Below, piece by piece: positions 1-64,000 of a stretch of DNA of 64,000 nucleotides. The DNA is taken from the NCBI GenBank assembly GCA_017556805.1, contig JAFYMC010000018.1:1-64000 (forward strand). The letters are read 5' to 3'. Each line of letters begins with the position of its first letter. The stretch's first letter is position 1. The notes under the pieces are model-generated. The model was not told where the DNA came from, made no database searches, and saw nothing but the letters and a program-made list of their open reading frames with translations. Position numbers and translations under genes: made by a program. Source of the DNA: Lachnospiraceae bacterium (lineage in GTDB: Bacteria > Bacillota > Clostridia > Lachnospirales > Lachnospiraceae).

Positions 1-138
1 AATACATTGGTTAGTAAGTATTCTGTTGTATCTTGCGCAAGAGTACACTATTTCGTGGTCAATGAAATAGGACTAGAACATCAAGAAACCCTTTATTTTA
101 CTAGCTTTCCTGTTGTTGCTCCCATTATAACTCGTGAA
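1..138. other. Unidentified DNA abutting the broken end of spoIVB
   Basis: This AT-rich stretch takes the place of the 3' end of spoIVB. Its plus strand is open in frame 1 from the window edge to a TAG at about 172-174, running into spoIVB; at this length that could be chance. It contains a 12-base perfect palindrome (TCTTGCGCAAGA, 31-42). I recognise neither the peptide nor the DNA. It could be the end of a mobile element, a rearrangement junction or an assembly edge. Confidence 0.4.
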
Positions 139-1293
139 CATGCCCTGGACGATACCGCCGGTGAGTTCCAATAGTTCTTCGTCGATGATTTTGATTACCA
201 GGCCTTTCGCATGGTTTTTGTTGGAGTAGTCCACTTGTTGGATTTCGATTTCGTATTCGTTTACGGTTCCGTTTATTTCACATAGTATGGTTGCTTTTCC
301 TTTTTTTACCTCTTGCTTAAAGCCGACTTCGCAGTATCTGTCGCCGGTTTTTAGCTTACAGTTTTCCTTTACGGTTCCGAAGATTCCCTGGGCTGTGTTT
401 TTGATTACGGTTCCCAGGCGTTCGTCCTCGGCACGATGGATAACACCGCTTAGCTCACCCGGTGTTCCCGGTTCTCCTTTGATGATTCGAAGGATTTCCG
501 CATCGTAGGCATTGCCGCCGTCTACCTCTAAAAGCACTCCGGTATCCACATCCGTAATTCCATGGCCCAGAGCCCCGAATTTCCCCTCTGTAGTAATATA
601 CGTCAGGGTTCCGATTCCCTGGGTGTCATCCCGGATCCAGGTGCCGATTTTGTAGGAACCGTCTGCGGTCCGGACCGGGGTTACCGCAGTTTCCGTAATT
701 TCCTTCCCGCGGCGAATTTTACAATGAAGCACACTTCCGTCAGACTCTGCCAACAGTTTTATCATGTCTTCCTTTTCCGTCATGGTTTGTCCGTTTATTT
801 CCAAAATATAGTCACCGGATTTTAAACGATTTTCGGCAGGCTCATAGGTCATTTTATCCTCACCGGTTACCGTTGTGGTTCCCAAGACCAAAATTCCGTC
901 GGTTTCAATATGAAGTCCGATGGCCGAGCCTCCCACCGCTACACTCTGAGGGGAAACCGCCGATATTTCTACCTTCTTTAACGGAACGATTCCGAACAGT
1001 TTGACCTCCATGGTCATGCTGGTCTTTTCGGAGGCTTCCATCGTTATGGCATCCGACAAATCGATTTTCATACTTCCTTTTTCCAGCGGCTCCCGATTAA
1101 CCTCCACTACGCCTACACTTTCCCCTTCTATTTTTGCAGAAAAAGGTAGCCGGAAGGAAAGCTCTTGTTCCTCTCCCGTGATGATTGTAATCTTCTCCGG
1201 AAGACTATCCCTATAATAATATATCCCATATCCCAGCAAAACCATTATGTTCAATACCAGCGCCGCCACCAACCAACTACGATACTTTTTCAT
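73..1293 (-). CDS. spoIVB: SpoIVB family sporulation serine peptidase, interrupted at the catalytic serine
   Basis: SpoIVB is a mother-cell-side signalling peptidase, secreted from the forespore, that cleaves SpoIVFA to trigger pro-sigma-K processing. Visible parts are an N-terminal membrane anchor (about residues 8-27), a PDZ domain (about 110-205) and most of the S55 peptidase domain, including the GHGITD motif with the catalytic His. The conserved run GGIVQGM is present, but the expected SGSP that supplies the catalytic Ser is absent. After Met385 the frame continues for 21 unrelated residues and stops at TAG. The encoded protein should therefore be inactive. The gene follows recN in the same direction, as in other spore formers; spo0A would normally lie beyond the left edge. 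The family assignment is firm; the cause of the break is unknown. Confidence 0.9.
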   Translation of the reverse strand: MKKYRSWLVAALVLNIMVLLGYGIYYYRDSLPEKITIITGEEQELSFRLPFSAKIEGESVGVVEVNREPLEKGSMKIDLSDAITMEASEKTSMTMEVKLFGIVPLKKVEISAVSPQSVAVGGSAIGLHIETDGILVLGTTTVTGEDKMTYEPAENRLKSGDYILEINGQTMTEKEDMIKLLAESDGSVLHCKIRRGKEITETAVTPVRTADGSYKIGTWIRDDTQGIGTLTYITTEGKFGALGHGITDVDTGVLLEVDGGNAYDAEILRIIKGEPGTPGELSGVIHRAEDERLGTVIKNTAQGIFGTVKENCKLKTGDRYCEVGFKQEVKKGKATILCEINGTVNEYEIEIQQVDYSNKNHAKGLVIKIIDEELLELTGGIVQGMFTSYNGSNNRKASKIKGFLMF

Positions 1294-1298
1294 AAACT

Positions 1299-1334
1299 CG
1301 CCAACCTTTCTTCTCTATCTAAACCCGGTTGGCG
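1299..1334 (-). promoter_or_regulatory. Inverted repeat over the spoIVB ribosome site
   Basis: An 8-base perfect inverted repeat (CGCCAACC at 1299-1306, GGTTGGCG at 1327-1334) lies just upstream of the spoIVB start. In the mRNA the right arm contains the GG of the AAAGG ribosome site and ends 5 bases before the ATG, so the hairpin could limit initiation. Confidence 0.4.
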
Positions 1335-1385
1335 TCCCATATCTCTTTGCCTATAGAAAGACAAACTCTCTCCTTAAAACAAATC

Positions 1386-1414
1386 AGGGAACTCTGCCAA
1401 AAAACAGGTTCCCT
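1386..1414 (-). terminator. Hairpin between recN and spoIVB
   Basis: AGGGAAC (1386-1392) pairs with GTTCCCT (1408-1414), extended inward by a CTG/CAG pairing around a one-base bulge. On the minus strand it is followed by GATTTGTTTTAA, a modest U-rich tail. It fits a partial terminator downstream of recN, allowing separate control of spoIVB. Confidence 0.5.
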
Positions 1415-1452
1415 AATAGTATGCGTAAGAACAAATAATTCAAACTAACTTT

Positions 1453-3147
1453 TTATATAAACTTTTTCCGATTATTTTTTTGTGCAGCCAGTGCCTTCAT
1501 CTCTCTTGCATTTTGCAAAACGGCCTCGGTTATGCCTGCACCGCCCAACATTCGTGCAAGCTCCTCTACCGACTGTTCCTGCGCAAGGTGCTCTATCTTT
1601 GTCACAGTTTTCACTCCGTCCGTGGACTTTTCAATCAGATAGTGCGCATCCGCCATAGCTGCAATCTGCGGCAAATGGGTAATACACAGCACCTGACGAC
1701 TTCTTGAAATCTCCGCCATCTTCTCCGACACCAGCTGTGCCGTACGTCCACTGATTCCGGTATCGATTTCATCAAATATCAAGGTCGGAATCTCATCACG
1801 GTCCGCAAATACCGTCTTTAATGCCAGCATAATACGGGAAAGCTCACCGCCGGATGCCACTTTAATGAGAGGCTTCATTTCTTCTCCCGGATTGGTGGCT
1901 ATGTAAAACTCTGCCGCATCAAACCCGTTTGCGCTATAGTCGGTCCGTTCCATCCGGATTTCAAACCGAACTTCCAGAAAGTTCAATTCGGATAAAGCCT
2001 GCTTAATCTGCTCCGAAAGCACCGTCGCTGCTGCCTGACGAAGCTCTGACAATACCACAGACGCCTCTTCCAGCTTCCGTTCTACAACTGTATACTCTCG
2101 TTCCAGGCGTTCCAGATACGCATCATAATCTGCGTAACGGGCCAACTTTTCTTCACATTCCTGTCCGTAAGCCAGTACCTCTTCCATGGTTCTGCCGTAC
2201 TTCGATTTCAGCCGATTTAACAAATCCAGACGCTCCGAAACCTCCGCATAAGCCTCCTCGCTATCGGAAAGTGATTCCATATATTGTCCTGCCGAACGGT
2301 TAAAATCCGACAAAAGAGACGCAATCTCTTCTGCCCGCGACAAAAGCTCTTGTGCCTCAGAATCGTATACGCTCACTTTGGAAAGGCTGCGAATTGCTGT
2401 ATTTATCAGGCTGTCCGCCGTCTCACCGGCACCGTCTGCCGTAGCAGAAAGAGCTCCTGCCACACCACCTGCCAGAGCCTTTGCATGGGACAATCGCTCA
2501 AACTCTTTTTCCAATTCTTCAATTTCTCCCGGGCGATAGGCTGCCTCCGCAATCTCCTTTGCCGCAAATTCTAAATAAGAGCAATCTCTGTTTTTATTGG
2601 TGGCATCCTCTCTGGCCTGCAACAATTCTGCTTTTCTACTTCTGTAGTCTAACCATAACAGAGCTACCTCGTCCTTCTGTTTCCATACCTTTGTTCCCGC
2701 ATAGCGGTCCAGAAGTTCCAAATGCTTCTCCTTATTTAACAAGGAATGGTGTTCCTGCTGTCCGTGAATTTCAAGCAGCAACGAAGCCACTGCTTTTACC
2801 GCGGCAGCGTTTACCGTCTCGCCGTTAATCCGGCTGACACTTTTTCCGGCGGAGGTCACCTTACGGGAGATGGTCACACTTCCGTCATCAAGAGAAATCT
2901 CCTGTCGGAGAAGCTCTTCCTCCACTGCCTTTCCACAGTGTTCAAATACAATTTCCACATAAGCAGACTCTGCGCCGTTTCGAATCACATCCTTGGATGT
3001 CTTCGCCCCCAATGCCGTTTGAATGGACCCGAGCAAAATCGATTTACCCGCGCCGGTCTCACCGGTAAGAATATTCAGTCCCTCCTCAAACGATACTTCC
3101 AGTTCTTCGATGAGTGCAAAATTACTCACCCTCAGACTTTGTAACAT
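1453..3147 (-). CDS. recN: DNA repair protein RecN
   Basis: RecN is an SMC-like ATPase that acts early in double-strand break repair by gathering DNA ends. The 564-residue protein has a Walker A motif GETGAGKS near residue 30, a long central coiled coil (about 150-375), then the ABC-type signature ASGGELSRIM and Walker B LIFDEIDTGISG, followed by the CITHLPQIA segment. The length fits the family (about 550-570). The start at 3147 gives the conserved N-terminus MLQSLRVSNFALIEEL, preceded by an AAAGGAG site. In related genomes recN follows argR; here the upstream neighbour is a Big_2 protein. Confidence 0.97.
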   Translation of the reverse strand: MLQSLRVSNFALIEELEVSFEEGLNILTGETGAGKSILLGSIQTALGAKTSKDVIRNGAESAYVEIVFEHCGKAVEEELLRQEISLDDGSVTISRKVTSAGKSVSRINGETVNAAAVKAVASLLLEIHGQQEHHSLLNKEKHLELLDRYAGTKVWKQKDEVALLWLDYRSRKAELLQAREDATNKNRDCSYLEFAAKEIAEAAYRPGEIEELEKEFERLSHAKALAGGVAGALSATADGAGETADSLINTAIRSLSKVSVYDSEAQELLSRAEEIASLLSDFNRSAGQYMESLSDSEEAYAEVSERLDLLNRLKSKYGRTMEEVLAYGQECEEKLARYADYDAYLERLEREYTVVERKLEEASVVLSELRQAAATVLSEQIKQALSELNFLEVRFEIRMERTDYSANGFDAAEFYIATNPGEEMKPLIKVASGGELSRIMLALKTVFADRDEIPTLIFDEIDTGISGRTAQLVSEKMAEISRSRQVLCITHLPQIAAMADAHYLIEKSTDGVKTVTKIEHLAQEQSVEELARMLGGAGITEAVLQNAREMKALAAQKNNRKKFI

Positions 3148-3206
3148 AAAAGCTCCTTTCTCTTCCCCTTCTCTACTGCCCTTTTCATATCTCTTTTGTT
3201 ACAACA

Positions 3207-3234
3207 GTAAGCCGGAGATCAGTCTCCGGCTTAC
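3207..3234 (-). terminator. Strong hairpin after the Big_2 gene
   Basis: A 12-bp perfect stem (3207-3218 with 3223-3234) closed by a TCAG loop begins about 20 bases beyond the Big_2 stop codon. The tail on the minus strand (TGTTGTAAC) is only partly U-rich, so termination may be incomplete and recN could receive read-through. Confidence 0.65.
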
Positions 3235-3256
3235 AAAAGAATACCTATTTCATCTT

Positions 3257-6200
3257 CTATGGTGCAATGACTCGTACGGTACAGGTTAGTGTACGGCCGT
3301 TTACACGGGCCTCTACGGTAGCCGTTCCCGAACCACGGGAGGTCAGATTACCGTTCCGTACTTCCACCACTCTCGGATTGGTGGAATACCAACGCACCGT
3401 GGAGGTAGCTCCCTCTACATACAACGCCACACCGGTGGAATAATAGTCCATCACAACCGACGTACGGTTCAGACCTACTACTATTACATTAATCACTGCC
3501 TTCTTACCGGAATCCATCATTACAATTACACTGGCATTTCCCGGTGCAATCGCAGTCATCTCACCGGTTACCGCATTCACTCTTACAATGGACTCATCGG
3601 AAGAGGTCCACATCATGGAGTCTGTGGTATTGGCCGGTGTCGCCTTAGCAATAACCGTCTTCTTTTCACCCGGTGCCATCACCACCTCGTCCACCATTGT
3701 GGTCACTCCGGTTGCCGGAATCGGTGCAATAACCGTTACATAACATTTACAATACTTACCGCTGCTGTCTCTTGCTTCCGCCGTAATCCATGCGGTACCA
3801 GGAGAAATTGCGGTCACTACGCCATCGTCATCTACCATTGCAATTTCGGAATTATCCGACTTCCAGGACGGCGTTTTATAAGTCGCATTGGCCGGACGAA
3901 TGGCCGCCTCTAACTGGAAGGTATTGCCCTGAATTAACGTAATGGAGGTATAATTCATGGTCATACCGGTCACTTCCGTTACGACTCTGACTTCACAGGT
4001 AGCCTCTACATCGCTTCCGTCAAGAGCCATGGCAGTAATCGTCGCATAGCCGAGAGAAATACCCTTAATCTTACCGTTCTTATCTACCGTACAAACACTC
4101 TCATCGCTGGAACGCCACTCGATGTCTTTATCGGATGCGGTGGAATTGGTAATCTCTGCCTTTAACTGGAACGTCTTGCCAAGCCCCAGCTTATACTGTT
4201 CCGGCGTAATCTTAATCTCGGTTACTTCCTCAATAACGGTAATGATACAAACCGCATTGTATCCGCCGTCATCGGTCTTACACTGAATCACAACCAGACC
4301 GCCCTGCTTTGCGGTTACCTCACCGTCCTTGTCAACGGTAGCAATCTCCTCATCGGAGGAAGACCAGTACACTGCCGTATTGCTGGCCGTTGCCGGAGTA
4401 AACTCCGTATACAGCTGAAGCTTTTCACCTACATCCAAGGTTGCCTTGTCCGGCGTAATCTCAAGCCCCGTTACCGCCTGCAATACCGTAAGCTTACAGT
4501 ATGCGGTAGCACCGTTATCCGTCTTTACCATAATAATGGTCTGACCCGGATTCTTCGCCGTCACACGTCCGGTGGAAGATACGGTAGCGATATTCGTATC
4601 CACGCACTCCCATACCAGGCCTTCTTTCGTAGCATTTGCCGGTGTCAACACCGGATCCAGATAAAAGTACTCACCTGCATTCATGGTAAGATTGTTTACA
4701 GAAAGCTTAACATTGGTCGGTTTCTGCTTTACTACAATCGTACAAAGGTCCATATAAGAACCGTCAATCGTCTTAATAATAATCTCTGCCTGACCCACAC
4801 CCTTTGCGGTCAACATACCGGTGGCATCAACCGCCACAACCGCCGTATTGGTGGAGGTCCAAAGTACCTCCGGCGTGCTGGCATCGCTCGGCGTTACCAG
4901 ATAGGTCATACGATAATTCTCACCCACGTACATTTCTTTGGAATCGATATCCAGAGAAACGCCGCTGACTGCCTTTAATACCGTCACATTACAGAATGCC
5001 TGTACATTCGGATTGTCTACGGAAGTACAAATAATGGATGCGGTACCGGCTGCCTTCATGGTAACAAGACCGTTATCCGACACCGTAGCCACATTGGTAT
5101 TGGAGGACTTCCAGGTCACTGCCTGATTCGTTGCATTATCCGGCTTAAGGGTTGCGCGAAGCTGCACCTTATTACCGATTCGCGAGGTAACCTCTGTCTC
5201 CGATAAAGTCATACTTTCTACCGGCTGTAACACCGTCACACTACAGAAGCCTACCACTACATTATCCTGGTTAATTGCGGAAATCACGGCATTACCGCCC
5301 GTAACACCCTGTATCGTCACGGAAAGCTTACCTGCCTCCGTAATCTTCACAATTTCTTCATTGGAGGAAACCCATTTTAAGGATACACCCTTTAAGGAAC
5401 TCGGCTTCACCATCGCCTGAATGGTCTCATACTTGCCTATTCCAAGGGAAATCTCCTTCGGATCCAGCGTCACCTGCTCTACGGAAGTCTGTACATACAC
5501 CGTACAGGTAGCGGTCTTCACAATACCGTTAATGGTTTGCTTTGCGGTAATAACAGCAGTACCTTCCTTTACACCGGTTACCAGTCCGTTTTCCACCTTT
5601 GCGATTCTGTCGTCGGAAGAACTCCAATATACCTCCTCCAAACGATTGGTCAGGGTCGGCTCCAAGAGAATCGTTCCCTTTGTATTAATGGTCACCTCGG
5701 TATAATTCAGCTGAATACCGTCGATTACCGTAACTTCGATGGTAATATTCGGTACACCGCCCGCATACTCACCATCACCGCCGGTCTCGAAATTTCCGCT
5801 GTTCTTGTAGGTAAGAGTAATCGTAACCGGAGTCAGAGAACTGTTCTTTGCCGTAATCACACCGGTGGTCGGGTCTACCGCAGCCACATTGGAATTGGAA
5901 GAAGAAAAGGCAAACTGTCCTGCCTCCGCAATATTGGAGTTATCAATAATATTATAGGTATCTCCCACATTCATGAGGAGCGACTTATCACTCAAACCGT
6001 ATAAAACAACGATTTCCGCTTCAAAACTCGGAACCGCATTGTTTCCGATATAATCCTTGTGGGCATACGCACGTACCACATAGGTACCTGCCTTTACTCC
6101 GGTAAAATTCACGCTGCCGCTGTATTCGTTAATCGCATATTTCAACACGGCACTGTCGGAAGAAAGCTTCTTCTCCGTAGGCTTTCCCTTCACGGTAATC

Positions 6201-7024
6201 AGCTGGGAAACCTCCCAAACCAGATTGGAGGCCGATTGTCCGTTTATGTAAATCATGAAATTGTCACTGCGGGTCTCCATGGAAATCTTATCCTTGTAAC
6301 CGACATAATCTTTCTGCTCCGTAAAGGAACCCACCGGAGCCACAACAACCGGCTGGGATTTCTGCATCGTCTTGGAATTCTTTCCCACGGTACGGGTGGT
6401 TACCACGATTTCCGTATAACCGGCTCCCACAGCGGTTACATTACCTTTCTCATCCACGGATGCAACCAACGGATTGGTAGAAGTCCAGTCTACCTGTACA
6501 TTATCAATCTCCGTATAATCCACATACTTTAACACTGCCTGCTTCGTTTCGCCGATTTTATCCAGCTTAATAATCTTATGACCGGCATAGTCAATGGTAG
6601 TAAAATTATCATTGGTAAAATCCAGTCCCACCTTTACAAGACAGGTAATTGCAAAATTGTACTGTCCGTCGGATACCACTGCCGTAATGGTAGAATAACC
6701 CGGTCCTTTACGCACCAGCTTTGCCATACCCTGAACGCCGGTATCCTCACAAACCACAACGCTCTCCTCGGAGCTGTGGAAGGTGACCGTAGCCGTTACC
6801 GGAAGACCCTCCGTAGAATCCTTCGGCTCTACATTCAACATAGCATTCAGAGTTCTTAATTCGATTTCTTCTCCCGACTGCACATCCGTGGCATTGAAAT
6901 CAAACTGATATCCCATGGTCGTGGCCGCCTCGGACTTCTTCGGCGCATTCGCAAAAATCGAAAAAAGGGCGCACAAAAGTAACGCCACTGTATATATCTT
7001 AAATGACTTATTCCCCATTTTCAT
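3257..7024 (-). CDS. Secreted protein with about twelve Big_2 (bacterial Ig-like) repeats
   Basis: The 1255-residue protein begins with a signal peptide (charged MKMGNKSFK, hydrophobic core, cleavage after about SEA). The rest is a chain of roughly twelve Big_2 domains of about 85 residues, each recognisable by a W-S-S/T-N/D core, a V-A-x-V strand, a G-x-V-T-A turn and a G-x-A-x-I strand. No LPXTG, SLH or choline-binding anchor is visible at the C-terminus, which ends in the last Ig strand. I chose the ATG at 7022-7024 because the AAGGAGGA site abuts the earlier ATG at 7028-7030 but is 6 bases from this one. Such proteins are usually cell-surface structural or adhesive; the specific role here is unknown. 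Confidence 0.85.
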   Translation of the reverse strand: MKMGNKSFKIYTVALLLCALFSIFANAPKKSEAATTMGYQFDFNATDVQSGEEIELRTLNAMLNVEPKDSTEGLPVTATVTFHSSEESVVVCEDTGVQGMAKLVRKGPGYSTITAVVSDGQYNFAITCLVKVGLDFTNDNFTTIDYAGHKIIKLDKIGETKQAVLKYVDYTEIDNVQVDWTSTNPLVASVDEKGNVTAVGAGYTEIVVTTRTVGKNSKTMQKSQPVVVAPVGSFTEQKDYVGYKDKISMETRSDNFMIYINGQSASNLVWEVSQLITVKGKPTEKKLSSDSAVLKYAINEYSGSVNFTGVKAGTYVVRAYAHKDYIGNNAVPSFEAEIVVLYGLSDKSLLMNVGDTYNIIDNSNIAEAGQFAFSSSNSNVAAVDPTTGVITAKNSSLTPVTITLTYKNSGNFETGGDGEYAGGVPNITIEVTVIDGIQLNYTEVTINTKGTILLEPTLTNRLEEVYWSSSDDRIAKVENGLVTGVKEGTAVITAKQTINGIVKTATCTVYVQTSVEQVTLDPKEISLGIGKYETIQAMVKPSSLKGVSLKWVSSNEEIVKITEAGKLSVTIQGVTGGNAVISAINQDNVVVGFCSVTVLQPVESMTLSETEVTSRIGNKVQLRATLKPDNATNQAVTWKSSNTNVATVSDNGLVTMKAAGTASIICTSVDNPNVQAFCNVTVLKAVSGVSLDIDSKEMYVGENYRMTYLVTPSDASTPEVLWTSTNTAVVAVDATGMLTAKGVGQAEIIIKTIDGSYMDLCTIVVKQKPTNVKLSVNNLTMNAGEYFYLDPVLTPANATKEGLVWECVDTNIATVSSTGRVTAKNPGQTIIMVKTDNGATAYCKLTVLQAVTGLEITPDKATLDVGEKLQLYTEFTPATASNTAVYWSSSDEEIATVDKDGEVTAKQGGLVVIQCKTDDGGYNAVCIITVIEEVTEIKITPEQYKLGLGKTFQLKAEITNSTASDKDIEWRSSDESVCTVDKNGKIKGISLGYATITAMALDGSDVEATCEVRVVTEVTGMTMNYTSITLIQGNTFQLEAAIRPANATYKTPSWKSDNSEIAMVDDDGVVTAISPGTAWITAEARDSSGKYCKCYVTVIAPIPATGVTTMVDEVVMAPGEKKTVIAKATPANTTDSMMWTSSDESIVRVNAVTGEMTAIAPGNASVIVMMDSGKKAVINVIVVGLNRTSVVMDYYSTGVALYVEGATSTVRWYSTNPRVVEVRNGNLTSRGSGTATVEARVNGRTLTCTVRVIAP

Positions 7025-7176
7025 AAGCATTCCTCCTTGGTTTTCTTCAACCTGAACTATATATCGGTTGTTTTTCAGGAAAAATTAATAGCTTTATACA
7101 AAATATAGCAGTTTTTTTTGACATTCCTGTGTCATTTTTGTGAAGTTTCCGTCCATATTACGTTCTATTTTACCTC

Positions 7177-8073
7177 TTATGTAAAATCAAATACAAACGC
7201 CAACACTGCAAGTATGATTCCGGCAACCAAATATATAATGCTGTACCCATAGGCATCTGCTATCTCACTTTTTTCAAACACCTCTCCTTCTTCCGAAACA
7301 AACACATCACTCTTTCTTCCAATTTTTTGCCATATCTTTTTTTCGGTTTTACTCTCATACTCTACACTCTTTCCATTATAATAATATCGCCAAACCGGAA
7401 ACAGATTTCCCCCGCTTCCTTTTCTATAGTTGACCAACTTTGCGGCATACCGATGATTATCAAGCATCTGCATTTTTGCTTTCCTGCCTATCCATAGAAA
7501 AATGGTTCCCATTACAATAAAAGCCAATGAAAAAACAAATACAACAATACGAATTACGTTCTCTTTTGAGAAAAATTCCATTCCGTAATTCAGAAAAATA
7601 TATCCCCCCACAGCAACTGTAAAACAAATAATCGAAGCCGCTAAAGTCACTATATCTGTTTTCGTCTCCTTCAATTCCTCAGCCAGGCAAACCCAATTCA
7701 TACTTCTACTGTAAAAAAGAACAACTCGTCGTCCTATCGGCACATACTTTTCGGAATAAACTTCCGCAGTCCCGTAAACCGCCTCATCCTCCGCTTCACA
7801 TTTCAGAATATAATATTGATCTTTCTCATTCGGTCCAGACGCATCCCATTTCTCGCAATCCGTCACATATGCATTTATAAATATCCCCTTTTTTCTAACT
7901 TTTGAATATTCCGATTTATTGTATAAAAAAATTGTCAAGAAACATATCCCCAGCCAACTGAAAACTCCATATAATGCGTTATGGGTACTCACACTAACGA
8001 CAACTCCAAGTATTAATAATCCAATTGTCAAAACGGAAAGCAACCTATTATCATTTTTCTTCTTTCGTTTCAT
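7177..8073 (-). CDS. Membrane protein of DUF3592-like type, function unknown
   Basis: The 298-residue protein has two N-terminal membrane segments (about 12-30 and 34-50), a soluble beta-rich domain (about 58-135) containing YYILKCEAED and GRRVVLFYS, two further membrane segments (about 140-160 and 172-193), a second soluble domain (about 200-270) and a last membrane segment. The alternation of membrane pairs with small beta domains resembles DUF3592 proteins, but I cannot confirm the family. The proteins at 17100 and 18593 have similar layouts. Codon use is more AT-rich than in the core genes. Confidence 0.6.
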   Translation of the reverse strand: MKRKKKNDNRLLSVLTIGLLILGVVVSVSTHNALYGVFSWLGICFLTIFLYNKSEYSKVRKKGIFINAYVTDCEKWDASGPNEKDQYYILKCEAEDEAVYGTAEVYSEKYVPIGRRVVLFYSRSMNWVCLAEELKETKTDIVTLAASIICFTVAVGGYIFLNYGMEFFSKENVIRIVVFVFSLAFIVMGTIFLWIGRKAKMQMLDNHRYAAKLVNYRKGSGGNLFPVWRYYYNGKSVEYESKTEKKIWQKIGRKSDVFVSEEGEVFEKSEIADAYGYSIIYLVAGIILAVLAFVFDFT

Positions 8074-8256
8074 TTCTATCCCTTCTTTCTTCTATCTTGT
8101 CACTCACAGTATAGCATATCCCCTCCCAAAAGCAAATACTCCCCGCGCTCAAAACGATTCATATATTTCCCCTTTTCATTTTCCGTAAACTCTGTTATAC
8201 TATAAATTAATTACGGATACATTCTTATATGTTTCCGCAAAAGAAAGGAGTACACT

Positions 8257-8559
8257 ATGAACGAAAATTCCAAACTTTACGAAGATACCAACGACCAGAT
8301 CACCCTTACCTTAGAGGACGGCAGCGAGCTGATTTGTGACGTTCTTGCCATTTTTCCGGTAGACGGTAAAGACTACATCGCACTTCTTCCGCAGGGAGAT
8401 GACCCGGATGCGGAGATTTTCCTGTATCGCTTTGAGGAAAAAGGCGAGGATGATATTGACTTAATCAACATCGAAGACGATGATGAATTCGAAGCGGTTT
8501 CCGATGCTTTCGACGAGCTTTTGGACAACGCAGAATTCGATGAAATGTTTGACGAGTAA
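8257..8559 (+). CDS. DUF1292 domain protein
   Basis: This is a 100-residue, very acidic protein with the DUF1292 pattern: ITLTLEDGSE, a C-x-V-L-x-I-F segment, DYIALLP and then an E-V/I-x-x-Y-R-F strand, with a D/E-rich tail. DUF1292 proteins are widespread in Bacillota near yrzL/ruvX-type genes, and their function is unknown. AAAGGAG lies 7 bases before the ATG. It is one of four plus-strand genes in the window, is flanked by minus-strand genes and ends with its own terminator, so it is a single-gene unit. Confidence 0.85.
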   Translation: MNENSKLYEDTNDQITLTLEDGSELICDVLAIFPVDGKDYIALLPQGDDPDAEIFLYRFEEKGEDDIDLINIEDDDEFEAVSDAFDELLDNAEFDEMFDE

Positions 8560-8585
8560 GATTTTTACAGATAATCTGCAAAGAA

Positions 8586-8620
8586 AAGGCTCCCGGCAAA
8601 ACCGGAAGCCCTTTCTTTTC
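8586..8620 (+). terminator. Terminator after the DUF1292 gene
   Basis: A GC-rich hairpin (GGCTCCCGG, loop CAAAA, CCGGAAGCC with one mismatch) is followed by CTTTCTTTTC on the plus strand. The preceding AAGAAAA makes it partly usable by the convergent gene. Confidence 0.75.
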
Positions 8621-8648
8621 GCACAAATCCCCAACATCATCGTGCATA

Positions 8649-9047
8649 TTAAATATTTAAATCATTTTTCAACCACTCCAGAACCTCTTCAACCGTTGCA
8701 AAGTGTCCTTCGATAACACCGGTATCCGACATCTGCGTATTCTTCTTTGCCTGAATCTTCAGCATTACAGAGGAGCCTTCCGCAAAACCGAAGGCCTTAC
8801 ATCCCGCTTCTACAAACGCCTTCGTCATCTTAACCAGAACACTGCTCTCCTGCGGTCCGATCGGCTTCATCTGGGTACAATCCGCAATATACGCCCAACC
8901 GGTTGCTTTCCATGCTGCAGCATGCTTTAATACGGTATCCATCAACCACTGTAAGTCCGTCGGATTTGTCTGGCCGATACCTGCCGATAAAATAATCTTT
9001 CTACCCTGAATATCCTCTACTACCTGTGTTAAGCACTTTTCCTTCAT
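8649..9047 (-). CDS. STAS/SpoIIAA-like domain protein
   Basis: The 132-residue soluble protein has alternating strands and helices resembling the STAS or SpoIIAA-like fold: an N-terminal strand pair ending in GRKIILSAGIG, a helix, the strand WAYIADCTQM, a helix with SSVLVKMTKAFVEAGCKAF, and a final helix EEVLEWLKN. No conserved phosphorylatable Ser is obvious. I chose the ATG at 9045-9047 because AAAGGAG precedes it, whereas the upstream in-frame ATGs have no site. A good sigma-A promoter lies upstream. The function is unknown. Confidence 0.6.
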   Translation of the reverse strand: MKEKCLTQVVEDIQGRKIILSAGIGQTNPTDLQWLMDTVLKHAAAWKATGWAYIADCTQMKPIGPQESSVLVKMTKAFVEAGCKAFGFAEGSSVMLKIQAKKNTQMSDTGVIEGHFATVEEVLEWLKNDLNI

Positions 9048-9144
9048 AAGTAACGCTCTCCTTTGCATTTGAACTGGCAAACGGGACCTTTCTGTCGTCA
9101 AAATATTCTCTTTTTTAGTGCATCAGCCCCAATTCGTTAGACAT

Positions 9145-9173
9145 ATTGTAGCAGAATTCCTTCATTTTGTCAA
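9145..9173 (-). promoter_or_regulatory. Sigma-A promoter of the STAS-like gene
   Basis: On the minus strand TTGACA (9168-9173) and TACAAT (9145-9150) are separated by exactly 17 bases. The leader to the start codon is about 90 bases. Confidence 0.75.
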
Positions 9174-9208
9174 TTAATTCATAAAATTATTGACAACTTG
9201 TTTACAAT

Positions 9209-11224
9209 TTATTCAATATTTGTTTTCAAAAGTCCGCTTTGTACACAATAGGCTTCATTCAACACTTTTTCCTCCGGAAAACGGTCAAATTTTATTCGAA
9301 GTCTCCCTTCATTCGCCTCGGTAATCCAGCCGGTTCCATAAATGGTATGTACCACTCTCGTTCCTGCCGTCAGAGCGGAACGATCCACAAACACCTCTCC
9401 CACAAACCGGCTCGGCACCAATTCCTTAGAGCGCAGTTCCTTCATGCAGGACAACACCAGACGCCGTTTTGCCCGGGTCATGGCCACGTAAAACATCCGA
9501 CGTTCTTCCTCCACATCCTCCGGGGAAAGAGCTTGTCTGTGAGGAGTCATACCTTCGTTTAACTCCGGCAGAAATACCGTATGATACTCCAGTCCTTTTG
9601 CGGAATGATAGGTAGAAAGCGTTACCGCCTCCGTCACATTCTTCTGTTCCTTTGCCTTCTGACGCTGCAGCTGCTCCGTATACTCCGCCATATGAGTAAA
9701 CCACGCCTCAAAGGTCGGGTATTCCGCCGCATCCTCTTGTAGCTCCGCCAGCAAATCAAACAACTCCTCCGATTGCATTTTCCGGTACTGGGCATACTCC
9801 GTTAAGAATCCGTCATAGCCCACCGCCCGGCGAATGTAGTTAATTGCCGCAAAAGGATTGAGCCCCTGTATCATCTGCAAATCATACTGAAGCTTTTCGA
9901 TTCGGTCAACCACATAATCCTTATCCTCGTAATAGGCCTTTAGCTGCTCAAAGTCCACCGTAGCCAGATTTAGCGCATCTCTTGCGATATACCGCTTCGG
10001 CCGGTTCATAATCTGCAAAAACATGCCTCTCTCCCGGCTTCCCTGTGCCATCCTGATATAGGTCACAATGTCACGGCAAATCCAGTGCTCGTACAGATTT
10101 GGAACAGAATCCCTTGTCTTAAAGGGGATATTGTACTCCATAAACTTCCCCATAATGGCTCTGGACTGCAAATTCGTCCGGTACAGCACCGCAATCTCCC
10201 GCCAGGGAAGTCCCGTCCGGTGCAACACCGCTATCTCCTCCGCCAGCTCCGCACACTCCCGTTTCCGCTCCGGATACTGCCGGAATTCAATGGCCTCTCC
10301 CTGCTCTTCCTTTGCGTATAAATCCTTCTCAAACCGCTTTTTATTGTTTCCGACCACCCGAAGGGCCGCCTGCACAATGGGAGCCGTAGACCGGAAATTA
10401 CAAAGAAGAGTCACCTGCTTTGCCTCCGGATAATCCTCCGTAAAATGAAGCATCAGCTCCGGTCTTGCCCCACGAAACCGGTAAATGGACTGGTCATCGT
10501 CGCCTACGATAAACAGGTTATTCTCCGGTGCCGCCAAAAGACGAATGGTGTCGTACTGCACCCGGTTGATGTCCTGGAACTCGTCAATGAGCACATAGGT
10601 ATACTTTTGTTGCCATTGTGCAAGGATATCCGGCCGCTTAGAAAGAAGCTCGTAGCAAAGCAGCTGCATATCGTCAAAATCTACTTTATTTTCCTTTCGG
10701 AGCCACCGGTCATACTCGGTGTAAATCTCCCGGAACACCTCGTCCGGACAATTGGAGGAATAGTAGCTTGAAAGTTCAAACCGCTCGTTCTTCACGCGGG
10801 ATATCTCTCCGCTGATGGCCTCCACAAATTCCTTCTCGTCCGTAATCTCCTGCTGCATATGGGCACAGGAAATTTCCCGCAGTATCTTGTACCGCTCGTC
10901 CTCCTTTAAAATATTTGCCGCCTCGTAGTTATAGGCAAACCGCAATATCTTAAAGAACACCGCATGAAAGGTGCCGAAATTCACCGTCCCCTTCCCTGCT
11001 CCTGCCTTAGCCTCGTACCGTTCCTTCATCTCCTCGGCTGCCGCCTTGGTAAAGGTAATGACCAAAATATTTCCCGGATGCACACCCTGTTCTTCAATCA
11101 AATAACGCACCCGCTCCGTAATGACAGTGGTCTTCCCGCTTCCCGGTCCCGCCAAAACAAGCATCGGCCCGGTTGTGTGGGTAACGGCCACCCGTTGTTC
11201 TTCTGTAAAACGTGATAAATCCAA
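9209..11224 (-). CDS. UvrD/PcrA-type superfamily 1 DNA helicase
   Basis: This is a 3'-5' ATP-dependent DNA helicase of the UvrD/Rep/PcrA group, used in repair or in clearing replication and transcription conflicts. Visible motifs: Q motif (residues 5-10, FTEEQ), Walker A GPGSGKTT near 30, motif Ia TFTKAAAEEMKER, motif II VLIDEFQDIN, motif III DDQSIYRFRGA, motif IV CNFRS, motif V TYHSAKGLEYHTVF and motif VI YVAMTRAKRRL. At 671 residues it is slightly shorter than PcrA. The start is TTG (11222-11224), 6 bases after GAGGAGG; no ATG is better placed. It stands apart from other repair genes, among accessory genes. Confidence 0.92.
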   Translation of the reverse strand: MDLSRFTEEQRVAVTHTTGPMLVLAGPGSGKTTVITERVRYLIEEQGVHPGNILVITFTKAAAEEMKERYEAKAGAGKGTVNFGTFHAVFFKILRFAYNYEAANILKEDERYKILREISCAHMQQEITDEKEFVEAISGEISRVKNERFELSSYYSSNCPDEVFREIYTEYDRWLRKENKVDFDDMQLLCYELLSKRPDILAQWQQKYTYVLIDEFQDINRVQYDTIRLLAAPENNLFIVGDDDQSIYRFRGARPELMLHFTEDYPEAKQVTLLCNFRSTAPIVQAALRVVGNNKKRFEKDLYAKEEQGEAIEFRQYPERKRECAELAEEIAVLHRTGLPWREIAVLYRTNLQSRAIMGKFMEYNIPFKTRDSVPNLYEHWICRDIVTYIRMAQGSRERGMFLQIMNRPKRYIARDALNLATVDFEQLKAYYEDKDYVVDRIEKLQYDLQMIQGLNPFAAINYIRRAVGYDGFLTEYAQYRKMQSEELFDLLAELQEDAAEYPTFEAWFTHMAEYTEQLQRQKAKEQKNVTEAVTLSTYHSAKGLEYHTVFLPELNEGMTPHRQALSPEDVEEERRMFYVAMTRAKRRLVLSCMKELRSKELVPSRFVGEVFVDRSALTAGTRVVHTIYGTGWITEANEGRLRIKFDRFPEEKVLNEAYCVQSGLLKTNIE

Positions 11225-11244
11225 AGATTACCTCCTCTTTCCTC

Positions 11245-11676
11245 TCATACAAAACACTTTCTTATAAACCCGTACAACCAACGCAGAATATTCCACAATA
11301 TAATAACCACCAATACACCACCGGTTAAAAACAGGGCAAATAGCGCATATTCGATTCCGTTTAAAAAGTTCTCCCAACCACCGGTTGCCTGTTTAACAAA
11401 CCACCGGTCAAATATCACCGCAACATTGATTCCCACACCGATTACTCCCGAAACCAACAACCATTTTCCTGCATTCTTCAAACACTCTTTTACGCTATCC
11501 GGACCCTCTTTCCGCACCATCAGATTCCTGATTATATACGCCAATCCAACCGCTGCCGGAACACCCCAAAATACGAATCCCATAAAGGAGCTCTCGTTAC
11601 CGGTTTCCTCCAAAAAATCCGAAAAGGTAAAAATCGCCCATCCGATTACATTTGCCACAATACTAAAAATCCACAT
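11245..11676 (-). CDS. Hypothetical four-helix membrane protein
   Basis: The 143-residue protein has four predicted membrane segments (about 4-20, 30-50, 70-92 and 108-132) and a basic C-terminus. I recognise no family. It lies between a helicase gene and a GNAT gene on the same strand, with a 20-base gap to the helicase. The start ATG follows an AAAGGTG site. Confidence 0.6.
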   Translation of the reverse strand: MWIFSIVANVIGWAIFTFSDFLEETGNESSFMGFVFWGVPAAVGLAYIIRNLMVRKEGPDSVKECLKNAGKWLLVSGVIGVGINVAVIFDRWFVKQATGGWENFLNGIEYALFALFLTGGVLVVIILWNILRWLYGFIRKCFV

Positions 11677-11726
11677 ATTCTATCACCTTTCTATCAAACA
11701 ATGTCCAAAAGAGTACTCCTATCATT

Positions 11727-12137
11727 TTATATCCGCTTCACAAAGAATGTCTCTTCGTAGTCATCCTCTTTATTGACATAGCTCCCAACAACTTCATAGC
11801 CCAGCGCCTTATAAAACTCCGTCCCTTGCCAGTTAAAAGTATCCAGGCGTATCGTATTTACTCCTTGCTCCTTCGCCTGACGCTCCATCTCCTGTATCAA
11901 TCTACTACCATATCCCTTACGACGATACCTTTCATCTACAAACACCGTATCCACATACAATATTTTGTACACACTCATATAGGCAATCAGTCCGGCAATC
12001 AGCGTTCCGTCCTCTTCTAAGCCGATTCTCATCATGCCGTCCAGGCGGTACTTGATATGCTGTGCATTATACTCACCAAGATAATACCGAATTTCGCATT
12101 CCTGTTCTTCCGACAAATTTATAATCTTTGGTTCCAT
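11727..12137 (-). CDS. GNAT family N-acetyltransferase
   Basis: A 136-residue single-domain acetyltransferase with the acetyl-CoA binding signature V-D-E-R-Y-R-R-K-G-Y-G-S (motif A, around residue 72) and the C-terminal F-Y-K-A-L-G-Y-E motif B. The substrate cannot be told from sequence. AAAGGAGTAATAA precedes the ATG. The start is 3 bases after the stop of the split-barrel gene at 12141, so the two are probably co-transcribed. Confidence 0.85.
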   Translation of the reverse strand: MEPKIINLSEEQECEIRYYLGEYNAQHIKYRLDGMMRIGLEEDGTLIAGLIAYMSVYKILYVDTVFVDERYRRKGYGSRLIQEMERQAKEQGVNTIRLDTFNWQGTEFYKALGYEVVGSYVNKEDDYEETFFVKRI

Positions 12138-12140
12138 TTA

Positions 12141-12572
12141 TTACTCCTTTGCAAAATCAATCTCATACCTTGTACCATGAGAAAACAGAACACCCTCCGT
12201 CAGCTCAATCTTAAGAATACAGGTATTCATATCCTCGAAATTGTTATGTCCGTTGTCAATCCACTCCGCAAAAACCACTTTCATCTTCTCGGCAATCTCA
12301 GCATTTTCCTCTTTTCCAAACCAACCGATATTGACAGCCTTTCCGTGTGCCGTAAACCAATCCCCCGCAATCGCTACCGTAGGATTTTTCTCAATCTGCT
12401 TTATCTTACCGGACAAGCCGTAAGTCAATACATAAAACGCCCCCTCCTCATAAAAAGAGTTTACAGTACGAACATAAGGAATACTATTCTCCGATGTCGC
12501 CAGCGAAATCAAACTGTCTCTTCCGAAACGCTCCGCTAAAATTTGCTCCGTTACTACCGATAGCTTCTCCAT
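12141..12572 (-). CDS. Pyridoxamine 5'-phosphate oxidase family (FMN split barrel) protein
   Basis: The 143-residue protein has the split-barrel flavin-binding fold: SLATSENSIPYVRTVNS, the strand YVLTYGLSGKIKQIEKNPTV and the IAGDWFTAHGKAVNIG segment. These resemble small FMN or F420-binding proteins rather than true PdxH. The reaction is unknown; relatives reduce small molecules or bind flavin or haem. I chose the ATG at 12570-12572, 6 bases after GGAGGAGGAA, over a GTG two codons upstream. A second split-barrel protein lies at 14310. Confidence 0.8.
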   Translation of the reverse strand: MEKLSVVTEQILAERFGRDSLISLATSENSIPYVRTVNSFYEEGAFYVLTYGLSGKIKQIEKNPTVAIAGDWFTAHGKAVNIGWFGKEENAEIAEKMKVVFAEWIDNGHNNFEDMNTCILKIELTEGVLFSHGTRYEIDFAKE

Positions 12573-12630
12573 AAACACTTCCTCCTCCGTTCATCATAAC
12601 AACGCTTAAAAAAACTTTTTTCGCCTGTTC

Positions 12631-13065
12631 TTATAATCTTTTCGTAAAACAAATCACCCGGTTCGCTTCTTCAAACCCCATCTTCAGGTGAAAAGCCAAA
12701 CTGCCGGAATTCTCCAGTTCACAATCACTGGCAAATTCCGTACAGCCCATGTCCTTCGCCCATGCCTCGCACTGTTTTAACAGCTCCTTTGCACAGCCTT
12801 TGTTCCGGTATGCTTCTTCCACAAAGATACCTTCCAAATACCCCACCGGGCTGCTGTCGGTTCCTTCCACATAGTCGTGACGCAATTGACACTGGGCAAA
12901 ACCGACGGCCTCTTCACCGTCATACAGCAAAAAGACTGCACTTTCCTGACTGGAAATAATCTCTGCCATCTCATCCCATAAGCCTTCTAATGTATTATCT
13001 CTCCACATCTGTATAGCTAACCTTGCCACACTCAACGCATCCCCTATGGTTGCTTTTCGAATCAT
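12631..13065 (-). CDS. AAC(6')-type GNAT acetyltransferase
   Basis: The 144-residue protein reads like the chromosomal aminoglycoside 6'-N-acetyltransferases of the AAC(6')-Iy/Iaa type. It has the RHDYVEGTDSSP segment, then YLEGIFVEEAYRNKGCAKEL (motif A), then a C-terminal FASDCELENS and MGFEEANRVICF. As I recall them, the enteric enzymes have nearly the same blocks. The likely activity is acetyl transfer to aminoglycosides or a related amine, but housekeeping members of this group often give little or no resistance. The GGAGGAAGAG ribosome site lies inside the last codons of the upstream hydrolase, and the ATG comes one base after its TAG. Confidence 0.8.
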   Translation of the reverse strand: MIRKATIGDALSVARLAIQMWRDNTLEGLWDEMAEIISSQESAVFLLYDGEEAVGFAQCQLRHDYVEGTDSSPVGYLEGIFVEEAYRNKGCAKELLKQCEAWAKDMGCTEFASDCELENSGSLAFHLKMGFEEANRVICFTKRL

Positions 13066-13066
13066 C

Positions 13067-13783
13067 CTACTCTTCCTCCAAAAAGGCCATTACAGCCTCT
13101 ACCGTTGCTACAATTTGATCTTTATAATTGATATGCTTCGGTCTATCACCCTCTTGCGGACCATACACACCAAATCCGGCATGACTTCCGGCAGGAATCA
13201 CCACTTCTATGAAATCCCCCGGCAGATTCGCCTTACATTCTGCATATTTTTCCCGGTTCAGCACACCATCTTCACTGCCGTACACCGAAAGCACGGAAAG
13301 TCCCGTTTCCGACAAATCCGCCGTCGAATAAGAACCGAGCAAGATTAAACCTGCATAATCCTCTGTATTCTTTGCAAGATAAGACGCCGCCATAGAACCA
13401 CCCAAAGAATGACCGCCCACATACCATTTCGTAACCTCCGGAATCTGCTCCCGGATTCCTTCTGCCGCATCCATATCAAACACCGCCAGATGAAACGGCA
13501 TCTCCACCAGCACGCAAAGCATTCCTTCCGACGCCAGTGCCTTTAATAACGGCTCATAGGCAATCGATTCTACCTTACCGCCCGGATAGAAAATAAAACC
13601 GTTCTCCGGCGTTGCCTCACCCTCCGGGCGATATACCGTCACTTTCTCGGAAAGCGCCTGCTTTTCTACCGGATATTCTGTCATATAGCCTTCAATTGCC
13701 GTCATATCTGCCCGGTAATAATCTCCGAGATACATCCCGCAACCGATTACAAGTATCAGTAAAACCCCGCAACGCTCGACCAT
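13067..13783 (-). CDS. Alpha/beta hydrolase, probably missing its true N-terminus through a frameshift
   Basis: The 238-residue reading frame has an alpha/beta hydrolase fold: FIFYPGGKVE (oxyanion strand), the nucleophile elbow GHSLGG with Ser126, a later YGSEDGVLN acid segment and a His in GSHAGFGVYG. A membrane segment (about 6-20) precedes the domain. The ATG at 13781-13783 has no ribosome site. In another frame an ATG at 13825-13827 follows GGAAAG and encodes MSKRSDKRRKKRIIVW; adding one G to the GGGG run (plus-strand C at 13765-13768) joins it to the hydrolase frame and gives a normal basic start plus membrane anchor. Substrate unknown. Confidence 0.75.
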   Translation of the reverse strand: MVERCGVLLILVIGCGMYLGDYYRADMTAIEGYMTEYPVEKQALSEKVTVYRPEGEATPENGFIFYPGGKVESIAYEPLLKALASEGMLCVLVEMPFHLAVFDMDAAEGIREQIPEVTKWYVGGHSLGGSMAASYLAKNTEDYAGLILLGSYSTADLSETGLSVLSVYGSEDGVLNREKYAECKANLPGDFIEVVIPAGSHAGFGVYGPQEGDRPKHINYKDQIVATVEAVMAFLEEE

Positions 13784-13834
13784 ACTATAATTCTTTTCTT
13801 TCTACGCTTATCAGAACGCTTGCTCATGACACCC

Positions 13835-14299
13835 TCACTTTCCGCCCTTGCAAACCATCTCCACAATCTTCAAGTCACACTCATCCACATAGCCGATGTC
13901 CTGCTTCAAATCCCACAGCATAATATTGCTCATCTCATCCTCTTCTGTGGCTATAAAAGGCTCCAAACCTTCCACAGCTCCCGTAAATACTGCTTGATAA
14001 CAAAGCTCACCGCTTGGCCGTTGCATGCGGGATATCCCTTTAAAGGTAAGCTCCGCAGCTCTTTGATGAGTCTCCTCAAACAATTCCCGCAGTGCCGCTT
14101 CCCTTGCAGTTTCTCCCTGTTCAATGCCGCCTCCGCAGAACTCCCACTGCTGTCTCCATTTATTATAGCCGATGAGATATTGCCCGTCCACCGTGACAAT
14201 GGCGAAAGCTCCGGTTACATTCTCGTAATTACCGATTTCCTCTTCCTTGATATCCAAATGTTCCAACAAAATCCAGCCGGATTTGTTTTTTGCAAGCAT
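13835..14299 (-). CDS. NUDIX hydrolase
   Basis: The 154-residue protein has a complete NUDIX box, GX5EX7REUXEEXGU, at about residues 75-97 (GGGIEQGETAREAALRELFE with the following EET), so it should hydrolyse a nucleoside diphosphate linked to another group. The N-terminal part (VTGAFAIVTVDGQYLIGYN) is the usual first strand pair. The substrate is not predictable. AAGGAGG lies 6 bases before the ATG, and the gene begins 10 bases after the stop of the split-barrel gene. Confidence 0.9.
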   Translation of the reverse strand: MLAKNKSGWILLEHLDIKEEEIGNYENVTGAFAIVTVDGQYLIGYNKWRQQWEFCGGGIEQGETAREAALRELFEETHQRAAELTFKGISRMQRPSGELCYQAVFTGAVEGLEPFIATEEDEMSNIMLWDLKQDIGYVDECDLKIVEMVCKGGK

Positions 14300-14309
14300 G
14301 TAATCCTCC

Positions 14310-14786
14310 TTATGCCTCCGTTACCAGTTTTCCGCACATATGCTCCGGCGTAAGACGCAGTAACAGCGTCCGATGCCCGGACTGGGCAATCTCCTTCTTA
14401 ATATACTCCTCATCCCGGGTAAACTTATAACTGAGCTTTGTGGTGATATCCTCAATCAAGTCCATATCATCCAGAATCTCCATCTTTCCGAATACAATCA
14501 CACTTTTCACCCGGTACGCCCATTCCCCATCCGGTCTGACGCCCTGATTATACACGCAAAAAGACACCTTGTTATTCTTCCGCAACGCCTCCAACCGATG
14601 TCCCACATTACCGCAATGGAAGTAAATCGCTCCGTCCTCCTCATTGTACCAATGATTCATCGGCATGCCGTAAGGATAGTCATCGTCCCCGATGACCGAC
14701 AATACTCCGCGGGTCTCTTTTGTCAAAAGATCCACACACTCTTCTGTGGAAAGCTGTTTATTTTTTCTAAGTAATTCTCGAATCAT
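14310..14786 (-). CDS. Pyridoxamine 5'-phosphate oxidase-related (NimA-like) flavoprotein
   Basis: The 158-residue split-barrel protein resembles the NimA-like branch of the FMN-binding family: the strand RGVLSVIGDDDYPYGMPMN, IYFHCGNVGHRLEALRKN (phosphate-binding region), VSFCVYNQG and a C-terminal HRTLLLRLTPEHMCGK. NimA relatives bind flavin and may reduce nitroimidazoles, but most members are uncharacterised. The frame stays open for nearly 100 codons upstream, but that part is the HD gene read out of frame. The true start is the ATG at 14784-14786 behind AAAGGAGCAGTT. Confidence 0.85.
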   Translation of the reverse strand: MIRELLRKNKQLSTEECVDLLTKETRGVLSVIGDDDYPYGMPMNHWYNEEDGAIYFHCGNVGHRLEALRKNNKVSFCVYNQGVRPDGEWAYRVKSVIVFGKMEILDDMDLIEDITTKLSYKFTRDEEYIKKEIAQSGHRTLLLRLTPEHMCGKLVTEA

Positions 14787-14800
14787 AACTGCTCCTTTCT

Positions 14801-14828
14801 GCGATTTTGCTAACGTCGGCAAAATCGC
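14801..14828 (-). promoter_or_regulatory. 10-bp hairpin before the NimA-like gene
   Basis: GCGATTTTGC (14801-14810) and GCAAAATCGC (14819-14828) form a perfect stem with an 8-base loop, directly before the ribosome site of the downstream gene. There is no U-tract. It may stabilise or process the message between the HD and flavoprotein genes. Confidence 0.45.
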
Positions 14829-14848
14829 CACTCGCGCCCTTCGTACTT

Positions 14849-15475
14849 TTACTTTCCATCGCCCGGCTTCCACGGCTTTGGCGAAAGCAGCGTCGTCCGC
14901 CCAATATCCGGCAATACATCGTACACGGAGCATCCCATTTTCTCCTCGAAATACTCTTTGCTTGCAAAGGTCCGCTCCCAGCCTTTGATGTAGGTCTCCA
15001 TAATGCCGTACCGGCGGGTCACATCTACAAAACGCTTTTCCACAATGACAAACCCGTAATCCGTGGCCAGTGCGTCGCAAAGCTGAATGAGCATATCGTA
15101 CTCATCCGCCTGACAGCCTTCGATGTACTTCTTTATCTCCCGCTCTGCCTCGGTCTGCGGCTCATAGGTAAACTCATCCTGCATCAGCGGGTACGAATGG
15201 GTCATACAAATCCGGGCCACCTCGTCCCAGCCCTTTGACCTACAATATTTGTAGCCCTCGTACACATGGGTCGGAATGTCCACAATCCCCACCCGGCGTC
15301 CGATGTCATGAAGCACACCCACAATATATGCCTTTTCCGCATCCATCCCCGGCACCTTTTCCGCTATATTACGTGCTGCAATGCCAACGTTAATGGAATG
15401 CTTCGTCCACGGCCCCGGATTTAGCTCTCCGGCAAGCTGTAATTCTTGTTCCGCTATCTCCTTGGTTGGTAACAT
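14849..15475 (-). CDS. HD domain phosphohydrolase
   Basis: The 208-residue soluble protein has the HD-domain metal ligands: WTKHSINVGIAARNIA (first His), then VGVLHDIGRRVGI (the HD pair, about residues 56-57), a later THSYP and ALATDYGF with the last Asp. Such proteins hydrolyse phosphate esters of nucleotides or small molecules. It starts directly after the transglutaminase-GNAT gene, with overlapping control signals (GGAGACTGAC ATG). Confidence 0.85.
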   Translation of the reverse strand: MLPTKEIAEQELQLAGELNPGPWTKHSINVGIAARNIAEKVPGMDAEKAYIVGVLHDIGRRVGIVDIPTHVYEGYKYCRSKGWDEVARICMTHSYPLMQDEFTYEPQTEAEREIKKYIEGCQADEYDMLIQLCDALATDYGFVIVEKRFVDVTRRYGIMETYIKGWERTFASKEYFEEKMGCSVYDVLPDIGRTTLLSPKPWKPGDGK

Positions 15476-15476
15476 G

Positions 15477-16541
15477 TCAGTCTCCTATTCTTTTCGTCAT
15501 AAACACCATATCCGGGTCGGTTCCCATCCCCTGCTTGTGATAGAAATGCTCTGTTGCATCGCCCTTTGCTGTAATCAAAATAATGTTTTTCACACCGCGC
15601 TCCAGTAAACGCTTCTCCATTTCCGCAAACAGCTTTGATCCGATTCCTTTTCCGCGCATCTCATTTTTCACCCAATACTCATGCAGATTATACATCGGGC
15701 CATCAAAATACTGCTCCAATACTCCCAAAACCGCACCGCATATCTGTCCACCCTGATATACGCACAATCCGAAGGAATCCTCCGAATGAAGCAGCTGTTG
15801 CAGGCGTTTTCGCGCCGTTTCAAAGGTCCATTCGTCGCTCCAAGGCGCTGCATTGAAGGTCTCCATATAAAGCTGTGCCAGCTGGTCCAGATGGCTTTCT
15901 GCAATTTCTTCGTATCGCAACTCATCAAAAACATGATATGCCAACTCCATCGGTAAATTTTCCCATAGTTCCGCTCTGGATTGATTTCGTTTCAATTCCT
16001 TTATAACAAATGCATCCGGCTCCGGATACACCACAAAGTCGTCTTCCTCGCCTTTCTCCGGACGTATCGGAAATGCCAACTGTTCCGTCTCCACGGAAAA
16101 CTGTGCATTTACACCTTCTTTGTTTCCTCTGGCATCCAGGCGAATCCATTTATCGTATTCCGCCAAATAAACACCGTTTAATCCGTGATAAATTAACACC
16201 GGTGCTGTTTCATCATCCAATATCAGCTTCTGATAACAAAATCCGCAGAAAATCCCTTTCCGGCGAAGCAACGCAGCCAAAAGATGAGACTTTGCAAAAC
16301 AGATTCCATGCCCGGCCGCTAATACCTCCGACGCACTACAGGTAACCGCATCTTCTCCGGCATCCGCGGAATGAGATATCCGGTCACGGACATATTCGTA
16401 GGCGTTCTTTATGTAATCCAAAGAATTCTCCGACTCAGCAAACAATAACTCTGCCAGGTCGGATATTTCTTTTGAATTAAAGTCGATAATATCGGTTGAT
16501 TCCAAATATTTCTCTTTATTGCTTGTATACGGAACTACCAT
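15477..16541 (-). CDS. Transglutaminase-like domain fused to a GNAT acetyltransferase
   Basis: The 354-residue protein has two domains. Residues about 25-150 look like a transglutaminase/protease domain: the helix LDYIKNAYEYVRDRISHS, Cys81 in GHGICFAKSHLLAALLRRKG, His119 in IYHGLNG and Asp136 in WIRLDARGNK, the expected Cys-His-Asp triad. Residues about 205-354 are a GNAT domain with motif A NEMRGKGIGSKLFAEMEKRL and a terminal FYHKQGMG. The fusion is clear because both halves are in one uninterrupted frame. AAGGAGAGACAGT precedes the ATG. Substrates unknown. Confidence 0.85.
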   Translation of the reverse strand: MVVPYTSNKEKYLESTDIIDFNSKEISDLAELLFAESENSLDYIKNAYEYVRDRISHSADAGEDAVTCSASEVLAAGHGICFAKSHLLAALLRRKGIFCGFCYQKLILDDETAPVLIYHGLNGVYLAEYDKWIRLDARGNKEGVNAQFSVETEQLAFPIRPEKGEEDDFVVYPEPDAFVIKELKRNQSRAELWENLPMELAYHVFDELRYEEIAESHLDQLAQLYMETFNAAPWSDEWTFETARKRLQQLLHSEDSFGLCVYQGGQICGAVLGVLEQYFDGPMYNLHEYWVKNEMRGKGIGSKLFAEMEKRLLERGVKNIILITAKGDATEHFYHKQGMGTDPDMVFMTKRIGD

Positions 16542-16552
16542 ACTGTCTCTCC

Positions 16553-17020
16553 TTAGTTAAGCTTAAACCTCATATTATGATACTTCGATACCACATCCTC
16601 AAAGCCTACGGATTTGTACAAATGATATCCGTCGTCCGTTGCTTTCAGTTCAATCACACTCAACTCATTTACCTTAGCATCTTCCAATAAAGCTTTCATC
16701 AGTTGCTTAGCATAGCCTCTCTTTCGGTATTTCGGCTTGGTATACACATTCAGCACCGTGCCTGTTTTCCCTGTTATAAACATAGGGCTCATAGGCTTCT
16801 CAACCACTAATAAAAAAGCACACGCAATAATCTCTTTTTCCTCTCCGGCAATATACACAAACAAATCCTGGTTCAGATGTTTTCTGAAATACTGCGGAAG
16901 TGCTTCTTTCAAACTCTGCAAATCGGATTCTGATATTTCGCCCAAATCCTCCTGTAAATAAGCAAGCCGAAGTCCTACTAACTCCTCTATATCTTTATCA
17001 GATGCTTTATCAATTCTCAT
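16553..17020 (-). CDS. GNAT family N-acetyltransferase
   Basis: A 155-residue single-domain acetyltransferase. Motif A is VYTKPKYRKRGYAKQLMKAL (around residue 95-115), and the C-terminal Y-K-S-V-G-F-E-D closes the fold. AAGGAGTTAAAGAGAC precedes the ATG. It lies 11 bases upstream of the transglutaminase-GNAT gene and is probably in the same transcript. Confidence 0.87.
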   Translation of the reverse strand: MRIDKASDKDIEELVGLRLAYLQEDLGEISESDLQSLKEALPQYFRKHLNQDLFVYIAGEEKEIIACAFLLVVEKPMSPMFITGKTGTVLNVYTKPKYRKRGYAKQLMKALLEDAKVNELSVIELKATDDGYHLYKSVGFEDVVSKYHNMRFKLN

Positions 17021-17099
17021 GTCTCTTTAACTCCTTCCGCTATTACAAGTTCTCATCGTCTTGTCCATGTCTGACAAAAATTAGTTTCATTTCAAGCCC

Positions 17100-17741
17100 C
17101 TACTTCTCTCCGCCGACCACTCCGCTCCGCGGAATCTCCGCCACACCATCCTTACCTCCGGTACGAAGCTCATAATTACAAACAAAATATGCTCCCTCGT
17201 AAACACATACGTCGCATTTAGTTCCCTTTAATACCGCATTCGGATGATATTTCATTTCCTGTGTTTCTATCGTCTTGTATCTGTTGTCTTCCAAATACTC
17301 CACTTCAAGTACGTAGGTCAAGCAAATTGCCGGAGCTCCGCCGCCTTTTGCCGGCGGAACCACGCCCGCCACATTCATCTTATAGCCCAGTATTGTTCCA
17401 TGGTAGCGATTCCCGCGATTTTCCGCCGTCTTTCTTGCGTCCCGCAAACGCTTACAAGAAGAAAAATCACTCTTTGACGGATACGCAAACAGGATTCCGA
17501 TGCCTGCAAAAATCAACGCGAGAATCAAATAAAATACGCCTCCAAGCTTAAACGCTCTCGAAAAATCCGCCGCGGATTTTACAAATAAGAAAAATCCGAT
17601 AACCGGAAACACTGCCGGAATTGCCACCGCTTTCCACGGATAATATTCCTTTACAGGCCGATATTCTTTGATGATACGTGGTTTCGCATTTTTCTGATTT
17701 TGCTCCTCTACAAGTGTAAAAAATTGGCTTGGTGGTAACAT
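17100..17741 (-). CDS. Membrane protein of unknown function (DUF3592-like layout)
   Basis: The 213-residue protein has a basic N-terminal tail rich in Pro and Tyr, two membrane segments (about 36-55 and 70-88), then a soluble beta domain with TYVLEVEYLEDNRYKTIETQ and KCDVCVYEGAYFVCN. The layout resembles DUF3592 proteins and the protein at 7177. The start follows AAGGAGGAAATCAT. Function not predictable. Confidence 0.55.
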   Translation of the reverse strand: MLPPSQFFTLVEEQNQKNAKPRIIKEYRPVKEYYPWKAVAIPAVFPVIGFFLFVKSAADFSRAFKLGGVFYLILALIFAGIGILFAYPSKSDFSSCKRLRDARKTAENRGNRYHGTILGYKMNVAGVVPPAKGGGAPAICLTYVLEVEYLEDNRYKTIETQEMKYHPNAVLKGTKCDVCVYEGAYFVCNYELRTGGKDGVAEIPRSGVVGGEK

Positions 17742-17753
17742 ATGATTTCCTCC

Positions 17754-18596
17754 TTAGTGCTCAAATATCCTTTCCCTAATATAGCGAAACTGCCGGTTCA
17801 GCAACTCCACATCCACATTTCCCTCTTCATCAAAGGCCACACCTTCTGTGGTAATATCTCCTTTGTATCCGGTACTTCTTAAAAACGCAAAGAACCGCTC
17901 AAAATCAAGTTTTCCCGTTCCTACCGGAAGTGCCGACAGATTTGCCCAATCCATATAACCTCCTGCATAATCGTTTACATGATAGTGGCGAATGTGACCT
18001 TCCTTCCACAGCCATTCGTACTCCTTTTCATACAAAAGCTCCAATTCCTCATGAAACGCCGCCATCTTCGTATCAAACAAAAAGTGAATGTCCGGATATG
18101 CTTCTTTTAGTTCCTGTAAATGCTTCATCGGGTTCTCCGTGTTACAAACTACATTCTCTACCAACAGGTCCATTCCATACCAGTCCGCGATTTCACGAAG
18201 GCGGGGATATGCTATGATATTGTTCTGAATCTGTCCATCGGAAGCCATGCCGCCCCACAAATGAAGCACCAGCTTCTCTGCACCGATGTCCTTTGCAAAG
18301 TCGCAATTCATTTCAAACAGCCGGTAAGCCTCCTCTGTCTTTTCTTCTCCGCCGATGCTGATGTATTCTCCTACCATTTTATCACAATGCACCACCGGAA
18401 TACAAAGGTTTAATTTCTTCAAAAGACGCTTTTGATCTTCCGCGTCCTCATACCCTGCTTCGTACATATGAAACTCGATGATAAACTCAAACCCATCGCA
18501 GGCCAGCTCTGTGGAAAGTCGCTTAAGCAACGTGAAATTGTCCGCGGACGGTTTGCCGATGATTGCTCCGGTGGAGCATAGAATCTTTTTCATCAT
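17754..18596 (-). CDS. Sugar phosphate isomerase/epimerase-like TIM barrel (AP endonuclease 2 family)
   Basis: The 280-residue protein has the xylose-isomerase-like TIM barrel: the strand DGFEFIIEFHMYE, PVVHCDKMVGEYIS, EKLVLHLWGG, LLVENVVCNTENP with the metal-binding Glu, IHFLFDTKMAAFH, IRHYHVNDYAGG and the end ITTEGVAFDEEG. These Glu, Asp and His positions fit a divalent metal site. The substrate is unknown. Two adjacent ATGs (18596 and 18593) both suit the AAAGGAAAGA site. The start overlaps the stop of the upstream gene in an ATGA arrangement, suggesting translational coupling. Confidence 0.8.
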   Translation of the reverse strand: MMKKILCSTGAIIGKPSADNFTLLKRLSTELACDGFEFIIEFHMYEAGYEDAEDQKRLLKKLNLCIPVVHCDKMVGEYISIGGEEKTEEAYRLFEMNCDFAKDIGAEKLVLHLWGGMASDGQIQNNIIAYPRLREIADWYGMDLLVENVVCNTENPMKHLQELKEAYPDIHFLFDTKMAAFHEELELLYEKEYEWLWKEGHIRHYHVNDYAGGYMDWANLSALPVGTGKLDFERFFAFLRSTGYKGDITTEGVAFDEEGNVDVELLNRQFRYIRERIFEH

Positions 18597-19042
18597 TCTT
18601 TCCTTTCAAGGTAAATCCGTTTTTTTCTTCCTTCGATTTCTATTCCATATACAAATTTGTTGTTCTCCAATACATAAAATGTACCGGAAACGCTTAGCTT
18701 CTCCACCTGCTCTGTATCTACATTGCGAAGCGTAGCGATGTGGTTAGGTCTCCCCGAGTCCAATACGGTTTTTGTTTCAAGAACCTCGAATTCCTTTATT
18801 ACATAACGATTTTCCGTAATTCTTTTCAAATCACGAAACAGTCGAAATGCTACCCACAAAAAAACTACCGCTACCGGCAAGAAGACCACCGCCGCAATTC
18901 CGCACACCTTCGGATCCAAATATAAACCGGCGCAGAGAAGTCCTACAATCAAAATGCCCGGAATCAATGCATGCGGAATTTCCCATTTGATTTCTCTTTT
19001 TACTTTTTTCTCTTCTTCCTTGCTTAACCACCGTTTTCCCAT
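18593..19042 (-). CDS. Small membrane protein of unknown function
   Basis: The 149-residue protein has a lysine-rich N-terminus, two membrane segments (about 24-42 and 48-70), then a soluble beta domain of about 75 residues (YVIKEFEVLETKTVLDSGRP, LSVSGTFYVL). I chose the ATG at 19040-19042 because GGAGG lies 5 bases before it; two ATGs just upstream lack a site. It overlaps the following TIM-barrel gene by 4 bases. No family recognised. Confidence 0.55.
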   Translation of the reverse strand: MGKRWLSKEEEKKVKREIKWEIPHALIPGILIVGLLCAGLYLDPKVCGIAAVVFLPVAVVFLWVAFRLFRDLKRITENRYVIKEFEVLETKTVLDSGRPNHIATLRNVDTEQVEKLSVSGTFYVLENNKFVYGIEIEGRKKRIYLERKE

Positions 19043-19081
19043 CACAACCTCCATCATAACATTCCTCGATTTCGCTTCGCA

Positions 19082-19603
19082 TCAAACTATATACTGCTCA
19101 AAATCCTCCGGATACTCCTCCTCAATCAGTACATACTTCAATCCGTGTTTCTCGCACTCCCGAAGCACCTCCGCATTGCCCTGCAGCACCGTTTCCATGG
19201 TACAATCGGAATCATCCAACCGTTCCTCAATCACACTCGCAAACCGCTTAATATCCGCAAAATGCTCTCTAATATACGTCTCACTCATCACCAGACACAC
19301 ATACCGGATTTCCTTTCCATACTCCGGCTCAAAATCCTTCTCCCAATCATACGGAATATAGCAGCCCTCTACAATCATATTTTGTTTATTTTCAATGGCC
19401 GTCTTAATCATCTCCCGCACAATCGGCCAGAGATAATCCGTCAGTTCCTCGTCATCCATCGGAGTCAGCGTTGTCTGCCCACTGCGAATCAGGCCCATTT
19501 TGATATGGTCAATGGACACATACGGATAATGATATTTTTCCAGTAATTTTTGTGCCAAAGCAGTCTTTCCCGTATGGGATGCACCCGCAATCAGTATAAT
19601 CAT
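19082..19603 (-). CDS. P-loop kinase-like ATPase
   Basis: The 173-residue protein starts with a Walker A motif GASHTGKT (residues 7-14) followed by SIDHIKMGL, which resembles the substrate-side Asp of zeta-toxin or 2-phosphoglycerate-kinase-like folds. MIVEGCYIPYDW and YVCLVMSE are the usual central strands. It is probably a small-molecule kinase; the substrate is unknown. TAGGAGGAATATAG precedes the ATG. Confidence 0.75.
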   Translation of the reverse strand: MIILIAGASHTGKTALAQKLLEKYHYPYVSIDHIKMGLIRSGQTTLTPMDDEELTDYLWPIVREMIKTAIENKQNMIVEGCYIPYDWEKDFEPEYGKEIRYVCLVMSETYIREHFADIKRFASVIEERLDDSDCTMETVLQGNAEVLRECEKHGLKYVLIEEEYPEDFEQYIV

Positions 19604-19637
19604 CTATATTCCTCCTAAACCTCCGAAAAAAATTCTC

Positions 19638-20711
19638 TTAACCTCTGTTCTGCCCCTGCAAATACTCCCCAAAAAACACCAAATGCAAATCCGCCATTCT
19701 CCGATGCATTTCACATCCGTCCATCTTTCCCACCACCATCTTTGCCTTTGCTGAATCCGGATCATACATAAACTTCATATCCGTAAATCCTCCATGGGTC
19801 ATCCCTTCAAAGGTTTCAAAACGCACCGGTGCCTCTGTATTCAGAAGAGGTTTTAATTCAAAATTACGGTTCATTTTGCAACCGATTTGCAGAAACGGCT
19901 TTTTCATCACCATTCCCATATAATCACCGAATACTCCTCCGTCAATATTCGCCCCACAGGTAACTTCCTCGGAATACTGGCAAAGCCAGTACGCCACCGC
20001 ACCGCCAAAGGAATGTCCCGTAGCGCCGATTCCTTTTGAAAAATCAATCCGGTCCCCATAAGACGTTTTCAACTTTTCAATCACACAAAGGCTGTCCTTT
20101 CCCCACTCCGGCAAACGACCGAGCATAAATCCCATATACTTCTTTTGTAATTCATCAAAGTAGGCATAAACCTCCGATTGTTCCGCATCCATCCGTACCA
20201 GCTTCATCTGGGCAAAGAAAGATTTCATTCCTCCGCTCTGTATTTTAATTTCCTTATCATACAAGGCAACCGTTCCATCCTCAAACTCACAAATCGACGC
20301 TTCATAAGCGTGTCCGATGGATGCCACCACATATCCGTTGGAAGCCATTTCACAACAAAGCAAAGTATTCCCTTCCACGCAGCCGCTTCCGTACCCATGA
20401 TTGTAAATCACAAGCGGGAACTTTCCTTCTGCCTGCGGCACCTCTACATAACACTCCGGCCGCACCAACCCCTCCGGCATCTCCTTCACCATACACGCCT
20501 TCTGCAACACCCGCACACGTTCTTCCGACATCTCCATCCGTGCTTTGCCCTCTGTCTCCTCTTTGCTTACCGGATAAAACAAACGCACCTCCAGTCTGCG
20601 TGGACCACACTTCGGACCCAAAACCTCTTCTCTGGAATCGTCTGTTACAGTGAATCGTTCCGTACCGACAGCGTAGCTACCGGTGATGTAGTTTGGTAAT
20701 GTGATACTCAT
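19638..20711 (-). CDS. PAF-acetylhydrolase-like alpha/beta hydrolase
   Basis: The 357-residue cytoplasmic protein resembles plasma PAF-acetylhydrolase/isoform II: VRLFYPVSK near the start, FPLVIYNHGYGSG (oxyanion region), NGYVVASIGHAYEAS, the nucleophile elbow GATGHSFGGAVAYWL, GANIDGGVFGD with the acid, and FEGMTHGGFTDM with the catalytic His. It should hydrolyse an ester, perhaps a short-chain lipid ester. AAAGGGAGGG precedes the start. It follows the GNAT gene at 20744 in the same direction. Confidence 0.82.
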   Translation of the reverse strand: MSITLPNYITGSYAVGTERFTVTDDSREEVLGPKCGPRRLEVRLFYPVSKEETEGKARMEMSEERVRVLQKACMVKEMPEGLVRPECYVEVPQAEGKFPLVIYNHGYGSGCVEGNTLLCCEMASNGYVVASIGHAYEASICEFEDGTVALYDKEIKIQSGGMKSFFAQMKLVRMDAEQSEVYAYFDELQKKYMGFMLGRLPEWGKDSLCVIEKLKTSYGDRIDFSKGIGATGHSFGGAVAYWLCQYSEEVTCGANIDGGVFGDYMGMVMKKPFLQIGCKMNRNFELKPLLNTEAPVRFETFEGMTHGGFTDMKFMYDPDSAKAKMVVGKMDGCEMHRRMADLHLVFFGEYLQGQNRG

Positions 20712-20743
20712 TTGATTTCCCTCCCTTTTCTCAAACTACCGCC

Positions 20744-21289
20744 CTATTTCAGTTTTTTCATCATCCAATACACATCTGCATAGGTCCCGTCTTTATATTT
20801 CATATTATCAGGCATCGTACCGAATATTTCAAATCCCATTTTCTGATATAAACCGATGGCTCTCTCATTCCTTGTAACCACCTCTAATTCCATCTGTTCT
20901 ATCCCTTTTTCTTTCGCAACCGCCACTAATGTTTCTATCATTTTTATACCGATTCCGCATCCGGTATACTTTTGCAACAGCGCAATTCCCATACTGACAC
21001 GATGCTTATTTCTGCATAGACTCATTCCCATAAAGGAACAATTTCCCACATACACACCGTCACAGAATCCAATCAAAAACAAATTTCCCTCTGATTCATT
21101 TTGCGTTCGAATAAACTCAATTTCTTCCTCGACGGTTAATGTAATCTCTTCCGGTTCTTTTGCCAGAAACGGTGTTTCTCCACACAAGGTCTTCAAAGAG
21201 GAAATCAGCATCTGCGCATCTTCCTCTTTCGCATTTCGAAGTATCAATTCATGTCCGTTTATCTGAAATACTCTTTCTTCAATTATCAT
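20744..21289 (-). CDS. GNAT family N-acetyltransferase
   Basis: The 181-residue protein has a RimJ/RimL-like layout: HELILRNAKEEDAQMLISSL, VGNCSFMGMS, motif A with SMGIALLQKYTGCGIGIKMI, VVTRNERAIGLYQKMGFEIF and a C-terminal YKDGTYADVYWMMKKL. Such enzymes acetylate protein N-termini or small amines; the substrate is unknown. Confidence 0.87.
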   Translation of the reverse strand: MIIEERVFQINGHELILRNAKEEDAQMLISSLKTLCGETPFLAKEPEEITLTVEEEIEFIRTQNESEGNLFLIGFCDGVYVGNCSFMGMSLCRNKHRVSMGIALLQKYTGCGIGIKMIETLVAVAKEKGIEQMELEVVTRNERAIGLYQKMGFEIFGTMPDNMKYKDGTYADVYWMMKKLK

Positions 21290-21391
21290 AGACTTTCCCC
21301 TTTTTTCGGCATTTCACCTTTGTTTCTTCCAATCATCTTACATTTTTTCTGTTTTGTCCTCTTGACTTTTTGACTCCAAAGCAAGTCTTAC

Positions 21392-22000
21392 TTACACAAA
21401 ATACGACATATCACTGATACGCTTCACAAACCGTTTGCCTTCATTATTCACAAACATATAGGATACGCCGCCGGATAAACCAAACAGTTCACATGTATTC
21501 ATCGATTCCACGTCCAATCCCAAGAACATGGCATTAAACACACTGAGCAAATCTCCGTGAGACACAAGGATTATATTCTCCTCCTCATTTGCCATAAGTT
21601 CATCAAACAACGGTTTCAAGCGATTCCATGTATCCCGTCTGCTCTCCGCATCCGAAAACAAACGGTCGTCCACCGTCTTCTCCTGACATTCCAAGTTTTC
21701 ACGAAGCCACTGCACCGACTTCCCGCAACATTTCCCGAGATTCCGTTCTCTTAATTCCGACTTTAACATAGGCTCGATTCCTAGATGTTTTCCCACATGC
21801 TCCGCCGTCTGCTTCGCCCGCAACAAGTCCGAGGAATACATGACAAAAGTTCTCCCCGCAAGCTCAAACTTTAATTTTTCGCCGATTTTCTCCGCCTGTG
21901 CATGTCCTAGTTCCAAAAGTTCCCAATCCGTCCAGGAACCCACCATTCCATTGGTATGGTGCACCGACTGGGTGTGTTGAATTGTGATAAAAGTTTTCAT
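21392..22000 (-). CDS. Histidine phosphatase superfamily protein with altered RHG motif
   Basis: The 202-residue protein has the phosphoglycerate-mutase-like fold. Expected parts are YSSDLLRAKQTAEHVGKHL (second Arg), LRERNLGKCCGK (acid region) and NIILVSHGDLLSVFNAMFL (second His). The first motif, normally RHG, reads IQHTQS (Gln8-His9-Thr10): the catalytic His is kept, but the phosphate-binding Arg is replaced by Gln. Activity is therefore uncertain; binding or an altered substrate is possible. GGAGGTGGCGT precedes the ATG. Confidence 0.8.
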   Translation of the reverse strand: MKTFITIQHTQSVHHTNGMVGSWTDWELLELGHAQAEKIGEKLKFELAGRTFVMYSSDLLRAKQTAEHVGKHLGIEPMLKSELRERNLGKCCGKSVQWLRENLECQEKTVDDRLFSDAESRRDTWNRLKPLFDELMANEEENIILVSHGDLLSVFNAMFLGLDVESMNTCELFGLSGGVSYMFVNNEGKRFVKRISDMSYFV

Positions 22001-22079
22001 ACGCCACCTCCAAAGATTTAATTATCTATTTTATCACATTCCCTTTGGCATCGCAATCGGATTTTCCTCCTAAAACCAG

Positions 22080-22111
22080 AAAAGACAGAACGCATTCCTA
22101 AACATTCTGTC
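22080..22111 (-). terminator. Terminator after the HPr-like gene
   Basis: GACAGAA (22084-22090) pairs with TTCTGTC (22105-22111), and the minus strand continues with TTTTCTGGTTTT. It closes the 22386-22138 gene pair. Confidence 0.6.
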
Positions 22112-22137
22112 CAAATTATAGCTTACTCTGTTTTATT

Positions 22138-22389
22138 TCATTCGACGAAATTATTTTGCCCTCTAAAATACCTCTTTATAGCCTTCTCCGCCTCCGCCTC
22201 ATCCTGCCCGTCTATCATAAACACCACCTCTTCTGCACCTTCTAAAATCATTGTACTCATAATACTTTTCGCATTGTATTCTTTCCCGAACAACTCTGCT
22301 GTTATCTCACTTTTAAACTGACAGGCAAGTGTCACAAACCGGATTTCCGCCCTGGAGTTTCTTGTGTTTTTCACTGTAATTTTCTTCAT
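22138..22389 (-). CDS. HPr-like phosphocarrier homologue lacking the active-site histidine
   Basis: The 83-residue protein aligns by eye with HPr: CQFKSEITAELFGKEYNAKS corresponds to the region that includes the regulatory serine (Ser42 here, Ser46 in HPr, in NAKSIMSTMI), and the end DGQDEAEAEKAIKRYF matches helix 3. The active-site stretch IHARPA is replaced by RNSRAE, so the phosphorylated His15 position is Asn11. This resembles Crh, which also keeps Ser46 but lacks His15 and acts only in CcpA-type catabolite regulation. That role here is inference. The start overlaps the upstream stop in ATGA. Confidence 0.7.
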   Translation of the reverse strand: MKKITVKNTRNSRAEIRFVTLACQFKSEITAELFGKEYNAKSIMSTMILEGAEEVVFMIDGQDEAEAEKAIKRYFRGQNNFVE

Positions 22390-22598
22390 CGTTGATACAC
22401 CGCCCTATGCTCCATTGCCCTTCTGGCAGCCCGTAATTTTGTAACATACCAATCAAAACAGGACGGATACATAAACTTACAATGTTTATTCTTTTCCGAA
22501 AAATCTACTTCTAGATATTTCTCATGCACTTCCTCGATGATTCCGGTTCCGAAGGATTTGTGAAGTAACGCTTCACCGACTAAAGTTTCTATCTTCAT
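22386..22598 (-). CDS. Small conserved protein, function unknown
   Basis: The 70-residue protein has an SH3-like beta pattern (GEALLHKSFGTGIIEEVHEK, LEVDFSEKNKHCKFMYP), similar to short N-terminal domains of Lachnospiraceae proteins that I cannot name. The C-terminus is basic. GAGGAAATATT precedes the ATG. It is translationally coupled to the HPr-like gene by a 4-base overlap. Confidence 0.6.
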   Translation of the reverse strand: MKIETLVGEALLHKSFGTGIIEEVHEKYLEVDFSEKNKHCKFMYPSCFDWYVTKLRAARRAMEHRAVYQR

Positions 22599-22629
22599 AA
22601 TATTTCCTCATTGACGTCTATCAATTAAG

Positions 22630-22664
22630 AAACGTGCAGCCATCCACTCCGATAACTGCACGCC
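22630..22664 (-). terminator. Probable terminator between 22686 and 22598
   Basis: CGTGCAG (22633-22639) pairs with CTGCACG (22656-22662) around a 16-base loop; the minus strand continues with TTTCTTAATT. Moderate stem, weak tail. Confidence 0.45.
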
Positions 22665-22685
22665 ATGCTTTTTTTGCTTCTTCCG

Positions 22686-22925
22686 CTAATCCAAATAGTT
22701 TCCTACCGGAGAGGTACTGTACTGCTTTTTAATTTCAATCATGACAGAACCGTCTTCTAACGTTTTTTCCGTAAGAATCCTGTACTTTGTTCTTTTCCGA
22801 TCAAGATCGTCCTTATAACGTTTTACATTTTCCTGCACAAGCTTTACCGCATACGCATGGGCTTCATCTTCCTTCAACATAAAATGTAACGTCTGCACAA
22901 TACACGCCGATTTTACTCTTTTCAT
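22686..22925 (-). CDS. Hypothetical small protein
   Basis: The 79-residue protein is highly charged, with a central helix (EDEAHAYAVKLVQENVKRYK) and a Lys/Arg-rich middle. It has no membrane segment or recognisable motif. The ribosome site is AAGGTAGG, 7 bases before the ATG. It ends in its own hairpin, so it is probably a single unit. Confidence 0.45.
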   Translation of the reverse strand: MKRVKSACIVQTLHFMLKEDEAHAYAVKLVQENVKRYKDDLDRKRTKYRILTEKTLEDGSVMIEIKKQYSTSPVGNYLD

Positions 22926-23021
22926 AATTTACCTACCTTCTATGTGTTTTTCGGTTACAATTTTATTTTAATAAAATTTGCGGATTTTTCCTATTGCATT
23001 TTTAATCAGAACAGTGCTTTT

Positions 23022-23410
23022 TATTCGCCGATCACATTGATTTTTTGTTTATTGATTCGCTTCATAAACACCACAGATACCATTACAGACAGCGCTTCCG
23101 CAATCGGGAATACCCACCATACAAGCCAGGTTCCGGTGCTCCCGGAAAGCACAATCTCAGAAAATAGATACACCACCGGAATGACAAAGAAAAGCTGTCA
23201 GCATACAGAGATGACCAAGGATTCCACACCGCTGTCCAACGCCTAAAAGATTCCCTGGAACGCAATATTTGCTCCGACAAACATAAAACTTACGGATATA
23301 ATAGGAATTGCAGAAATGCAAAGCGTCTTTGTTTCACCGGATAAACCGAACAGACCAGCAAACGGTACCGCAAATACTTCCAATCCCACAAAACCAATCC
23401 TATTCCACTG
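23022..23410 (-). pseudogene. Remnant of a MATE-family efflux transporter
   Basis: The frame encodes the C-terminal third of a MATE protein: NRIGFVGLEVFAVPFAGLFG, GETKTLCISAIPIISVSFMF, then ANIAFQGIF, stop, ALDSGVESLVISVC, stop, QLFFVIPVVYLF and an end at MKRINKQKINVIGE. Two in-frame stops (TAG where Gln is expected in FQAL, and TGA where Arg is expected in CRQ) break it. Homology begins immediately after the stop codon of the XRE regulator gene, so the 5' two-thirds is missing. The intact MATE gene at 53520 is a different family member. Confidence 0.75.
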
Positions 23411-24095
23411 CAATATAAACATCCATGTAATGCACGCCGTCTTTTTCATATTCTTTCTCAAAGCACTCGATTATTTTCTTATCTTGCTTATGTTTGACAC
23501 CGTTCAATTTCATATGTGTCATCAATGTCTTATATGCATTTGGAATCAAACGAAACGGTTCCCTCATCGGTTCTTTGATTGTAATCGCAATGTAGTTCTG
23601 CGCCTCTTGATGAAACACCTCTGGTTGCTCCGCAAGCTTCTCTGCCGAATCCTTACCAACAATCAATGCCGCCTCATATCCGTGCATATGAAATACATTG
23701 ATTTGCTCCTGGGATAAATACGGATAGTCCCAGCCAATCACCTGAACCTCTGTTATGCCTAGCTCTTCTGCCCACTTTTTTACATGACCCACGGCATCAT
23801 CTTCTGGTTCCTTACTGAAAACCGCATACTTAACGTAATTAAACGCCCCCACCTTTTCCGTTCTAATTTCAGAGAAAGCATCGTCGTTTAAGTTTAGGTC
23901 ACCTCGCACCAATTCATCCATGGAGCAAGAAAACATATTACAAAGTTCAATTAGCTTATCCATCTCCGGGTATACCAGATCTAATTCCCACTTCGATACA
24001 GTCTGTCTGCTGACCGAAAGCCGTTCTGCCAGTTCCTCCTGGGTCATTTTGTTGCTCAACTTACGCAAGCATTGTAAATTTTGTCCGAAACTCAT
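23400..24095 (-). CDS. XRE-family regulator with a C-terminal effector-binding-like domain
   Basis: The 231-residue protein has an N-terminal helix-turn-helix (MTQEELAERLSVSRQTVSKW, about residues 16-37), PEMDKLIELCNMFSCSMDEL, then a C-terminal domain of about 140 residues (VKYAVFSKEPEDDAVGHVKK, EAQNYIAITIKEP, YMDVYIAVE) that resembles GyrI-like/AraC effector-binding domains. It probably senses a small molecule and regulates a neighbouring gene; such regulators often control MATE exporters, and a MATE remnant follows directly. The start at 24093-24095 follows AAAGGAGA. Confidence 0.82.
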   Translation of the reverse strand: MSFGQNLQCLRKLSNKMTQEELAERLSVSRQTVSKWELDLVYPEMDKLIELCNMFSCSMDELVRGDLNLNDDAFSEIRTEKVGAFNYVKYAVFSKEPEDDAVGHVKKWAEELGITEVQVIGWDYPYLSQEQINVFHMHGYEAALIVGKDSAEKLAEQPEVFHQEAQNYIAITIKEPMREPFRLIPNAYKTLMTHMKLNGVKHKQDKKIIECFEKEYEKDGVHYMDVYIAVE

Positions 24096-24217
24096 CGTTC
24101 CTGTTCTCCTTTCGTTTGATGAACAAATCATACCAAGAAGTCTTCCTGGATTCCACCACTTAGAAAGTGCGTTTTTTATCAATAGAGCACGTTAAAGTTG
24201 CATCGCATCTTGTCAAA

Positions 24218-24249
24218 ACACCCCCACAAACTTTCGCCTGTGAGGGTGT
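24218..24249 (-). terminator. Terminator after gltX
   Basis: ACACCCCCACA (24218-24228) pairs with TGTGAGGGTGT (24239-24249) with one mismatch, and is followed on the minus strand by TTTTGAC. It lies 16 bases after the gltX stop. Confidence 0.65.
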
Positions 24250-24265
24250 ATCACTTCATACTATT

Positions 24266-25732
24266 TTACTCTACTTCCTTCTCCAAAAGCTCAATCGCCT
24301 TCTCAATACGACGGATACTCTCATCCTTACCGAGAATCGCCATAATCTCGTAAGCGCCGCCCGGGGTCATCTGCTTACCGGAAACTGCGGTACGAACCGG
24401 CCATAAGCCCTGTCCGTTCTTGATTTCCTTCTCCTGCACATAGCCCATTAAAAGTGCTTCGATTGCCGGAACGCTGTAATCGTTAAGCTCCTGAAGACGC
24501 GGCAATAAATCCTTTAACACGCCAAGAGAGGACTCCTTGGTGGTCTTCATCTTCTTGTGTACATACATCTCGGTATCGTACTCCGGAAGCTCCTCGAAGA
24601 AATCGATATGACCTGCGATATCAAGTAAAGTCTCAATTCTGGTCTTTACAAGGTCAGCGATTGCCTTCTTGTCGTACGGCTTCTTTACAACTTCTTCCAC
24701 GAACGGAAGTGCCAATTCATAGTACTTATCAGAACCCATACGCTTTAAGTACTCGCCGTTCATCCAGCGAAGCTTCGTCATATCGAACACTGCCGGAGAC
24801 TTGCTGATGTGGGTGTAATCGAACTGCTCGATAAGCTCCTGCAGGGTGAAAATCTCTTCGTTTACAGACGGGCTCCAACCAAGAAGTGCGGTAAAGTTAA
24901 CGATAGCTTCGGTCACAAAGCCCTGCTCTACCAAATCCTCAAAAGAGGAATGACCGCTTCTCTTGGAAAGCTTCTGATGCTCCTCGTTGGTAATGAGCGG
25001 ACAATGAATGTACACCGGCTCCTCCCAACCGAAAGCCTGGTAAAGTCTCGTATACTTCGGCGTAGAGGAAAGATACTCGTTACCTCTTACTACATGAGTA
25101 ATACCCATCAAATGGTCGTCGATTACGTTTGCAAAGTTATAAGTCGGGAAGCCGTCAGACTTAATGAGAATCATGTCGTCCAGCTCCGCGTTATCTACGG
25201 TAATGGTGCCGTAAAGCACATCCGTAAAGGAAGTAGTGCCCTCCGTCGGAGTGTTCTGACGGATAACAAACGGCATACCGGCTGCTAAATTCTTCTCGAT
25301 TTCTTCTTTCGACAGGTGGAGACAATGCTTGTCGTACTTGGTAATCTCCTTGTCCTCGGAACCCTCAACCGCAGTCTTTAAAGACTCCAAACGCTCCTTG
25401 GTACAGAAGCAATAATACGCCTCGCCCTTTTCAACTAACTGCTTTGCATACTCCATGTACAGACCGCTGGTTACACGCTCACTCTGTACATACGGGCCGA
25501 AGCCCTTGTCCTTATCCGGACCTTCATCATGAATAAGACCGGTGGTCTCCATGGTACGATAAATAATATCTACGGCACCCTCCACTAAACGGCCCTGGTC
25601 CGTATCCTCAATTCTTAAAATGAAATCACCGTCGCCGTGCTTTGCGATTAAGTATGCATACAATGCGGTTCTTAAATTACCTACATGCATTCTTCCCGTC
25701 GGGCTCGGTGCATATCTGGTTCTGATTTTCAT
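24266..25732 (-). CDS. gltX: Glutamate-tRNA ligase
   Basis: GltX charges tRNA-Glu. The 488-residue protein has the class I signature [20 protein letters not shown] (HIGH variant HVGN), the RFAPSP-like start [10 protein letters not shown], the conserved [13 protein letters not shown] and a KMSKS-type loop KLSKRSG. The length fits bacterial GltX. The ATG at 25730-25732 sits behind AGAGGTGAG; the upstream open frame has no site. It lies downstream of yebC on the same strand. There is no T-box leader in the short gap. Confidence 0.96.
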
Positions 25733-25775
25733 CTGACTCACCTCTGTTAATTCAATCTGTACAAACGTTAGGAAC

Positions 25776-25898
25776 TTACTCCTCCGGCATATCCCAGTTG
25801 TGGTAAACCTCTTGCACGTCGTCGTCCTCTTCCAATAAATCAAGCATCTTATTCATGCTCTTAATATCCGCTTCATCGGTCAAGGTGCCCCAGGTCTA
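25776..25898 (-). pseudogene. Detached 3' end of yebC after an in-frame TAG
   Basis: Beyond the TAG (25896-25898) the yebC frame continues with a family-typical tail: [20 protein letters not shown], then [19 protein letters not shown], and a TAA at 25776-25778. It has no start or ribosome site of its own. The TAG sits where Gln is expected (MIPQT), consistent with a CAG to TAG change. Confidence 0.8.
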
Positions 25899-26513
25899 CG
25901 GAATCATGGTAACTTCTGCGGAAACCATAACGATACCTGCTGCTTCCAGTGCTTCACGAACTTCACTGAAGGAATCCGGATCGGTAAGGATTTCAAAGCT
26001 GTCCTCTTCTTCTACAAAGTCCTCCGCACCTGCATCAAGAGCGGTCATCATCAGCTCGTCTGCATCGCCGGAGTAATCTTCCTTTGCCACAATAATCTGA
26101 CCCTTCTGATCAAACATAAATGATACACAACCGGTAGTACCCATGTTACCGTTACCCTTGGTAAATGCGCTACGCACATTTGCTGCGGTACGGTTCTTGT
26201 TGTCCGTAAGAGCGTCTACAATAACAGCAATACCACTCGGGCCATAACCTTCGTAAGTAACCTTTTCGTAATTTACACCGTCTCCGTCGCCGGCAGCCTT
26301 CTTAATGCTGCGGTCAATGGTATCGTTCGGCATGTTGTTTGCCTTTGCCTTTGCGATAACGTCCTTTAACTTACTGTTGTTGTTCGGATCCGGACCGCCT
26401 TCCTTTACCGCTACTGCGATTTCACGACCGATACGGGTGAAAATCTTACCCTTTGCTGCGTCGTTCTTCTCCTTCTTGTGCTTAATGTTTGCAAATTTGG
26501 AATGACCTGACAT
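25896..26513 (-). CDS. YebC/PmpR family protein, truncated by a premature amber codon
   Basis: YebC/PmpR proteins are transcription or translation factors; recent work links them to relief of ribosome stalling at proline runs. The reading frame has the conserved start [54 protein letters not shown] and [13 protein letters not shown]. It ends at TAG after VSAEVTMIP, about 40 codons short of the usual length of roughly 245 residues. Family domain 3 loses its last helices, so stability or function is doubtful unless the TAG is suppressed. AAAGGAGATAAAAGTT precedes the ATG; argR is directly upstream. Confidence 0.93.
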
Positions 26514-26531
26514 AACTTTTATCTCCTTTAA

Positions 26532-26999
26532 TTAATCATTTACTCTTTTATCGCCGGTTAAGCGATGTAATTTCTCCATCACCACATCCGTTTCCTTTTC
26601 GGTACGGATGGCACACATAATTGTATCGTCGCCCGCAATACAACCTACAATACCGTCTACCTGAAGGGCATCCAGTGCCGCAGCCGCAGCCATTGCCATA
26701 CCCGGAACGGTCTTTACCACCAGGATGTTCTGGGCCTTTGCCATGGAAACAAAGGAATCCCGTAAGATTCTGGCATACTTTTCGTTCATCTCCGAATTGT
26801 GAGAACGAAGTACAATGTACTTCTGACGATCCAAATCAATCGCCACCTTGGTAAGCTTAAGCTCTCGGATATCTCTGGAAATCGTGGCCTGAGTCACCGC
26901 AAAGCCCGCATTTTTCAAAAGCTCGCCAAGCTCCTCCTGGGTCTCGATTTCATTCTTTTCCACCAACTCAATAATCTTATTTTGTCTCGCTGTTTTCAT
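26532..26999 (-). CDS. argR: Arginine repressor ArgR
   Basis: ArgR is a hexameric arginine-responsive regulator of arginine synthesis and catabolism. The 155-residue protein has the N-terminal winged helix (KTARQNKIIELVEKNEIETQ, then VTQATISRDIRELKLTKV) and the C-terminal arginine-binding/oligomerisation part with VDGIVGCIAGDDTIMCAIR. The length fits. It lies between nadK and yebC; in relatives recN follows. Confidence 0.95.
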   Translation of the reverse strand: MKTARQNKIIELVEKNEIETQEELGELLKNAGFAVTQATISRDIRELKLTKVAIDLDRQKYIVLRSHNSEMNEKYARILRDSFVSMAKAQNILVVKTVPGMAMAAAAALDALQVDGIVGCIAGDDTIMCAIRTEKETDVVMEKLHRLTGDKRVND

Positions 27000-27022
27000 T
27001 CTTTTTCTCTTTCCTTCTCCGT

Positions 27023-27868
27023 CTATAAAATCTCTTGCTTTCCCAGCTTCCTATGTAACGCATCAAAAAAACTGTTGCCGTCTAACTGAATAAAATATGC
27101 TTTTTTGCCGGACTTACGAATCACAATCCTATCCTCCGCCGCAAGATCCTTCGCTCTCTGTCCGTCCAAGGTAAGAATCGCTTCTTCATCCTGCGTCTTT
27201 TTCTCCTCACGAATCACAATATAAAGTTCATCCTCCGCCGAAAGCAAAATGCTTCTGGCACCTAAGGAATGAGGACAGATCGGCGTAATCAGAAACAGCT
27301 CTGTCTTCGGGGCCACCACCGGACCTCCCGCAGACAAATTGTAGCCGGTAGAACCTGTCGGTGTCGCCACAATGACACCGTCCCCCCGGTAATTACATAC
27401 CGGCTTACCGTTTACAAAAATCCCTACACTGATAATTCTTGAAAAGCCGTTTCGGGTCAGCACCACGTCATTTAACGCTGTACCGAATTCTTTCCCGTCC
27501 ACGGATGCTTCCAACATCATGCGCTCTTCGATACAATACTCGCCCGCAACCAACGCTTCCAATGCCGCTCTTGCCTTGCCGGAATCCGCATGGGTCAGAA
27601 ACCCCAGATTTCCCATATTGATACCGAATACCGGAATCTTCTTTTCCGCAAGCTTTCGAGCTACGTGAATTAAGGTCCCGTCTCCTCCCAGCACAACAGC
27701 ACATTCCATGTCGTCCCGAAGAACCGGTTCATAGGATGTCTTTTCTGTGAAATCGTCCAAAAGTACAACGCAGTCGATTCCCCGCTCACGAAAGAAACAA
27801 CGCACCTGCTCTGCCCGTTCTTCTGCGGTTTCTTTTCCCGCGTTGGCAATGACACATACTTTTTTCAT
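27023..27868 (-). CDS. nadK: NAD kinase
   Basis: NadK phosphorylates NAD to NADP. The 281-residue protein has the GGDGTLIHVARKLAE motif (about residues 59-73), NMGNLGFLTHAD and the second conserved block GVIVATPTGSTGYNLSAGGP. The length fits Bacillota NadK. The promoter just upstream suggests that nadK-argR can be expressed apart from the dxs-tlyA genes. The C-terminal FIQLDGNSFFDALHRKLG is the usual end. Confidence 0.95.
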   Translation of the reverse strand: MKKVCVIANAGKETAEERAEQVRCFFRERGIDCVVLLDDFTEKTSYEPVLRDDMECAVVLGGDGTLIHVARKLAEKKIPVFGINMGNLGFLTHADSGKARAALEALVAGEYCIEERMMLEASVDGKEFGTALNDVVLTRNGFSRIISVGIFVNGKPVCNYRGDGVIVATPTGSTGYNLSAGGPVVAPKTELFLITPICPHSLGARSILLSAEDELYIVIREEKKTQDEEAILTLDGQRAKDLAAEDRIVIRKSGKKAYFIQLDGNSFFDALHRKLGKQEIL

Positions 27869-27908
27869 CTGCAGAACCCCTCCGATCCGACTAAAATAAA
27901 GTAGTTAT

Positions 27909-27937
27909 AGTCTACAACAAAACAGGGGGAAAGTCAA
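27909..27937 (-). promoter_or_regulatory. Sigma-A promoter before nadK
   Basis: On the minus strand TTGACT (27932-27937) and TAGACT (27909-27914) are spaced by 17 bases in the 74-base gap between tlyA and nadK. Confidence 0.6.
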
Positions 27938-27942
27938 TAATG

Positions 27943-28857
27943 CTATTTATCAAGCACCGCATGAGCTTCCTTTGTAATACGGTCTGCATGACGTACCAGC
28001 TCATCCGCTTCCGGCGATAACGGCATTACGGAAAAAGCTGCATCGATTTCTTCATCGTCCTCCGATTCCGCAAACTCTTCGTCTGCCCCCGGAACCGCAT
28101 CCGCCCGCGTCTCCTTCGTCTTTTCCATATACAGTAAATATTCGATATTTCCCTCCGGTCCGCGTATCGGTGAAAAAGAAAGGCCCAACATCAAAAATCC
28201 CAAAGAATCCGCATACCGGATAACCTGCTCGATGACCTCCAGATGGGTCTCACGTTCTCTTACAACGCCCTTTTTGCCTACCTTTTCACGGCCTGCTTCA
28301 AACTGTGGTTTAATGAGACACACAATCCGTGCCCCCACCTTCATCAAATCATAGACCGGTGCCAATACCTTCGTCAGGGAGATAAACGCCACGTCAATGG
28401 ACACAAAATCTACCTGTTCGCCGATGTCCTCCGGGGTCACATAGCGGATGTTAGTCTGCTCCATGGATACCACACGTTCGTCGGTACGTAACTTCCACGC
28501 CAATTGGTTCGTTCCTACATCCACCGCAAACACCTTGACCGCACCGTTCTGCAGCATGCAATCCGTAAATCCTCCCGTGGAAGAACCTACATCCATACAT
28601 ACCGCACCCTCTAAAACCACGCCGAATTCATCCACAGCCTTTTCCAACTTAAAGCCGCCCCGGCTCACATACTTCATTGCCATACCGCGAAGCTCAATCT
28701 CCGCACTCTCGGAAACGTTTGTCCCGGCTTTATCCTCTCTGACACCGTCCACAAAAACATTTCCCGCCATAATATAGGCCTTCGCCTTTTCTCTGGATTC
28801 CGCCAGATTCCGCTTTACCAAAAGCACATCCAGACGTTCTTTTTTCTTTTCCGCCAT
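27943..28857 (-). CDS. tlyA: TlyA family rRNA methyltransferase
   Basis: TlyA-type proteins are 2'-O-methyltransferases acting on rRNA cytidines (hemolysin A family). The 304-residue protein begins with an S4 RNA-binding domain (RLDVLLVKRNLAESREKAKA), followed by an FtsJ-like domain with CMDVGSSTGGFTDCMLQNGA (SAM site) and VDFVSIDVAFISL, then CLIKPQFEAGREKVG. The last ~50 residues are an extra acidic tail (DEEFAESEDDEEIDAAF) not typical of the roughly 270-residue family. It lies between dxs and nadK, the usual clostridial position. Confidence 0.92.
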   Translation of the reverse strand: MAEKKKERLDVLLVKRNLAESREKAKAYIMAGNVFVDGVREDKAGTNVSESAEIELRGMAMKYVSRGGFKLEKAVDEFGVVLEGAVCMDVGSSTGGFTDCMLQNGAVKVFAVDVGTNQLAWKLRTDERVVSMEQTNIRYVTPEDIGEQVDFVSIDVAFISLTKVLAPVYDLMKVGARIVCLIKPQFEAGREKVGKKGVVRERETHLEVIEQVIRYADSLGFLMLGLSFSPIRGPEGNIEYLLYMEKTKETRADAVPGADEEFAESEDDEEIDAAFSVMPLSPEADELVRHADRITKEAHAVLDK

Positions 28858-28870
28858 CTTAATTCCTCCG

Positions 28871-30745
28871 TTAATTGCCTCGATAAAACGCTCTTACCTC
28901 TTCGGCAATGGTTTCCGGAGACAATCCGTACTTTTGCCGTAATACCGCCGCATCTCCGTGTTCGATGTATTGATTCGGAAGCGCAATATTCTTTAAGCGT
29001 ACCTGCCAGCCCCGCTCCGCATAATAGGCTGCAACCTTTTCACCGAAGCCGCCGGATAAGACATTTTCTTCCAAGGTAACAACTACACGATGGTTTGCCG
29101 CCACCTCATCCAGAAGATTCGTATCCATTGGAGACACAAACCGCATGTTTACCACGGTTGTCCGGTAAGAGCCTGCACGCAACAACTCTCTTATCTTTAC
29201 CGCAGTCTCTACCATACTTCCCACCGCTAACAGGGCAATTTCACTCTCATGATACAGCACTTCTGCCTTTCCGAGCGCAAGAGGCATCCGGATTTCCTCT
29301 GTCAATTCACAAGCCTGTCCTCTCGGATACCGAAGAGCCACCGGTTGCTTTAAAGCTACCGCAAACCGGAGCATTTCCTTTAATTCCGTAGCATCCCTCG
29401 GCGCCATTACCGTCATTCCCGGAATATGGGACAAATAAGAAATATCTAAAATTCCCTGATGGGTCTCACCGTCGTTTCCGACAATACCGGCCCGGTCTAC
29501 CGCAAATACCACGGGAAGACCGCCTACGCATACGTCATGTACTATCTGGTCGTAGGCACGTTGCAGGAAAGTGGAATACACCGCCACCACCGGGGAATAC
29601 CCGCCGGCCGCAAGACCTGCAGCAAAGGTCACCGCATGCTCCTCCGCAATCCCTACATCGAAGAACCGCTCCGGATACTGCTTAGAAAAAGCATCCAGTC
29701 CGGTTCCCTGAGGCATAGCCGCTGTAATGGCCGCCACCTTCTCATTCTCCTTTGCCAATTCGCATATCGCCTCGGAAAAGACTGTCGTATAACTCTTCCC
29801 GGCGGATTTTTTCAATACCTTTCCGGTCTTTACGTCAAAAGGGTCAATCCCATGGAACGCACTCGGGTCTGCCTTTGCAAACTCATAGCCCCGTCCTTTT
29901 TCCGTTACCACATGGACCAGCACAGGCTTGTTTGCCTTAAATGCAGTCTGAAACGCCCGGGTCATCAGTTCGATGTTGTGACCGTCAATCGGTCCCACAT
30001 AGGTAATTCCCATATCCTCGAAAAACATCCCCGGCACAATAAAATGCTTAATGGAATCCTTGGAACGCTTCAAGCCGTACACCAGCTTTGTACCCAATTT
30101 TGTCTTTCGAAGTGTCTGCTCCAAATCATCTTTAAATTCCACGTATTTTGTATTGGTACGTACCTTTCCGAGATAGGCCGCCATACCGCCGATATTCTCG
30201 GAAATAGACATATTATTATCGTTTAATACAATAAGCATTTTGGAGTGACTGCCACCGATATGATTCAGTGCTTCATAGGCCATACCGCCGGATAACGCTC
30301 CGTCTCCGATGACTGCCGCCACCTTATAGTCCTCCCCCGCCAGGTCACGGGCCGTAGCCAGACCGACCGCTGCGGAAATGGAGGTAGAACTGTGCCCCGT
30401 ATCAAACGCATCACAATCGCTTTCCTTGCGCTTCGGAAAGCCACTCAAGCCTTCGTAGGTACGAAGGGTGGCAAAGTCCTTTTTACGCCCGGTCAGAATC
30501 TTGTGGGTATAGGCTTGGTGTCCCACGTCAAAAACCAGCTTATCCTCCGGAAAATCCATAGCCAGATGTAACGCCATGGTAAGCTCTACCGCACCCAGAT
30601 TCGCCGCCAGATGTCCGCCGGTCTTACTGACACTCCGTACCAAAAAGCCTCTGATTTCCTTTGCAAGCTTTCCATACTCTTTCTTATTCACTTTTTTAAT
30701 ATCATTGGGCTGATTGATTCGGTCTAATACTCCCGTTCCGTTCAT
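28871..30745 (-). CDS. dxs: 1-deoxy-D-xylulose-5-phosphate synthase
   Basis: Dxs condenses pyruvate and glyceraldehyde 3-phosphate with thiamine diphosphate, the first step of the MEP isoprenoid pathway. The 624-residue protein has the early VGHQAYTHKILTGRKKDF, the ThDP-binding GDGALSGGMAYEALNHIG ending in NDNNMSIS, the catalytic-region DVGIAEEHAVTFAAGLA and the C-terminal transketolase domain. GGAGGATGTCAGG precedes the ATG. It lies downstream of ispA, so precursor synthesis and prenyl elongation are co-expressed. Confidence 0.97.
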   Translation of the reverse strand: MNGTGVLDRINQPNDIKKVNKKEYGKLAKEIRGFLVRSVSKTGGHLAANLGAVELTMALHLAMDFPEDKLVFDVGHQAYTHKILTGRKKDFATLRTYEGLSGFPKRKESDCDAFDTGHSSTSISAAVGLATARDLAGEDYKVAAVIGDGALSGGMAYEALNHIGGSHSKMLIVLNDNNMSISENIGGMAAYLGKVRTNTKYVEFKDDLEQTLRKTKLGTKLVYGLKRSKDSIKHFIVPGMFFEDMGITYVGPIDGHNIELMTRAFQTAFKANKPVLVHVVTEKGRGYEFAKADPSAFHGIDPFDVKTGKVLKKSAGKSYTTVFSEAICELAKENEKVAAITAAMPQGTGLDAFSKQYPERFFDVGIAEEHAVTFAAGLAAGGYSPVVAVYSTFLQRAYDQIVHDVCVGGLPVVFAVDRAGIVGNDGETHQGILDISYLSHIPGMTVMAPRDATELKEMLRFAVALKQPVALRYPRGQACELTEEIRMPLALGKAEVLYHESEIALLAVGSMVETAVKIRELLRAGSYRTTVVNMRFVSPMDTNLLDEVAANHRVVVTLEENVLSGGFGEKVAAYYAERGWQVRLKNIALPNQYIEHGDAAVLRQKYGLSPETIAEEVRAFYRGN

Positions 30746-30782
30746 CCTGACATCCTCCGATGCTGTTCCTCTATTTGTAACC

Positions 30783-31664
30783 TTAGTATTCCCTTGTTAC
30801 CAGGGATAATAATAGCTCTTTTAAAAATGGGTTCCGATACGGTAATGTATCCAACAGTTCCACCGCTTTATCGGAAAACTCCCGTACCGTCTCTTGGGCT
30901 CCGTCAATACCGATTAAGGTCACATAAGTGCTCTTTTCGTTCTTTTCATCGCTATGAAGCGGTTTACCAAGCTTACTCTCGTCTCCGATGACATCCAGAA
31001 TATCATCCTTAATCTGAAATGCAAGGCCCACGTAATTGCCTACCTGCTTCAGTACAGAAAGCTCCGCATCCGTGGCTCCTGCCAAGGCCGCACCCGCCAT
31101 AAGCGCACTGCACAAAAGAGCCGACGTCTTCCGTTCGTTAATGTAATCCAAGAGTTCTCTGGTCTGTGGCTTTCCGGTCCATTCTAAATCTACCGTCTGA
31201 CCCGCAATCATACCACGGACACCGGCTGCTTTTGCAAGAATCCGCATAGCTTTGGCCCCATTGCCGCCTTGTTCGCACACTGCGTCACTCATAACCTCAA
31301 AGGCATAATTTAAAAGTCCGTCTCCCGCCAGAACCCCCAAAGCCTCGCCGTACTTCGCATGGGTGGTAAGCTGTCCTCTGCGGTACATATCGTTATCCAT
31401 GGCCGGCAAATCGTCATGTACCAGGGAATAGGTATGAATCATCTCCAGTGCCGCCGCAAAGGGCTGTGCCGCCGCATCCGTACCGCCGAACATGGTATAC
31501 GCCTCCAGCAAAATCATCGGTCGAAGACGCTTCCCTCCCACTGCCACGCTATACTTCATCGCTTCGCATAGCACCGCCTCTTTTCCGGACTCCTCCGGCA
31601 AAAACGCAGTCAAAAATGCGTTGATTTCTTCAGTTTTTTGTTTTTTGAGCAGTTCAAAGTCCAT
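30783..31664 (-). CDS. ispA: Polyprenyl (farnesyl) diphosphate synthase
   Basis: The enzyme condenses isopentenyl and allylic diphosphates, most likely to farnesyl diphosphate. The 293-residue protein has the first Asp-rich motif HDDLPAMDND (about residues 84-93) and the second, FQIKDDILDV, together with GGKRLRPMI near the start. The ATG overlaps the xseB stop in TAATG, a sign of translational coupling. Confidence 0.95.
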   Translation of the reverse strand: MDFELLKKQKTEEINAFLTAFLPEESGKEAVLCEAMKYSVAVGGKRLRPMILLEAYTMFGGTDAAAQPFAAALEMIHTYSLVHDDLPAMDNDMYRRGQLTTHAKYGEALGVLAGDGLLNYAFEVMSDAVCEQGGNGAKAMRILAKAAGVRGMIAGQTVDLEWTGKPQTRELLDYINERKTSALLCSALMAGAALAGATDAELSVLKQVGNYVGLAFQIKDDILDVIGDESKLGKPLHSDEKNEKSTYVTLIGIDGAQETVREFSDKAVELLDTLPYRNPFLKELLLSLVTREY

Positions 31665-31915
31665 TAGGCTTCCTCCAAAATCTGCAACTCTTTCTCTACG
31701 GTATCTACCGCCGCATTACACTCCTTTAACAGTTCCATACCTCTGCGGTATTTTAAAAAGGCCTCCTCTAACGGAAGTTCCTGCGCTTCTAACTCCGCCG
31801 TAACCGTCTCCAGTTCTCGAAAAAGCTCTTCAAGGGTACGCTTTTCTTCGGCCTTCTTCGCTGTTTTCTTCGTTGCCTTCTTTTCCGCAACCGTTGTCTC
31901 GTCTACTCTATCCAT
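31664..31915 (-). CDS. xseB: Exodeoxyribonuclease VII small subunit
   Basis: XseB pairs with XseA in exonuclease VII, which degrades single-stranded DNA from both ends. The 83-residue protein has a basic Lys/Ala N-terminal tail and the family core RTLEELFRELETVTAELE, then LPLEEAFLKYRRGMELLKEC. It lies 3 bases after xseA and overlaps ispA by one base. Confidence 0.92.
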   Translation of the reverse strand: MDRVDETTVAEKKATKKTAKKAEEKRTLEELFRELETVTAELEAQELPLEEAFLKYRRGMELLKECNAAVDTVEKELQILEEA

Positions 31916-31918
31916 GCG

Positions 31919-33136
31919 TTACCCCTTTCTGCTTTGCATCTCTTCCATCTGTTCCACTTTTGCGGTAAAGGCACCGTCCGCCAAAGTTACCCGCACCGTA
32001 TCCGCAGGCTTTACCTGCGCTACCGATGTCAGCGGTTTCTCATCCTGTGCGGTCACAAAGGCATACCCTCCGGACAGTCGTGCCGCCGGAGATACCGCAT
32101 GGAGTCTTCCTGCCAAAAGTTCCAGACGGTGTTTATTCCGCACCAGATGGCGGTTCATGGCCGTATCCAGCCGTTCTCCCACATAGACAAGCTGTACCTT
32201 CTTGGTCTTAAGTGCTCCTGCCGGGCCTACCCGCAACAACTTCTCGTTATACGTCTCTATCTTTGTCCGTGCCGCTTCGATTCTGCGACACATGGAATAG
32301 GTCAGGTCGGTATGGATTGCTGCCAGCCCTTCCTCCAATACTCTGTATTCAAATACTGCCAACTCTGCCGCCGCACTCGGGGTCGGTGCCCGCAAATCTG
32401 CGGCAAAATCCGTCAATGCCACATCCACCTCATGGCCCACCGCACTGATGACCGGCGTCTCGCACTCTGCCACAGCCCGAACCACTACCTCCGTATTAAA
32501 GGCCATCAAATCCTCGGCACTTCCGCCGCCGCGACCGATGATAATGACATCCGGACGTAACGCATCCAGCTTCCGAAGAGCTCTTGCCAGACTCTCCGGT
32601 GCCGATTCTCCCTGAACCTGGGCCGGCTGTAACATAAGCTGCACATAAGGATTCCGCCTGCCCGCAATCTGCACGATATCACGAATGGCTGCACCGGTCT
32701 GCGCCGTTACAATCCCCACACGCCATGCATAGGCCGGTATGGGCTTCTTTCGTTCCGCATCAAACAAGCCTTCTGCCGTCAACCGACGCTTTAATTCCTC
32801 TATCTGTTCAAACAGCTGTCCGACGCCATCCTTTTCAATGGCTTCGGCATAAAGTTGATACTTACCGTCCCGCTCGTACACCTGCATACTGCCGTATACA
32901 ATAACGCTCTGGCCCTCCTGTAACCGGAAGGTCATATTCCGGCAGGCACTTGCAAACATGACACAAGCCAGCTGCCCCATTTTGTCCTTAACGGTAAAAT
33001 ACAGATGTCCCGAAGAATGGTACTTACAGTTGGATACCTCGCCTTTTACGGCGAGGAACCGCAACCTGTCATCCTTCAAAAACATCTGTTTTATATACGC
33101 ATTTACCTGACTGACCGAAAAAACCGGCTGGTTCAT
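31919..33136 (-). CDS. xseA: Exodeoxyribonuclease VII large subunit
   Basis: XseA is the catalytic subunit of exonuclease VII. The 405-residue protein has an N-terminal OB fold (VSQVNAYIKQMFLKD, VKGEVSNCKYHSSGHLYF), the conserved catalytic domain with IIGRGGGSAEDLMAFNTE and VISAVGHEVDVALTDFAAD, then AAELAV and a helical region. GGAGGGACGGA precedes the ATG. Confidence 0.96.
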   Translation of the reverse strand: MNQPVFSVSQVNAYIKQMFLKDDRLRFLAVKGEVSNCKYHSSGHLYFTVKDKMGQLACVMFASACRNMTFRLQEGQSVIVYGSMQVYERDGKYQLYAEAIEKDGVGQLFEQIEELKRRLTAEGLFDAERKKPIPAYAWRVGIVTAQTGAAIRDIVQIAGRRNPYVQLMLQPAQVQGESAPESLARALRKLDALRPDVIIIGRGGGSAEDLMAFNTEVVVRAVAECETPVISAVGHEVDVALTDFAADLRAPTPSAAAELAVFEYRVLEEGLAAIHTDLTYSMCRRIEAARTKIETYNEKLLRVGPAGALKTKKVQLVYVGERLDTAMNRHLVRNKHRLELLAGRLHAVSPAARLSGGYAFVTAQDEKPLTSVAQVKPADTVRVTLADGAFTAKVEQMEEMQSRKG

Positions 33137-33155
33137 TCCGTCCCTCCTCGCACTC

Positions 33156-33605
33156 CTACGCTTCCACTAGCTTTGCCAGAACACCGTTAATAAAGCCGGC
33201 GGATGCATCCGCACCGTACTTTTTAGCAAGCTCTACCGCTTCGTTGATTGCTACCTTCTCCGGCGTCTGCTCATCGTAACGCATCTCATACAATGCCATC
33301 CGAAGAAGTGTCAACTCAACCTTTCCGATACGATTTAACTTCCAACCGCTGGCCGCTTCGGCAAGCACCGCATCAATCTCGTCACGATGACTGCAAATAT
33401 CATAAAAACGTGCTTTTACTTCCTCCGCATCGGTCCCCTCCGGCAGGGTCAGAAAACGATAACGTGCAGACTCTCCCTGCTCGTCATCCGTCAGCTCGAT
33501 TCCCTCGAAATACAAGGTCAGCTGCTCTTCCATCTCCTCCGCCTCATGAAAATCCTTCCGGAACAACAGTAAAAAGGTATGTTCTCTTAACTCACGTCTT
33601 GTCAT
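33156..33605 (-). CDS. nusB: Transcription antitermination factor NusB
   Basis: NusB binds boxA RNA with S10 to support rRNA antitermination. The 149-residue protein starts MTRRELREHTFLLLF and ends with the family signature PEKVAINEAVELAKKYGADA, then SAGFINGVLAKL. It lies between asp23 and xseA, as is usual in Clostridia. Confidence 0.95.
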   Translation of the reverse strand: MTRRELREHTFLLLFRKDFHEAEEMEEQLTLYFEGIELTDDEQGESARYRFLTLPEGTDAEEVKARFYDICSHRDEIDAVLAEAASGWKLNRIGKVELTLLRMALYEMRYDEQTPEKVAINEAVELAKKYGADASAGFINGVLAKLVEA

Positions 33606-33616
33606 AAAAATCTCCC

Positions 33617-34009
33617 TTATCTTGTGGTATCGGTATCAACGCCGACAATATGAACGTTTACGACTTCCACGGAAAGTCCGACCATATTCTCAATAGCAGT
33701 CTTTACCTTCTCCTGAATCGCCTTACAGGTTTTCGGAATGCTGTAACCGTAACGCATCTGAATGGACAAGTCCGCTACCACACCTGCCTCGGTCACCTTA
33801 ATACGAACCCCCTTAGTCAGGTTCTTCATACCGAGCTTACCTACCAATTCGTTGGTTACATTGCCCTGCATAGCGGAAACACCTTCCACCTCGGTAGCCG
33901 CAAGTCCTGCAATCGTTGCAATTACATCATCCGCTATCATTACTTCCCCAATGGAGGAAATCTCCTTGGAAGACCAGTTTACATTCTTATTTTCGTTATC
34001 TCTTGCCAT
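33617..34009 (-). CDS. Asp23/Gls24 family envelope stress protein
   Basis: The 130-residue protein has the Asp23 pattern: IGEVMIADDVIATIAGLAAT, EVEGVSAMQG, KGVRIKVTEAGVVADLSI and IPKTCKAIQEKVKTAIENM ending in VVNVHIVGV. Asp23 proteins are abundant, cytoplasmic and often associated with the membrane or alkaline/envelope stress. The start is the ATG at 34007-34009, behind GGAGGCTGTATT; the upstream frame has no site. A promoter lies between it and spoIIIAH. Confidence 0.9.
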   Translation of the reverse strand: MARDNENKNVNWSSKEISSIGEVMIADDVIATIAGLAATEVEGVSAMQGNVTNELVGKLGMKNLTKGVRIKVTEAGVVADLSIQMRYGYSIPKTCKAIQEKVKTAIENMVGLSVEVVNVHIVGVDTDTTR

Positions 34010-34084
34010 AATACAGCCTCCGTTTCTTGCATTTGTCCCATGTGCAGTTTTCTGCCGGGTCTGCATTTTATCTCAATTATATAT

Positions 34085-34113
34085 AGTATACCATTTTTTT
34101 TCACAATTGAAAA
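34085..34113 (-). promoter_or_regulatory. Sigma-A-like promoter before asp23
   Basis: On the minus strand TTTTCA (34108-34113) and TATACT (34085-34090) are spaced by 17 bases. It would let asp23-nusB-xseAB and the isoprenoid genes be expressed in growing cells, independently of the sporulation operon upstream. Confidence 0.55.
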
Positions 34114-34122
34114 GCCTTTTTT

Positions 34123-34827
34123 TTAATCCTCCTGTACCGCTGCCGTAATCACGATATTCTGTGCTTCGGCTCCGGTCTTCCGCATCACGATATCCTCAAT
34201 CTGGGCAATCTGGCGATCGGTAACTTCCGTAGCATTAATTACAACATCCACTTCCTCGCCCACAATGTTTACAACCGCATCCATAAATCCCTTAGCCTCA
34301 AGCAAAAGCTCCGCTGCCTGCTCCTTTTCGGAAATCTCCGTCATCTCCAGCAGCACATCGATTGCCTCCTGCTTCTGGGTTTCGGACAAGGTTTCATCCC
34401 CCAGCATATCCATCAGGGTCTCTTTATTTTTTGCTCTTGTCTGCTCACGGTTTAACTTTGCATTTACCGCATAATCCCCGCGAATGGTGGTGCTGACCAA
34501 AACCGCTTCCCCCGGGTCTTCCGTAAGTTCCGAGGCATCTGCCACATCGGTCATACCGTCACCGTCCGCCGATACCGCCCGGGCATTTTCGCTTTCCGCA
34601 TCCGCCATGGACGTTCCCGCCATATCTTCGTCCGAAATATCCCCGTAATAGTCCGTCAAGTCACCTGCCGTAATCTCATAATGATTTCCCACCGTATTAC
34701 TTGTCTGGGTAGCATCCTCCGAATTAAGCTGCTTTGTCTCCCCCGACATCTGCAGATACCCCGCCACCGCAAGCATCAATGCCAGGGATGTAATAATCAC
34801 CTGATTCTTCTTAAAAATACTTTTCAT
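34123..34827 (-). CDS. spoIIIAH: Stage III sporulation protein AH
   Basis: SpoIIIAH sits in the mother-cell membrane and binds forespore SpoIIQ across the intermembrane space to form the feeding channel. The 234-residue protein has an N-terminal membrane segment (about 10-26), an acidic linker, and a C-terminal YscJ/FliF-like ring-building domain (NREQTRAKNKETLMDMLGDE, SEKEQAAELLLEAKGFMDAV, VDVVINATEVTDRQIAQIED). It is the last gene of the spoIIIA operon. Confidence 0.95.
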   Translation of the reverse strand: MKSIFKKNQVIITSLALMLAVAGYLQMSGETKQLNSEDATQTSNTVGNHYEITAGDLTDYYGDISDEDMAGTSMADAESENARAVSADGDGMTDVADASELTEDPGEAVLVSTTIRGDYAVNAKLNREQTRAKNKETLMDMLGDETLSETQKQEAIDVLLEMTEISEKEQAAELLLEAKGFMDAVVNIVGEEVDVVINATEVTDRQIAQIEDIVMRKTGAEAQNIVITAAVQED

Positions 34828-34839
34828 ACTTACCTCCGA

Positions 34840-35379
34840 CTAATTATTAATTATTTTCACTTTATGTGCCGGGACATCAAATAATGCCTGTACCGCCTCG
34901 GTTATAGCAAGCACTTTTGCACCGTCCGCCCCGGAAATCACCGCCACAACACCTTCCACTTCCGGTGTCAGCTCTTTTGTCAGATAAGGGGCATCTCCCA
35001 TAATCACCGCCCTTTTCTCTCCGGTGCTTTTCCCGGAAGTCCGCATTCCTCCTTCACCGTCCTGTTCCTCTAAGCTTTCCGTCTCCGTCATCGTATCCTG
35101 CAATACTACCTTCTCCGTGGTAGAGTTTACGGTAATGACCACCTTCGCACTTGTAACTCCGTCAATCCTAAGCAACATTTCTTCCAGCTTCCGTTCCATA
35201 CGCTCCGCATATTCCTCGGTCTGCTTTTCGTTTTGCTGTACAGAGGCAGCCGCATCCAACGTTTCTTCCTTTTCCTTCCGGAACAAGTCCGGTACGGACA
35301 GAAGCAAAAGCAAAGCACCCGCCGCAAAAATAATTGCCCACTCCTTTACTCCGGGTTCTTTTTTTGTCTTCTTATCCAT
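34840..35379 (-). CDS. spoIIIAG: Stage III sporulation protein AG
   Basis: SpoIIIAG forms the large ring of the mother-cell part of the channel. The 179-residue protein has a membrane segment (about 15-32) and a ring-building domain with MLLRIDGVTSAKVVITVNS, TEKVVLQDT, and the end VEGVVAVISGADGAKVLAIT, VQALFDVPAHKVKI. I chose the ATG at 35377-35379 behind AAGGAGGCGCAGG. It overlaps spoIIIAF by 8 bases. Confidence 0.93.
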   Translation of the reverse strand: MDKKTKKEPGVKEWAIIFAAGALLLLLSVPDLFRKEKEETLDAAASVQQNEKQTEEYAERMERKLEEMLLRIDGVTSAKVVITVNSTTEKVVLQDTMTETESLEEQDGEGGMRTSGKSTGEKRAVIMGDAPYLTKELTPEVEGVVAVISGADGAKVLAITEAVQALFDVPAHKVKIINN

Positions 35380-35965
35380 CCTGCGCCTCCTTGATAGTAA
35401 CATGTATATTAGTCTCATCCACCTGATAGAAGTCCGACAGTTTGTCCTTCATACGAATTTCTTCCGCACTGACGGTCTCGTCTCCTTTTCTGCTTTCAAA
35501 TACAATAGGAGCAACAGAAATCTTTCCTGCTCTTTGCTCCTTTTTCGCCTCTGCCGTTAGTGTAAGCCCTCTGATGGTACCGAAATCCTTCTCCTCCGCA
35601 GAAAGCGAAAAATCCGCGGATACCACAGAAAGTCCTTCCTCCGCCAGAACGGCAGCCAACTGTACCCTTAACTCCTGTTCGTAAGCCTCCAACACCACAA
35701 ACTCATAACCGGTTCCTTCCTCTTGTAAATACCCCTGTTCTTCCTGCGCCAACAATAGGGACAGCTTCTGTTCCGCCGCATACAGCACCTTTTCTTCTCC
35801 GTCGAACAGGGACAGCATCGGGCGCAGTATCATAATCACAAGAATCATCCCGCACACCGGATGCACGAACCGCTCATAGGGACTTCCCTTTAACAGTTGC
35901 ATCAAAAGATTGACAAAAAGTAAAAAGAATAAAACGGTTTTCGCATAGGAAATAATCCCATCCAC
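35372..35965 (-). CDS. spoIIIAF: Stage III sporulation protein AF
   Basis: SpoIIIAF is a membrane component of the SpoIIIA complex with a cytoplasmic or intermembrane ring-like domain. The 197-residue protein has two N-terminal membrane segments (about 7-24 and 34-52, with the conserved LLKGSPYERFVHPVCGMI between them) and a soluble C-terminal part. The start appears to be GTG, overlapping the TAG of spoIIIAE by one base. Confidence 0.92.
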   Translation of the reverse strand: MDGIISYAKTVLFFLLFVNLLMQLLKGSPYERFVHPVCGMILVIMILRPMLSLFDGEEKVLYAAEQKLSLLLAQEEQGYLQEEGTGYEFVVLEAYEQELRVQLAAVLAEEGLSVVSADFSLSAEEKDFGTIRGLTLTAEAKKEQRAGKISVAPIVFESRKGDETVSAEEIRMKDKLSDFYQVDETNIHVTIKEAQDG

Positions 35966-37017
35966 TACATTCCGCCTCCTTTTCCTCCGGTCAGCATCAG
36001 AATAAACACAACCGACAACAAAAACAACAGCATCGTATACAAAACCAACTGTACCAACAGCTTATGGGTTTTCGCCGCATATCCGAGACAATCCGTAATT
36101 CGTTTATCCGATATGGGCTGTAGCACCGCCGCACCGAACCGCAAGGCCAGATTGGTAATCCCCACCCGTAAAAGCGGTATCAGACATAACAGAAAGATCA
36201 AAACCGCACCTGCCGCACCGATTGTGTTTTTTAATAATACACCTGCCGCCAGTACCGTTTGGGAAGTCCCGTCCAGGATATCTCCCACCACAGGAACAGA
36301 CCCGGCAGTCTTTATCAGTGCCGATCGCTTTACCGCATCTGCCGCCGGTGCAATCATTCCCTGTATGGTACCGATCCCCAGTACCGTCGCCACGGAAAAC
36401 TTCATGAGCCCCTCTGCCACGGAATAAAAAAGCCCCGCCAGCTTTGATAAAAAATCCTCCTCCAAAATCCGGTTCAGCACCGAGAGCATAAAATAAAGCC
36501 CGATGACCGGAAGCACCACATTCCGCAATATTACTCCTACTACCGCAATTCCCAGCATAGCCACGGAATAAAACACCGCCGAGCTTAATCCGCCGGAGGC
36601 CAGGGAAATCCCTGCGCAGTAAGCCGGTATCAGCGCCTTCATAAAATCCAGCAGGGAGGTCAGTGCATCTCCCACGATTCCCCGGGAGATATCGAAAATC
36701 CGGAAGGTTCCTCCCACAATGAGTAAATATGCTACAAAAAATCCGGTCTGGGCAGCTTGTCCCAGCCGCCCTGTTTTTGATAATATGTAAAATACCGCCG
36801 CCACTACCGCAATAAAAATCAATTCCTTTACACCGGTTACTCCGTAAAGCAATCCCTGATATCCGGACTCCCGAATCAAGGAAAACAACTCTCCGAACCG
36901 GATTTCCCCGTCCATCAGCCCGCAAACAATCTCCGAAAAGCTAAGCATCCGTTGTTCCGGGAATAAGTTTTCTACCGTTTTGTCCAGTTCCGAATAATCA
37001 ATGGAAAACATGTCCAT
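35965..37017 (-). CDS. spoIIIAE: Stage III sporulation protein AE
   Basis: SpoIIIAE is a polytopic mother-cell membrane protein of the channel. The 350-residue protein has about eight membrane segments after a soluble N-terminus (FSIDYSELDKTVENLFPEQR). Conserved internal segments include AYCAGISLASGGLSSAVFYS and VPVVGDILDGTSQTVLAAG. It is shorter than some relatives (about 390-400) because no cleaved signal peptide is visible. GGAGGTGCGTAG precedes the ATG. Confidence 0.93.
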   Translation of the reverse strand: MDMFSIDYSELDKTVENLFPEQRMLSFSEIVCGLMDGEIRFGELFSLIRESGYQGLLYGVTGVKELIFIAVVAAVFYILSKTGRLGQAAQTGFFVAYLLIVGGTFRIFDISRGIVGDALTSLLDFMKALIPAYCAGISLASGGLSSAVFYSVAMLGIAVVGVILRNVVLPVIGLYFMLSVLNRILEEDFLSKLAGLFYSVAEGLMKFSVATVLGIGTIQGMIAPAADAVKRSALIKTAGSVPVVGDILDGTSQTVLAAGVLLKNTIGAAGAVLIFLLCLIPLLRVGITNLALRFGAAVLQPISDKRITDCLGYAAKTHKLLVQLVLYTMLLFLLSVVFILMLTGGKGGGM

Positions 37018-37028
37018 CTACGCACCTC

Positions 37029-37409
37029 CTACCAGGTCATCCGGCTGATGGTTTCAAACAAGGAAGTCACCACCGGCATACTGATGGCCAGAATCGTCAG
37101 CTTCCCCACCAGCTCAATCTGTCCGCTGATGGCGCTCTGCCCCGCATCCTTACACAGAGCGGAACCGAACTCCGCCAAATAAGCTACCCCAAGAATCTTA
37201 AACAGTATCTTCAAATACCCCTCCGGAAGGGTGATATAAGAAAACAGCTTCTTTAAATCTCCCACCACAGAAGTCAGGGTTCCTCCCGCAAACAGCAAAA
37301 TCAGCACACATGCCGTTAAACTTACCGCCATGGCAAATTCCGGTTTTCCTACCCTCAGCAAAAGCACCGCAAAAACTGCTACCAACCCGATGAATACTAC
37401 CTTTATCAT
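37029..37409 (-). CDS. spoIIIAD: Stage III sporulation protein AD
   Basis: The 126-residue membrane protein has three to four membrane segments and the family pattern LLRVGKPEFAMAVSLTACVL, VAYLAEFGSALCKDAGQSAI and AISMPVVTSLFETI. It is homologous in layout to SpoIIIAC, with a duplicated membrane hairpin. Confidence 0.94.
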   Translation of the reverse strand: MIKVVFIGLVAVFAVLLLRVGKPEFAMAVSLTACVLILLFAGGTLTSVVGDLKKLFSYITLPEGYLKILFKILGVAYLAEFGSALCKDAGQSAISGQIELVGKLTILAISMPVVTSLFETISRMTW

Positions 37410-37419
37410 TTCTTCTCAC

Positions 37420-37614
37420 CTACAATTCAAACAAACGCATAATCGTCTGAAACAACTCCGCAATATAAGGCACAATCCATAAAAGCACCAGGAGAAGCCC
37501 CGCCAGACTCACCAAAAAGGCCTGTTCCTCCCTGCCGGAATGCTTCAGCACCTGATTGATAACCGACACTAAAATCCCCACCGCCGCAATTTTAAATATC
37601 AATTGTATTGTCAT
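37420..37614 (-). CDS. spoIIIAC: Stage III sporulation protein AC
   Basis: The 64-residue protein has two membrane segments: LIFKIAAVGILVSVINQVL, the conserved KHSGREEQAFLVSLAGL, and the second helix ending in LFELL-type sequence. I chose the ATG at 37612-37614 because GGAGG lies 6 bases before it; the open frame extends seven codons further without a site. Confidence 0.94.
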   Translation of the reverse strand: MTIQLIFKIAAVGILVSVINQVLKHSGREEQAFLVSLAGLLLVLLWIVPYIAELFQTIMRLFEL

Positions 37615-37675
37615 AACATGCCTCCGTTTTCCCACGTTTTCCGCAAAACATCCTCACTTTTTGCGCCTTCCGCTT

Positions 37676-38215
37676 TTAGTACATAACTACCGCCAAAAAA
37701 ATGCCTCCTATAACACCGAGGCTTCGGTATACATAGGATTTTTCCTTTCTTTTCTCCTTTTCCTGCGCAATGGCCAGACGTACATTTTCCGTATAATACT
37801 CCAGCATCTTCACCTGTTTTTCCTTATCTCCTCCGCCCAACAACAGGAACGTCTCCGTGAAAGCCTCCTGCTCCTCCTTTGTTAGGACACTGTCCCGAAA
37901 GCCCTCCTCTACACAAGACCGTAATTGCGTCTCATAGCTTTCTCTTCCCCGTTCCAAACGATTTGCAAGACTTCTCATTACCAAACGGTATACACCGTCT
38001 TTCCCCTCTCTTTTGCTGTCGGCAGCCACATGAATTGCCTCCGGAAGCGGCCGTCCGCCGTGATTGATTTCACTTTTTAACCTAAGAAGACAAAAGTACA
38101 ATTCTTCAAATTCCTTGGTCCTTTCCTTCATCTTATGTACGGGGCACGCCCCAAAGCCAGCCCCGGCAAAGATTACTAACGCCGCACCGATTAGCTTGAT
38201 ATATTCCGTTTGCAT
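37676..38215 (-). CDS. spoIIIAB: Stage III sporulation protein AB
   Basis: SpoIIIAB resembles GspF-type platform proteins and probably links the SpoIIIAA ATPase to the channel. The 179-residue protein has an N-terminal membrane segment, a cytoplasmic helical domain (RTKEFEELYFCLLRLKSEIN, GGRPLPEAI, CVEEGFRDSVLTKEEQEAF) and a C-terminal membrane segment after VYRSLGV. The start overlaps spoIIIAA by 25 bases. Confidence 0.94.
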   Translation of the reverse strand: MQTEYIKLIGAALVIFAGAGFGACPVHKMKERTKEFEELYFCLLRLKSEINHGGRPLPEAIHVAADSKREGKDGVYRLVMRSLANRLERGRESYETQLRSCVEEGFRDSVLTKEEQEAFTETFLLLGGGDKEKQVKMLEYYTENVRLAIAQEKEKRKEKSYVYRSLGVIGGIFLAVVMY

Positions 38216-39138
38216 ACTTCCTCTCCCATAACATGCCCCTCTTCGTCATAGATTGCTCCGACTTCGAAACGGCCCTCCCTCTTTTCCAAATAAACATATC
38301 GTTCAAACCGTCGTTCCTCCCAAAGAGCACGAAGAACCGGATTCCGAATCAGTTCCTCAAAGCTTCCGCCATGGGCACTGGCCACCACTTTACAGCCGCT
38401 TCCCGCAGCAGCCCGGATGGCAAACACATCCGCCTCCATACCGATTTCATCCGCCACCAGTATCTGCGGCGTCATGGAACGAAGCAGCATTCTCATGGCC
38501 TCCGCTTTCGGACATCCGTCCATCACATCGGTCCTCAGCCCCAGATCATGCTGGGGAACCCCGTAATGGCAGGCCGCCAGCTCCGACCGCTCATCCGCCA
38601 CGCCGACTCGCGAACCGGAATTCGACAGCAGTCGAATTAAATCCCGGAGATAGGTTGTCTTCCCGCACCCCGCAGGAGCAAACAATAACGTGTGATAATA
38701 CCGCCCGTCTCCGTACAACCGCCGGAACAGTGTCTCGCTACAGCCTTTACATTCATGAGCCACGCGGAAATTCAAAAAAGAAATCGAACCGAGCCTCTGT
38801 ACCCGCCCGTTTTCCGTTACGGCCCTGCCGGCCACTCCGACACGGTGTCCCCCTTCCACGGTAAAATAGCCCTGTCGCAGTTCCTCCTCAAAGGCATACA
38901 CGGAATACCCGGTCAACAACTCCAGCGCTGTTTTCACATCATCTGCCGTCACCCGGTAAGCCTTTGCCTCGGACGTAACCCTGCGCCCGGAAGAATCCAA
39001 AATCACCTCTCCGGCCGCCGTTTCCAGTACAAGTCCCCGTCCGGTCCGAAGTCTGATTTCCCGAAGGTTTTCCTCTAAAATCCCGGACGCCAGTATGATT
39101 CCCCGTACCGGCTCCGGCAACATCCATGCTACCTGCAT
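38191..39138 (-). CDS. spoIIIAA: Stage III sporulation protein AA (secretion-type ATPase)
   Basis: SpoIIIAA is the cytoplasmic ATPase of the SpoIIIA-SpoIIQ apparatus, related to GspE/PilT. The 315-residue protein has LREIRLRTGRGLVLET, GYFTVEGGHRVGVAGRAV, Walker A FAPAGCGKTTYLRDLIRLL, GVADERSELAACHYG, Walker B ILVADEIGMEADVFAI and ASAHGGSFEEL. I chose the ATG at 39136-39138 behind GAGGGAGG; an earlier in-frame ATG lies within 35 bases. A sigma-E-like promoter lies upstream, matching the known mother-cell control of this operon. Confidence 0.95.
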   Translation of the reverse strand: MQVAWMLPEPVRGIILASGILEENLREIRLRTGRGLVLETAAGEVILDSSGRRVTSEAKAYRVTADDVKTALELLTGYSVYAFEEELRQGYFTVEGGHRVGVAGRAVTENGRVQRLGSISFLNFRVAHECKGCSETLFRRLYGDGRYYHTLLFAPAGCGKTTYLRDLIRLLSNSGSRVGVADERSELAACHYGVPQHDLGLRTDVMDGCPKAEAMRMLLRSMTPQILVADEIGMEADVFAIRAAAGSGCKVVASAHGGSFEELIRNPVLRALWEERRFERYVYLEKREGRFEVGAIYDEEGHVMGEEVCKRNISS

Positions 39139-39221
39139 CCCTACGCCTCCCTCTTCCTTTTTCCGATACATCCTCCGTGATCCACGTCACTCACACAACA
39201 GCTTGTTTCCCGCCTTATCTC

Positions 39222-39249
39222 AATATATGAGACAGGCTGTAAAATATGA
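39222..39249 (-). promoter_or_regulatory. Sigma-E-like promoter of spoIIIAA-AH
   Basis: On the minus strand TCATATT (39243-39249) and CATATATT (39222-39229) are separated by 13 bases, matching the sigma-E pattern (ATATT at -35, CATA-x-A-T at -10). Known biology: sigma-E transcribes spoIIIA in the mother cell. Confidence 0.65.
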
Positions 39250-39258
39250 CACCCCTTC

Positions 39259-39287
39259 TTGCAAACAAATTTTTCCTGTGCTATACT
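39259..39287 (+). promoter_or_regulatory. Sigma-A promoter of aroE
   Basis: TTGCAA (39259-39264) and TATACT (39282-39287) are spaced by 17 bases, about 48 bases before the aroE ATG. Confidence 0.7.
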
Positions 39288-39335
39288 TTGTACCATAATA
39301 ACGTAACAAAGCACCTTTGCAAGGAGGCTACATCT

Positions 39336-40106
39336 ATGACAGCAACTTACGGACTTTTGGGAGAACACTTATCCCACAGCTATTCCAAGCAAATTCACGA
39401 AGCTCTGGCAGACTATACCTATGATTTAATCGAACTGACCAAAGAAGATGTCAAAAAGTTTATGACGGCAAAGAATTTTTCCGCCGTAAATGTAACGATT
39501 CCATACAAAACCGAAGTTATTCCTTATCTGGATGTACTGGATGACCGGGCAAAAAAAATCGGTGCCGTAAACACCGTGGTCAACAGAAACGGAATATTGA
39601 CCGGCTACAATACCGATTATTACGGATTCTTATATACCCTACAAAAAAACAACATCAAAATCACCGGCGAAAAAGTACTGGTTTTAGGTAACGGCGGTGC
39701 CGCAAAAGCGGTACTTGCGGTACTTTCCGATCTTAACGCCAAAGAAATCATTATCGTAAAACGAACCTCCGGAGACGGCGTCTGCTCCTACGAGGAAGCC
39801 TATGCGCTCCACTCCGATGCCACCGTACTTATTAACACCAGCCCGGTGGGCATGTATCCGAAGATAGACGACACACCTACCCCGCTTACCGCCTTTGCGA
39901 ACCTGACCGCTGTGGTCGACATCATCTACAACCCAGAAGTCACAAAACTTCTTGCAGAAGCGAAAAACCGCGGCCTTATTGCCGTAAACGGCCTGGAGAT
40001 GCTGGTGGCACAAGCATTTTACGCAGTACAGTATTTTCTGGATAGGAAGCTTCCGAAAGAAAAGATTGAAGAAGTGACGCAGATGATACGGGAGACACTC
40101 TACTAA
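39336..40106 (+). CDS. aroE: Shikimate dehydrogenase
   Basis: AroE reduces 3-dehydroshikimate to shikimate with NADPH in aromatic amino acid synthesis. The 256-residue protein has YGLLGEHLSHSYSKQIHEAL (substrate-binding Ser pair), VNVTIPYKTEVIPYLD with the catalytic Lys, IGAVNTVVNRNGILTGYNTD, the nucleotide-binding VLVLGNGGAAKAVLAVL and the end VNGLEMLVAQAFYAVQYFLD. It is slightly short (usual 270-290). The ATG at 39336 follows AAGGAGG by 8 bases. It stands alone on the plus strand, between its promoter and terminator. Confidence 0.94.
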   Translation: MTATYGLLGEHLSHSYSKQIHEALADYTYDLIELTKEDVKKFMTAKNFSAVNVTIPYKTEVIPYLDVLDDRAKKIGAVNTVVNRNGILTGYNTDYYGFLYTLQKNNIKITGEKVLVLGNGGAAKAVLAVLSDLNAKEIIIVKRTSGDGVCSYEEAYALHSDATVLINTSPVGMYPKIDDTPTPLTAFANLTAVVDIIYNPEVTKLLAEAKNRGLIAVNGLEMLVAQAFYAVQYFLDRKLPKEKIEEVTQMIRETLY

Positions 40107-40144
40107 GAAAATATAGAAAACACGCAATTCCCATAGAACACAAC

Positions 40145-40180
40145 AGGGCGTTCGTACTCATCGTACAAACGCCCCTGTTC
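40145..40180. terminator. Shared terminator between aroE and the ABC cluster
   Basis: GGGCGTT and AACGCCC, extended inward by GTAC/GTAC around one mismatch, form a stem followed on the plus strand by CTGTTCTTTTACTTTTT. It terminates aroE and may also serve the convergent operon. Confidence 0.7.
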
Positions 40181-40182
40181 TT

Positions 40183-41529
40183 TTACTTTTTCCGAATTTC
40201 GATTCCGCACATTCTTTGGTCGCGATCATGTACCTCATTTGCATTTAAGGAAAAATCCTGTAACACCTCAAATAACTCCTTCTGCAGTCGGATTTCTCCT
40301 TCAAATACTCTGCTTCCCTGCTCGAACACAACCAGTCGAACGATATCACCTTCTACATAAGAGAACTCCTCTTCGACAGGCTCAAAAAACGCCTTGGAGA
40401 AACACAAATAGGTCCGTTCACCGTCCGTCATTACATCTACATTCATAACGTCTTCTACCGCTTCAAACCATTCCGCCGACTCCTTGCCTGCATCCCATAA
40501 TACATGCTCCGTTACGGTATCGGTTTCCGCGAAGTATCGAAATTCAACCAGCGCATTCTCTCGTCGCCCGATTACACTAAGGGCATTTTCCTCCTCCACC
40601 GATGCCATCCAAAGGAATTCAAAGTCTTCCGCTATATCACTCATCGGCACTACACACTCCAGTGTACCTTCATAAGACCTCTCCGTTTCCGCACAATAAA
40701 TGCCTTTTTTCACATTCATCGTTATTTCCGGCATGCCGAACTCTTTCAATTTCGATACATATGATTTATCCGGAACGTTTTCACAAGCCTCCTCGAAGCC
40801 CCATTGCTGTGTTTCCATACTTGCGGAGGAACCATCTGCCCCTGCATACTTTTCATAAGTGCAATAGTATTGATATTCCGGCTCTTTCCATAAATACAGA
40901 TACTCTTTTCCGTTTAAATAACATACGTTTTTTTCTATCTCCGATTCATCTTTCAACGTTAAAGAAAACGCTTCGTAACTTCTCCTTGTGTCTTCATTGT
41001 AATAATACAGAAATTTGTCTTCTTCTCCGAAAGAAATATAATCATCCACCCGATAACGGCCTTCAAACAGAAGACTGTTCCGCTCATATGTATAGGCAAA
41101 CAACACGTCCGAAATATCACTCCCGGCAATTTCCCGGTATCCCTCCGTATATCTGAATCTGTCTTCATTCCCGGGATTAAGATTGTAGAAATGACTGTAG
41201 GTTTCGAACTCCCTATCCGCCGTTTCACAGGACACATTCAGAATCGCTTCCGTCCCGTCAAACTGTATTCGATAGGTGTTTTGATAATTCGTCTCACACT
41301 GACACCATTCATCCGAATGATTCATAAACCAACGAGACATCTCCTCATCTTCTTCAAACAGACTGATTTCTATGCCCTCCGCATAGCTTGCATCCCCCAC
41401 AAGAACCGTCAGTTCCCTGCTTCCCTTGTTATGCCGTAGTGTCACTCCCAACAGCACCGCAAAAACAATACTTAAGAAAAGTATGCTGAATAAACCTATT
41501 GTCGCACACCGTATCCGCTTCTTAAACAT
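40183..41529 (-). CDS. Exported or membrane-anchored protein of the ABC cluster
   Basis: The 448-residue protein has a basic start, one membrane segment (about 10-30) and a long extracytoplasmic domain rich in acidic and aromatic residues. The C-terminal part (VDVMTDGERTYLCFSKAF, VFEGEIRLQKELFEVL, MCGIEIRKK) resembles the end of the protein at 44224, so the two are probably paralogues. The ATG at 41527-41529 lies 6 bases after GGAGG, inside the end of the ABC gene, which it overlaps by 8 bases. Role unknown; perhaps a sensor or accessory protein. Confidence 0.65.
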   Translation of the reverse strand: MFKKRIRCATIGLFSILFLSIVFAVLLGVTLRHNKGSRELTVLVGDASYAEGIEISLFEEDEEMSRWFMNHSDEWCQCETNYQNTYRIQFDGTEAILNVSCETADREFETYSHFYNLNPGNEDRFRYTEGYREIAGSDISDVLFAYTYERNSLLFEGRYRVDDYISFGEEDKFLYYYNEDTRRSYEAFSLTLKDESEIEKNVCYLNGKEYLYLWKEPEYQYYCTYEKYAGADGSSASMETQQWGFEEACENVPDKSYVSKLKEFGMPEITMNVKKGIYCAETERSYEGTLECVVPMSDIAEDFEFLWMASVEEENALSVIGRRENALVEFRYFAETDTVTEHVLWDAGKESAEWFEAVEDVMNVDVMTDGERTYLCFSKAFFEPVEEEFSYVEGDIVRLVVFEQGSRVFEGEIRLQKELFEVLQDFSLNANEVHDRDQRMCGIEIRKK

Positions 41530-42259
41530 CCCCATCCTCCATCTTACGGATAAATTCCGCAGCTCTGCCTTCTTTGTAGTTCAACTTTTTCTTCAGCCAT
41601 GTCACCACATCCGTATGGTTATCTTCCATTTCATCAATTCCCACATCCGCAACAATATCAAACTTATCCACAAGAAGAACCCGGTTAATAATGGATTCCA
41701 CCTCTTCTACCAAATGAGTGGAAATAATCAAGGTTTCATCCTCTCCCAGAATTCCCAGCAACAGCTTATAAAAATCCTTTCTGTGGAACAAATCGTTATT
41801 GGCAAACGGCTCATCAAGCAAAATGTAATCTCCGCCCTGACACAAGGCAAACACAGTCTCCACCTGATTCTGCTCACCTACAGACAAATCCTTTAGCTTC
41901 CACTTATCCGGAATCTGAAAATATTCCGTCAAAAGCTTAAAACGGTCCTTACGGAACTTTGGGAAATTCATTTCATAAAACTCTCTCTGCTCCTCTACCG
42001 TAAACTCTCCGAAAAAGGTATGTTCACAGCTTCCGAACGCAAAGCGGTCCAGGTTTTTATACCCAATCGTTTTTCCGTCCAGCGTAATCTCATGAATCGG
42101 ACGCTCCTTCATTCCAAGGATATCCTTCATAAGAGTTGTCTTACCGGCACCGTTTTGTCCCAGAAGCGCAATAATTTCCCCCTTCCCGATACTTACCTCC
42201 GGCAAAAACGTATCGCTCTGTATCGGAAAGGAACGCTTAAAACTCTTTATCACTAACAT
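41522..42259 (-). CDS. ABC transporter ATP-binding protein
   Basis: The 245-residue ATPase has Walker A ALLGQNGAGKTTLMKDILG (around 32-48), a signature motif variant LSVGEQNQVE, Walker B YILLDEPFANNDL and the switch His in LIISTHLVEEVES. It resembles YtrB/EcsA-type ATPases. Partners are the membrane proteins at 42281, 42933 and probably 45219. It is co-directional with the GntR regulator at the head of the cluster. Confidence 0.93.
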   Translation of the reverse strand: MLVIKSFKRSFPIQSDTFLPEVSIGKGEIIALLGQNGAGKTTLMKDILGMKERPIHEITLDGKTIGYKNLDRFAFGSCEHTFFGEFTVEEQREFYEMNFPKFRKDRFKLLTEYFQIPDKWKLKDLSVGEQNQVETVFALCQGGDYILLDEPFANNDLFHRKDFYKLLLGILGEDETLIISTHLVEEVESIINRVLLVDKFDIVADVGIDEMEDNHTDVVTWLKKKLNYKEGRAAEFIRKMEDGDV

Positions 42260-42280
42260 TTCATGACCCCCTTGTTCTCT

Positions 42281-42958
42281 TTATAATTTCCGGTAAACAT
42301 GTCTCAGCAGAAACACTAACATAACTGCTATGAGTCCTGCCGACACACACAAAATCATCCACAGCTCCGAAAACCGAATCACTTCCGTAAACAAAAGCAC
42401 ACTCATTGCTACTCCTGCAATTGCCGCAAAAAAGCCGGGCAAATCCTTACGAAGCTTCCGCAGCGTAAAACTAAGCAACAATACCGATATCGCAAATAAT
42501 ACACCGTACAGACAAAGTTCCCCCAATGCCCGGAACGGAATCACATCAAAAACATCCTTCTTTTCCTCAGCATGTATATCCTCCGATAGTTCGGCATAAT
42601 ACCCGATACACCGAACAAGCCACATACTCCCCCAGTATCCCACATAAATGACTACCGGAAAAAGCACGGTTCCCAGCTTTGTTGCCATATACTTGGCCCG
42701 GTAATTAGGAAGCCGACGTAACGTCACATCCCAGTTCTCCGAAAAACTTTCCCTGTGAACCGATATAACAGCAAGAAACAGCATCGTCGCCACCATACAA
42801 AGAATTCCCAGATAATAATGCTTTGCAGGCTGAGCGATATCGTTATAGGAGGTAATTTCCATCATCCAAGCCGTCAGATTTACCAGCACAAACGTAAACC
42901 AGAAGCGCTTTACCGCCTTTTTCTTAAACCAGCTATGACGCAAATTCTGTTCTGTCAT
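42281..42958 (-). CDS. ABC transporter membrane protein
   Basis: The 225-residue protein has six predicted membrane segments starting at about residues 15, 45, 88, 140, 165 and 195, and the loop HRESFSENWDVTLRRLPNYR facing the cytoplasm. It is likely a permease half with the ATPase at 41522. Its start overlaps the end of the upstream membrane protein by 26 bases. Confidence 0.75.
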   Translation of the reverse strand: MTEQNLRHSWFKKKAVKRFWFTFVLVNLTAWMMEITSYNDIAQPAKHYYLGILCMVATMLFLAVISVHRESFSENWDVTLRRLPNYRAKYMATKLGTVLFPVVIYVGYWGSMWLVRCIGYYAELSEDIHAEEKKDVFDVIPFRALGELCLYGVLFAISVLLLSFTLRKLRKDLPGFFAAIAGVAMSVLLFTEVIRFSELWMILCVSAGLIAVMLVFLLRHVYRKL

Positions 42959-43712
42959 CCTTTTGTCTCCTTACATACAAATACACATACTTGCCGCAAT
43001 GCCATAAGCCCCGGACTGCCATAAACACGATACTTCCGTATATTCCTCCCTTGGACGGTCCCAGTGAAAAATACGCAAGAGCCAAAAAGAGAAACGGAAT
43101 CTCCATTCCGTAAACTATGTCCAACTTACTACGTACCTTAACAACCAAAGGCGACATAACCGCACACGCCAGAATCACGACCGCCGCTGCCGGCAATGCC
43201 CAAAGCTTTAAGAACGGATACAGCCGGTATAAATGAGTAAAACGATAAAACACCGCATGCATCTCCGCTCCGCCCAGCGCATGAGACGGCACCAGAACAT
43301 TGTCAAGCACCAGCAACAGGCACAATATCAAAAAGTTTATCAAATAGCTTGTAAACGAAATCAGAAGAGAGTATTCAAACCGAATTAATGCTCTTGTTTC
43401 CTCAAACAACTGTAGCCGCCTCATTCCCGGTTCATTTCGCTCCTGCTTTAAAAAACCTCTGCCTACAATCACCTGGGAACCGATTATAAGAACAAAAAAC
43501 ATCGCTGTCACCGGTAATGCGCTCATCTGGTCCACAAACCACACCACGCCGTCTCTTGGCTTTACATTCACAATCAGGTTATACAAAAACAAGCCTGTCA
43601 TTACTACGAATGCACCTCCGTAAAGCAACACCAGCGGTGTTAACGTATACTTTAACTGCAAGCCCCAGAAGGCTTTTCGTCTGTTTTTTTCCGTTTCCTT
43701 CTCTGTTACCAT
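42933..43712 (-). CDS. ABC transporter membrane protein (paralogue of 45219)
   Basis: The 259-residue protein has six membrane segments. Blocks shared by eye with the protein at 45219 include the start AFWGLQLKYTLTPLVLLY, the segment SQVIVGRGFLKQERNEPGMR, and MHAVFYRFTHLYRLYPFLK. The two are therefore diverged duplicates. I chose the ATG at 43710-43712 behind GGGGAGAGAGCG over a TTG upstream. Confidence 0.75.
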   Translation of the reverse strand: MVTEKETEKNRRKAFWGLQLKYTLTPLVLLYGGAFVVMTGLFLYNLIVNVKPRDGVVWFVDQMSALPVTAMFFVLIIGSQVIVGRGFLKQERNEPGMRRLQLFEETRALIRFEYSLLISFTSYLINFLILCLLLVLDNVLVPSHALGGAEMHAVFYRFTHLYRLYPFLKLWALPAAAVVILACAVMSPLVVKVRSKLDIVYGMEIPFLFLALAYFSLGPSKGGIYGSIVFMAVRGLWHCGKYVYLYVRRQKDDRTEFAS

Positions 43713-43743
43713 ACGCTCTCTCCCCAAGCTTCCTTTCTATTTC

Positions 43744-44190
43744 CTAATAAATAACATCCTTATCAAGTTCAAACTCATAATTCAGCCAAACCGTTTCGTC
43801 GATTCTCTCCACTTCGGTTCCACCGTTCGGCATCCCTTCTCCGAAAAAGTGTATCTCCGTTTTTCCGTCCACGGCACAAACCGTTACATTGAGGGTACGA
43901 TTTTTATCCTCACCATAGGTTTTATGAATCTCAAGCACCACGGTATTTACCTTTTCGCGCCACTCTGCCAGGATTTCCTGACTTTTCTGCTGTGCCTTTT
44001 GGGAGGCACCGAATTCCGACCGCGCACTCCAGGTAATGACCGGATCCGCTAATCTTCCATCCCCCGATTTTGCTATGCCCACACGATATGCCATGGTATT
44101 GTACTTATAAATCTCGATTCCGCCGAATATCAACAACAAACAAACTACGATTGCTACGCCTACAATGATGACTTTCTTTTTGTTCTTCAT
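43744..44190 (-). CDS. Small exported protein of the ABC cluster
   Basis: The 148-residue protein has a basic start and a membrane segment (about 7-27), followed by an extracytoplasmic domain with KSGDGRLADPVITWSARSEF and TLNVTVCAVDGKTEIHFFGE. No lipobox is evident. AAAGGAGGATGCGGT precedes the ATG. Function unknown; its position suggests an accessory part of the transporter. Confidence 0.6.
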   Translation of the reverse strand: MKNKKKVIIVGVAIVVCLLLIFGGIEIYKYNTMAYRVGIAKSGDGRLADPVITWSARSEFGASQKAQQKSQEILAEWREKVNTVVLEIHKTYGEDKNRTLNVTVCAVDGKTEIHFFGEGMPNGGTEVERIDETVWLNYEFELDKDVIY

Positions 44191-44223
44191 ACCGCATCCT
44201 CCTTTTGTCCTACGTCCCTTCGG

Positions 44224-45222
44224 TTACTGCTTCGAAATAATCCGGATTCGTCCGTATTCTGCCTTAAGCTCATATTCCGGATTCCACTTCGGATTCCTTA
44301 ACACACGCTTTTCTTCCAAATATACTTCGCCCTGATAGAGCGTTTCTCCCCGTTCTCCCACATACACACTGTAGCGAATGAAATCCTCTTCCAAAATGCT
44401 AGAAAATTCAGCAATATAAATCCGGTCCCCATCCACATAAACATCCGCATCATGAAAAACCGTTCCCTGCTTCGTTACGGATTCGCTGCCTCTATACTCC
44501 CGAATAACGCCCCTGTCGTTTATTTCGTAGGCGTACAGCATCCGTTCCGGCTCTTTTACGTGAAATACCGCCAGCCGGCTTTTGTCCTGCGTGTTGATTC
44601 GAAGGGTAACCTGACCTCCGTCGATGCTGCAACCCCAATTACCGATTTTTCCTACACCTTCCCATAGTACCGACTTCTTCATCGTGGCTGTTTCTGTATC
44701 GTACAAAAACACCACTACATTTTCTTCCTGTGTTCCGATTAAGGCAACTATGTTCTCTTCGGAAACCGCAACCACTCCTCTTCCCCGGAAGCCCGTCAGT
44801 AACGTATCCATCGGATACCGATATTCCGTTTTTCCGTCCGGACTGAATACGTATTCCGTTTCCGCATTTTCCCAATAAGAGTAATTTCTGTATAGCCATT
44901 GATACAGTTCCATACTTCCGCATTCTTCCGTATCAAACACCTCAGTTGCAGTTGCCTGCCCTTCCATAAAAGTAACACTCTGCACCCGTTTTCCGAGCAT
45001 TGTGTCATAGGAATTGATAAAGGCGTTACCATAGGTTCTGTGATGTACCGAAAACGCCGTCTCTACGGTAAATCCATCTAGGACACTGCTGTCACCCTCT
45101 CCAATCACTTTCACTGTCTTTGGTGTCTTCTCCATCCCGAAAAGCAAAAGCACTATGCCGCCTGCCGTAAGCAATGTAAGGACTAAAAACGTTCCTAACG
45201 CTATGGTTACGTTTCGTTTCAT
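44224..45222 (-). CDS. Exported protein of the ABC cluster (paralogue of 40183)
   Basis: The 332-residue protein has one N-terminal membrane segment (about 7-29) and a beta-rich extracytoplasmic domain (VKVIGEGDSSVLDGFTVETA, VGKIGNWGCSIDGGQVTLRI, ETLYQGEVYLEEKRVLRNPK). The layout and the C-terminal end resemble the protein at 40183. It overlaps the upstream permease gene by 4 bases. Confidence 0.65.
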   Translation of the reverse strand: MKRNVTIALGTFLVLTLLTAGGIVLLLFGMEKTPKTVKVIGEGDSSVLDGFTVETAFSVHHRTYGNAFINSYDTMLGKRVQSVTFMEGQATATEVFDTEECGSMELYQWLYRNYSYWENAETEYVFSPDGKTEYRYPMDTLLTGFRGRGVVAVSEENIVALIGTQEENVVVFLYDTETATMKKSVLWEGVGKIGNWGCSIDGGQVTLRINTQDKSRLAVFHVKEPERMLYAYEINDRGVIREYRGSESVTKQGTVFHDADVYVDGDRIYIAEFSSILEEDFIRYSVYVGERGETLYQGEVYLEEKRVLRNPKWNPEYELKAEYGRIRIISKQ

Positions 45223-45992
45223 CCTTTGGCACCTCCGTTCCCATCCGCTTCTCCGTTTGATTCGCCTTCAAGGTACAGGATTCTCCCTGTTATAAGTGAG
45301 TACAACGCTACAAAGGCCGAACCCGCTCCGAGCACAGCTAAACTTATCATATCCGGTATTCCGGAAAGCGCAAGAAAGAGCAACACCAGTCCTACCGGAA
45401 ACACACTCCTTATCCATGAATTATGGCGAACCACAGTCCCTACCCACACAGAACTTTGTGCCAGCATCATCACACACACAATCAACAGCAACGCTGCCCA
45501 CGGATTCATCACCGGATAGCATACATACAAATGGCGAAAACGGTAAAACACCGGATACAACTCCGCGATTCCGAAGCCATCTCCCGGATACAGCAGCCGG
45601 TCCGCAAATAGCAACAGAAAAACGCTGATAAAATGCACCAAAAAGGAAGCAACGGTTACAAGCACCGAATACCAGAACCGGACATTCCAAACCGTACGAA
45701 TCTCCAACAACAACCGCTCCATTGCCAGCCGGTTTTTCTCCTGTTTTGCATACGCAATCGCTAAAATCACTTGTGAGCCAAGCACCGTGATCAAAAAAGA
45801 TACATACAAAGGAATCCCCTGCAACTGTTCAAAAAAAGTCAGATCTGCCCCGTAGGTTTTAAACCTTACCTTCGCCTGTACCGAATACCAGACAACAGTT
45901 CCTGCGAGAACCGTCACATACAGTACAAGCAGGCGGATTAACGTATACTGTATCTGAACGCTCCAAAACGCCAGTTTATTTCTCCTTTCCAT
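45219..45992 (-). CDS. ABC transporter membrane protein (paralogue of 42933)
   Basis: The 257-residue protein has six membrane segments and shares the blocks AFWSVQIQYTLIRLLVLYV, SQVILAIAYAKQEKNRLAME and LYPVFYRFRHLYVCYPVM with the protein at 42933. It is the first structural gene after the GntR regulator (9-base gap). A Gly/Asn-rich basic tail ends the protein. Confidence 0.75.
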   Translation of the reverse strand: MERRNKLAFWSVQIQYTLIRLLVLYVTVLAGTVVWYSVQAKVRFKTYGADLTFFEQLQGIPLYVSFLITVLGSQVILAIAYAKQEKNRLAMERLLLEIRTVWNVRFWYSVLVTVASFLVHFISVFLLLFADRLLYPGDGFGIAELYPVFYRFRHLYVCYPVMNPWAALLLIVCVMMLAQSSVWVGTVVRHNSWIRSVFPVGLVLLFLALSGIPDMISLAVLGAGSAFVALYSLITGRILYLEGESNGEADGNGGAKG

Positions 45993-46001
45993 ACTCCCTC
46001 C

Positions 46002-46373
46002 TTACCAATTCTCCCGTACCAACGCTACGGCCTCTTCTGCGGTAAGCCCCATCTTCTTTACTTCCTCGATATACTTTTCCGCTTCCACTGTCAACAGTTC
46101 CTTTCGGTATTTATCCACCAGACTTTCATTAAACTGCAACAAGCTCTTGGAACCGGCAAAAGAAACCAGAATCCCTTCCTCCTCCATCAGGCGGTATGCT
46201 TTCTGGATGGTGTTTGGATTTACCTCCAACACAGCAGACAACACTCGTCTGGAAGGCAGTTCGTCTCCGTCCCGTACTTGCCGGTTTACCATCTTGATTT
46301 TCACAAACCGGACGATTTGCATATAAATGGGACTCTCTTCATTCAGTTTTAATTCCGAAAAATCCACTACCAT
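46002..46373 (-). CDS. GntR family regulator, YtrA type
   Basis: The 123-residue protein has a winged helix-turn-helix: SPIYMQIVRFVKIKMVNRQV, GDELPSRRVLSAVLEVNPNT, IQKAYRLMEEEGILVSFAGS, then a short helical tail (KYIEEVKKMGLTAEEAVAL) typical of the YtrA subfamily, which lacks a large effector domain. Such regulators repress adjacent ABC transporter operons and themselves. Start choice is between the ATG at 46371-46373 and a GTG three codons upstream; AGGTGAG favours the ATG. Confidence 0.9.
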   Translation of the reverse strand: MVVDFSELKLNEESPIYMQIVRFVKIKMVNRQVRDGDELPSRRVLSAVLEVNPNTIQKAYRLMEEEGILVSFAGSKSLLQFNESLVDKYRKELLTVEAEKYIEEVKKMGLTAEEAVALVRENW

Positions 46374-46457
46374 GGGACTCACCTGCCTTTCCTTTCAATT
46401 TTCTTTACACTTCCGTCTATTCTTTCTCTACCCATCTTCCAAACCGTATCACTCGTA

Positions 46458-46496
46458 TAATACAGTTTACAACCGTATTATAGCAATAATACAGTT
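46458..46496 (-). promoter_or_regulatory. Three half-site operator for the GntR regulator
   Basis: The half-site AACYGTATTA occurs three times in alternating orientation: 46458-46467, 46471-46480 and 46487-46496. Neighbouring pairs form inverted repeats. Two of the three overlap the -10 box and spacer of the promoter, which fits autorepression of the operon. Confidence 0.7.
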
Positions 46497-46505
46497 ACGT
46501 GTCAA
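46477..46505 (-). promoter_or_regulatory. Consensus sigma-A promoter of the GntR-ABC operon
   Basis: On the minus strand TTGACA (46500-46505) and TATAAT (46477-46482) are separated by 17 bases: a perfect consensus promoter, which fits control mainly by repression. Confidence 0.85.
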
Positions 46506-46532
46506 CTACTTTATGTAATGTTCCAAACACAC

Positions 46533-46564
46533 AAGAAAGGCTACGCTTCTGCGTAGCCTTTCTT
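46533..46564. terminator. Bidirectional-looking terminator after the aldo/keto reductase gene
   Basis: A 14-bp perfect stem (46533-46546 with 46551-46564) and a TTCT loop with A-rich and T-rich arms. It ends the 46599-50014 unit before the ABC operon promoter. Confidence 0.8.
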
Positions 46565-46598
46565 ACACTATTTCATAATCATATGCTTACGAGATATC

Positions 46599-47519
46599 CT
46601 ACGGCAAAATATGCCCTGCCGCCAAATACAGCCGATACCATTCTTCCCTGGAAAGTGTTATCTTACAAGCATTGATAATCTCCTTCAACCGTACTTCGCT
46701 GGCCGTTCCGGTTACTACCTGCATGCCTGCAGGATGGCGCAAAATCCACGCCGTTGCTATGGCGGTCTTGCTCACCTCATACTTCTCTGCCAAGCCCTGC
46801 AACTCCTTGTTTAATTCCGGATATTTCTCACTATCAATAAAGCATCCCTGCCAGTTCGGCATCTGATACGGCGACCAAGCCTGAATGGTCATGTCATTTA
46901 GTCTGGAATAATCCAATACACTGCCGTCCCGGTCCGGTGCTCCGTCGGAGGTCATATTTACCTCAAATCCGTTTGCCACCATGTTAGAAACCGGAATACT
47001 AAACTGTAACTGATTGGCCACCAGCGGCTGCTTTACATACCGCTTTAACAGTTCAATCTGCATCGGCTTGTGATTCGATACGCCGAAGTGTCGCACCTTT
47101 CCTTTTGAAGAAAGCTCCTCAAATGCTTCCGCCACCTCATCCGGCTCTACAAGTGCATCCGAACGGTGAATCAGAAGTGCATCCAGATACTCCGTCTGAA
47201 GTCGTTTTAAGCTCCCGTCTACCGCCGCAATGATATGCGCCTTCGACGAATCAAAGAAACCGTTTCGGATACCGCACTTGGACTGTAAAAACAATTCCTC
47301 ACGCTTAACGAAGGTACTGTTTGCCAGTGCCTCGCCGAAAATCGCCTCACTCTGACCGCCGCCGTAAATGTCCGCATGGTCAAAAAAGTACGCTCCCTGC
47401 TCTACCGCCGTTTGCAGAAACCGTTCCATCTCCTCACGGCTTTTCCCCGCAAGCCGCATACAGCCTACAACAATAGCAGGCACCTGTTTCCCTGTTGTTC
47501 CGAATGCAATCTCCTTCAT
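46599..47519 (-). CDS. Aldo/keto reductase
   Basis: The 306-residue protein is an NAD(P)H-dependent oxidoreductase of the aldo/keto reductase fold (YdhF-like). Visible parts are GCMRLAGKS near the start, FFDHADIYGGGQSEAIFGEAL (catalytic Asp and Tyr), FLQSKCGIR (Lys), LLIHRSD (His), VRHFGVSNHKPMQIELL and VVTGTASEVRLKEI (cofactor). It lies downstream of the GH94 gene behind a hairpin; the substrate is unknown. Confidence 0.92.
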   Translation of the reverse strand: MKEIAFGTTGKQVPAIVVGCMRLAGKSREEMERFLQTAVEQGAYFFDHADIYGGGQSEAIFGEALANSTFVKREELFLQSKCGIRNGFFDSSKAHIIAAVDGSLKRLQTEYLDALLIHRSDALVEPDEVAEAFEELSSKGKVRHFGVSNHKPMQIELLKRYVKQPLVANQLQFSIPVSNMVANGFEVNMTSDGAPDRDGSVLDYSRLNDMTIQAWSPYQMPNWQGCFIDSEKYPELNKELQGLAEKYEVSKTAIATAWILRHPAGMQVVTGTASEVRLKEIINACKITLSREEWYRLYLAAGHILP

Positions 47520-47540
47520 AGACCTTCTCCTTTCTTATCC

Positions 47541-47590
47541 TAAGAAGGCTGCCGCAGAAGTGAATCTCTCACTCTTGCGACAGCCCTTAT
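47541..47590 (-). terminator. Terminator after the GH94 gene
   Basis: A long imperfect hairpin (arms AAGGCTGCCGCAGAAGTGA and its partner ending AGCCCTT at 47588), with the minus strand continuing TTCTTAGG. It separates the GH94 gene from the aldo/keto reductase gene. Confidence 0.65.
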
Positions 47591-47617
47591 CCTTCGGCTT
47601 AAACTATATTGTCCGTT

Positions 47618-50014
47618 TTACCCCATCACAACCACAATGTCATTGACATCCGCAAGCTTTGCAGCCGGAACATAGTTACCGGAAAGTGCTTCCCCGTTTA
47701 AGGTGAGCTTTACCACGCCGCTTTCCACATGCGCGGAGTTGTCGATGGTGATATTAAGCTTCTTACCGCGGAACATCTTCTCAATCTTAAAACCATCCCA
47801 TGCGGACGGAATGGACGGAGCAATCTCAAGTCCGTCAAAGTCCGGACGCATACCGCAGATACCTTCCACGCAGCCGACCATAACGGTGGATGCGGTACCG
47901 GTAAGCCAGTGTACATGGGAACGTCCTTCGTACGGGGAAGCCTTACTTTCGGTGAACTGGCCATGTACATACGGCTCGGACACTCGAATCTCTGCCTTGT
48001 CGTTCATGGCAATCGGAGAGGTCTCCATAAAGTACTGGAATGCACGGTTTCCGTGACCAAGCAAGGATTCTGCAAGGATCAGCCAACCCTGGGACTGTGA
48101 GAAGATACCACCGTTCTCCTTAACGTCAAGGTTGAATACTTTCATAAGCGCACCGTCAAAGTAGTGCTTCTTATACGGCGGCTCCAAAAGCTTCGCACCG
48201 TACGGTGTATTTAAAATATTGTAAACGCTGTTCATAGCGGTCTCCGCACGCTCACCGGATGCAAACTTGGAAATAACACTCCAGCTCTGCGGATTCAACC
48301 ACATATTTGCCTCCGGATCCTTCTTGGCACCAACAATCACGCCGTTATCGCGGATACCGCGGATAAAGCGGTCCTCATCCCAACACTTCTCTAAGGAAGC
48401 GGAAAGCTTAGCCTGTACCTCGTCAAGGTATGCCACATAGGCAGTGTCGCCCTTGTACTGTGCCATCTTACGAAGCTCGGTCATTGCATAGTACAGCTGG
48501 AATGCCACGAAGGTGGACTCACCCTTTGCACCGAGACGTAAGCAGTCGTTCCAGTCTGCATGCAGACCAGCCGGCATATCGTGGTCACCGAGACGCTCCA
48601 TGGAGAACTTGATGGCTCTCTTTAAGTGCTCGTAAACCGTATCCTCGCCGCCGTTTGCATAAACAATCACCTCGTCAAGGAATGCCACATTACCGCTCTC
48701 ACCGATGTACTTTACAACCGTCGGGAACAACCAGAGGGCATCATCCGCACGATAGGACGGATGTCCGGTTTCCTTTACGTACTCCGGATCGTCCGGGGTA
48801 TTTTCAAAGCCCGCCTTGTGGTCAAACTTAACCAGCGGAAGTCCGCCGCCGTTGTCCACCTGTGCGGAAAGCATGAAGCGAATCTTCTCTGCCGCCAGCT
48901 CCGGATCCAGGTGGATAATACCCTGAATATCCTGTACGGTATCACGATAGCCGTAACCGTTTCTGAGACCGCAGTAAATCAGAGACGCTGCTCTGGACCA
49001 GATAAAGGTAATGAAGCACTGATATGCGTTCCAAACGTTAAGCATGTTGTTGAACTCGTTGGACGGAGTCTCCACCTTAAAGTTAGAGAGCTGACCGTGC
49101 CAGTAATTCTTTAACTGAGAAACTTCCTCGTCTACCTTACCGGTCTTCTTATATTCCGCCATAATCTCGGTTGCTTCCGCATTGTTCTTACGGCCCAGAA
49201 GGTAAATCAGCTCCTTGGTCTCGCCCGGCTTTAATACAAAATCGGACTGGAGTGCGCCACAGCAATTGCTACAGTAGTTTAATTCATTGTCACACTTACC
49301 GCGCTCTACCGCAATCGGGTTGGAATAGGTTCTGTACGGTCCGATAAAGCTGCTTAAGCCGCCGTTATATGCGGAAACCTCCGCTCCTACCAAACCGAAG
49401 AAGCGCTCCATATGATTGGAACCGGTCTCGTCGCATCCATTATGCTCGTTGATGTGCTGTACAATCTTATCCCCCTCAAAGCTGGTACGGGTAATAAACA
49501 GGGTGTACTGAAGATTTACCTGATCCTGCTCGTAATTGCACTCATTGGTAAACTCCACAAAACCGAAGGAAGAAAGATTTCTGTCCTTGTCACTGTTATT
49601 GGTAATCTTCGTACGCCATACCTCATAGGTCTTACCGTACGGAACGTAGTAAGTCGTCTCGGACTTGATATCTAAGTACTCGGCGGAAATCACCGTATAA
49701 GCGGTACCGTGACGGCACTCACTCTTGTAGGTATCAAGCGGCTTGCCTACCGGCTGCCAGGAAGCGGACCAGTAATCCTTCGCATCGTTATCACGAATGT
49801 AAATATATCTTCCCGGAAGTGCCATATCGGAATTGAACCGATAACGGGTAATACGTCCGTTTGCGCCGGACTTTACAAAACTGTAGCCAGCCGCATTATT
49901 GGAAATAATAGCGCCGTACTCCGGATCTCCCAAATAGTTGGCCCAAGGCGCCGGGGTATCCGGTCGCGTAATCACGTACTCTTTGTTTTCCAAATCAAAA
50001 TAACCGTACTGCAT
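47618..50014 (-). CDS. GH94 phosphorylase, cellobiose phosphorylase type
   Basis: GH94 enzymes reversibly phosphorolyse beta-linked disaccharides; cellobiose phosphorylase yields glucose 1-phosphate and glucose. The 798-residue protein has the N-terminal beta-sandwich (MQYGYFDLENKEYVITRPDT, GGYS-like NAAGYSFVK), the linker, and the alpha/alpha-six barrel with GLRNGYGYRDTVQDIQGIIH (phosphate-side Arg and Asp), then HADWNDCLRLGAKGES with the catalytic Asp, and HVHWLTGTASTVMVG (phosphate-binding His/Thr-Ser). The length fits cellobiose phosphorylase (about 800-820). It is cytoplasmic: no signal peptide. A divergent AraC regulator probably controls it. A related GH94 specificity (laminaribiose, chitobiose) cannot be excluded. 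Confidence 0.9.
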   Translation of the reverse strand: MQYGYFDLENKEYVITRPDTPAPWANYLGDPEYGAIISNNAAGYSFVKSGANGRITRYRFNSDMALPGRYIYIRDNDAKDYWSASWQPVGKPLDTYKSECRHGTAYTVISAEYLDIKSETTYYVPYGKTYEVWRTKITNNSDKDRNLSSFGFVEFTNECNYEQDQVNLQYTLFITRTSFEGDKIVQHINEHNGCDETGSNHMERFFGLVGAEVSAYNGGLSSFIGPYRTYSNPIAVERGKCDNELNYCSNCCGALQSDFVLKPGETKELIYLLGRKNNAEATEIMAEYKKTGKVDEEVSQLKNYWHGQLSNFKVETPSNEFNNMLNVWNAYQCFITFIWSRAASLIYCGLRNGYGYRDTVQDIQGIIHLDPELAAEKIRFMLSAQVDNGGGLPLVKFDHKAGFENTPDDPEYVKETGHPSYRADDALWLFPTVVKYIGESGNVAFLDEVIVYANGGEDTVYEHLKRAIKFSMERLGDHDMPAGLHADWNDCLRLGAKGESTFVAFQLYYAMTELRKMAQYKGDTAYVAYLDEVQAKLSASLEKCWDEDRFIRGIRDNGVIVGAKKDPEANMWLNPQSWSVISKFASGERAETAMNSVYNILNTPYGAKLLEPPYKKHYFDGALMKVFNLDVKENGGIFSQSQGWLILAESLLGHGNRAFQYFMETSPIAMNDKAEIRVSEPYVHGQFTESKASPYEGRSHVHWLTGTASTVMVGCVEGICGMRPDFDGLEIAPSIPSAWDGFKIEKMFRGKKLNITIDNSAHVESGVVKLTLNGEALSGNYVPAAKLADVNDIVVVMG

Positions 50015-50084
50015 AAGAATACTCCTTTCAAGTATCTAAATTTTGTAAAAACCTTTCCTCTCACATTCTCAAAAACCTACCTAA

Positions 50085-50113
50085 ATTTTATCACAAATCT
50101 ATCAATTTGTCTA
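50085..50113 (-). promoter_or_regulatory. Promoter of the GH94 gene
   Basis: On the minus strand TAGACA (50108-50113) and TAAAAT (50085-50090) are spaced by 17 bases. Confidence 0.6.
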
Positions 50114-50179
50114 ACTATTTTTCTATGACAAAGAAAGCAAAAAATTGTACAAACCTATTATGAGCGATTCTGTTTCTCA

Positions 50180-50208
50180 TTGACACCCCCGGATAACAGT
50201 GGTACACT
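50180..50208 (+). promoter_or_regulatory. Promoter of the AraC-type regulator
   Basis: TTGACA (50180-50185) and TACACT (50203-50208) are spaced by 17 bases. The two divergent promoters lie about 67 bases apart, room for shared regulation. Confidence 0.65.
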
Positions 50209-50243
50209 TAAGGTACCGAAACGATTATGAAAGGAGGACAGGC

Positions 50244-51080
50244 ATGCAGTTATTCGAGGTTTCCGACATCTTAAACCAACCTTATGAGGTCTATCTTTCC
50301 GATACCAGAGAGTTTCCGCTGCACTGGCATTATTACAGTGAAATTCTGTACATAACGAAGGGCGCCATCCGCATCACCTGCAATGAAAAAAACCATGTAC
50401 TGAACGCCGGAGATTTATGCTATATATACCCTCTCCAGCTTCATCAGGTATCCCAGGTAACCGAATCGGTGGAATACACCGTCGTTAAATTCGACTTCCA
50501 TACCCTGACACTGCCTCCGGCCCATCAGGCAAAGCTGTATGATTATTTCATCCATCGTCCGGCTCCGGAAGACTTTTGTATCCTCATTCCCGGAGAGACC
50601 CTGTCCACCGAACCGATGACCACCTATATGCGACAAATTCTGAACACTTATCAGACGAAGGATAACTTTTATTCCCTACAGATGCAAGCCGACTTGTACA
50701 GCATTCTTATCGAGATTGCAAAGAAATCAAACAAAGAAGTCGGTTCCGCCGCAAGACACCGGGGCGATACCGACTTTACCTTTCATCATATTTTGGAATA
50801 CATCGACACCCATTCCGGCGAATCCTTGGAAATCCAGGATTTAGCCACCATGTGCCACATGAGCTATTCCCACTTTGCCAAGTTGTTCCGGGAGCATTAC
50901 GGCCGATCCTGCAAAGAATACATTACCTATATCCGTCTGGTAAAGGCCCAGGACCTATTGCTTCATACAGACTACGACATCAACTACATTGCCTTGGAGA
51001 CCGGATTCTTTGACTGCAGTCATTTTATCCGGACCTACAAAAAATGGAAGGGAATTACACCAAAGCAGGAGCGAATGTAA
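50244..51080 (+). CDS. AraC family transcriptional regulator
   Basis: The 278-residue protein has an N-terminal cupin-type sensing domain (LHWHYYSEILYITKGAIRIT, LNAGDLCYIYPLQLHQV) and a C-terminal pair of helix-turn-helix motifs (LEIQDLATMCHMSYSHFAKL, then INYIALETGFFDCSHFIRTY) ending in KWKGITPKQ. The cupin type usually binds a sugar. It is divergent from the GH94 gene and probably activates it. The ATG at 50244 follows AAAGGAGG by 6 bases. Confidence 0.93.
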   Translation: MQLFEVSDILNQPYEVYLSDTREFPLHWHYYSEILYITKGAIRITCNEKNHVLNAGDLCYIYPLQLHQVSQVTESVEYTVVKFDFHTLTLPPAHQAKLYDYFIHRPAPEDFCILIPGETLSTEPMTTYMRQILNTYQTKDNFYSLQMQADLYSILIEIAKKSNKEVGSAARHRGDTDFTFHHILEYIDTHSGESLEIQDLATMCHMSYSHFAKLFREHYGRSCKEYITYIRLVKAQDLLLHTDYDINYIALETGFFDCSHFIRTYKKWKGITPKQERM

Positions 51081-51091
51081 ACACGATTCCC

Positions 51092-51165
51092 CTTCCTCCG
51101 AGAGGATGTTTCAAAAAACGCCACAAAAGAACTTTACACGTTTTGGTAAAGTTTCCTCCTCGGAA
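51092..51165. other. Structured spacer between two convergent genes
   Basis: An 8-bp hairpin AACTTTAC/GTAAAGTT (51130-51137 and 51146-51153) sits inside an imperfect outer stem (CTTCCTCCGAGAGGA with TCCTCCTCGGAAG, ending at 51165). No long T-run follows, so it is not a classical terminator; it may act as a two-way end for araC and the DUF1294 gene. Confidence 0.4.
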
Positions 51166-51205
51166 GAATTCGCCAAGCCCGAGCCGGTGCGTTACCGTCT
51201 CACTT

Positions 51206-51475
51206 TTAGAATACAAACAAATATAGGCATATTGCCGCTACGAGTTCCGACACAAAAATTACCGGCACGGTGATATAAAACTTCGGTTTCTTCGTCTTAT
51301 GGCGGAAGAAATGCATCCCGGCCAAGGCTCCGAACACACCGAATACCGCCGCACCGATTAAGGTCGCCTCCGGGATTCTCCACTTTTTGTGGGTTGCTTT
51401 GTATTTATCGATACCGTACATTAAAAATACAATCAGGTTCACCACCAAATATACAAGCAATAACCATTTTCCCAT
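51206..51475 (-). CDS. DUF1294 membrane protein
   Basis: The 89-residue protein has three membrane segments and the DUF1294 pattern: MYGIDKYKATHKKWRIPEAT, GAAVFGVFGALAGMHFFRHK, TKKPKFYITVP. Function unknown; some relatives are fused to cold-shock domains. The ATG at 51473-51475 lies 8 bases after AGGAGG; the first ATG is only 2 bases from it. Confidence 0.85.
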   Translation of the reverse strand: MGKWLLLVYLVVNLIVFLMYGIDKYKATHKKWRIPEATLIGAAVFGVFGALAGMHFFRHKTKKPKFYITVPVIFVSELVAAICLYLFVF

Positions 51476-51609
51476 TATCATTTCCTCCTTTGTATCATAA
51501 AAATCTTAGCATCATTTCTTTATACATGTCTGCTTCTGTTCTGTTACACATTATACCTTATTTACCGGATGTTTTCAACAAAACAAAAGGAGCGACTATT
51601 TTTTTAAAT

Positions 51610-51638
51610 TTGCTTTTTAAAGGATTTTATGATAAAAT
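51610..51638 (+). promoter_or_regulatory. Sigma-A-like promoter of the 51713 gene
   Basis: TTGCTT (51610-51615) and TAAAAT (51633-51638) are spaced by 17 bases. The leader of about 68 bases is AT-rich until the AAAGGAGG site. Confidence 0.55.
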
Positions 51639-51712
51639 AAAGGTAAGTCGATACATCGATATTCTTTGATTCGGCTAACGATGTACGGAATTATTCCGAA
51701 AGGAGGTTTGCC

Positions 51713-52204
51713 ATGCTGTCACCCATCGGAAACAGTTACGGATATTACACATCCAGTCCTTATGCCACCGGACATACCGCGGCTGCAGCTCATACTGCCT
51801 TGATTAACAGCAATCATGACGCCTCCTTAGAAGTACAGGCCGTCAACGATGTGCCTGAGGTCTTTTCCAACGAAGAGACCGAGCGTGTGGAACGCTCTCC
51901 CGAGAGACTGACACAGGACCGTCTGAATGCTTATGAATTGATGACTTCTTTAAATCCGCGAAACGCAGAACACTTAAACGCGCCGCTGGAGTTTATGACC
52001 CGGAAGCCTTTTGATTCGGCAGATGCTTATACCGGCAGACCGAAGCGCTCCATCGATGCAACGGTACAGGATACGGTTATTGACAATCTGAAGCGTCCAA
52101 ATTTCTTTCACAGTTCCAACAGTCGAAGAAACGGTTACGAAGCTCATCTGAATGCTTACAACGCTTATACAAACAACAACAAAGGCTTTTACGCCATGGC
52201 GTAA
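51713..52204 (+). CDS. Unrecognised soluble protein
   Basis: The 163-residue protein has no membrane segment and no motif I recognise. It starts with a Ser/Tyr/Gly-rich stretch (IGNSYGYYTSSPYATG), has an acidic-basic middle (NEETERVERSPERLTQDRLN) and an Asn/Tyr-rich end (HLNAYNAYTNNNKGFYAMA). The reading frame is real: it has a promoter, AAAGGAGGTTTGCC before the ATG, and its last codons and TAA form part of the terminator palindrome. It is single and on the plus strand. Confidence 0.65.
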   Translation: MLSPIGNSYGYYTSSPYATGHTAAAAHTALINSNHDASLEVQAVNDVPEVFSNEETERVERSPERLTQDRLNAYELMTSLNPRNAEHLNAPLEFMTRKPFDSADAYTGRPKRSIDATVQDTVIDNLKRPNFFHSSNSRRNGYEAHLNAYNAYTNNNKGFYAMA

Positions 52205-52225
52205 AAGCCTCTTCTCTTTTTCGGT
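52184..52225 (+). terminator. Terminator overlapping the end of the 51713 gene
   Basis: A 26-base perfect palindrome (52184-52209) contains the last codons and the stop codon, followed by TCTTCTCTTTTTC. A ribosome reaching the stop covers the stem, so translation and termination may be linked. Confidence 0.8.
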
Positions 52226-52228
52226 CCT

Positions 52229-52705
52229 CTAATTATTTCTTTGTGCATCAATAACACAATCAATCGCCAAAACTACTGCCAAAGCAAGAATTTCATCCTC
52301 CGGACTTTCAATATCTAACTCATAGCAGTCTCCCCAAGTAAACCATTCCTTACTGATACTCACAATCGTATGTCCGTTTTTCATAATCTCGTAATCATGG
52401 TCCCAGAAATCTCCGTCAATCTCCCAACCGAGACCGTCAATCCGATACCTTGGCTTAAAAAAGGTGAACTCCTTGACTATCTCCGCAATATCCTGTCCGT
52501 TGATAGACACAATAAACTTTGGCAAAAAGGTCAGCACTTCTTGGCGGATAAACGCCGCCTCTCTTTGCGAATTATCATACACATGAAGCTTCTTCCCCCA
52601 GGAAAAGAGCTCGCCTTCTACCCAATACCGTTCTTCACCGTTTGCATCATAAACACTGAACTTATCGTTCCATGAAAATATCTTTTGCTTAATGTATAAT
52701 TTCAT
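52229..52705 (-). CDS. LURP-one/Tubby-like (YxjI-type) protein
   Basis: The 158-residue protein has the repeated beta pattern of LURP-one-related proteins: MKLYIKQKIFSWNDKFSVYD, GEERYWVEGELFSWGKKLHV, FLPKFIVSINGQDIAEIVKE, GWEIDGDFWDHDYEI, and the C-terminal helix ILALAVVLAIDCVIDAQ. Bacterial members are uncharacterised, possibly membrane or lipid associated. Confidence 0.8.
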   Translation of the reverse strand: MKLYIKQKIFSWNDKFSVYDANGEERYWVEGELFSWGKKLHVYDNSQREAAFIRQEVLTFLPKFIVSINGQDIAEIVKEFTFFKPRYRIDGLGWEIDGDFWDHDYEIMKNGHTIVSISKEWFTWGDCYELDIESPEDEILALAVVLAIDCVIDAQRNN

Positions 52706-52765
52706 ACTATAGTCCCCCTAATCTATTATATATACTGTATTTCCCCAAGTCCAAGGGAAGAACAA

Positions 52766-53455
52766 CTACTTCCTCTTCCGCGCCTTCCAGTACGCCTTAT
52801 CTTCCTCTGCCACTCGGTAAGACTCACACATTTTCTGAATTGCCTTGTTGTAGGTCCAGTCCTGCAGCTTGTTATCTGCCAGATATCCCGCCGTCTCCTT
52901 CGGAAACTTCGCATAGGCCGTGGCCACGCACCAAGCCACGCCCATCTTCGTGTAATAGCCGTCGTACTGTAACGTATCCATGACCGCCAGCACCTGAGCA
53001 ATATAGCCCGGAACCAAGAAATGGCTCATTAACAGTACCGCCACCACACGTTGCGGAAACTCCTCGTCCTTCTTTGCATAGCCCATAAGCCACGCATACA
53101 CACGTTCCGGATACTTTCTTGCAATGGAGAAATTCTGACAAAAACTATCGCTCACGGACCAGTCCTTAATCTTCGGCAAAAAGCGGTCTGCATAAGAAAG
53201 TATCGTCTCGATATCATCCTTGGCATATCCCAGTACATAGGCTTGTAACGTCTCATATTCAAAATACGTGTCCGGACATTCCTCTAAAAAACCTTTATAA
53301 TCTGTCTTTGCGATTTCTTTTGCTATCTTGCGAAGCTCCGGCAGCCGTACACCCAGCATAGGTTTACTGTTTGGGTTCAACCCACTACTGAAATTCGCCA
53401 GTTTTTCATCTGCCAAAGTCCGCAGACGCGGCTCCAACTCAGTTCTCCAATCCAT
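52766..53455 (-). CDS. DNA alkylation repair protein (AlkD-like HEAT repeats)
   Basis: The 229-residue protein is built of HEAT-like helical repeats with the family blocks MLGVRLPELRKIAKEIAK, CPDTYFEYETLQAYVLGYAK, LPKIKDWSVSDSFCQNF, AVLLMSHFLVPGY, YYTKMGVAWCVATAYAKFP and LQDWTYNKAIQKMCES. AlkD-type proteins excise alkylated bases or bind alkylated DNA. The ATG at 53453-53455 lies 7 bases after GGAGG, in preference to an ATG two codons upstream. Confidence 0.88.
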   Translation of the reverse strand: MDWRTELEPRLRTLADEKLANFSSGLNPNSKPMLGVRLPELRKIAKEIAKTDYKGFLEECPDTYFEYETLQAYVLGYAKDDIETILSYADRFLPKIKDWSVSDSFCQNFSIARKYPERVYAWLMGYAKKDEEFPQRVVAVLLMSHFLVPGYIAQVLAVMDTLQYDGYYTKMGVAWCVATAYAKFPKETAGYLADNKLQDWTYNKAIQKMCESYRVAEEDKAYWKARKRK

Positions 53456-53519
53456 AACCATACCTCCTCCGCTTCGTATAGCTGCTCTAGCCTCCGATAG
53501 ACTGTATTATTTCCCAAAA

Positions 53520-54914
53520 CTAACCGACGATCTTCTGAATCCAGATACCGCTCTTAATCATAATCGCACCGATGATACATTTGCCGATTTCGATAAACTG
53601 GCAGCAGAAAAACAGCGGCACAATCGGCAGGCTCGTAAAACGACTTAAGCAGTACGCCAGCGGCACTACCAACAACCAAACATAGCAACTGTCAAACAAA
53701 ATCGTAATAAAGGTCTTTCCTCCGGAACGCAGAGTAAAATAGGCCGCATTCGCATAAGCTCCGATCGGCATGCAGCAGGCTGCAATCCGCATAAAGCTTG
53801 TGGCCATGGTATGACTGTTTGCTCCTACCTCTTTGTAAATCAACGGGAATACCGGAGAAAGCGCAAACAACACCGCTGCAAACAGCAGACAACTCACCAC
53901 CGAAAAGGCAATCAGCTTCCGGTCCGCATCCACCGCTTCCTCTGTCTTTCCCGCACCTAACATCTGGCCGATAATAATGCCGATGGCACTACCCATGGCA
54001 ATAAAGGATACGTTAAATACATTGGATATGGTAGAAGAAATATTAACTGCCGATACCACGTCAAAGCCACGTACGGAATAACACTGATTCAGTACCGCCA
54101 TTCCACCTGCCCAAAGGGTCTCGTTTAACAAAAGCGGAATTCCCTTCTGCAAGATGCCCTTCACTAAGCTTCCCGGTACCTTAAGACTCTGATAGGCTCC
54201 CACAATAAAGCTATACTTCTTCTTTTTCCGGTGTACCGCTATCATCACAATCGCGGCCTCGACAAAACGGGAAATCACCGTTGCGACTGCCGCTCCCGCC
54301 GCTCCCATGGCCGGGAATCCCAGCAGACCGAAAATCAAAACCAGATTAAAACAAAAGTTTACGACTACCGCTATAATACCGGACACCATCGGTAATATGG
54401 TTTCACCGGTCTCACGCAAAGTTGAAGCATAACATTGGCACACATAAAACGGGATAAAACCCACCATCATAATCATCAAATACTGCTTTGCATAACCAAA
54501 ACAGGCTTCAATCTGGGCAGCATCACCCTCACCTTGCAAATATTGACGAATCAAGACATCTCCGAATCCCAGAAATATAAGGATTCCCAAGGCCGTCAAC
54601 ACACCGCAGCTGAGGATTTTAAATCGAAAGGTATCTCTGACGCCTTTTGTATCGCCGCTCCCATAAAACTGAGCACCGAAAATGCCGGCGCCGGATACAG
54701 CGCCGAAAATCATCAGGTTAAATACAAAGATTAACTGATTCACGATGGAAACGCCACTCATCTGCTCTGCGCTGACATTTCCTACCATAATATTATCTAA
54801 CATGCTGACAAAATTGGAAATGCCGTTCTGAATCATAATCGGCACCGCAATTCCAAGGGTCATCCGGTAAAAGCTCTTATCGCCCACATACCGTTTTTTA
54901 ATACTCTGTAACAT
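53520..54914 (-). CDS. MATE family efflux transporter
   Basis: The 464-residue membrane protein has twelve predicted segments and the MATE pattern: MTLGIAVPIMIQNGISNFVS, LDNIMVGNVSAEQMSGVSIV, GIFGAQFYGSGDTKGVRDTF, MIMMVGFIPFYVCQCYASTL and NISSTISNVFNVSFIAMGSA. It exports cationic drugs or metabolites using a Na+ or H+ gradient. It shows no obvious relation to the MATE remnant at 23022. Confidence 0.93.
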   Translation of the reverse strand: MLQSIKKRYVGDKSFYRMTLGIAVPIMIQNGISNFVSMLDNIMVGNVSAEQMSGVSIVNQLIFVFNLMIFGAVSGAGIFGAQFYGSGDTKGVRDTFRFKILSCGVLTALGILIFLGFGDVLIRQYLQGEGDAAQIEACFGYAKQYLMIMMVGFIPFYVCQCYASTLRETGETILPMVSGIIAVVVNFCFNLVLIFGLLGFPAMGAAGAAVATVISRFVEAAIVMIAVHRKKKKYSFIVGAYQSLKVPGSLVKGILQKGIPLLLNETLWAGGMAVLNQCYSVRGFDVVSAVNISSTISNVFNVSFIAMGSAIGIIIGQMLGAGKTEEAVDADRKLIAFSVVSCLLFAAVLFALSPVFPLIYKEVGANSHTMATSFMRIAACCMPIGAYANAAYFTLRSGGKTFITILFDSCYVWLLVVPLAYCLSRFTSLPIVPLFFCCQFIEIGKCIIGAIMIKSGIWIQKIVG

Positions 54915-55004
54915 ACTTACTCCTTATCTCTTTTCTTCCGTTCTACACTTCTTACCTACTTACTTTTACGCATTGACGTATCAAATACCCTCATGTAGCA
55001 AAAC

Positions 55005-55031
55005 AGGGCCGCGCACAGTGTGCACAGCCCT
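55005..55031 (-). terminator. Terminator at the end of the histidine operon
   Basis: An AGGGC...GCCCT hairpin with inner GCACA/TGTGC pairing, followed on the minus strand by GTTTTGC. Confidence 0.65.
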
Positions 55032-55052
55032 AATTGACCTATTCTTTTTACT

Positions 55053-55190
55053 CTACTCGTTCTCTTCTGCCGCGGTTGCCGCATTCTTTCTCTTCCGCAT
55101 AAAAATCCCCAGCAAAATCGCACCAAAGGCTGCCGCACCCAGCACAATAAACTTCAACCCGTAAGTTACCAATGCACCTAAAAATTCCAT
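55053..55190 (-). CDS. 45-residue single-pass membrane peptide
   Basis: The peptide is MEFLGALVTYGLKFIVLGAA followed by AFGAILLGIFMRKRKN and an acidic end (ATAAEENE). It has one membrane helix (about 5-32) and a basic cytoplasmic stop-transfer. AAAGGCGG lies 8 bases before the ATG, and a terminator follows the TAG. It sits 29 bases after hisIE in the same direction, so it is probably the last gene of the operon. Function unknown. Confidence 0.65.
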   Translation of the reverse strand: MEFLGALVTYGLKFIVLGAAAFGAILLGIFMRKRKNAATAAEENE

Positions 55191-55219
55191 ACACCATACC
55201 GCCTTTCTGCTGTTTTATA

Positions 55220-56497
55220 CTATCTTCTGTGAGCGAGTTCCGTCATGACATCATCCCAGTTTAAGTTACATTCTACCATAAGCACGGACAAATGATACAG
55301 AAAATCTGCGATTTCGTACTTTAACTCCTCTGCCTCCGGATTCTTTGCCGCAATCACAATCTCCGTCGCCTCTTCGCCGCACTTCTTTAAAATCTTATCA
55401 ATGCCCTTTTCAAACAAGTAGTTGGTATAAGATCCTTCCTTCGGATGATTCTTTCTGTCTACAATCGTAGAATATAAGTCTTCCAGCACTTCCTGCGGGG
55501 ATAATGCTTCCTGTTCACCTTCTACCAAATCGGTGTAAAAGCAACTGGTATGTCCCGTATGACATGCCGGTCCGATCGGATATACCTTTGCCAAAATCGT
55601 ATCCTTATCACAGTCGATTGCCAGAGACTTTACATACTGGTAATTACCGGAGGTATCTCCCTTTAACCAAAGCTCCTGACGACTGCGGGAATAATAGGTC
55701 ATACGACCGTCCTCGATGGTCTTATTATAGGACTCCTCATTCATATACGCGAGCATCAGAACCTCGTTGGTACGGTAATCCTGTACCACCACCGGTACCA
55801 ATCCTGCCGCATCCTTCTTAAATGCAGAAAACGGCATAGAGCTTTCCAAATGATACATATCGATACCGCTTACCGTAAGATTTTCCTTCACTCTGCGGAT
55901 ATCCTTGTTTTTATAATAGTTCGTTGACAAAATGGAAACGCCCTCCGTACCGAGAATATCCTCTACGGAATTACGCACAAGACTGTCACGAATCATCACC
56001 GGAACGGTAATTGTCTTAATATATGCGGTCAAACACGGACCTAAGGTCACATGCTTTAACATAATGCCGCCGGCACCGAGACCGCATGCTTTTGCCACTC
56101 TTGCGGAAAGTGCCGCAACGCCCTCTTCACTGTCCGCCTTGGACGCGTTTAATTCCACATAAATCTTTTCACTGCCGAACCGGTCCACAGACTCCTTAAT
56201 GACACCCCAGTCCTCCAGACCGTCCGCCGGAATCACGACTGCGGATGCACCGGTGTAAAAGGCCTTCTTCACGTCCTCGAAACGAGCCACATGGCACCCC
56301 ACAAAATAATCCAGTGCCAAATCCTCGGTCACACGCTTAATCATGTGGAAAAACTCTTCCTTGTAAGCGTCCTCTGCAATATAACTGTAAAGGAACAGGC
56401 CGTCCGCACCGTTTAAGAAATAACGGTTCACGGCTTCTGCCACGTTCTCCTCGAATTCACTCTCCGTATTGATGTAAGCAAATAATTTCTTTCGCAT
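55220..56497 (-). CDS. hisI: HisIE (phosphoribosyl-AMP cyclohydrolase/phosphoribosyl-ATP pyrophosphatase) with an N-terminal TIM-barrel-like domain
   Basis: The enzyme performs steps 2 and 3 of histidine synthesis. Residues about 222-325 are HisI ([40 protein letters not shown] with the metal-binding Asp and Cys residues); residues about 335-425 are HisE ([15 protein letters not shown]). Residues 1-215 look like a HisA/HisF TIM barrel whose two catalytic Asp positions read Asn (FAYINTES at 10, YVELNASK at 117), so it is probably not catalytic. The ATG at 56495-56497 follows AAAGGAGAAAGC. Between it and hisA there are 14 bases. Confidence 0.92.
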
Positions 56498-56511
56498 GCT
56501 TTCTCCTTTCC

Positions 56512-57231
56512 CTAGCGTTCGAAACGCTCCACCGCTTCCGCAAGGTTGATTCTCTTTTCGTAAATCGCTTTGCCGATAATAGCTCCCGCACATCCGATTT
56601 CGTTAAGACGTACCAAATCCTCCATACAGGAAACACCGCCGGAAGCAATAATCTCCATGCCGGTCTCCTTTATCATCTCTTCCGTCCGCTCAAAATTCGG
56701 ACCTGTCAGCATACCGTCTCTTGCGATATCGGTATAAATCACGGTGGTGGCACCCAGCTTCTTCATTTCAAGCGCAAATGCTACCGCAGAACGATCACTG
56801 ACCGTTTCCCAACCTTCAATGGCTACCATACCGTCCTTGGCATCAATCCCGATGACCACGCGGTCGGCGCCGAATGCATCAATAGCCTCCTTAATAAACT
56901 GCGGCTCTTTTACTGCCTTCGTACCTATAATAACACGATTCAGTCCCAAATTCAACTTCGACTTGATATCTTCCATGGTGCGAATACCTCCGCCGATTTC
57001 CGTCCCGATGGAAACATTCTTTACAATCTCGGAAATCGCCTCCGCGTTTGCGGTATGTCCTGCCAACGCACCGTCCAAATCCACGATGTGAATAAAGGAA
57101 GCTCCTGCTGCCTCAAACTCCTTTGCCACGGTATACGGCTTCTCCGCATACACATTTACGTCGGAAAATACGCCCTGACAAAGACGTACGCACTGCCCGT
57201 TTTTAATATCGATTGCCGGATATAATTTCAT
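56512..57231 (-). CDS. hisA: HisA, ProFAR isomerase
   Basis: HisA converts ProFAR to PRFAR in histidine synthesis. The 239-residue TIM barrel has both catalytic Asp regions ([15 protein letters not shown] and [18 protein letters not shown]) and the phosphate-binding [12 protein letters not shown] and [13 protein letters not shown]. The ATG at 57229-57231 follows AAAGGAGAAACAGGA; the upstream 15 codons have no site. Confidence 0.95.
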
Positions 57232-57329
57232 TCCTGTTTCTCCTTTATCTAGCAATTGCCTGCATTTCACAGACAACCGGTTATTTCTATCTACACAATT
57301 TATTAGCGCTGCCTATCTACCTTTTGCGC

Positions 57330-57914
57330 TTACAGAGTCCCCTTGGTAGACAAGGTCCCCGTCAGTCTCGGCTCCGCCATGGTCGCCTCATCAAGTGCCT
57401 TAGCAAAAGCCTTGTACGCCGCCTCGATTAAGTGATGATTGTTGCTACCGTCCATCTGCTTAATATGTAAATTCATCCCTGCGGCATAGGACACCGCATA
57501 GAAAAACTCTTTTACCATCTCGGTGTCGTAATAGCCCACACGCTCTGCGGTAAAGGTCATATCAAAGTTGAGATACGGTCTGCCGGACAAATCAATGGCA
57601 CACAGCACCAGAGTCTCATCCATCGGAAGCAGGGAGGAACCGTAACGCTTAATACCCTCCTTATTTCCAACCGCTTCTTTGATGGCCTGACCAAGCACAA
57701 TACCGGTATCCTCAATGGTGTGGTGACAATCTACATACAAATCACCCTTTACGGACAAGGTCAAATCAAAGAACCCGTGTCTCGCAAAGCTGTTTAACAT
57801 GTGATCCAGAAAGCCGATACCGGTGTCCACCTTGGCGGTGCCGGAACCGTCTAAGTTTAACTCACAAACAATCTGAGTTTCTTTGGTATTTCTTTCAACT
57901 TTTGATGTTCTCAT
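57330..57914 (-). CDS. hisB: Imidazoleglycerol-phosphate dehydratase
   Basis: HisB dehydrates imidazole glycerol phosphate. The 194-residue monofunctional protein has the His-rich Mn-binding repeats: GFLDHMLNSFARHGFFDLTL, DCHHTIEDTGIVLGQA and NNHHLIEAAYKAFAKALDEA. There is no fused histidinol-phosphatase domain, so that step must come from elsewhere; the adjacent HAD gene is a candidate. Confidence 0.96.
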   Translation of the reverse strand: MRTSKVERNTKETQIVCELNLDGSGTAKVDTGIGFLDHMLNSFARHGFFDLTLSVKGDLYVDCHHTIEDTGIVLGQAIKEAVGNKEGIKRYGSSLLPMDETLVLCAIDLSGRPYLNFDMTFTAERVGYYDTEMVKEFFYAVSYAAGMNLHIKQMDGSNNHHLIEAAYKAFAKALDEATMAEPRLTGTLSTKGTL

Positions 57915-57944
57915 AACCTTCTCCTTTCGCTGTACCCCCGAAAT

Positions 57945-58610
57945 TTATTTAAAAAACTCCGTTTCAAATACTTCTAACAGATTTCCCACAGAACATACTC
58001 CCTCCGGAACCTCTCTGTTTCGCCGGTTCAGCCATATAGTATCGATTCCAAGGGTCGATGCTCCTTTTACATCACTGCTTAAGGAATCCCCGATATGTAC
58101 CACCTGCTCCGGTTTCAACCCTGTAGCATTTAATGCATACTCAAAAAGCTCTTTTCTCGGCTTATAGGACTTCGCATCTTCACTGGTAAATACTGCCGCC
58201 GGCGTTAATCCGTGGAACTTTATGGCTTCTGTGATATCCTCGGTATCGATATTGGACACAATATAAATCGGCACCGGACACAGTTCAAAAAACTGTTTTG
58301 CCTCTTCAAAAATCGGAGGTTTTTGCCAATACTCGAACATCTCATTACTAAGCTGTACCGCATCCGCCGACGACTTAAAATACTTTATGGTTTTTGCCAA
58401 GGATTGCAGTTCAATATCCCTTTGGGTTCGGAAGTTTTTCCCATAGGCATTTACAAAAACGTTATAAAATTCATTCCACCAATAAGTCCCAACCTCGGAG
58501 ATATCCTTTACCTCACCGGTATCCTGTATGATTTTTGAGATTTTCTCGATGTTTTCACCATCTTCAAATACAACGGTACCGTAAAAATCCAGAAAAATGG
58601 CTTCTTTCAT
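57945..58610 (-). CDS. HAD family hydrolase within the histidine operon
   Basis: The 221-residue phosphatase-like protein has HAD motif I with the nucleophile (IFLDFYGTVVFEDGE), motif II IYIVSNIDTEDITEAI, motif III Lys in SYKPRKELFEYAL and motif IV VVHIGDSLSSDVKGASTLGI. Lying between hisD and hisB, it may be the histidinol-phosphate phosphatase, but this is inference; a general nucleotide or sugar phosphatase is the alternative. The ATG at 58608-58610 is 8 bases after AGGTGA; a GTG two codons upstream is less well placed. Confidence 0.82.
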   Translation of the reverse strand: MKEAIFLDFYGTVVFEDGENIEKISKIIQDTGEVKDISEVGTYWWNEFYNVFVNAYGKNFRTQRDIELQSLAKTIKYFKSSADAVQLSNEMFEYWQKPPIFEEAKQFFELCPVPIYIVSNIDTEDITEAIKFHGLTPAAVFTSEDAKSYKPRKELFEYALNATGLKPEQVVHIGDSLSSDVKGASTLGIDTIWLNRRNREVPEGVCSVGNLLEVFETEFFK

Positions 58611-58634
58611 TCGCACTCACCTCACGGAATACTA

Positions 58635-59936
58635 TTACTTCACTTCCTTGCCGAATCTCACCGCAATGGAATTTGCGTGTGCGGTCAATCCTTCAGCCTT
58701 TGCAAAGTCGATAATATCCTCGTGAATCGGCTCCAGTGCCTCTCTGGAGTAAGAGATAATGCTGGACTTCTTGATGAAGTCATCTACTTCCAGCGGGCTA
58801 AAGAACTTTGCGGTTCCGTTGGTCGGAAGCACGTGGTTCGGACCGGCAAAGTAGTCACCTAACGGCTCACTGGAGTATTCGCCGATAAAGATAGCTCCGG
58901 CGTTCTTAATCTTGGTCATAACGGTAAAGGCATCCTTCGTTACAAGCTCTAAGTGTTCGGATGCAATTTCGTTTACCGCGTCAATGGCATCGCCCATATT
59001 GTCGGCAAGTAAGATATAGCCGTAGTTCTCCAGAGACTTCTCTAAAATTGCCTTTCTGCTAAGCTGTGCAACGAAACGGTCTACTTCTGCGCTAACCTTT
59101 GTTGCCACCTCTTCACTGGTGGTAATGAGGATAGCGGAAGCCAGCTCGTCGTGCTCTGCCTGGGACAGTAAATCCGCAGCCACATAGGTCGGGTTTGCGG
59201 TCTCATCCGCAAGAACAAGGATTTCGCTCGGGCCTGCGATGGAGTCAATACTAACGTGTCCGTATACTGCCTTCTTTGCAAGGGCAACGTAAATGTTACC
59301 CGGTCCTACGATTTTATCTACCTTCGGAATGCTCTCGGTACCGTACGCAAGAGCGCCGATGGCCTGGGCGCCGCCCACCTTGTAAATCTCGGTGACACCG
59401 GCTTCCTTTGCCGCAACCAAAGTGCCCTCGTATACCTTACCGTCAGCACCCGGCGGAGTTACCATGGCAATACGCGTAACCCCTGCTACCTTTGCCGGAA
59501 GCACGTTCATCAGTACGGAAGACGGGTACGCCGCCTTACCGCCCGGAACATATACACCTACAGAGGCAATCGGGGTAATCTTCTGGCCTAAAATGGTACC
59601 GTCCGGCTGCGCGTCAAACCAGCTGTTTCTTCTCTGCTTCTCGTGATATGCACGGATGTTGACAATAGCCTTACGGATTACTTCTACGGTACGTGCCGGG
59701 AGCTTTTCATACGCCTCTGCAATCTCCTCCTCAGTGACACGTACGGTGTCCGCAGTCAATACGGCCTTATCAAACTTCTCGGTATAGCCGAACACTGCCT
59801 TATCTCCGTTTTCCTGTACATCCTTTAAAATCGCCTCTACCTTCTCCGTATATTCCTTGTACTGGTTCGGGCTACGCTTTAACAAATCTTCTAAAATATT
59901 CTTCTTGGTTTCTTCCGTCAAACGAACTGTTCTCAT
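58635..59936 (-). CDS. hisD: Histidinol dehydrogenase
   Basis: HisD oxidises histidinol to histidine, the last two steps of the pathway. The 433-residue protein has VPGGKAAYPSSVLMNVLPAK, KVGGAQAIGALAYGTESIPK, IDSIAGPSEILVLADETANP, the zinc-site SQAEHDE, and AGPNHVLPTNGTAKFFSPL. The length fits. It is preceded by hisG. Confidence 0.97.
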   Translation of the reverse strand: MRTVRLTEETKKNILEDLLKRSPNQYKEYTEKVEAILKDVQENGDKAVFGYTEKFDKAVLTADTVRVTEEEIAEAYEKLPARTVEVIRKAIVNIRAYHEKQRRNSWFDAQPDGTILGQKITPIASVGVYVPGGKAAYPSSVLMNVLPAKVAGVTRIAMVTPPGADGKVYEGTLVAAKEAGVTEIYKVGGAQAIGALAYGTESIPKVDKIVGPGNIYVALAKKAVYGHVSIDSIAGPSEILVLADETANPTYVAADLLSQAEHDELASAILITTSEEVATKVSAEVDRFVAQLSRKAILEKSLENYGYILLADNMGDAIDAVNEIASEHLELVTKDAFTVMTKIKNAGAIFIGEYSSEPLGDYFAGPNHVLPTNGTAKFFSPLEVDDFIKKSSIISYSREALEPIHEDIIDFAKAEGLTAHANSIAVRFGKEVK

Positions 59937-59990
59937 ACCAAACCTCTTTCTGCTGCGTCATTGCAACCAAATCTATTCTTTCGTCCTATT

Positions 59991-60626
59991 TTACACAATT
60001 GCACGAAGCTTTGAAATCAAATCCGTAATACGCTCCTGCTCCATCTTCATGCTGACGCGGTTTACCACCACTCTGGCAGACAACGGACATACCTCCTCCA
60101 GCACCACCAGACCGTTTTCCTTTAAGGTAGAACCGGTTTCTACAATATCTACAATCACATCGGACAGGCCTACGATCGGTGCCAGCTCGATGGAACCGTT
60201 TAACTTAATCAGCTCTACGGTCTGATGCTTCTGCTTTACAAAATAATCCTTTGCGATATGCGGATACTTGGTAGCAACACGGATGATTTCACCGTTGCCT
60301 AAAAGCTCTCTTGCGGACTCCGGACCTGCCACACACATACGGCACTTGCCCATGCCGAGATCCAGCACCTCGTAAAGCTCTCTGCCTTCCTCTAAAATCG
60401 TATCCTTTCCTACCACGCCGATATCTGCCGCACCGTACTCCACATAGGTCGGTACATCATTGGCCTTTGCAAGGAAAAATTTCATCTTCAATTCTTCATT
60501 GGTAAAAATCAGCTTTCTGGAATCCTTATCCTTGATTTCCTCACAGGTAACGCCTACCTGCTCCAATAACTCCAGAGCCTTCTTGGCAAGTCTGCCCTTT
60601 GCCAGGGCAATTGTAATATATTCCAT
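59991..60626 (-). CDS. hisG: ATP phosphoribosyltransferase, short form
   Basis: HisG starts histidine synthesis by joining ATP and PRPP. The 211-residue protein is the short form, which lacks the C-terminal regulatory domain and needs HisZ. Visible parts are [53 protein letters not shown] and the PRPP-binding [31 protein letters not shown] precedes the ATG; hisZ lies 22 bases upstream. Confidence 0.96.
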
Positions 60627-60648
60627 AACGATTCTCCAATCTACGGGG

Positions 60649-61848
60649 TTAGTTCAAAGGCTGTACGCCATTTGCGGTTACCTGAAATACCTGTACGATA
60701 CCGTTTGTACCCACACGCTGTTCATAGGCTGCCCAGTCTGCTATTTTCTCCTCTAACAGAGCATCTACATTCTTTGCACGAAGATCGCATACACACTGAA
60801 TCGCAACACATTCCCAGTCTTTTTCGTAAACCACCAGCGTACGCTCCGCTTCTTTTGCGGTAATCAGTCCCTGACGGGAAAGACCGAGAAGCAAAGTATC
60901 TACATACAATGCAATACCGATGGCCGGTGCATTCTTTCCGAACTGTCCCATCAAATGATCGTAACGGCCGCCTGCCGCCACAGACTCACCGGTCTTATAG
61001 GTCAGCGCACGGAAATTGATACCGGTATAGTAACCGTACTTACCGAGCATTCCTAAATCATAGGAAATATACTCTGCCACACCGTAGCTTTCTAAATACT
61101 TATGTAAGGTCATTAAATGGTCAATGGCCGCACAAGCTTCGGCATTATCGGTCATATTACGGATTGCCGAAAGGCGCTCCACACTACCGAACAACTCCGG
61201 AAGCTTAAGGAAAAGCTCCTTTAACTCCGGCGTAAGCTGCTTATCGGAAAGAGCCTGTTCTACAGAAAACAAATTCTTGCTCTCAATCAGTTCTCTCACC
61301 TCTGCCGCTTCCTCCGGAGAAAAGCCCGCTTCCTTTGCAAGAGCATTAAAGAAACCGACATGACCGATTTCAATCTGAAACTCCTTAAGACCGCTTGCCT
61401 TTAAGCTCTCCGCCATAAGGGCCACCATCTCCGCATCCGCTACCACGGAACCGTCGTTAATAAGCTCCGCACCGATTTGGGTGGTCTCCTTTAACTTTCC
61501 TCTGTAGCCGCTGTTGTCCACAAAGGTATTTCCTCTATAAGACAAACGAAGTGGATTTACCTCGTCCTTATAATACTTTGCTACACACCGAGCAATCGGA
61601 GGTGTCATATCCGGACGAAGCACAAGCGTATTTCCTTCTCTGTCGATAAACTTATACATATCCTTGGACGGAACGGTTCCCCGCTCCTTACGGAAAATAT
61701 CAAAATACTCGAACGTCGGAGTCACCACGTCACGAAATCCGAACCGATGCAGACAATGTCGTAATTTTCCCTCCAATTGCTGTTTCTTCACACATTCCGC
61801 ATCATGTAAATCCCGGACACCTTCCGGCGTATGTAATAACTTCTCCAT
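60649..61848 (-). CDS. hisZ: HisZ, ATP phosphoribosyltransferase regulatory subunit
   Basis: HisZ is a class II histidyl-tRNA-synthetase-like protein that activates the short HisG and carries histidine feedback. The 399-residue protein has [60 protein letters not shown] (motif 2-like), and [20 protein letters not shown]. The C-terminal part after about 320 ([19 protein letters not shown]) does not look like a normal tRNA-binding domain. The ATG at 61846-61848 follows AAAGGAGAACGT. First gene of the operon. Confidence 0.94.
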
Positions 61849-61870
61849 ACGTTCTCCTTTCTGAAACCTC

Positions 61871-61894
61871 ATCACTTTCTTGTAGTAAAGTGAT
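61871..61894 (-). promoter_or_regulatory. Inverted repeat in the histidine operon leader
   Basis: ATCACTTT (61871-61878) and AAAGTGAT (61887-61894) flank an 8-base loop, about 25 bases downstream of the promoter -10 box. It could be an operator or leader hairpin. No T-box and no long leader are present. Confidence 0.45.
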
Positions 61895-61919
61895 AATTCG
61901 CTACCAAAATAATGTATAT

Positions 61920-61948
61920 ATTGTACGACAACTGCTTAGAATTGTCAA
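61920..61948 (-). promoter_or_regulatory. Sigma-A promoter of the histidine operon
   Basis: On the minus strand TTGACA (61943-61948) and TACAAT (61920-61925) are spaced by 17 bases; the leader to hisZ is about 65 bases. Confidence 0.8.
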
Positions 61949-61975
61949 TACCGTTTTCTCTATAAGTTTTCCTAT

Positions 61976-62004
61976 AGAGAAAAAACCGTTGTCAAGGGGC
62001 AACG
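61976..62004 (-). terminator. Terminator after the zinc-ribbon gene
   Basis: GCCGTTG and CAACGG-type arms (61983-61990 with 61997-62004) are followed on the minus strand by TTTTTCTC. A second small palindrome (TCTCTATA/TATAGAGA, about 61957-61980) adjoins it. Confidence 0.7.
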
Positions 62005-62033
62005 GCTTTTCTCCTATTTTACTATCACATTGA

Positions 62034-63974
62034 TTAATCTAAATAATCCTCAAGATTTTCTAATGCATCCTCAAGATAATCTTCATAATTGATATCTTCC
62101 TCAACATAGATAGTCTTCATCTTCTTACCATCCATCTTGTACAAGGTCGTAGTATCATCCTCGTAGATACTTACCATAGCCATTCCGCCTTCTCTCATAA
62201 GTTCCAAAGAGCCGTCCACGGAACAAAGCTCCTTCTCTTTGCCGCCTTTCTTGGAATAGCAAAGGTCTTCCTTATCTACCACATAGTAGCAGTACTCACC
62301 GTCCGGAGAAACAATTGCCTCGGTAACATCATCCGCAATCTTCTTACCCTTGCCCTTCTTAATATAATAGAGCTCGGAATCACCGTTTACAATGTAAATA
62401 TTCTCCAAATCGCCGTCTGCGTACATGTAACGTGCCATTGCACCGTTGGCAAGAGTTTCCTTTTCGCCGCCCTTGCTGAACTTCGTTACCTTTACGATAT
62501 CAGAGAAGTTATTGTAAACCAGGCTCTCACCGTCTTCCGCAACCGCATACTGGTATGCGCTGGAAGCAAGCTTCTCGGTCTCATACTTCTTCAGCATATA
62601 ATAAATCTCATCGGTCATCTTAGCGTAGAACAGCTTCTCCTTAAAGGTATCTACACCGGTATAGGTAACGGTGATTTCACCCTGCTCCGTATCCAGCTCC
62701 TGCTCAAAGCTTGCCGCATCATCGCGTAAAATCACCTTGCTCAACTCTTCGTTGGCAACCTTCTTCTTCTCATCAGCCTTTACAGTCACATAGGTCTTAT
62801 CCTCATTGAAGAATAACATCTCGGAGTTGTCCGCATTCATCATTACTTCTACGTAACGAAGGTCGCTTGCGAGCTTCTCTTCCTTCTTACCCTTCATAAC
62901 GTAAACACGGTCAACATCGGTATAATAAATGTACTTTGCCTTATCCGCAATCGCAAAGATACGCTTTTCCTTACCTAACTCCTCCGGCTCCTTACCGTTT
63001 ACGGAATAGAAGCCCTTGAAATCATCGGTAGCGTCGTACTCTGCCACATATGCAACGGTCTTACCGTCCGGAGAAAGTACCGCACTGTCCACTACAACCT
63101 CTTCCTCGATTTCGGTAGAAGTCTTCTTCTTAATATCGTACATATTTAAGGTACCGACCTTGATGTAATCGGTATAACCGTACTGGGTATTGTTGTAAGC
63201 GACACTCTCACAGTCGGTGAAGTATACCATGGTGTTACCCTTCTGGGAAACCAAAACGCCTCTTGCGTCATCGATACCGGTCTTAATTACCTTGCCGTCC
63301 TTAAGAATAACCAGCTCATCCTCTTCGTTCTCATAGCAAACAACAGAACCGTCCATGCTGTAAACCTGGGAATTGGCTTCCTCATCGTCCAGCTTTACTT
63401 CCTTGCCGTTTAAATAAACCGCATACAAATCACCGTCACGCTCGGTAACATCAAGCACCACGTCTTCCGAGGTCTTCAGATAAGAATCATCACCGGAATT
63501 CATCGCAATTGCCGGAATAATAATACATAATAAAATCGCTACAAGCGCAAGACCGAGAACCTTCGGATTTAACTTCTTTCCTTCGGTCATGTCAACTGCC
63601 TTTGCCTTCTTCTCCTTCTTCGGCTTTACTTCCTCCGCAACAGCCTCTGCAGCTTCCTTCACCTCTTCCACGGTCTCTGCTGCTTCCTTTACTTCTTCCA
63701 CAGTCTCTGCTGCTTCCGCAACCTCTTCAGCTACCGCTTCCTTTACCTCTTCCACGGTCTCTGCTGCTTCCGCAACCTCCTCAGTTACCGCTTCCTTTAC
63801 CTCTTCTACGGTCTCTGCTGCTTCCGCAACCTCTTCAGCTACCGCTTCCTTTACCTCTTCTACAGTCTCTGCAACCTTCTCGGCTACTGCTTCTGCTGCG
63901 GTCAAAGCCGTACCGCACTCGGTACAGAACTTCACATCATCCGCATATTCCTTGCCACAATTACTGCAAATCAT
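62034..63974 (-). CDS. Zinc-ribbon membrane protein with tandem repeats and an extracytoplasmic beta-propeller-like domain
   Basis: The 646-residue protein has a zinc ribbon (CSNCGKEYADDVKFCTECG, Cys at 3, 6, 17 and 20), then an Ala/Glu/Val-rich stretch (about 32-116) built from an 18-residue repeat (EEVKEAVAEEVAEAAETV), a Lys-rich stretch, one membrane helix (about 138-158) and a C-terminal domain of about 480 residues. That domain has recurring strands with VVLSPDGK/YIVNGDSELYY-like pattern, similar to WD40-like or TolB propellers. The repeat region would form a long charged helix in the cytoplasm. AAGGAGGGAACT precedes the ATG. Function unknown; perhaps an envelope sensor. Confidence 0.8.
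   Translation of the reverse strand: MICSNCGKEYADDVKFCTECGTALTAAEAVAEKVAETVEEVKEAVAEEVAEAAETVEEVKEAVTEEVAEAAETVEEVKEAVAEEVAEAAETVEEVKEAAETVEEVKEAAEAVAEEVKPKKEKKAKAVDMTEGKKLNPKVLGLALVAILLCIIIPAIAMNSGDDSYLKTSEDVVLDVTERDGDLYAVYLNGKEVKLDDEEANSQVYSMDGSVVCYENEEDELVILKDGKVIKTGIDDARGVLVSQKGNTMVYFTDCESVAYNNTQYGYTDYIKVGTLNMYDIKKKTSTEIEEEVVVDSAVLSPDGKTVAYVAEYDATDDFKGFYSVNGKEPEELGKEKRIFAIADKAKYIYYTDVDRVYVMKGKKEEKLASDLRYVEVMMNADNSEMLFFNEDKTYVTVKADEKKKVANEELSKVILRDDAASFEQELDTEQGEITVTYTGVDTFKEKLFYAKMTDEIYYMLKKYETEKLASSAYQYAVAEDGESLVYNNFSDIVKVTKFSKGGEKETLANGAMARYMYADGDLENIYIVNGDSELYYIKKGKGKKIADDVTEAIVSPDGEYCYYVVDKEDLCYSKKGGKEKELCSVDGSLELMREGGMAMVSIYEDDTTTLYKMDGKKMKTIYVEEDINYEDYLEDALENLEDYLD
63627..63881 (-). 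repeat. In-frame 54-base tandem repeat
   Basis: About three full and several partial copies of a 54-base unit (18 codons) lie within the zinc-ribbon gene. The copies are close enough at DNA level to slip during replication. The last copies are shortened to an 11-residue ETVEEVKEAAE unit. Confidence 0.8.
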
Positions 63975-64000
63975 AGTTCCCTCCTTCTTGCCGCCCTGTA

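Follow-up and report, generated by a model that had tools for sequence, protein, structure and literature searches.

The question raised by this locus is why spoIVB, the gene of a late-spore-development protease, stops exactly at the motif that carries its catalytic serine. By forming spores, many Clostridia of the gut persist outside the host and pass from one host to another. The window is the whole stretch of DNA that was analyzed, 64,000 nucleotides of the Lachnospiraceae bacterium contig JAFYMC010000018.1, and its genome is called G000 here. An open reading frame at 73-1293 (minus strand) encodes SpoIVB; it matches the Peptidase_S55 profile over positions 2-176 of 210 (E 3e-59) and covers positions 3-364 of the 402 in TIGR02860, with no match beyond. 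The frame consists of a truncated 5′ part of spoIVB at 139-1293 (minus strand, 385 codons), with the PDZ domain and most of Peptidase S55 and without the catalytic SGSP, and of a foreign tail of 21 residues plus a stop codon, taken from the open reading frame list, at 73-138 (minus strand). It reads GGIVQGM-FTSYNGSNNRKASKIKGFLMF-stop, and the Met codon at 139-141 is the last host codon. At the position of the break, all 12 spoIVB loci from relatives read QGMSGSP (GGIVQGMSGSP in eight and NGIVQGMSGSP in four). The preliminary description, which held that the gene is cut at the catalytic serine motif and that similarity is lost after GGIVQGM, was right on both counts. The break falls exactly after codon 139-141, and the same 138 bases adjoin the same codon in nine other genomes, so the break is not a chance one. 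In terms of divergence, the pairwise dN between the spoIVB of the window and six same-genus copies was 0.11-0.18, about the same as the 0.12-0.18 among those copies, and the synonymous sites are saturated, so that dN/dS gives no test of relaxed selection on spoIVB.

Our data indicate, with a probability of roughly 0.88, that bases 1-138 of the window are the left end of an ICE inserted by a serine recombinase at a TG in spoIVB. This left end (1-138, minus strand) forms the element part of attL and is truncated at base 1, where the contig ends; in the nine other genomes it always follows the spoIVB sequence GGNATG. A pattern made of SpoIVB TGGIVQGM followed by two A/T bases (which never encode serine; breaks before other bases are missed) was searched over the genome_contigs collection (84,980 genomes per its description). 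Eight matching stretches were obtained, all of them matched by PF05580, and in seven the bases of the window follow the same ATG, while the eighth (L125 in G047) has a different left end. The seven carriers from this search are MAGs from the ruminant hindgut (colon, cecum or rectum of water buffalo, goat, water deer and roe deer). Among 397 genomes of the family, searched at the DNA level, three had the left end (the window, G157 and G175). Over 129-138 bases each, the ten copies have a single variable site (T in five, A in five), and each of the ten carriers has different host sequence in the 24 bases ahead of the join. Ends this similar in ten genomes suggest that the element moves from cell to cell, perhaps by conjugation.

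The first 150 bases of the window, compared with phage and plasmid DNA, gave one 24-base chance match (E 0.5) and none, respectively, and of 41 genomes searched at the DNA level (E up to 1) 24 had matches, which outside the window's own place were all short and at E 0.009 or worse. No viral sequence matched a 27-mer taken from the left end, and the single Rfam match near the left end was far under its gathering score. Among 32 viral matches one was a genuine SpoIVB (L149), and it is intact; six matches from a further viral search were unrelated sequences. The different left end in G047 (L184, contig C64) belongs to another element that occupies this spoIVB site and has TTCAC and TATAAT at identical positions of its left end. 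Its body encodes RepA_N, ParA and ParB and does not match the G045 element, so two or more kinds of element may insert at the spoIVB site.

Only 138 bases past the break are visible, because base 1 of the window is also base 1 of contig C18 of G000 (37 contigs, 86% complete). Among the 74 contig ends of this genome there are 11 pairs with exactly 141 bases in common, and bases 1-141 of the window fit an assembly fork of that kind. Nine of the ten carrier contigs end shortly past the ATG, after 138 bases (five contigs), 137 (one), 132 (one) or 129 (two), and the tenth, in G045, continues into the element, its left end running on for 15,540 bases. With overlaps of 141 bases, the stops at 138, 132 and 129 represent 3, 9 and 12 host bases in common with another carrier, with the breaks at codon third positions; the stop at 137 does not fit this simple count. 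The edge of the window thus looks like an assembly fork, and its cause is probably the presence of the same element in several hosts of one sample. The assembly edge that the preliminary description had offered as one of its options is therefore real as well, and the element itself explains it through the 141-base overlaps. Metagenome assemblies hide such an element, since the contigs break exactly at its join.

When the eight pattern-search genomes and G000 were searched with PF05580, 5′ halves of spoIVB were found in nine of nine, 3′ pieces on other contigs in four of nine (G045, G046, G047 and G048), and a second, full SpoIVB in none. Ahead of the 3′ halves of carriers come the end of a serine recombinase gene and ...TTGACACGTGACTG; in G045, G046 and G048 the sequence before this half is ...CTTGACACGTGACTG, again with the recombinase gene end. 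Both halves are present in G175, and only the 5′ half was found in G157. In G000 the PF05580 search, which did recover 3′ halves from four of the other eight genomes, gave the 5′ half only, and a 37-residue query for the end of SpoIVB (run without a control) gave no match. The missing end of spoIVB, for which the preliminary description proposed a search, was thus not found in the incomplete G000, a part of what would refute that description by its own account, but was recovered behind the element in three of the seven pattern-search carriers and in G175. The spo0A gene of G000 is on contig C9 (matching positions 1-260 of 262), and the right end of C9 matches DNA adjoining spoIVB in G003, G007 and G006, which probably places C9 and C18 on either side of the gap. 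The 3′ piece in G047 (L171, C21:50521-50637) carries an in-frame TAG and comes from a bin named Gastranaerophilales; this could reflect decay of the gene or an error of sequencing within a mixed bin, and the last 20 kb of its contig had no match to any protein of the G045 element, recombinases included. G168 and G253, which have a full spoIVB as well as a 3′ piece, were considered as examples of an empty and a filled site in one genome and rejected, as the sequences differ; the full spoIVB there comes from a contaminating contig or is a second copy and does not represent an empty site.

Comparison of the two joins points to the site of recombination. The attL join reads ...GGNA-TG-TTCACGAGTTATAAT, with ...CA-TG-TTCAC in the window, and the attR join reads ...TTGACACGTGAC-TG-AGY/TCN GGN, with ...GAC-TG-AGY/TCN in G045, G046, G048, G175 and others. 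The putative 2-bp crossover core is TG at 139-140 (minus strand), common to attL, attR, attB and attP, and in attP it is flanked by the arms CGTGA and TCACG. The short direct repeat anticipated at both joins would be this very short core. When the host flanks of G045, G046, G048 and G175 were joined by script, the frame was open through SGSP, with 37-40 codons to the end.

The body of the element can be read in G045, where contig C10 1-15540 makes up the left piece and contig C6 1-73079 (TG core included) the right one, together 88.6 kb. The two pieces have no exact end overlap, and we infer that they form one element of 88.6 kb or more. Pfam matches include a conjugation set (MobA/VirD2 relaxase, NikA/MobC, T4SS coupling protein, TraG-type ATPase and NlpC/P60) and, in addition, a Toprim/DUF3991 protein, an actin-like protein, a reverse transcriptase, an ECF-type sigma factor and MazF/PemK. 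The element also encodes a surface protein of 1791 aa (SpaA/thioester, LPXTG), regulators and quorum-sensing proteins (AgrB, a GHKL kinase and LytTR regulators) and DUF6033 proteins. The region L174-L176 (G045:C6 35127-64442) holds cargo: Agr-type quorum-sensing genes (AgrB, the GHKL kinase, LytTR regulators) and three or more functionally uncharacterized DUF6033 proteins. The content of the element in G000 is carried over from G045 through the 138 shared bases. The element can probably spread by conjugation.

Three tandem large serine recombinases lie at one end of the element (G045:C6 68089-73013), beside the target gene, and the third stops 66 bp short of the first codon in the 3′ half of spoIVB. 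The Resolvase and Recombinase domains are above the Pfam cut-off in all three, and the zinc ribbon is above it in two and below it in the third. The triplet is also present in G253, G175, G168, G430, G429 and MT836038; in G253 and G175, 3.1 kb of the recombinase end are in common at 91% DNA identity. A DUF6870 protein directly precedes the triplet in three lineages (G045, G429 and G168) and is only a candidate for the recombination directionality factor. The recombinase gene that the preliminary description proposed to look for between the two halves does exist in relatives, at the element end beside the 3′ half; in G000 no match to the third recombinase was found at E ≤ 1e-80. Its broader proposal, an element with site-specific recombinases splitting spoIVB, holds for the serine recombinases and for a mobile element at the catalytic serine motif.

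In ten further loci, a related third recombinase, 48-94% identical to that of G045, likewise ends next to a 3′ piece of spoIVB. In the family sample (397 genomes, E ≤ 1e-80, at most three candidates scored per genome), relatives were found in eight genomes. Those beside a spoIVB 3′ piece have 94% (G253 and G175) and 56% (G168) identity, and the loci fetched for five relatives at 32-36% identity have no spoIVB end. Among the left-end carriers within this sample, G175 was matched by the recombinase search and G000 and G157 were not. Two matches were obtained from 391 genomes of the class (E ≤ 1e-120), both in spoIVB and both in one genus of another family. MT836038 (human faeces, 48% identity) and the IMG/VR loci L204, L207, L216 and L217 end in spoIVB. 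Of 15 viral_contigs loci at 51-64% identity, four are in spoIVB, five are without it (each with at least 760 bp after the recombinase gene) and six end within 190 bp, too early to show what follows; 29 more distant viral loci showed no spoIVB end. A single clade for all spoIVB-targeting recombinases was unsupported by the recombinase tree.

Several of these records carry viral labels. MT836038.1 (L196, L197), L204, L207, L216 and L217 are labelled Bacteriophage sp. or IMG/VR virus and carry a host spoIVB 3′ piece, and among them the triplet is seen in MT836038, G429 (the same as L204) and G430 (L207). They are probably ends of integrative elements, not phage genomes. Such labels on related ends are what a prophage in place of an ICE would lead one to expect; however, G045 has a relaxase, a coupling protein and a T4SS ATPase, and none of the 20 G045 proteins scanned with Pfam, a part of its set, belongs to a phage structural family. 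A prophage is therefore very improbable. Even harder to credit is an assembly chimera, that is, unrelated DNA joined to spoIVB at a contig end. The break does lie 138 bases from a contig end that fits an assembly fork, and in eight of the other nine carriers the contig likewise stops no more than 138 bases past the join, but the join is identical in nine other genomes, lies 15.5 kb inside a contig in G045 and has a matching right-hand counterpart. This explanation was dropped on account of the repeated identical independent joins.

Excision of the ICE would have a second consequence. When the element ends of four carriers were joined by script, the product contained TTGACA and TATAAT at a spacing of 17, a match of 12 out of 12. 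The best promoter matches elsewhere were 9-10 of 12 in attL, 9-11 in attR (spacer 19) and 8-9 in attB; attR thus resembles a promoter as well, which counts against the reading. The TATAAT at 124-129 of the window (minus strand) is the -10 half of the promoter that the excised circle would complete, and the TTGACA (-35) half, at the other end of the element, was read in relatives, not in G000. The TATAAT is at the same distance from TG in the left end of G047, and of the 11 right ends read, several of which are closely related, 10 have TTGACA before the core and L204 has TGAACA. The joined ends of the circle may act as a working promoter. The circle junction attP, searched in viral_contigs as an exact 24-mer, gave no matches, and a looser pattern gave 23 that resemble ordinary promoters, with no recombinase motif in the 700 bases upstream.

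The timing of spoIVB expression bears on what excision could achieve. Upstream of the gene, CATACTA (1417-1423, minus strand) is present in seven of seven same-genus upstream regions (window included) and absent in G012, another genus; we take it to resemble the -10 element of the forespore sigma factors F/G. In addition, a stretch at 1384-1423 (CATACTATTAGGGAAC...GTTCCCT) is conserved between recN and spoIVB in seven same-genus copies and is perhaps a forespore-type promoter followed by a hairpin. Elsewhere in the window, positions 3257-7030 encode a 1257-aa protein with repeated segments that are Ig-like in appearance. In the accounts consulted, B. subtilis SpoIVB is made under sigma-F and sigma-G, C. 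difficile spoIVB belongs to the sigma-G regulon (PMC3789822), and SP-beta excises in the mother cell only and is kept in the spore (PMC4191935). Mother-cell excision would not help an element in spoIVB, since spoIVB is read in the forespore. Carriers may therefore be blocked while the element is in place, or excision may take place before septation or in the forespore.

The events at the ICE can be envisaged as follows. A large serine recombinase, most likely the third of the triplet, would act on the TG-centred site of the element circle and on the TG of ...GGN-ATG-AGY/TCN-GGN... in the host spoIVB. The inserted state would leave SpoIVB without its catalytic serine and the host unable to finish spores, and excision would restore spoIVB exactly; spore formation in these hosts thus probably runs to completion only after the element has excised itself. 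Circularization would build a strong promoter driving the left-end genes (actin-like and mobilization), which would tie transfer-related expression to excision. If this is true, a reversible switch-off of a late-spore-development protease at its catalytic serine would decide which strains can sporulate.

The relation of the element to sporulation can be read in two ways, both of them refinements of the insertion itself. The insertion may be parasitic, with spoIVB used only for DNA that is conserved across Clostridia and sporulation regained only in the rare cells that lose the element. We lean toward this reading: conserved-gene targets suit a broad host range, streptococcal ICEs with recombinase triplets disrupt mutT, traG and hsdM (PMC4701971, in the parts available), and the same element end occurs in ten genomes, seven of them ruminant-hindgut MAGs. 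By itself, however, it leaves unexplained why diverged recombinases in two families have a sporulation target. Alternatively, the ICE may be excised by a programmed signal in sporulating cells, as with skin, rebuilding spoIVB when needed. Excision would have to precede septation or occur in the forespore, with the circle kept, which the actin-like, ParM-related protein of the element might achieve, or re-integrated. The target is indeed a sporulation gene, recombinases 48-94% identical to that of G045 retain it, both halves are unbroken in four carriers in which precise excision would restore the frame, and gin in gerE, with three recombinases and a non-phage layout, is described as excised in sporulation (PMC5595907). 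On the other side, the near-identical left ends point to recent spread, so the unbroken halves prove nothing; the 3′ piece of G047 carries an in-frame TAG, and triplet-recombinase ICEs also disrupt non-sporulation genes in the published examples (PMC4701971). Programmed excision is possible but on balance doubtful. Still less likely is its fullest form, in which a family of ICEs takes the catalytic-serine codon of a forespore gene as its target address and links its departure to the decision to sporulate: excision in the future spore would at once rebuild spoIVB and complete the circle promoter for segregation and transfer genes. If true, this would be a germ-line, not a mother-cell, gene rearrangement.

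The ICE in spoIVB can be compared with several known systems. The circular form of Tn4451/Tn4453 reportedly forms a promoter for TnpX, as Lyras and Rood are said to have described in 2000. As far as these transposons are documented here, both systems have a promoter completed by joining of the element ends; that of Tn4451/Tn4453 serves the recombinase gene, whereas that of the spoIVB element would face the left-end genes, away from the recombinases. The circle promoters of ICEclc and ICEKp1 provide further precedents in the account available (PMC13023037). No earlier description of an element in spoIVB was found in the portion of the open-access literature (PMC) covered. Within the sections at hand (PMC4701971), the streptococcal serine-integrase-triplet ICEs resemble the spoIVB element in having three same-direction recombinases at one end, a conjugation module, a gene-disrupting insertion and very short repeats (2-8 bp; here TG), but their targets are mutT, traG and hsdM, as opposed to spoIVB in gut Clostridia. 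The gin element in gerE of Bacillus cereus is, like the spoIVB element, non-phage, has three serine recombinase genes and splits a sporulation gene. In contrast, gin as reported measures 28.6 kb, has no conjugation genes and lies in a mother-cell gene, and its excision was shown experimentally (PMC5595907). Finally, skin in sigK and SP-beta in spsM are likewise site-specific and split a sporulation gene; SP-beta, as presented in the available text (PMC4191935), is a phage that excises only in the mother cell, whereas spoIVB is read in the forespore (PMC3789822).
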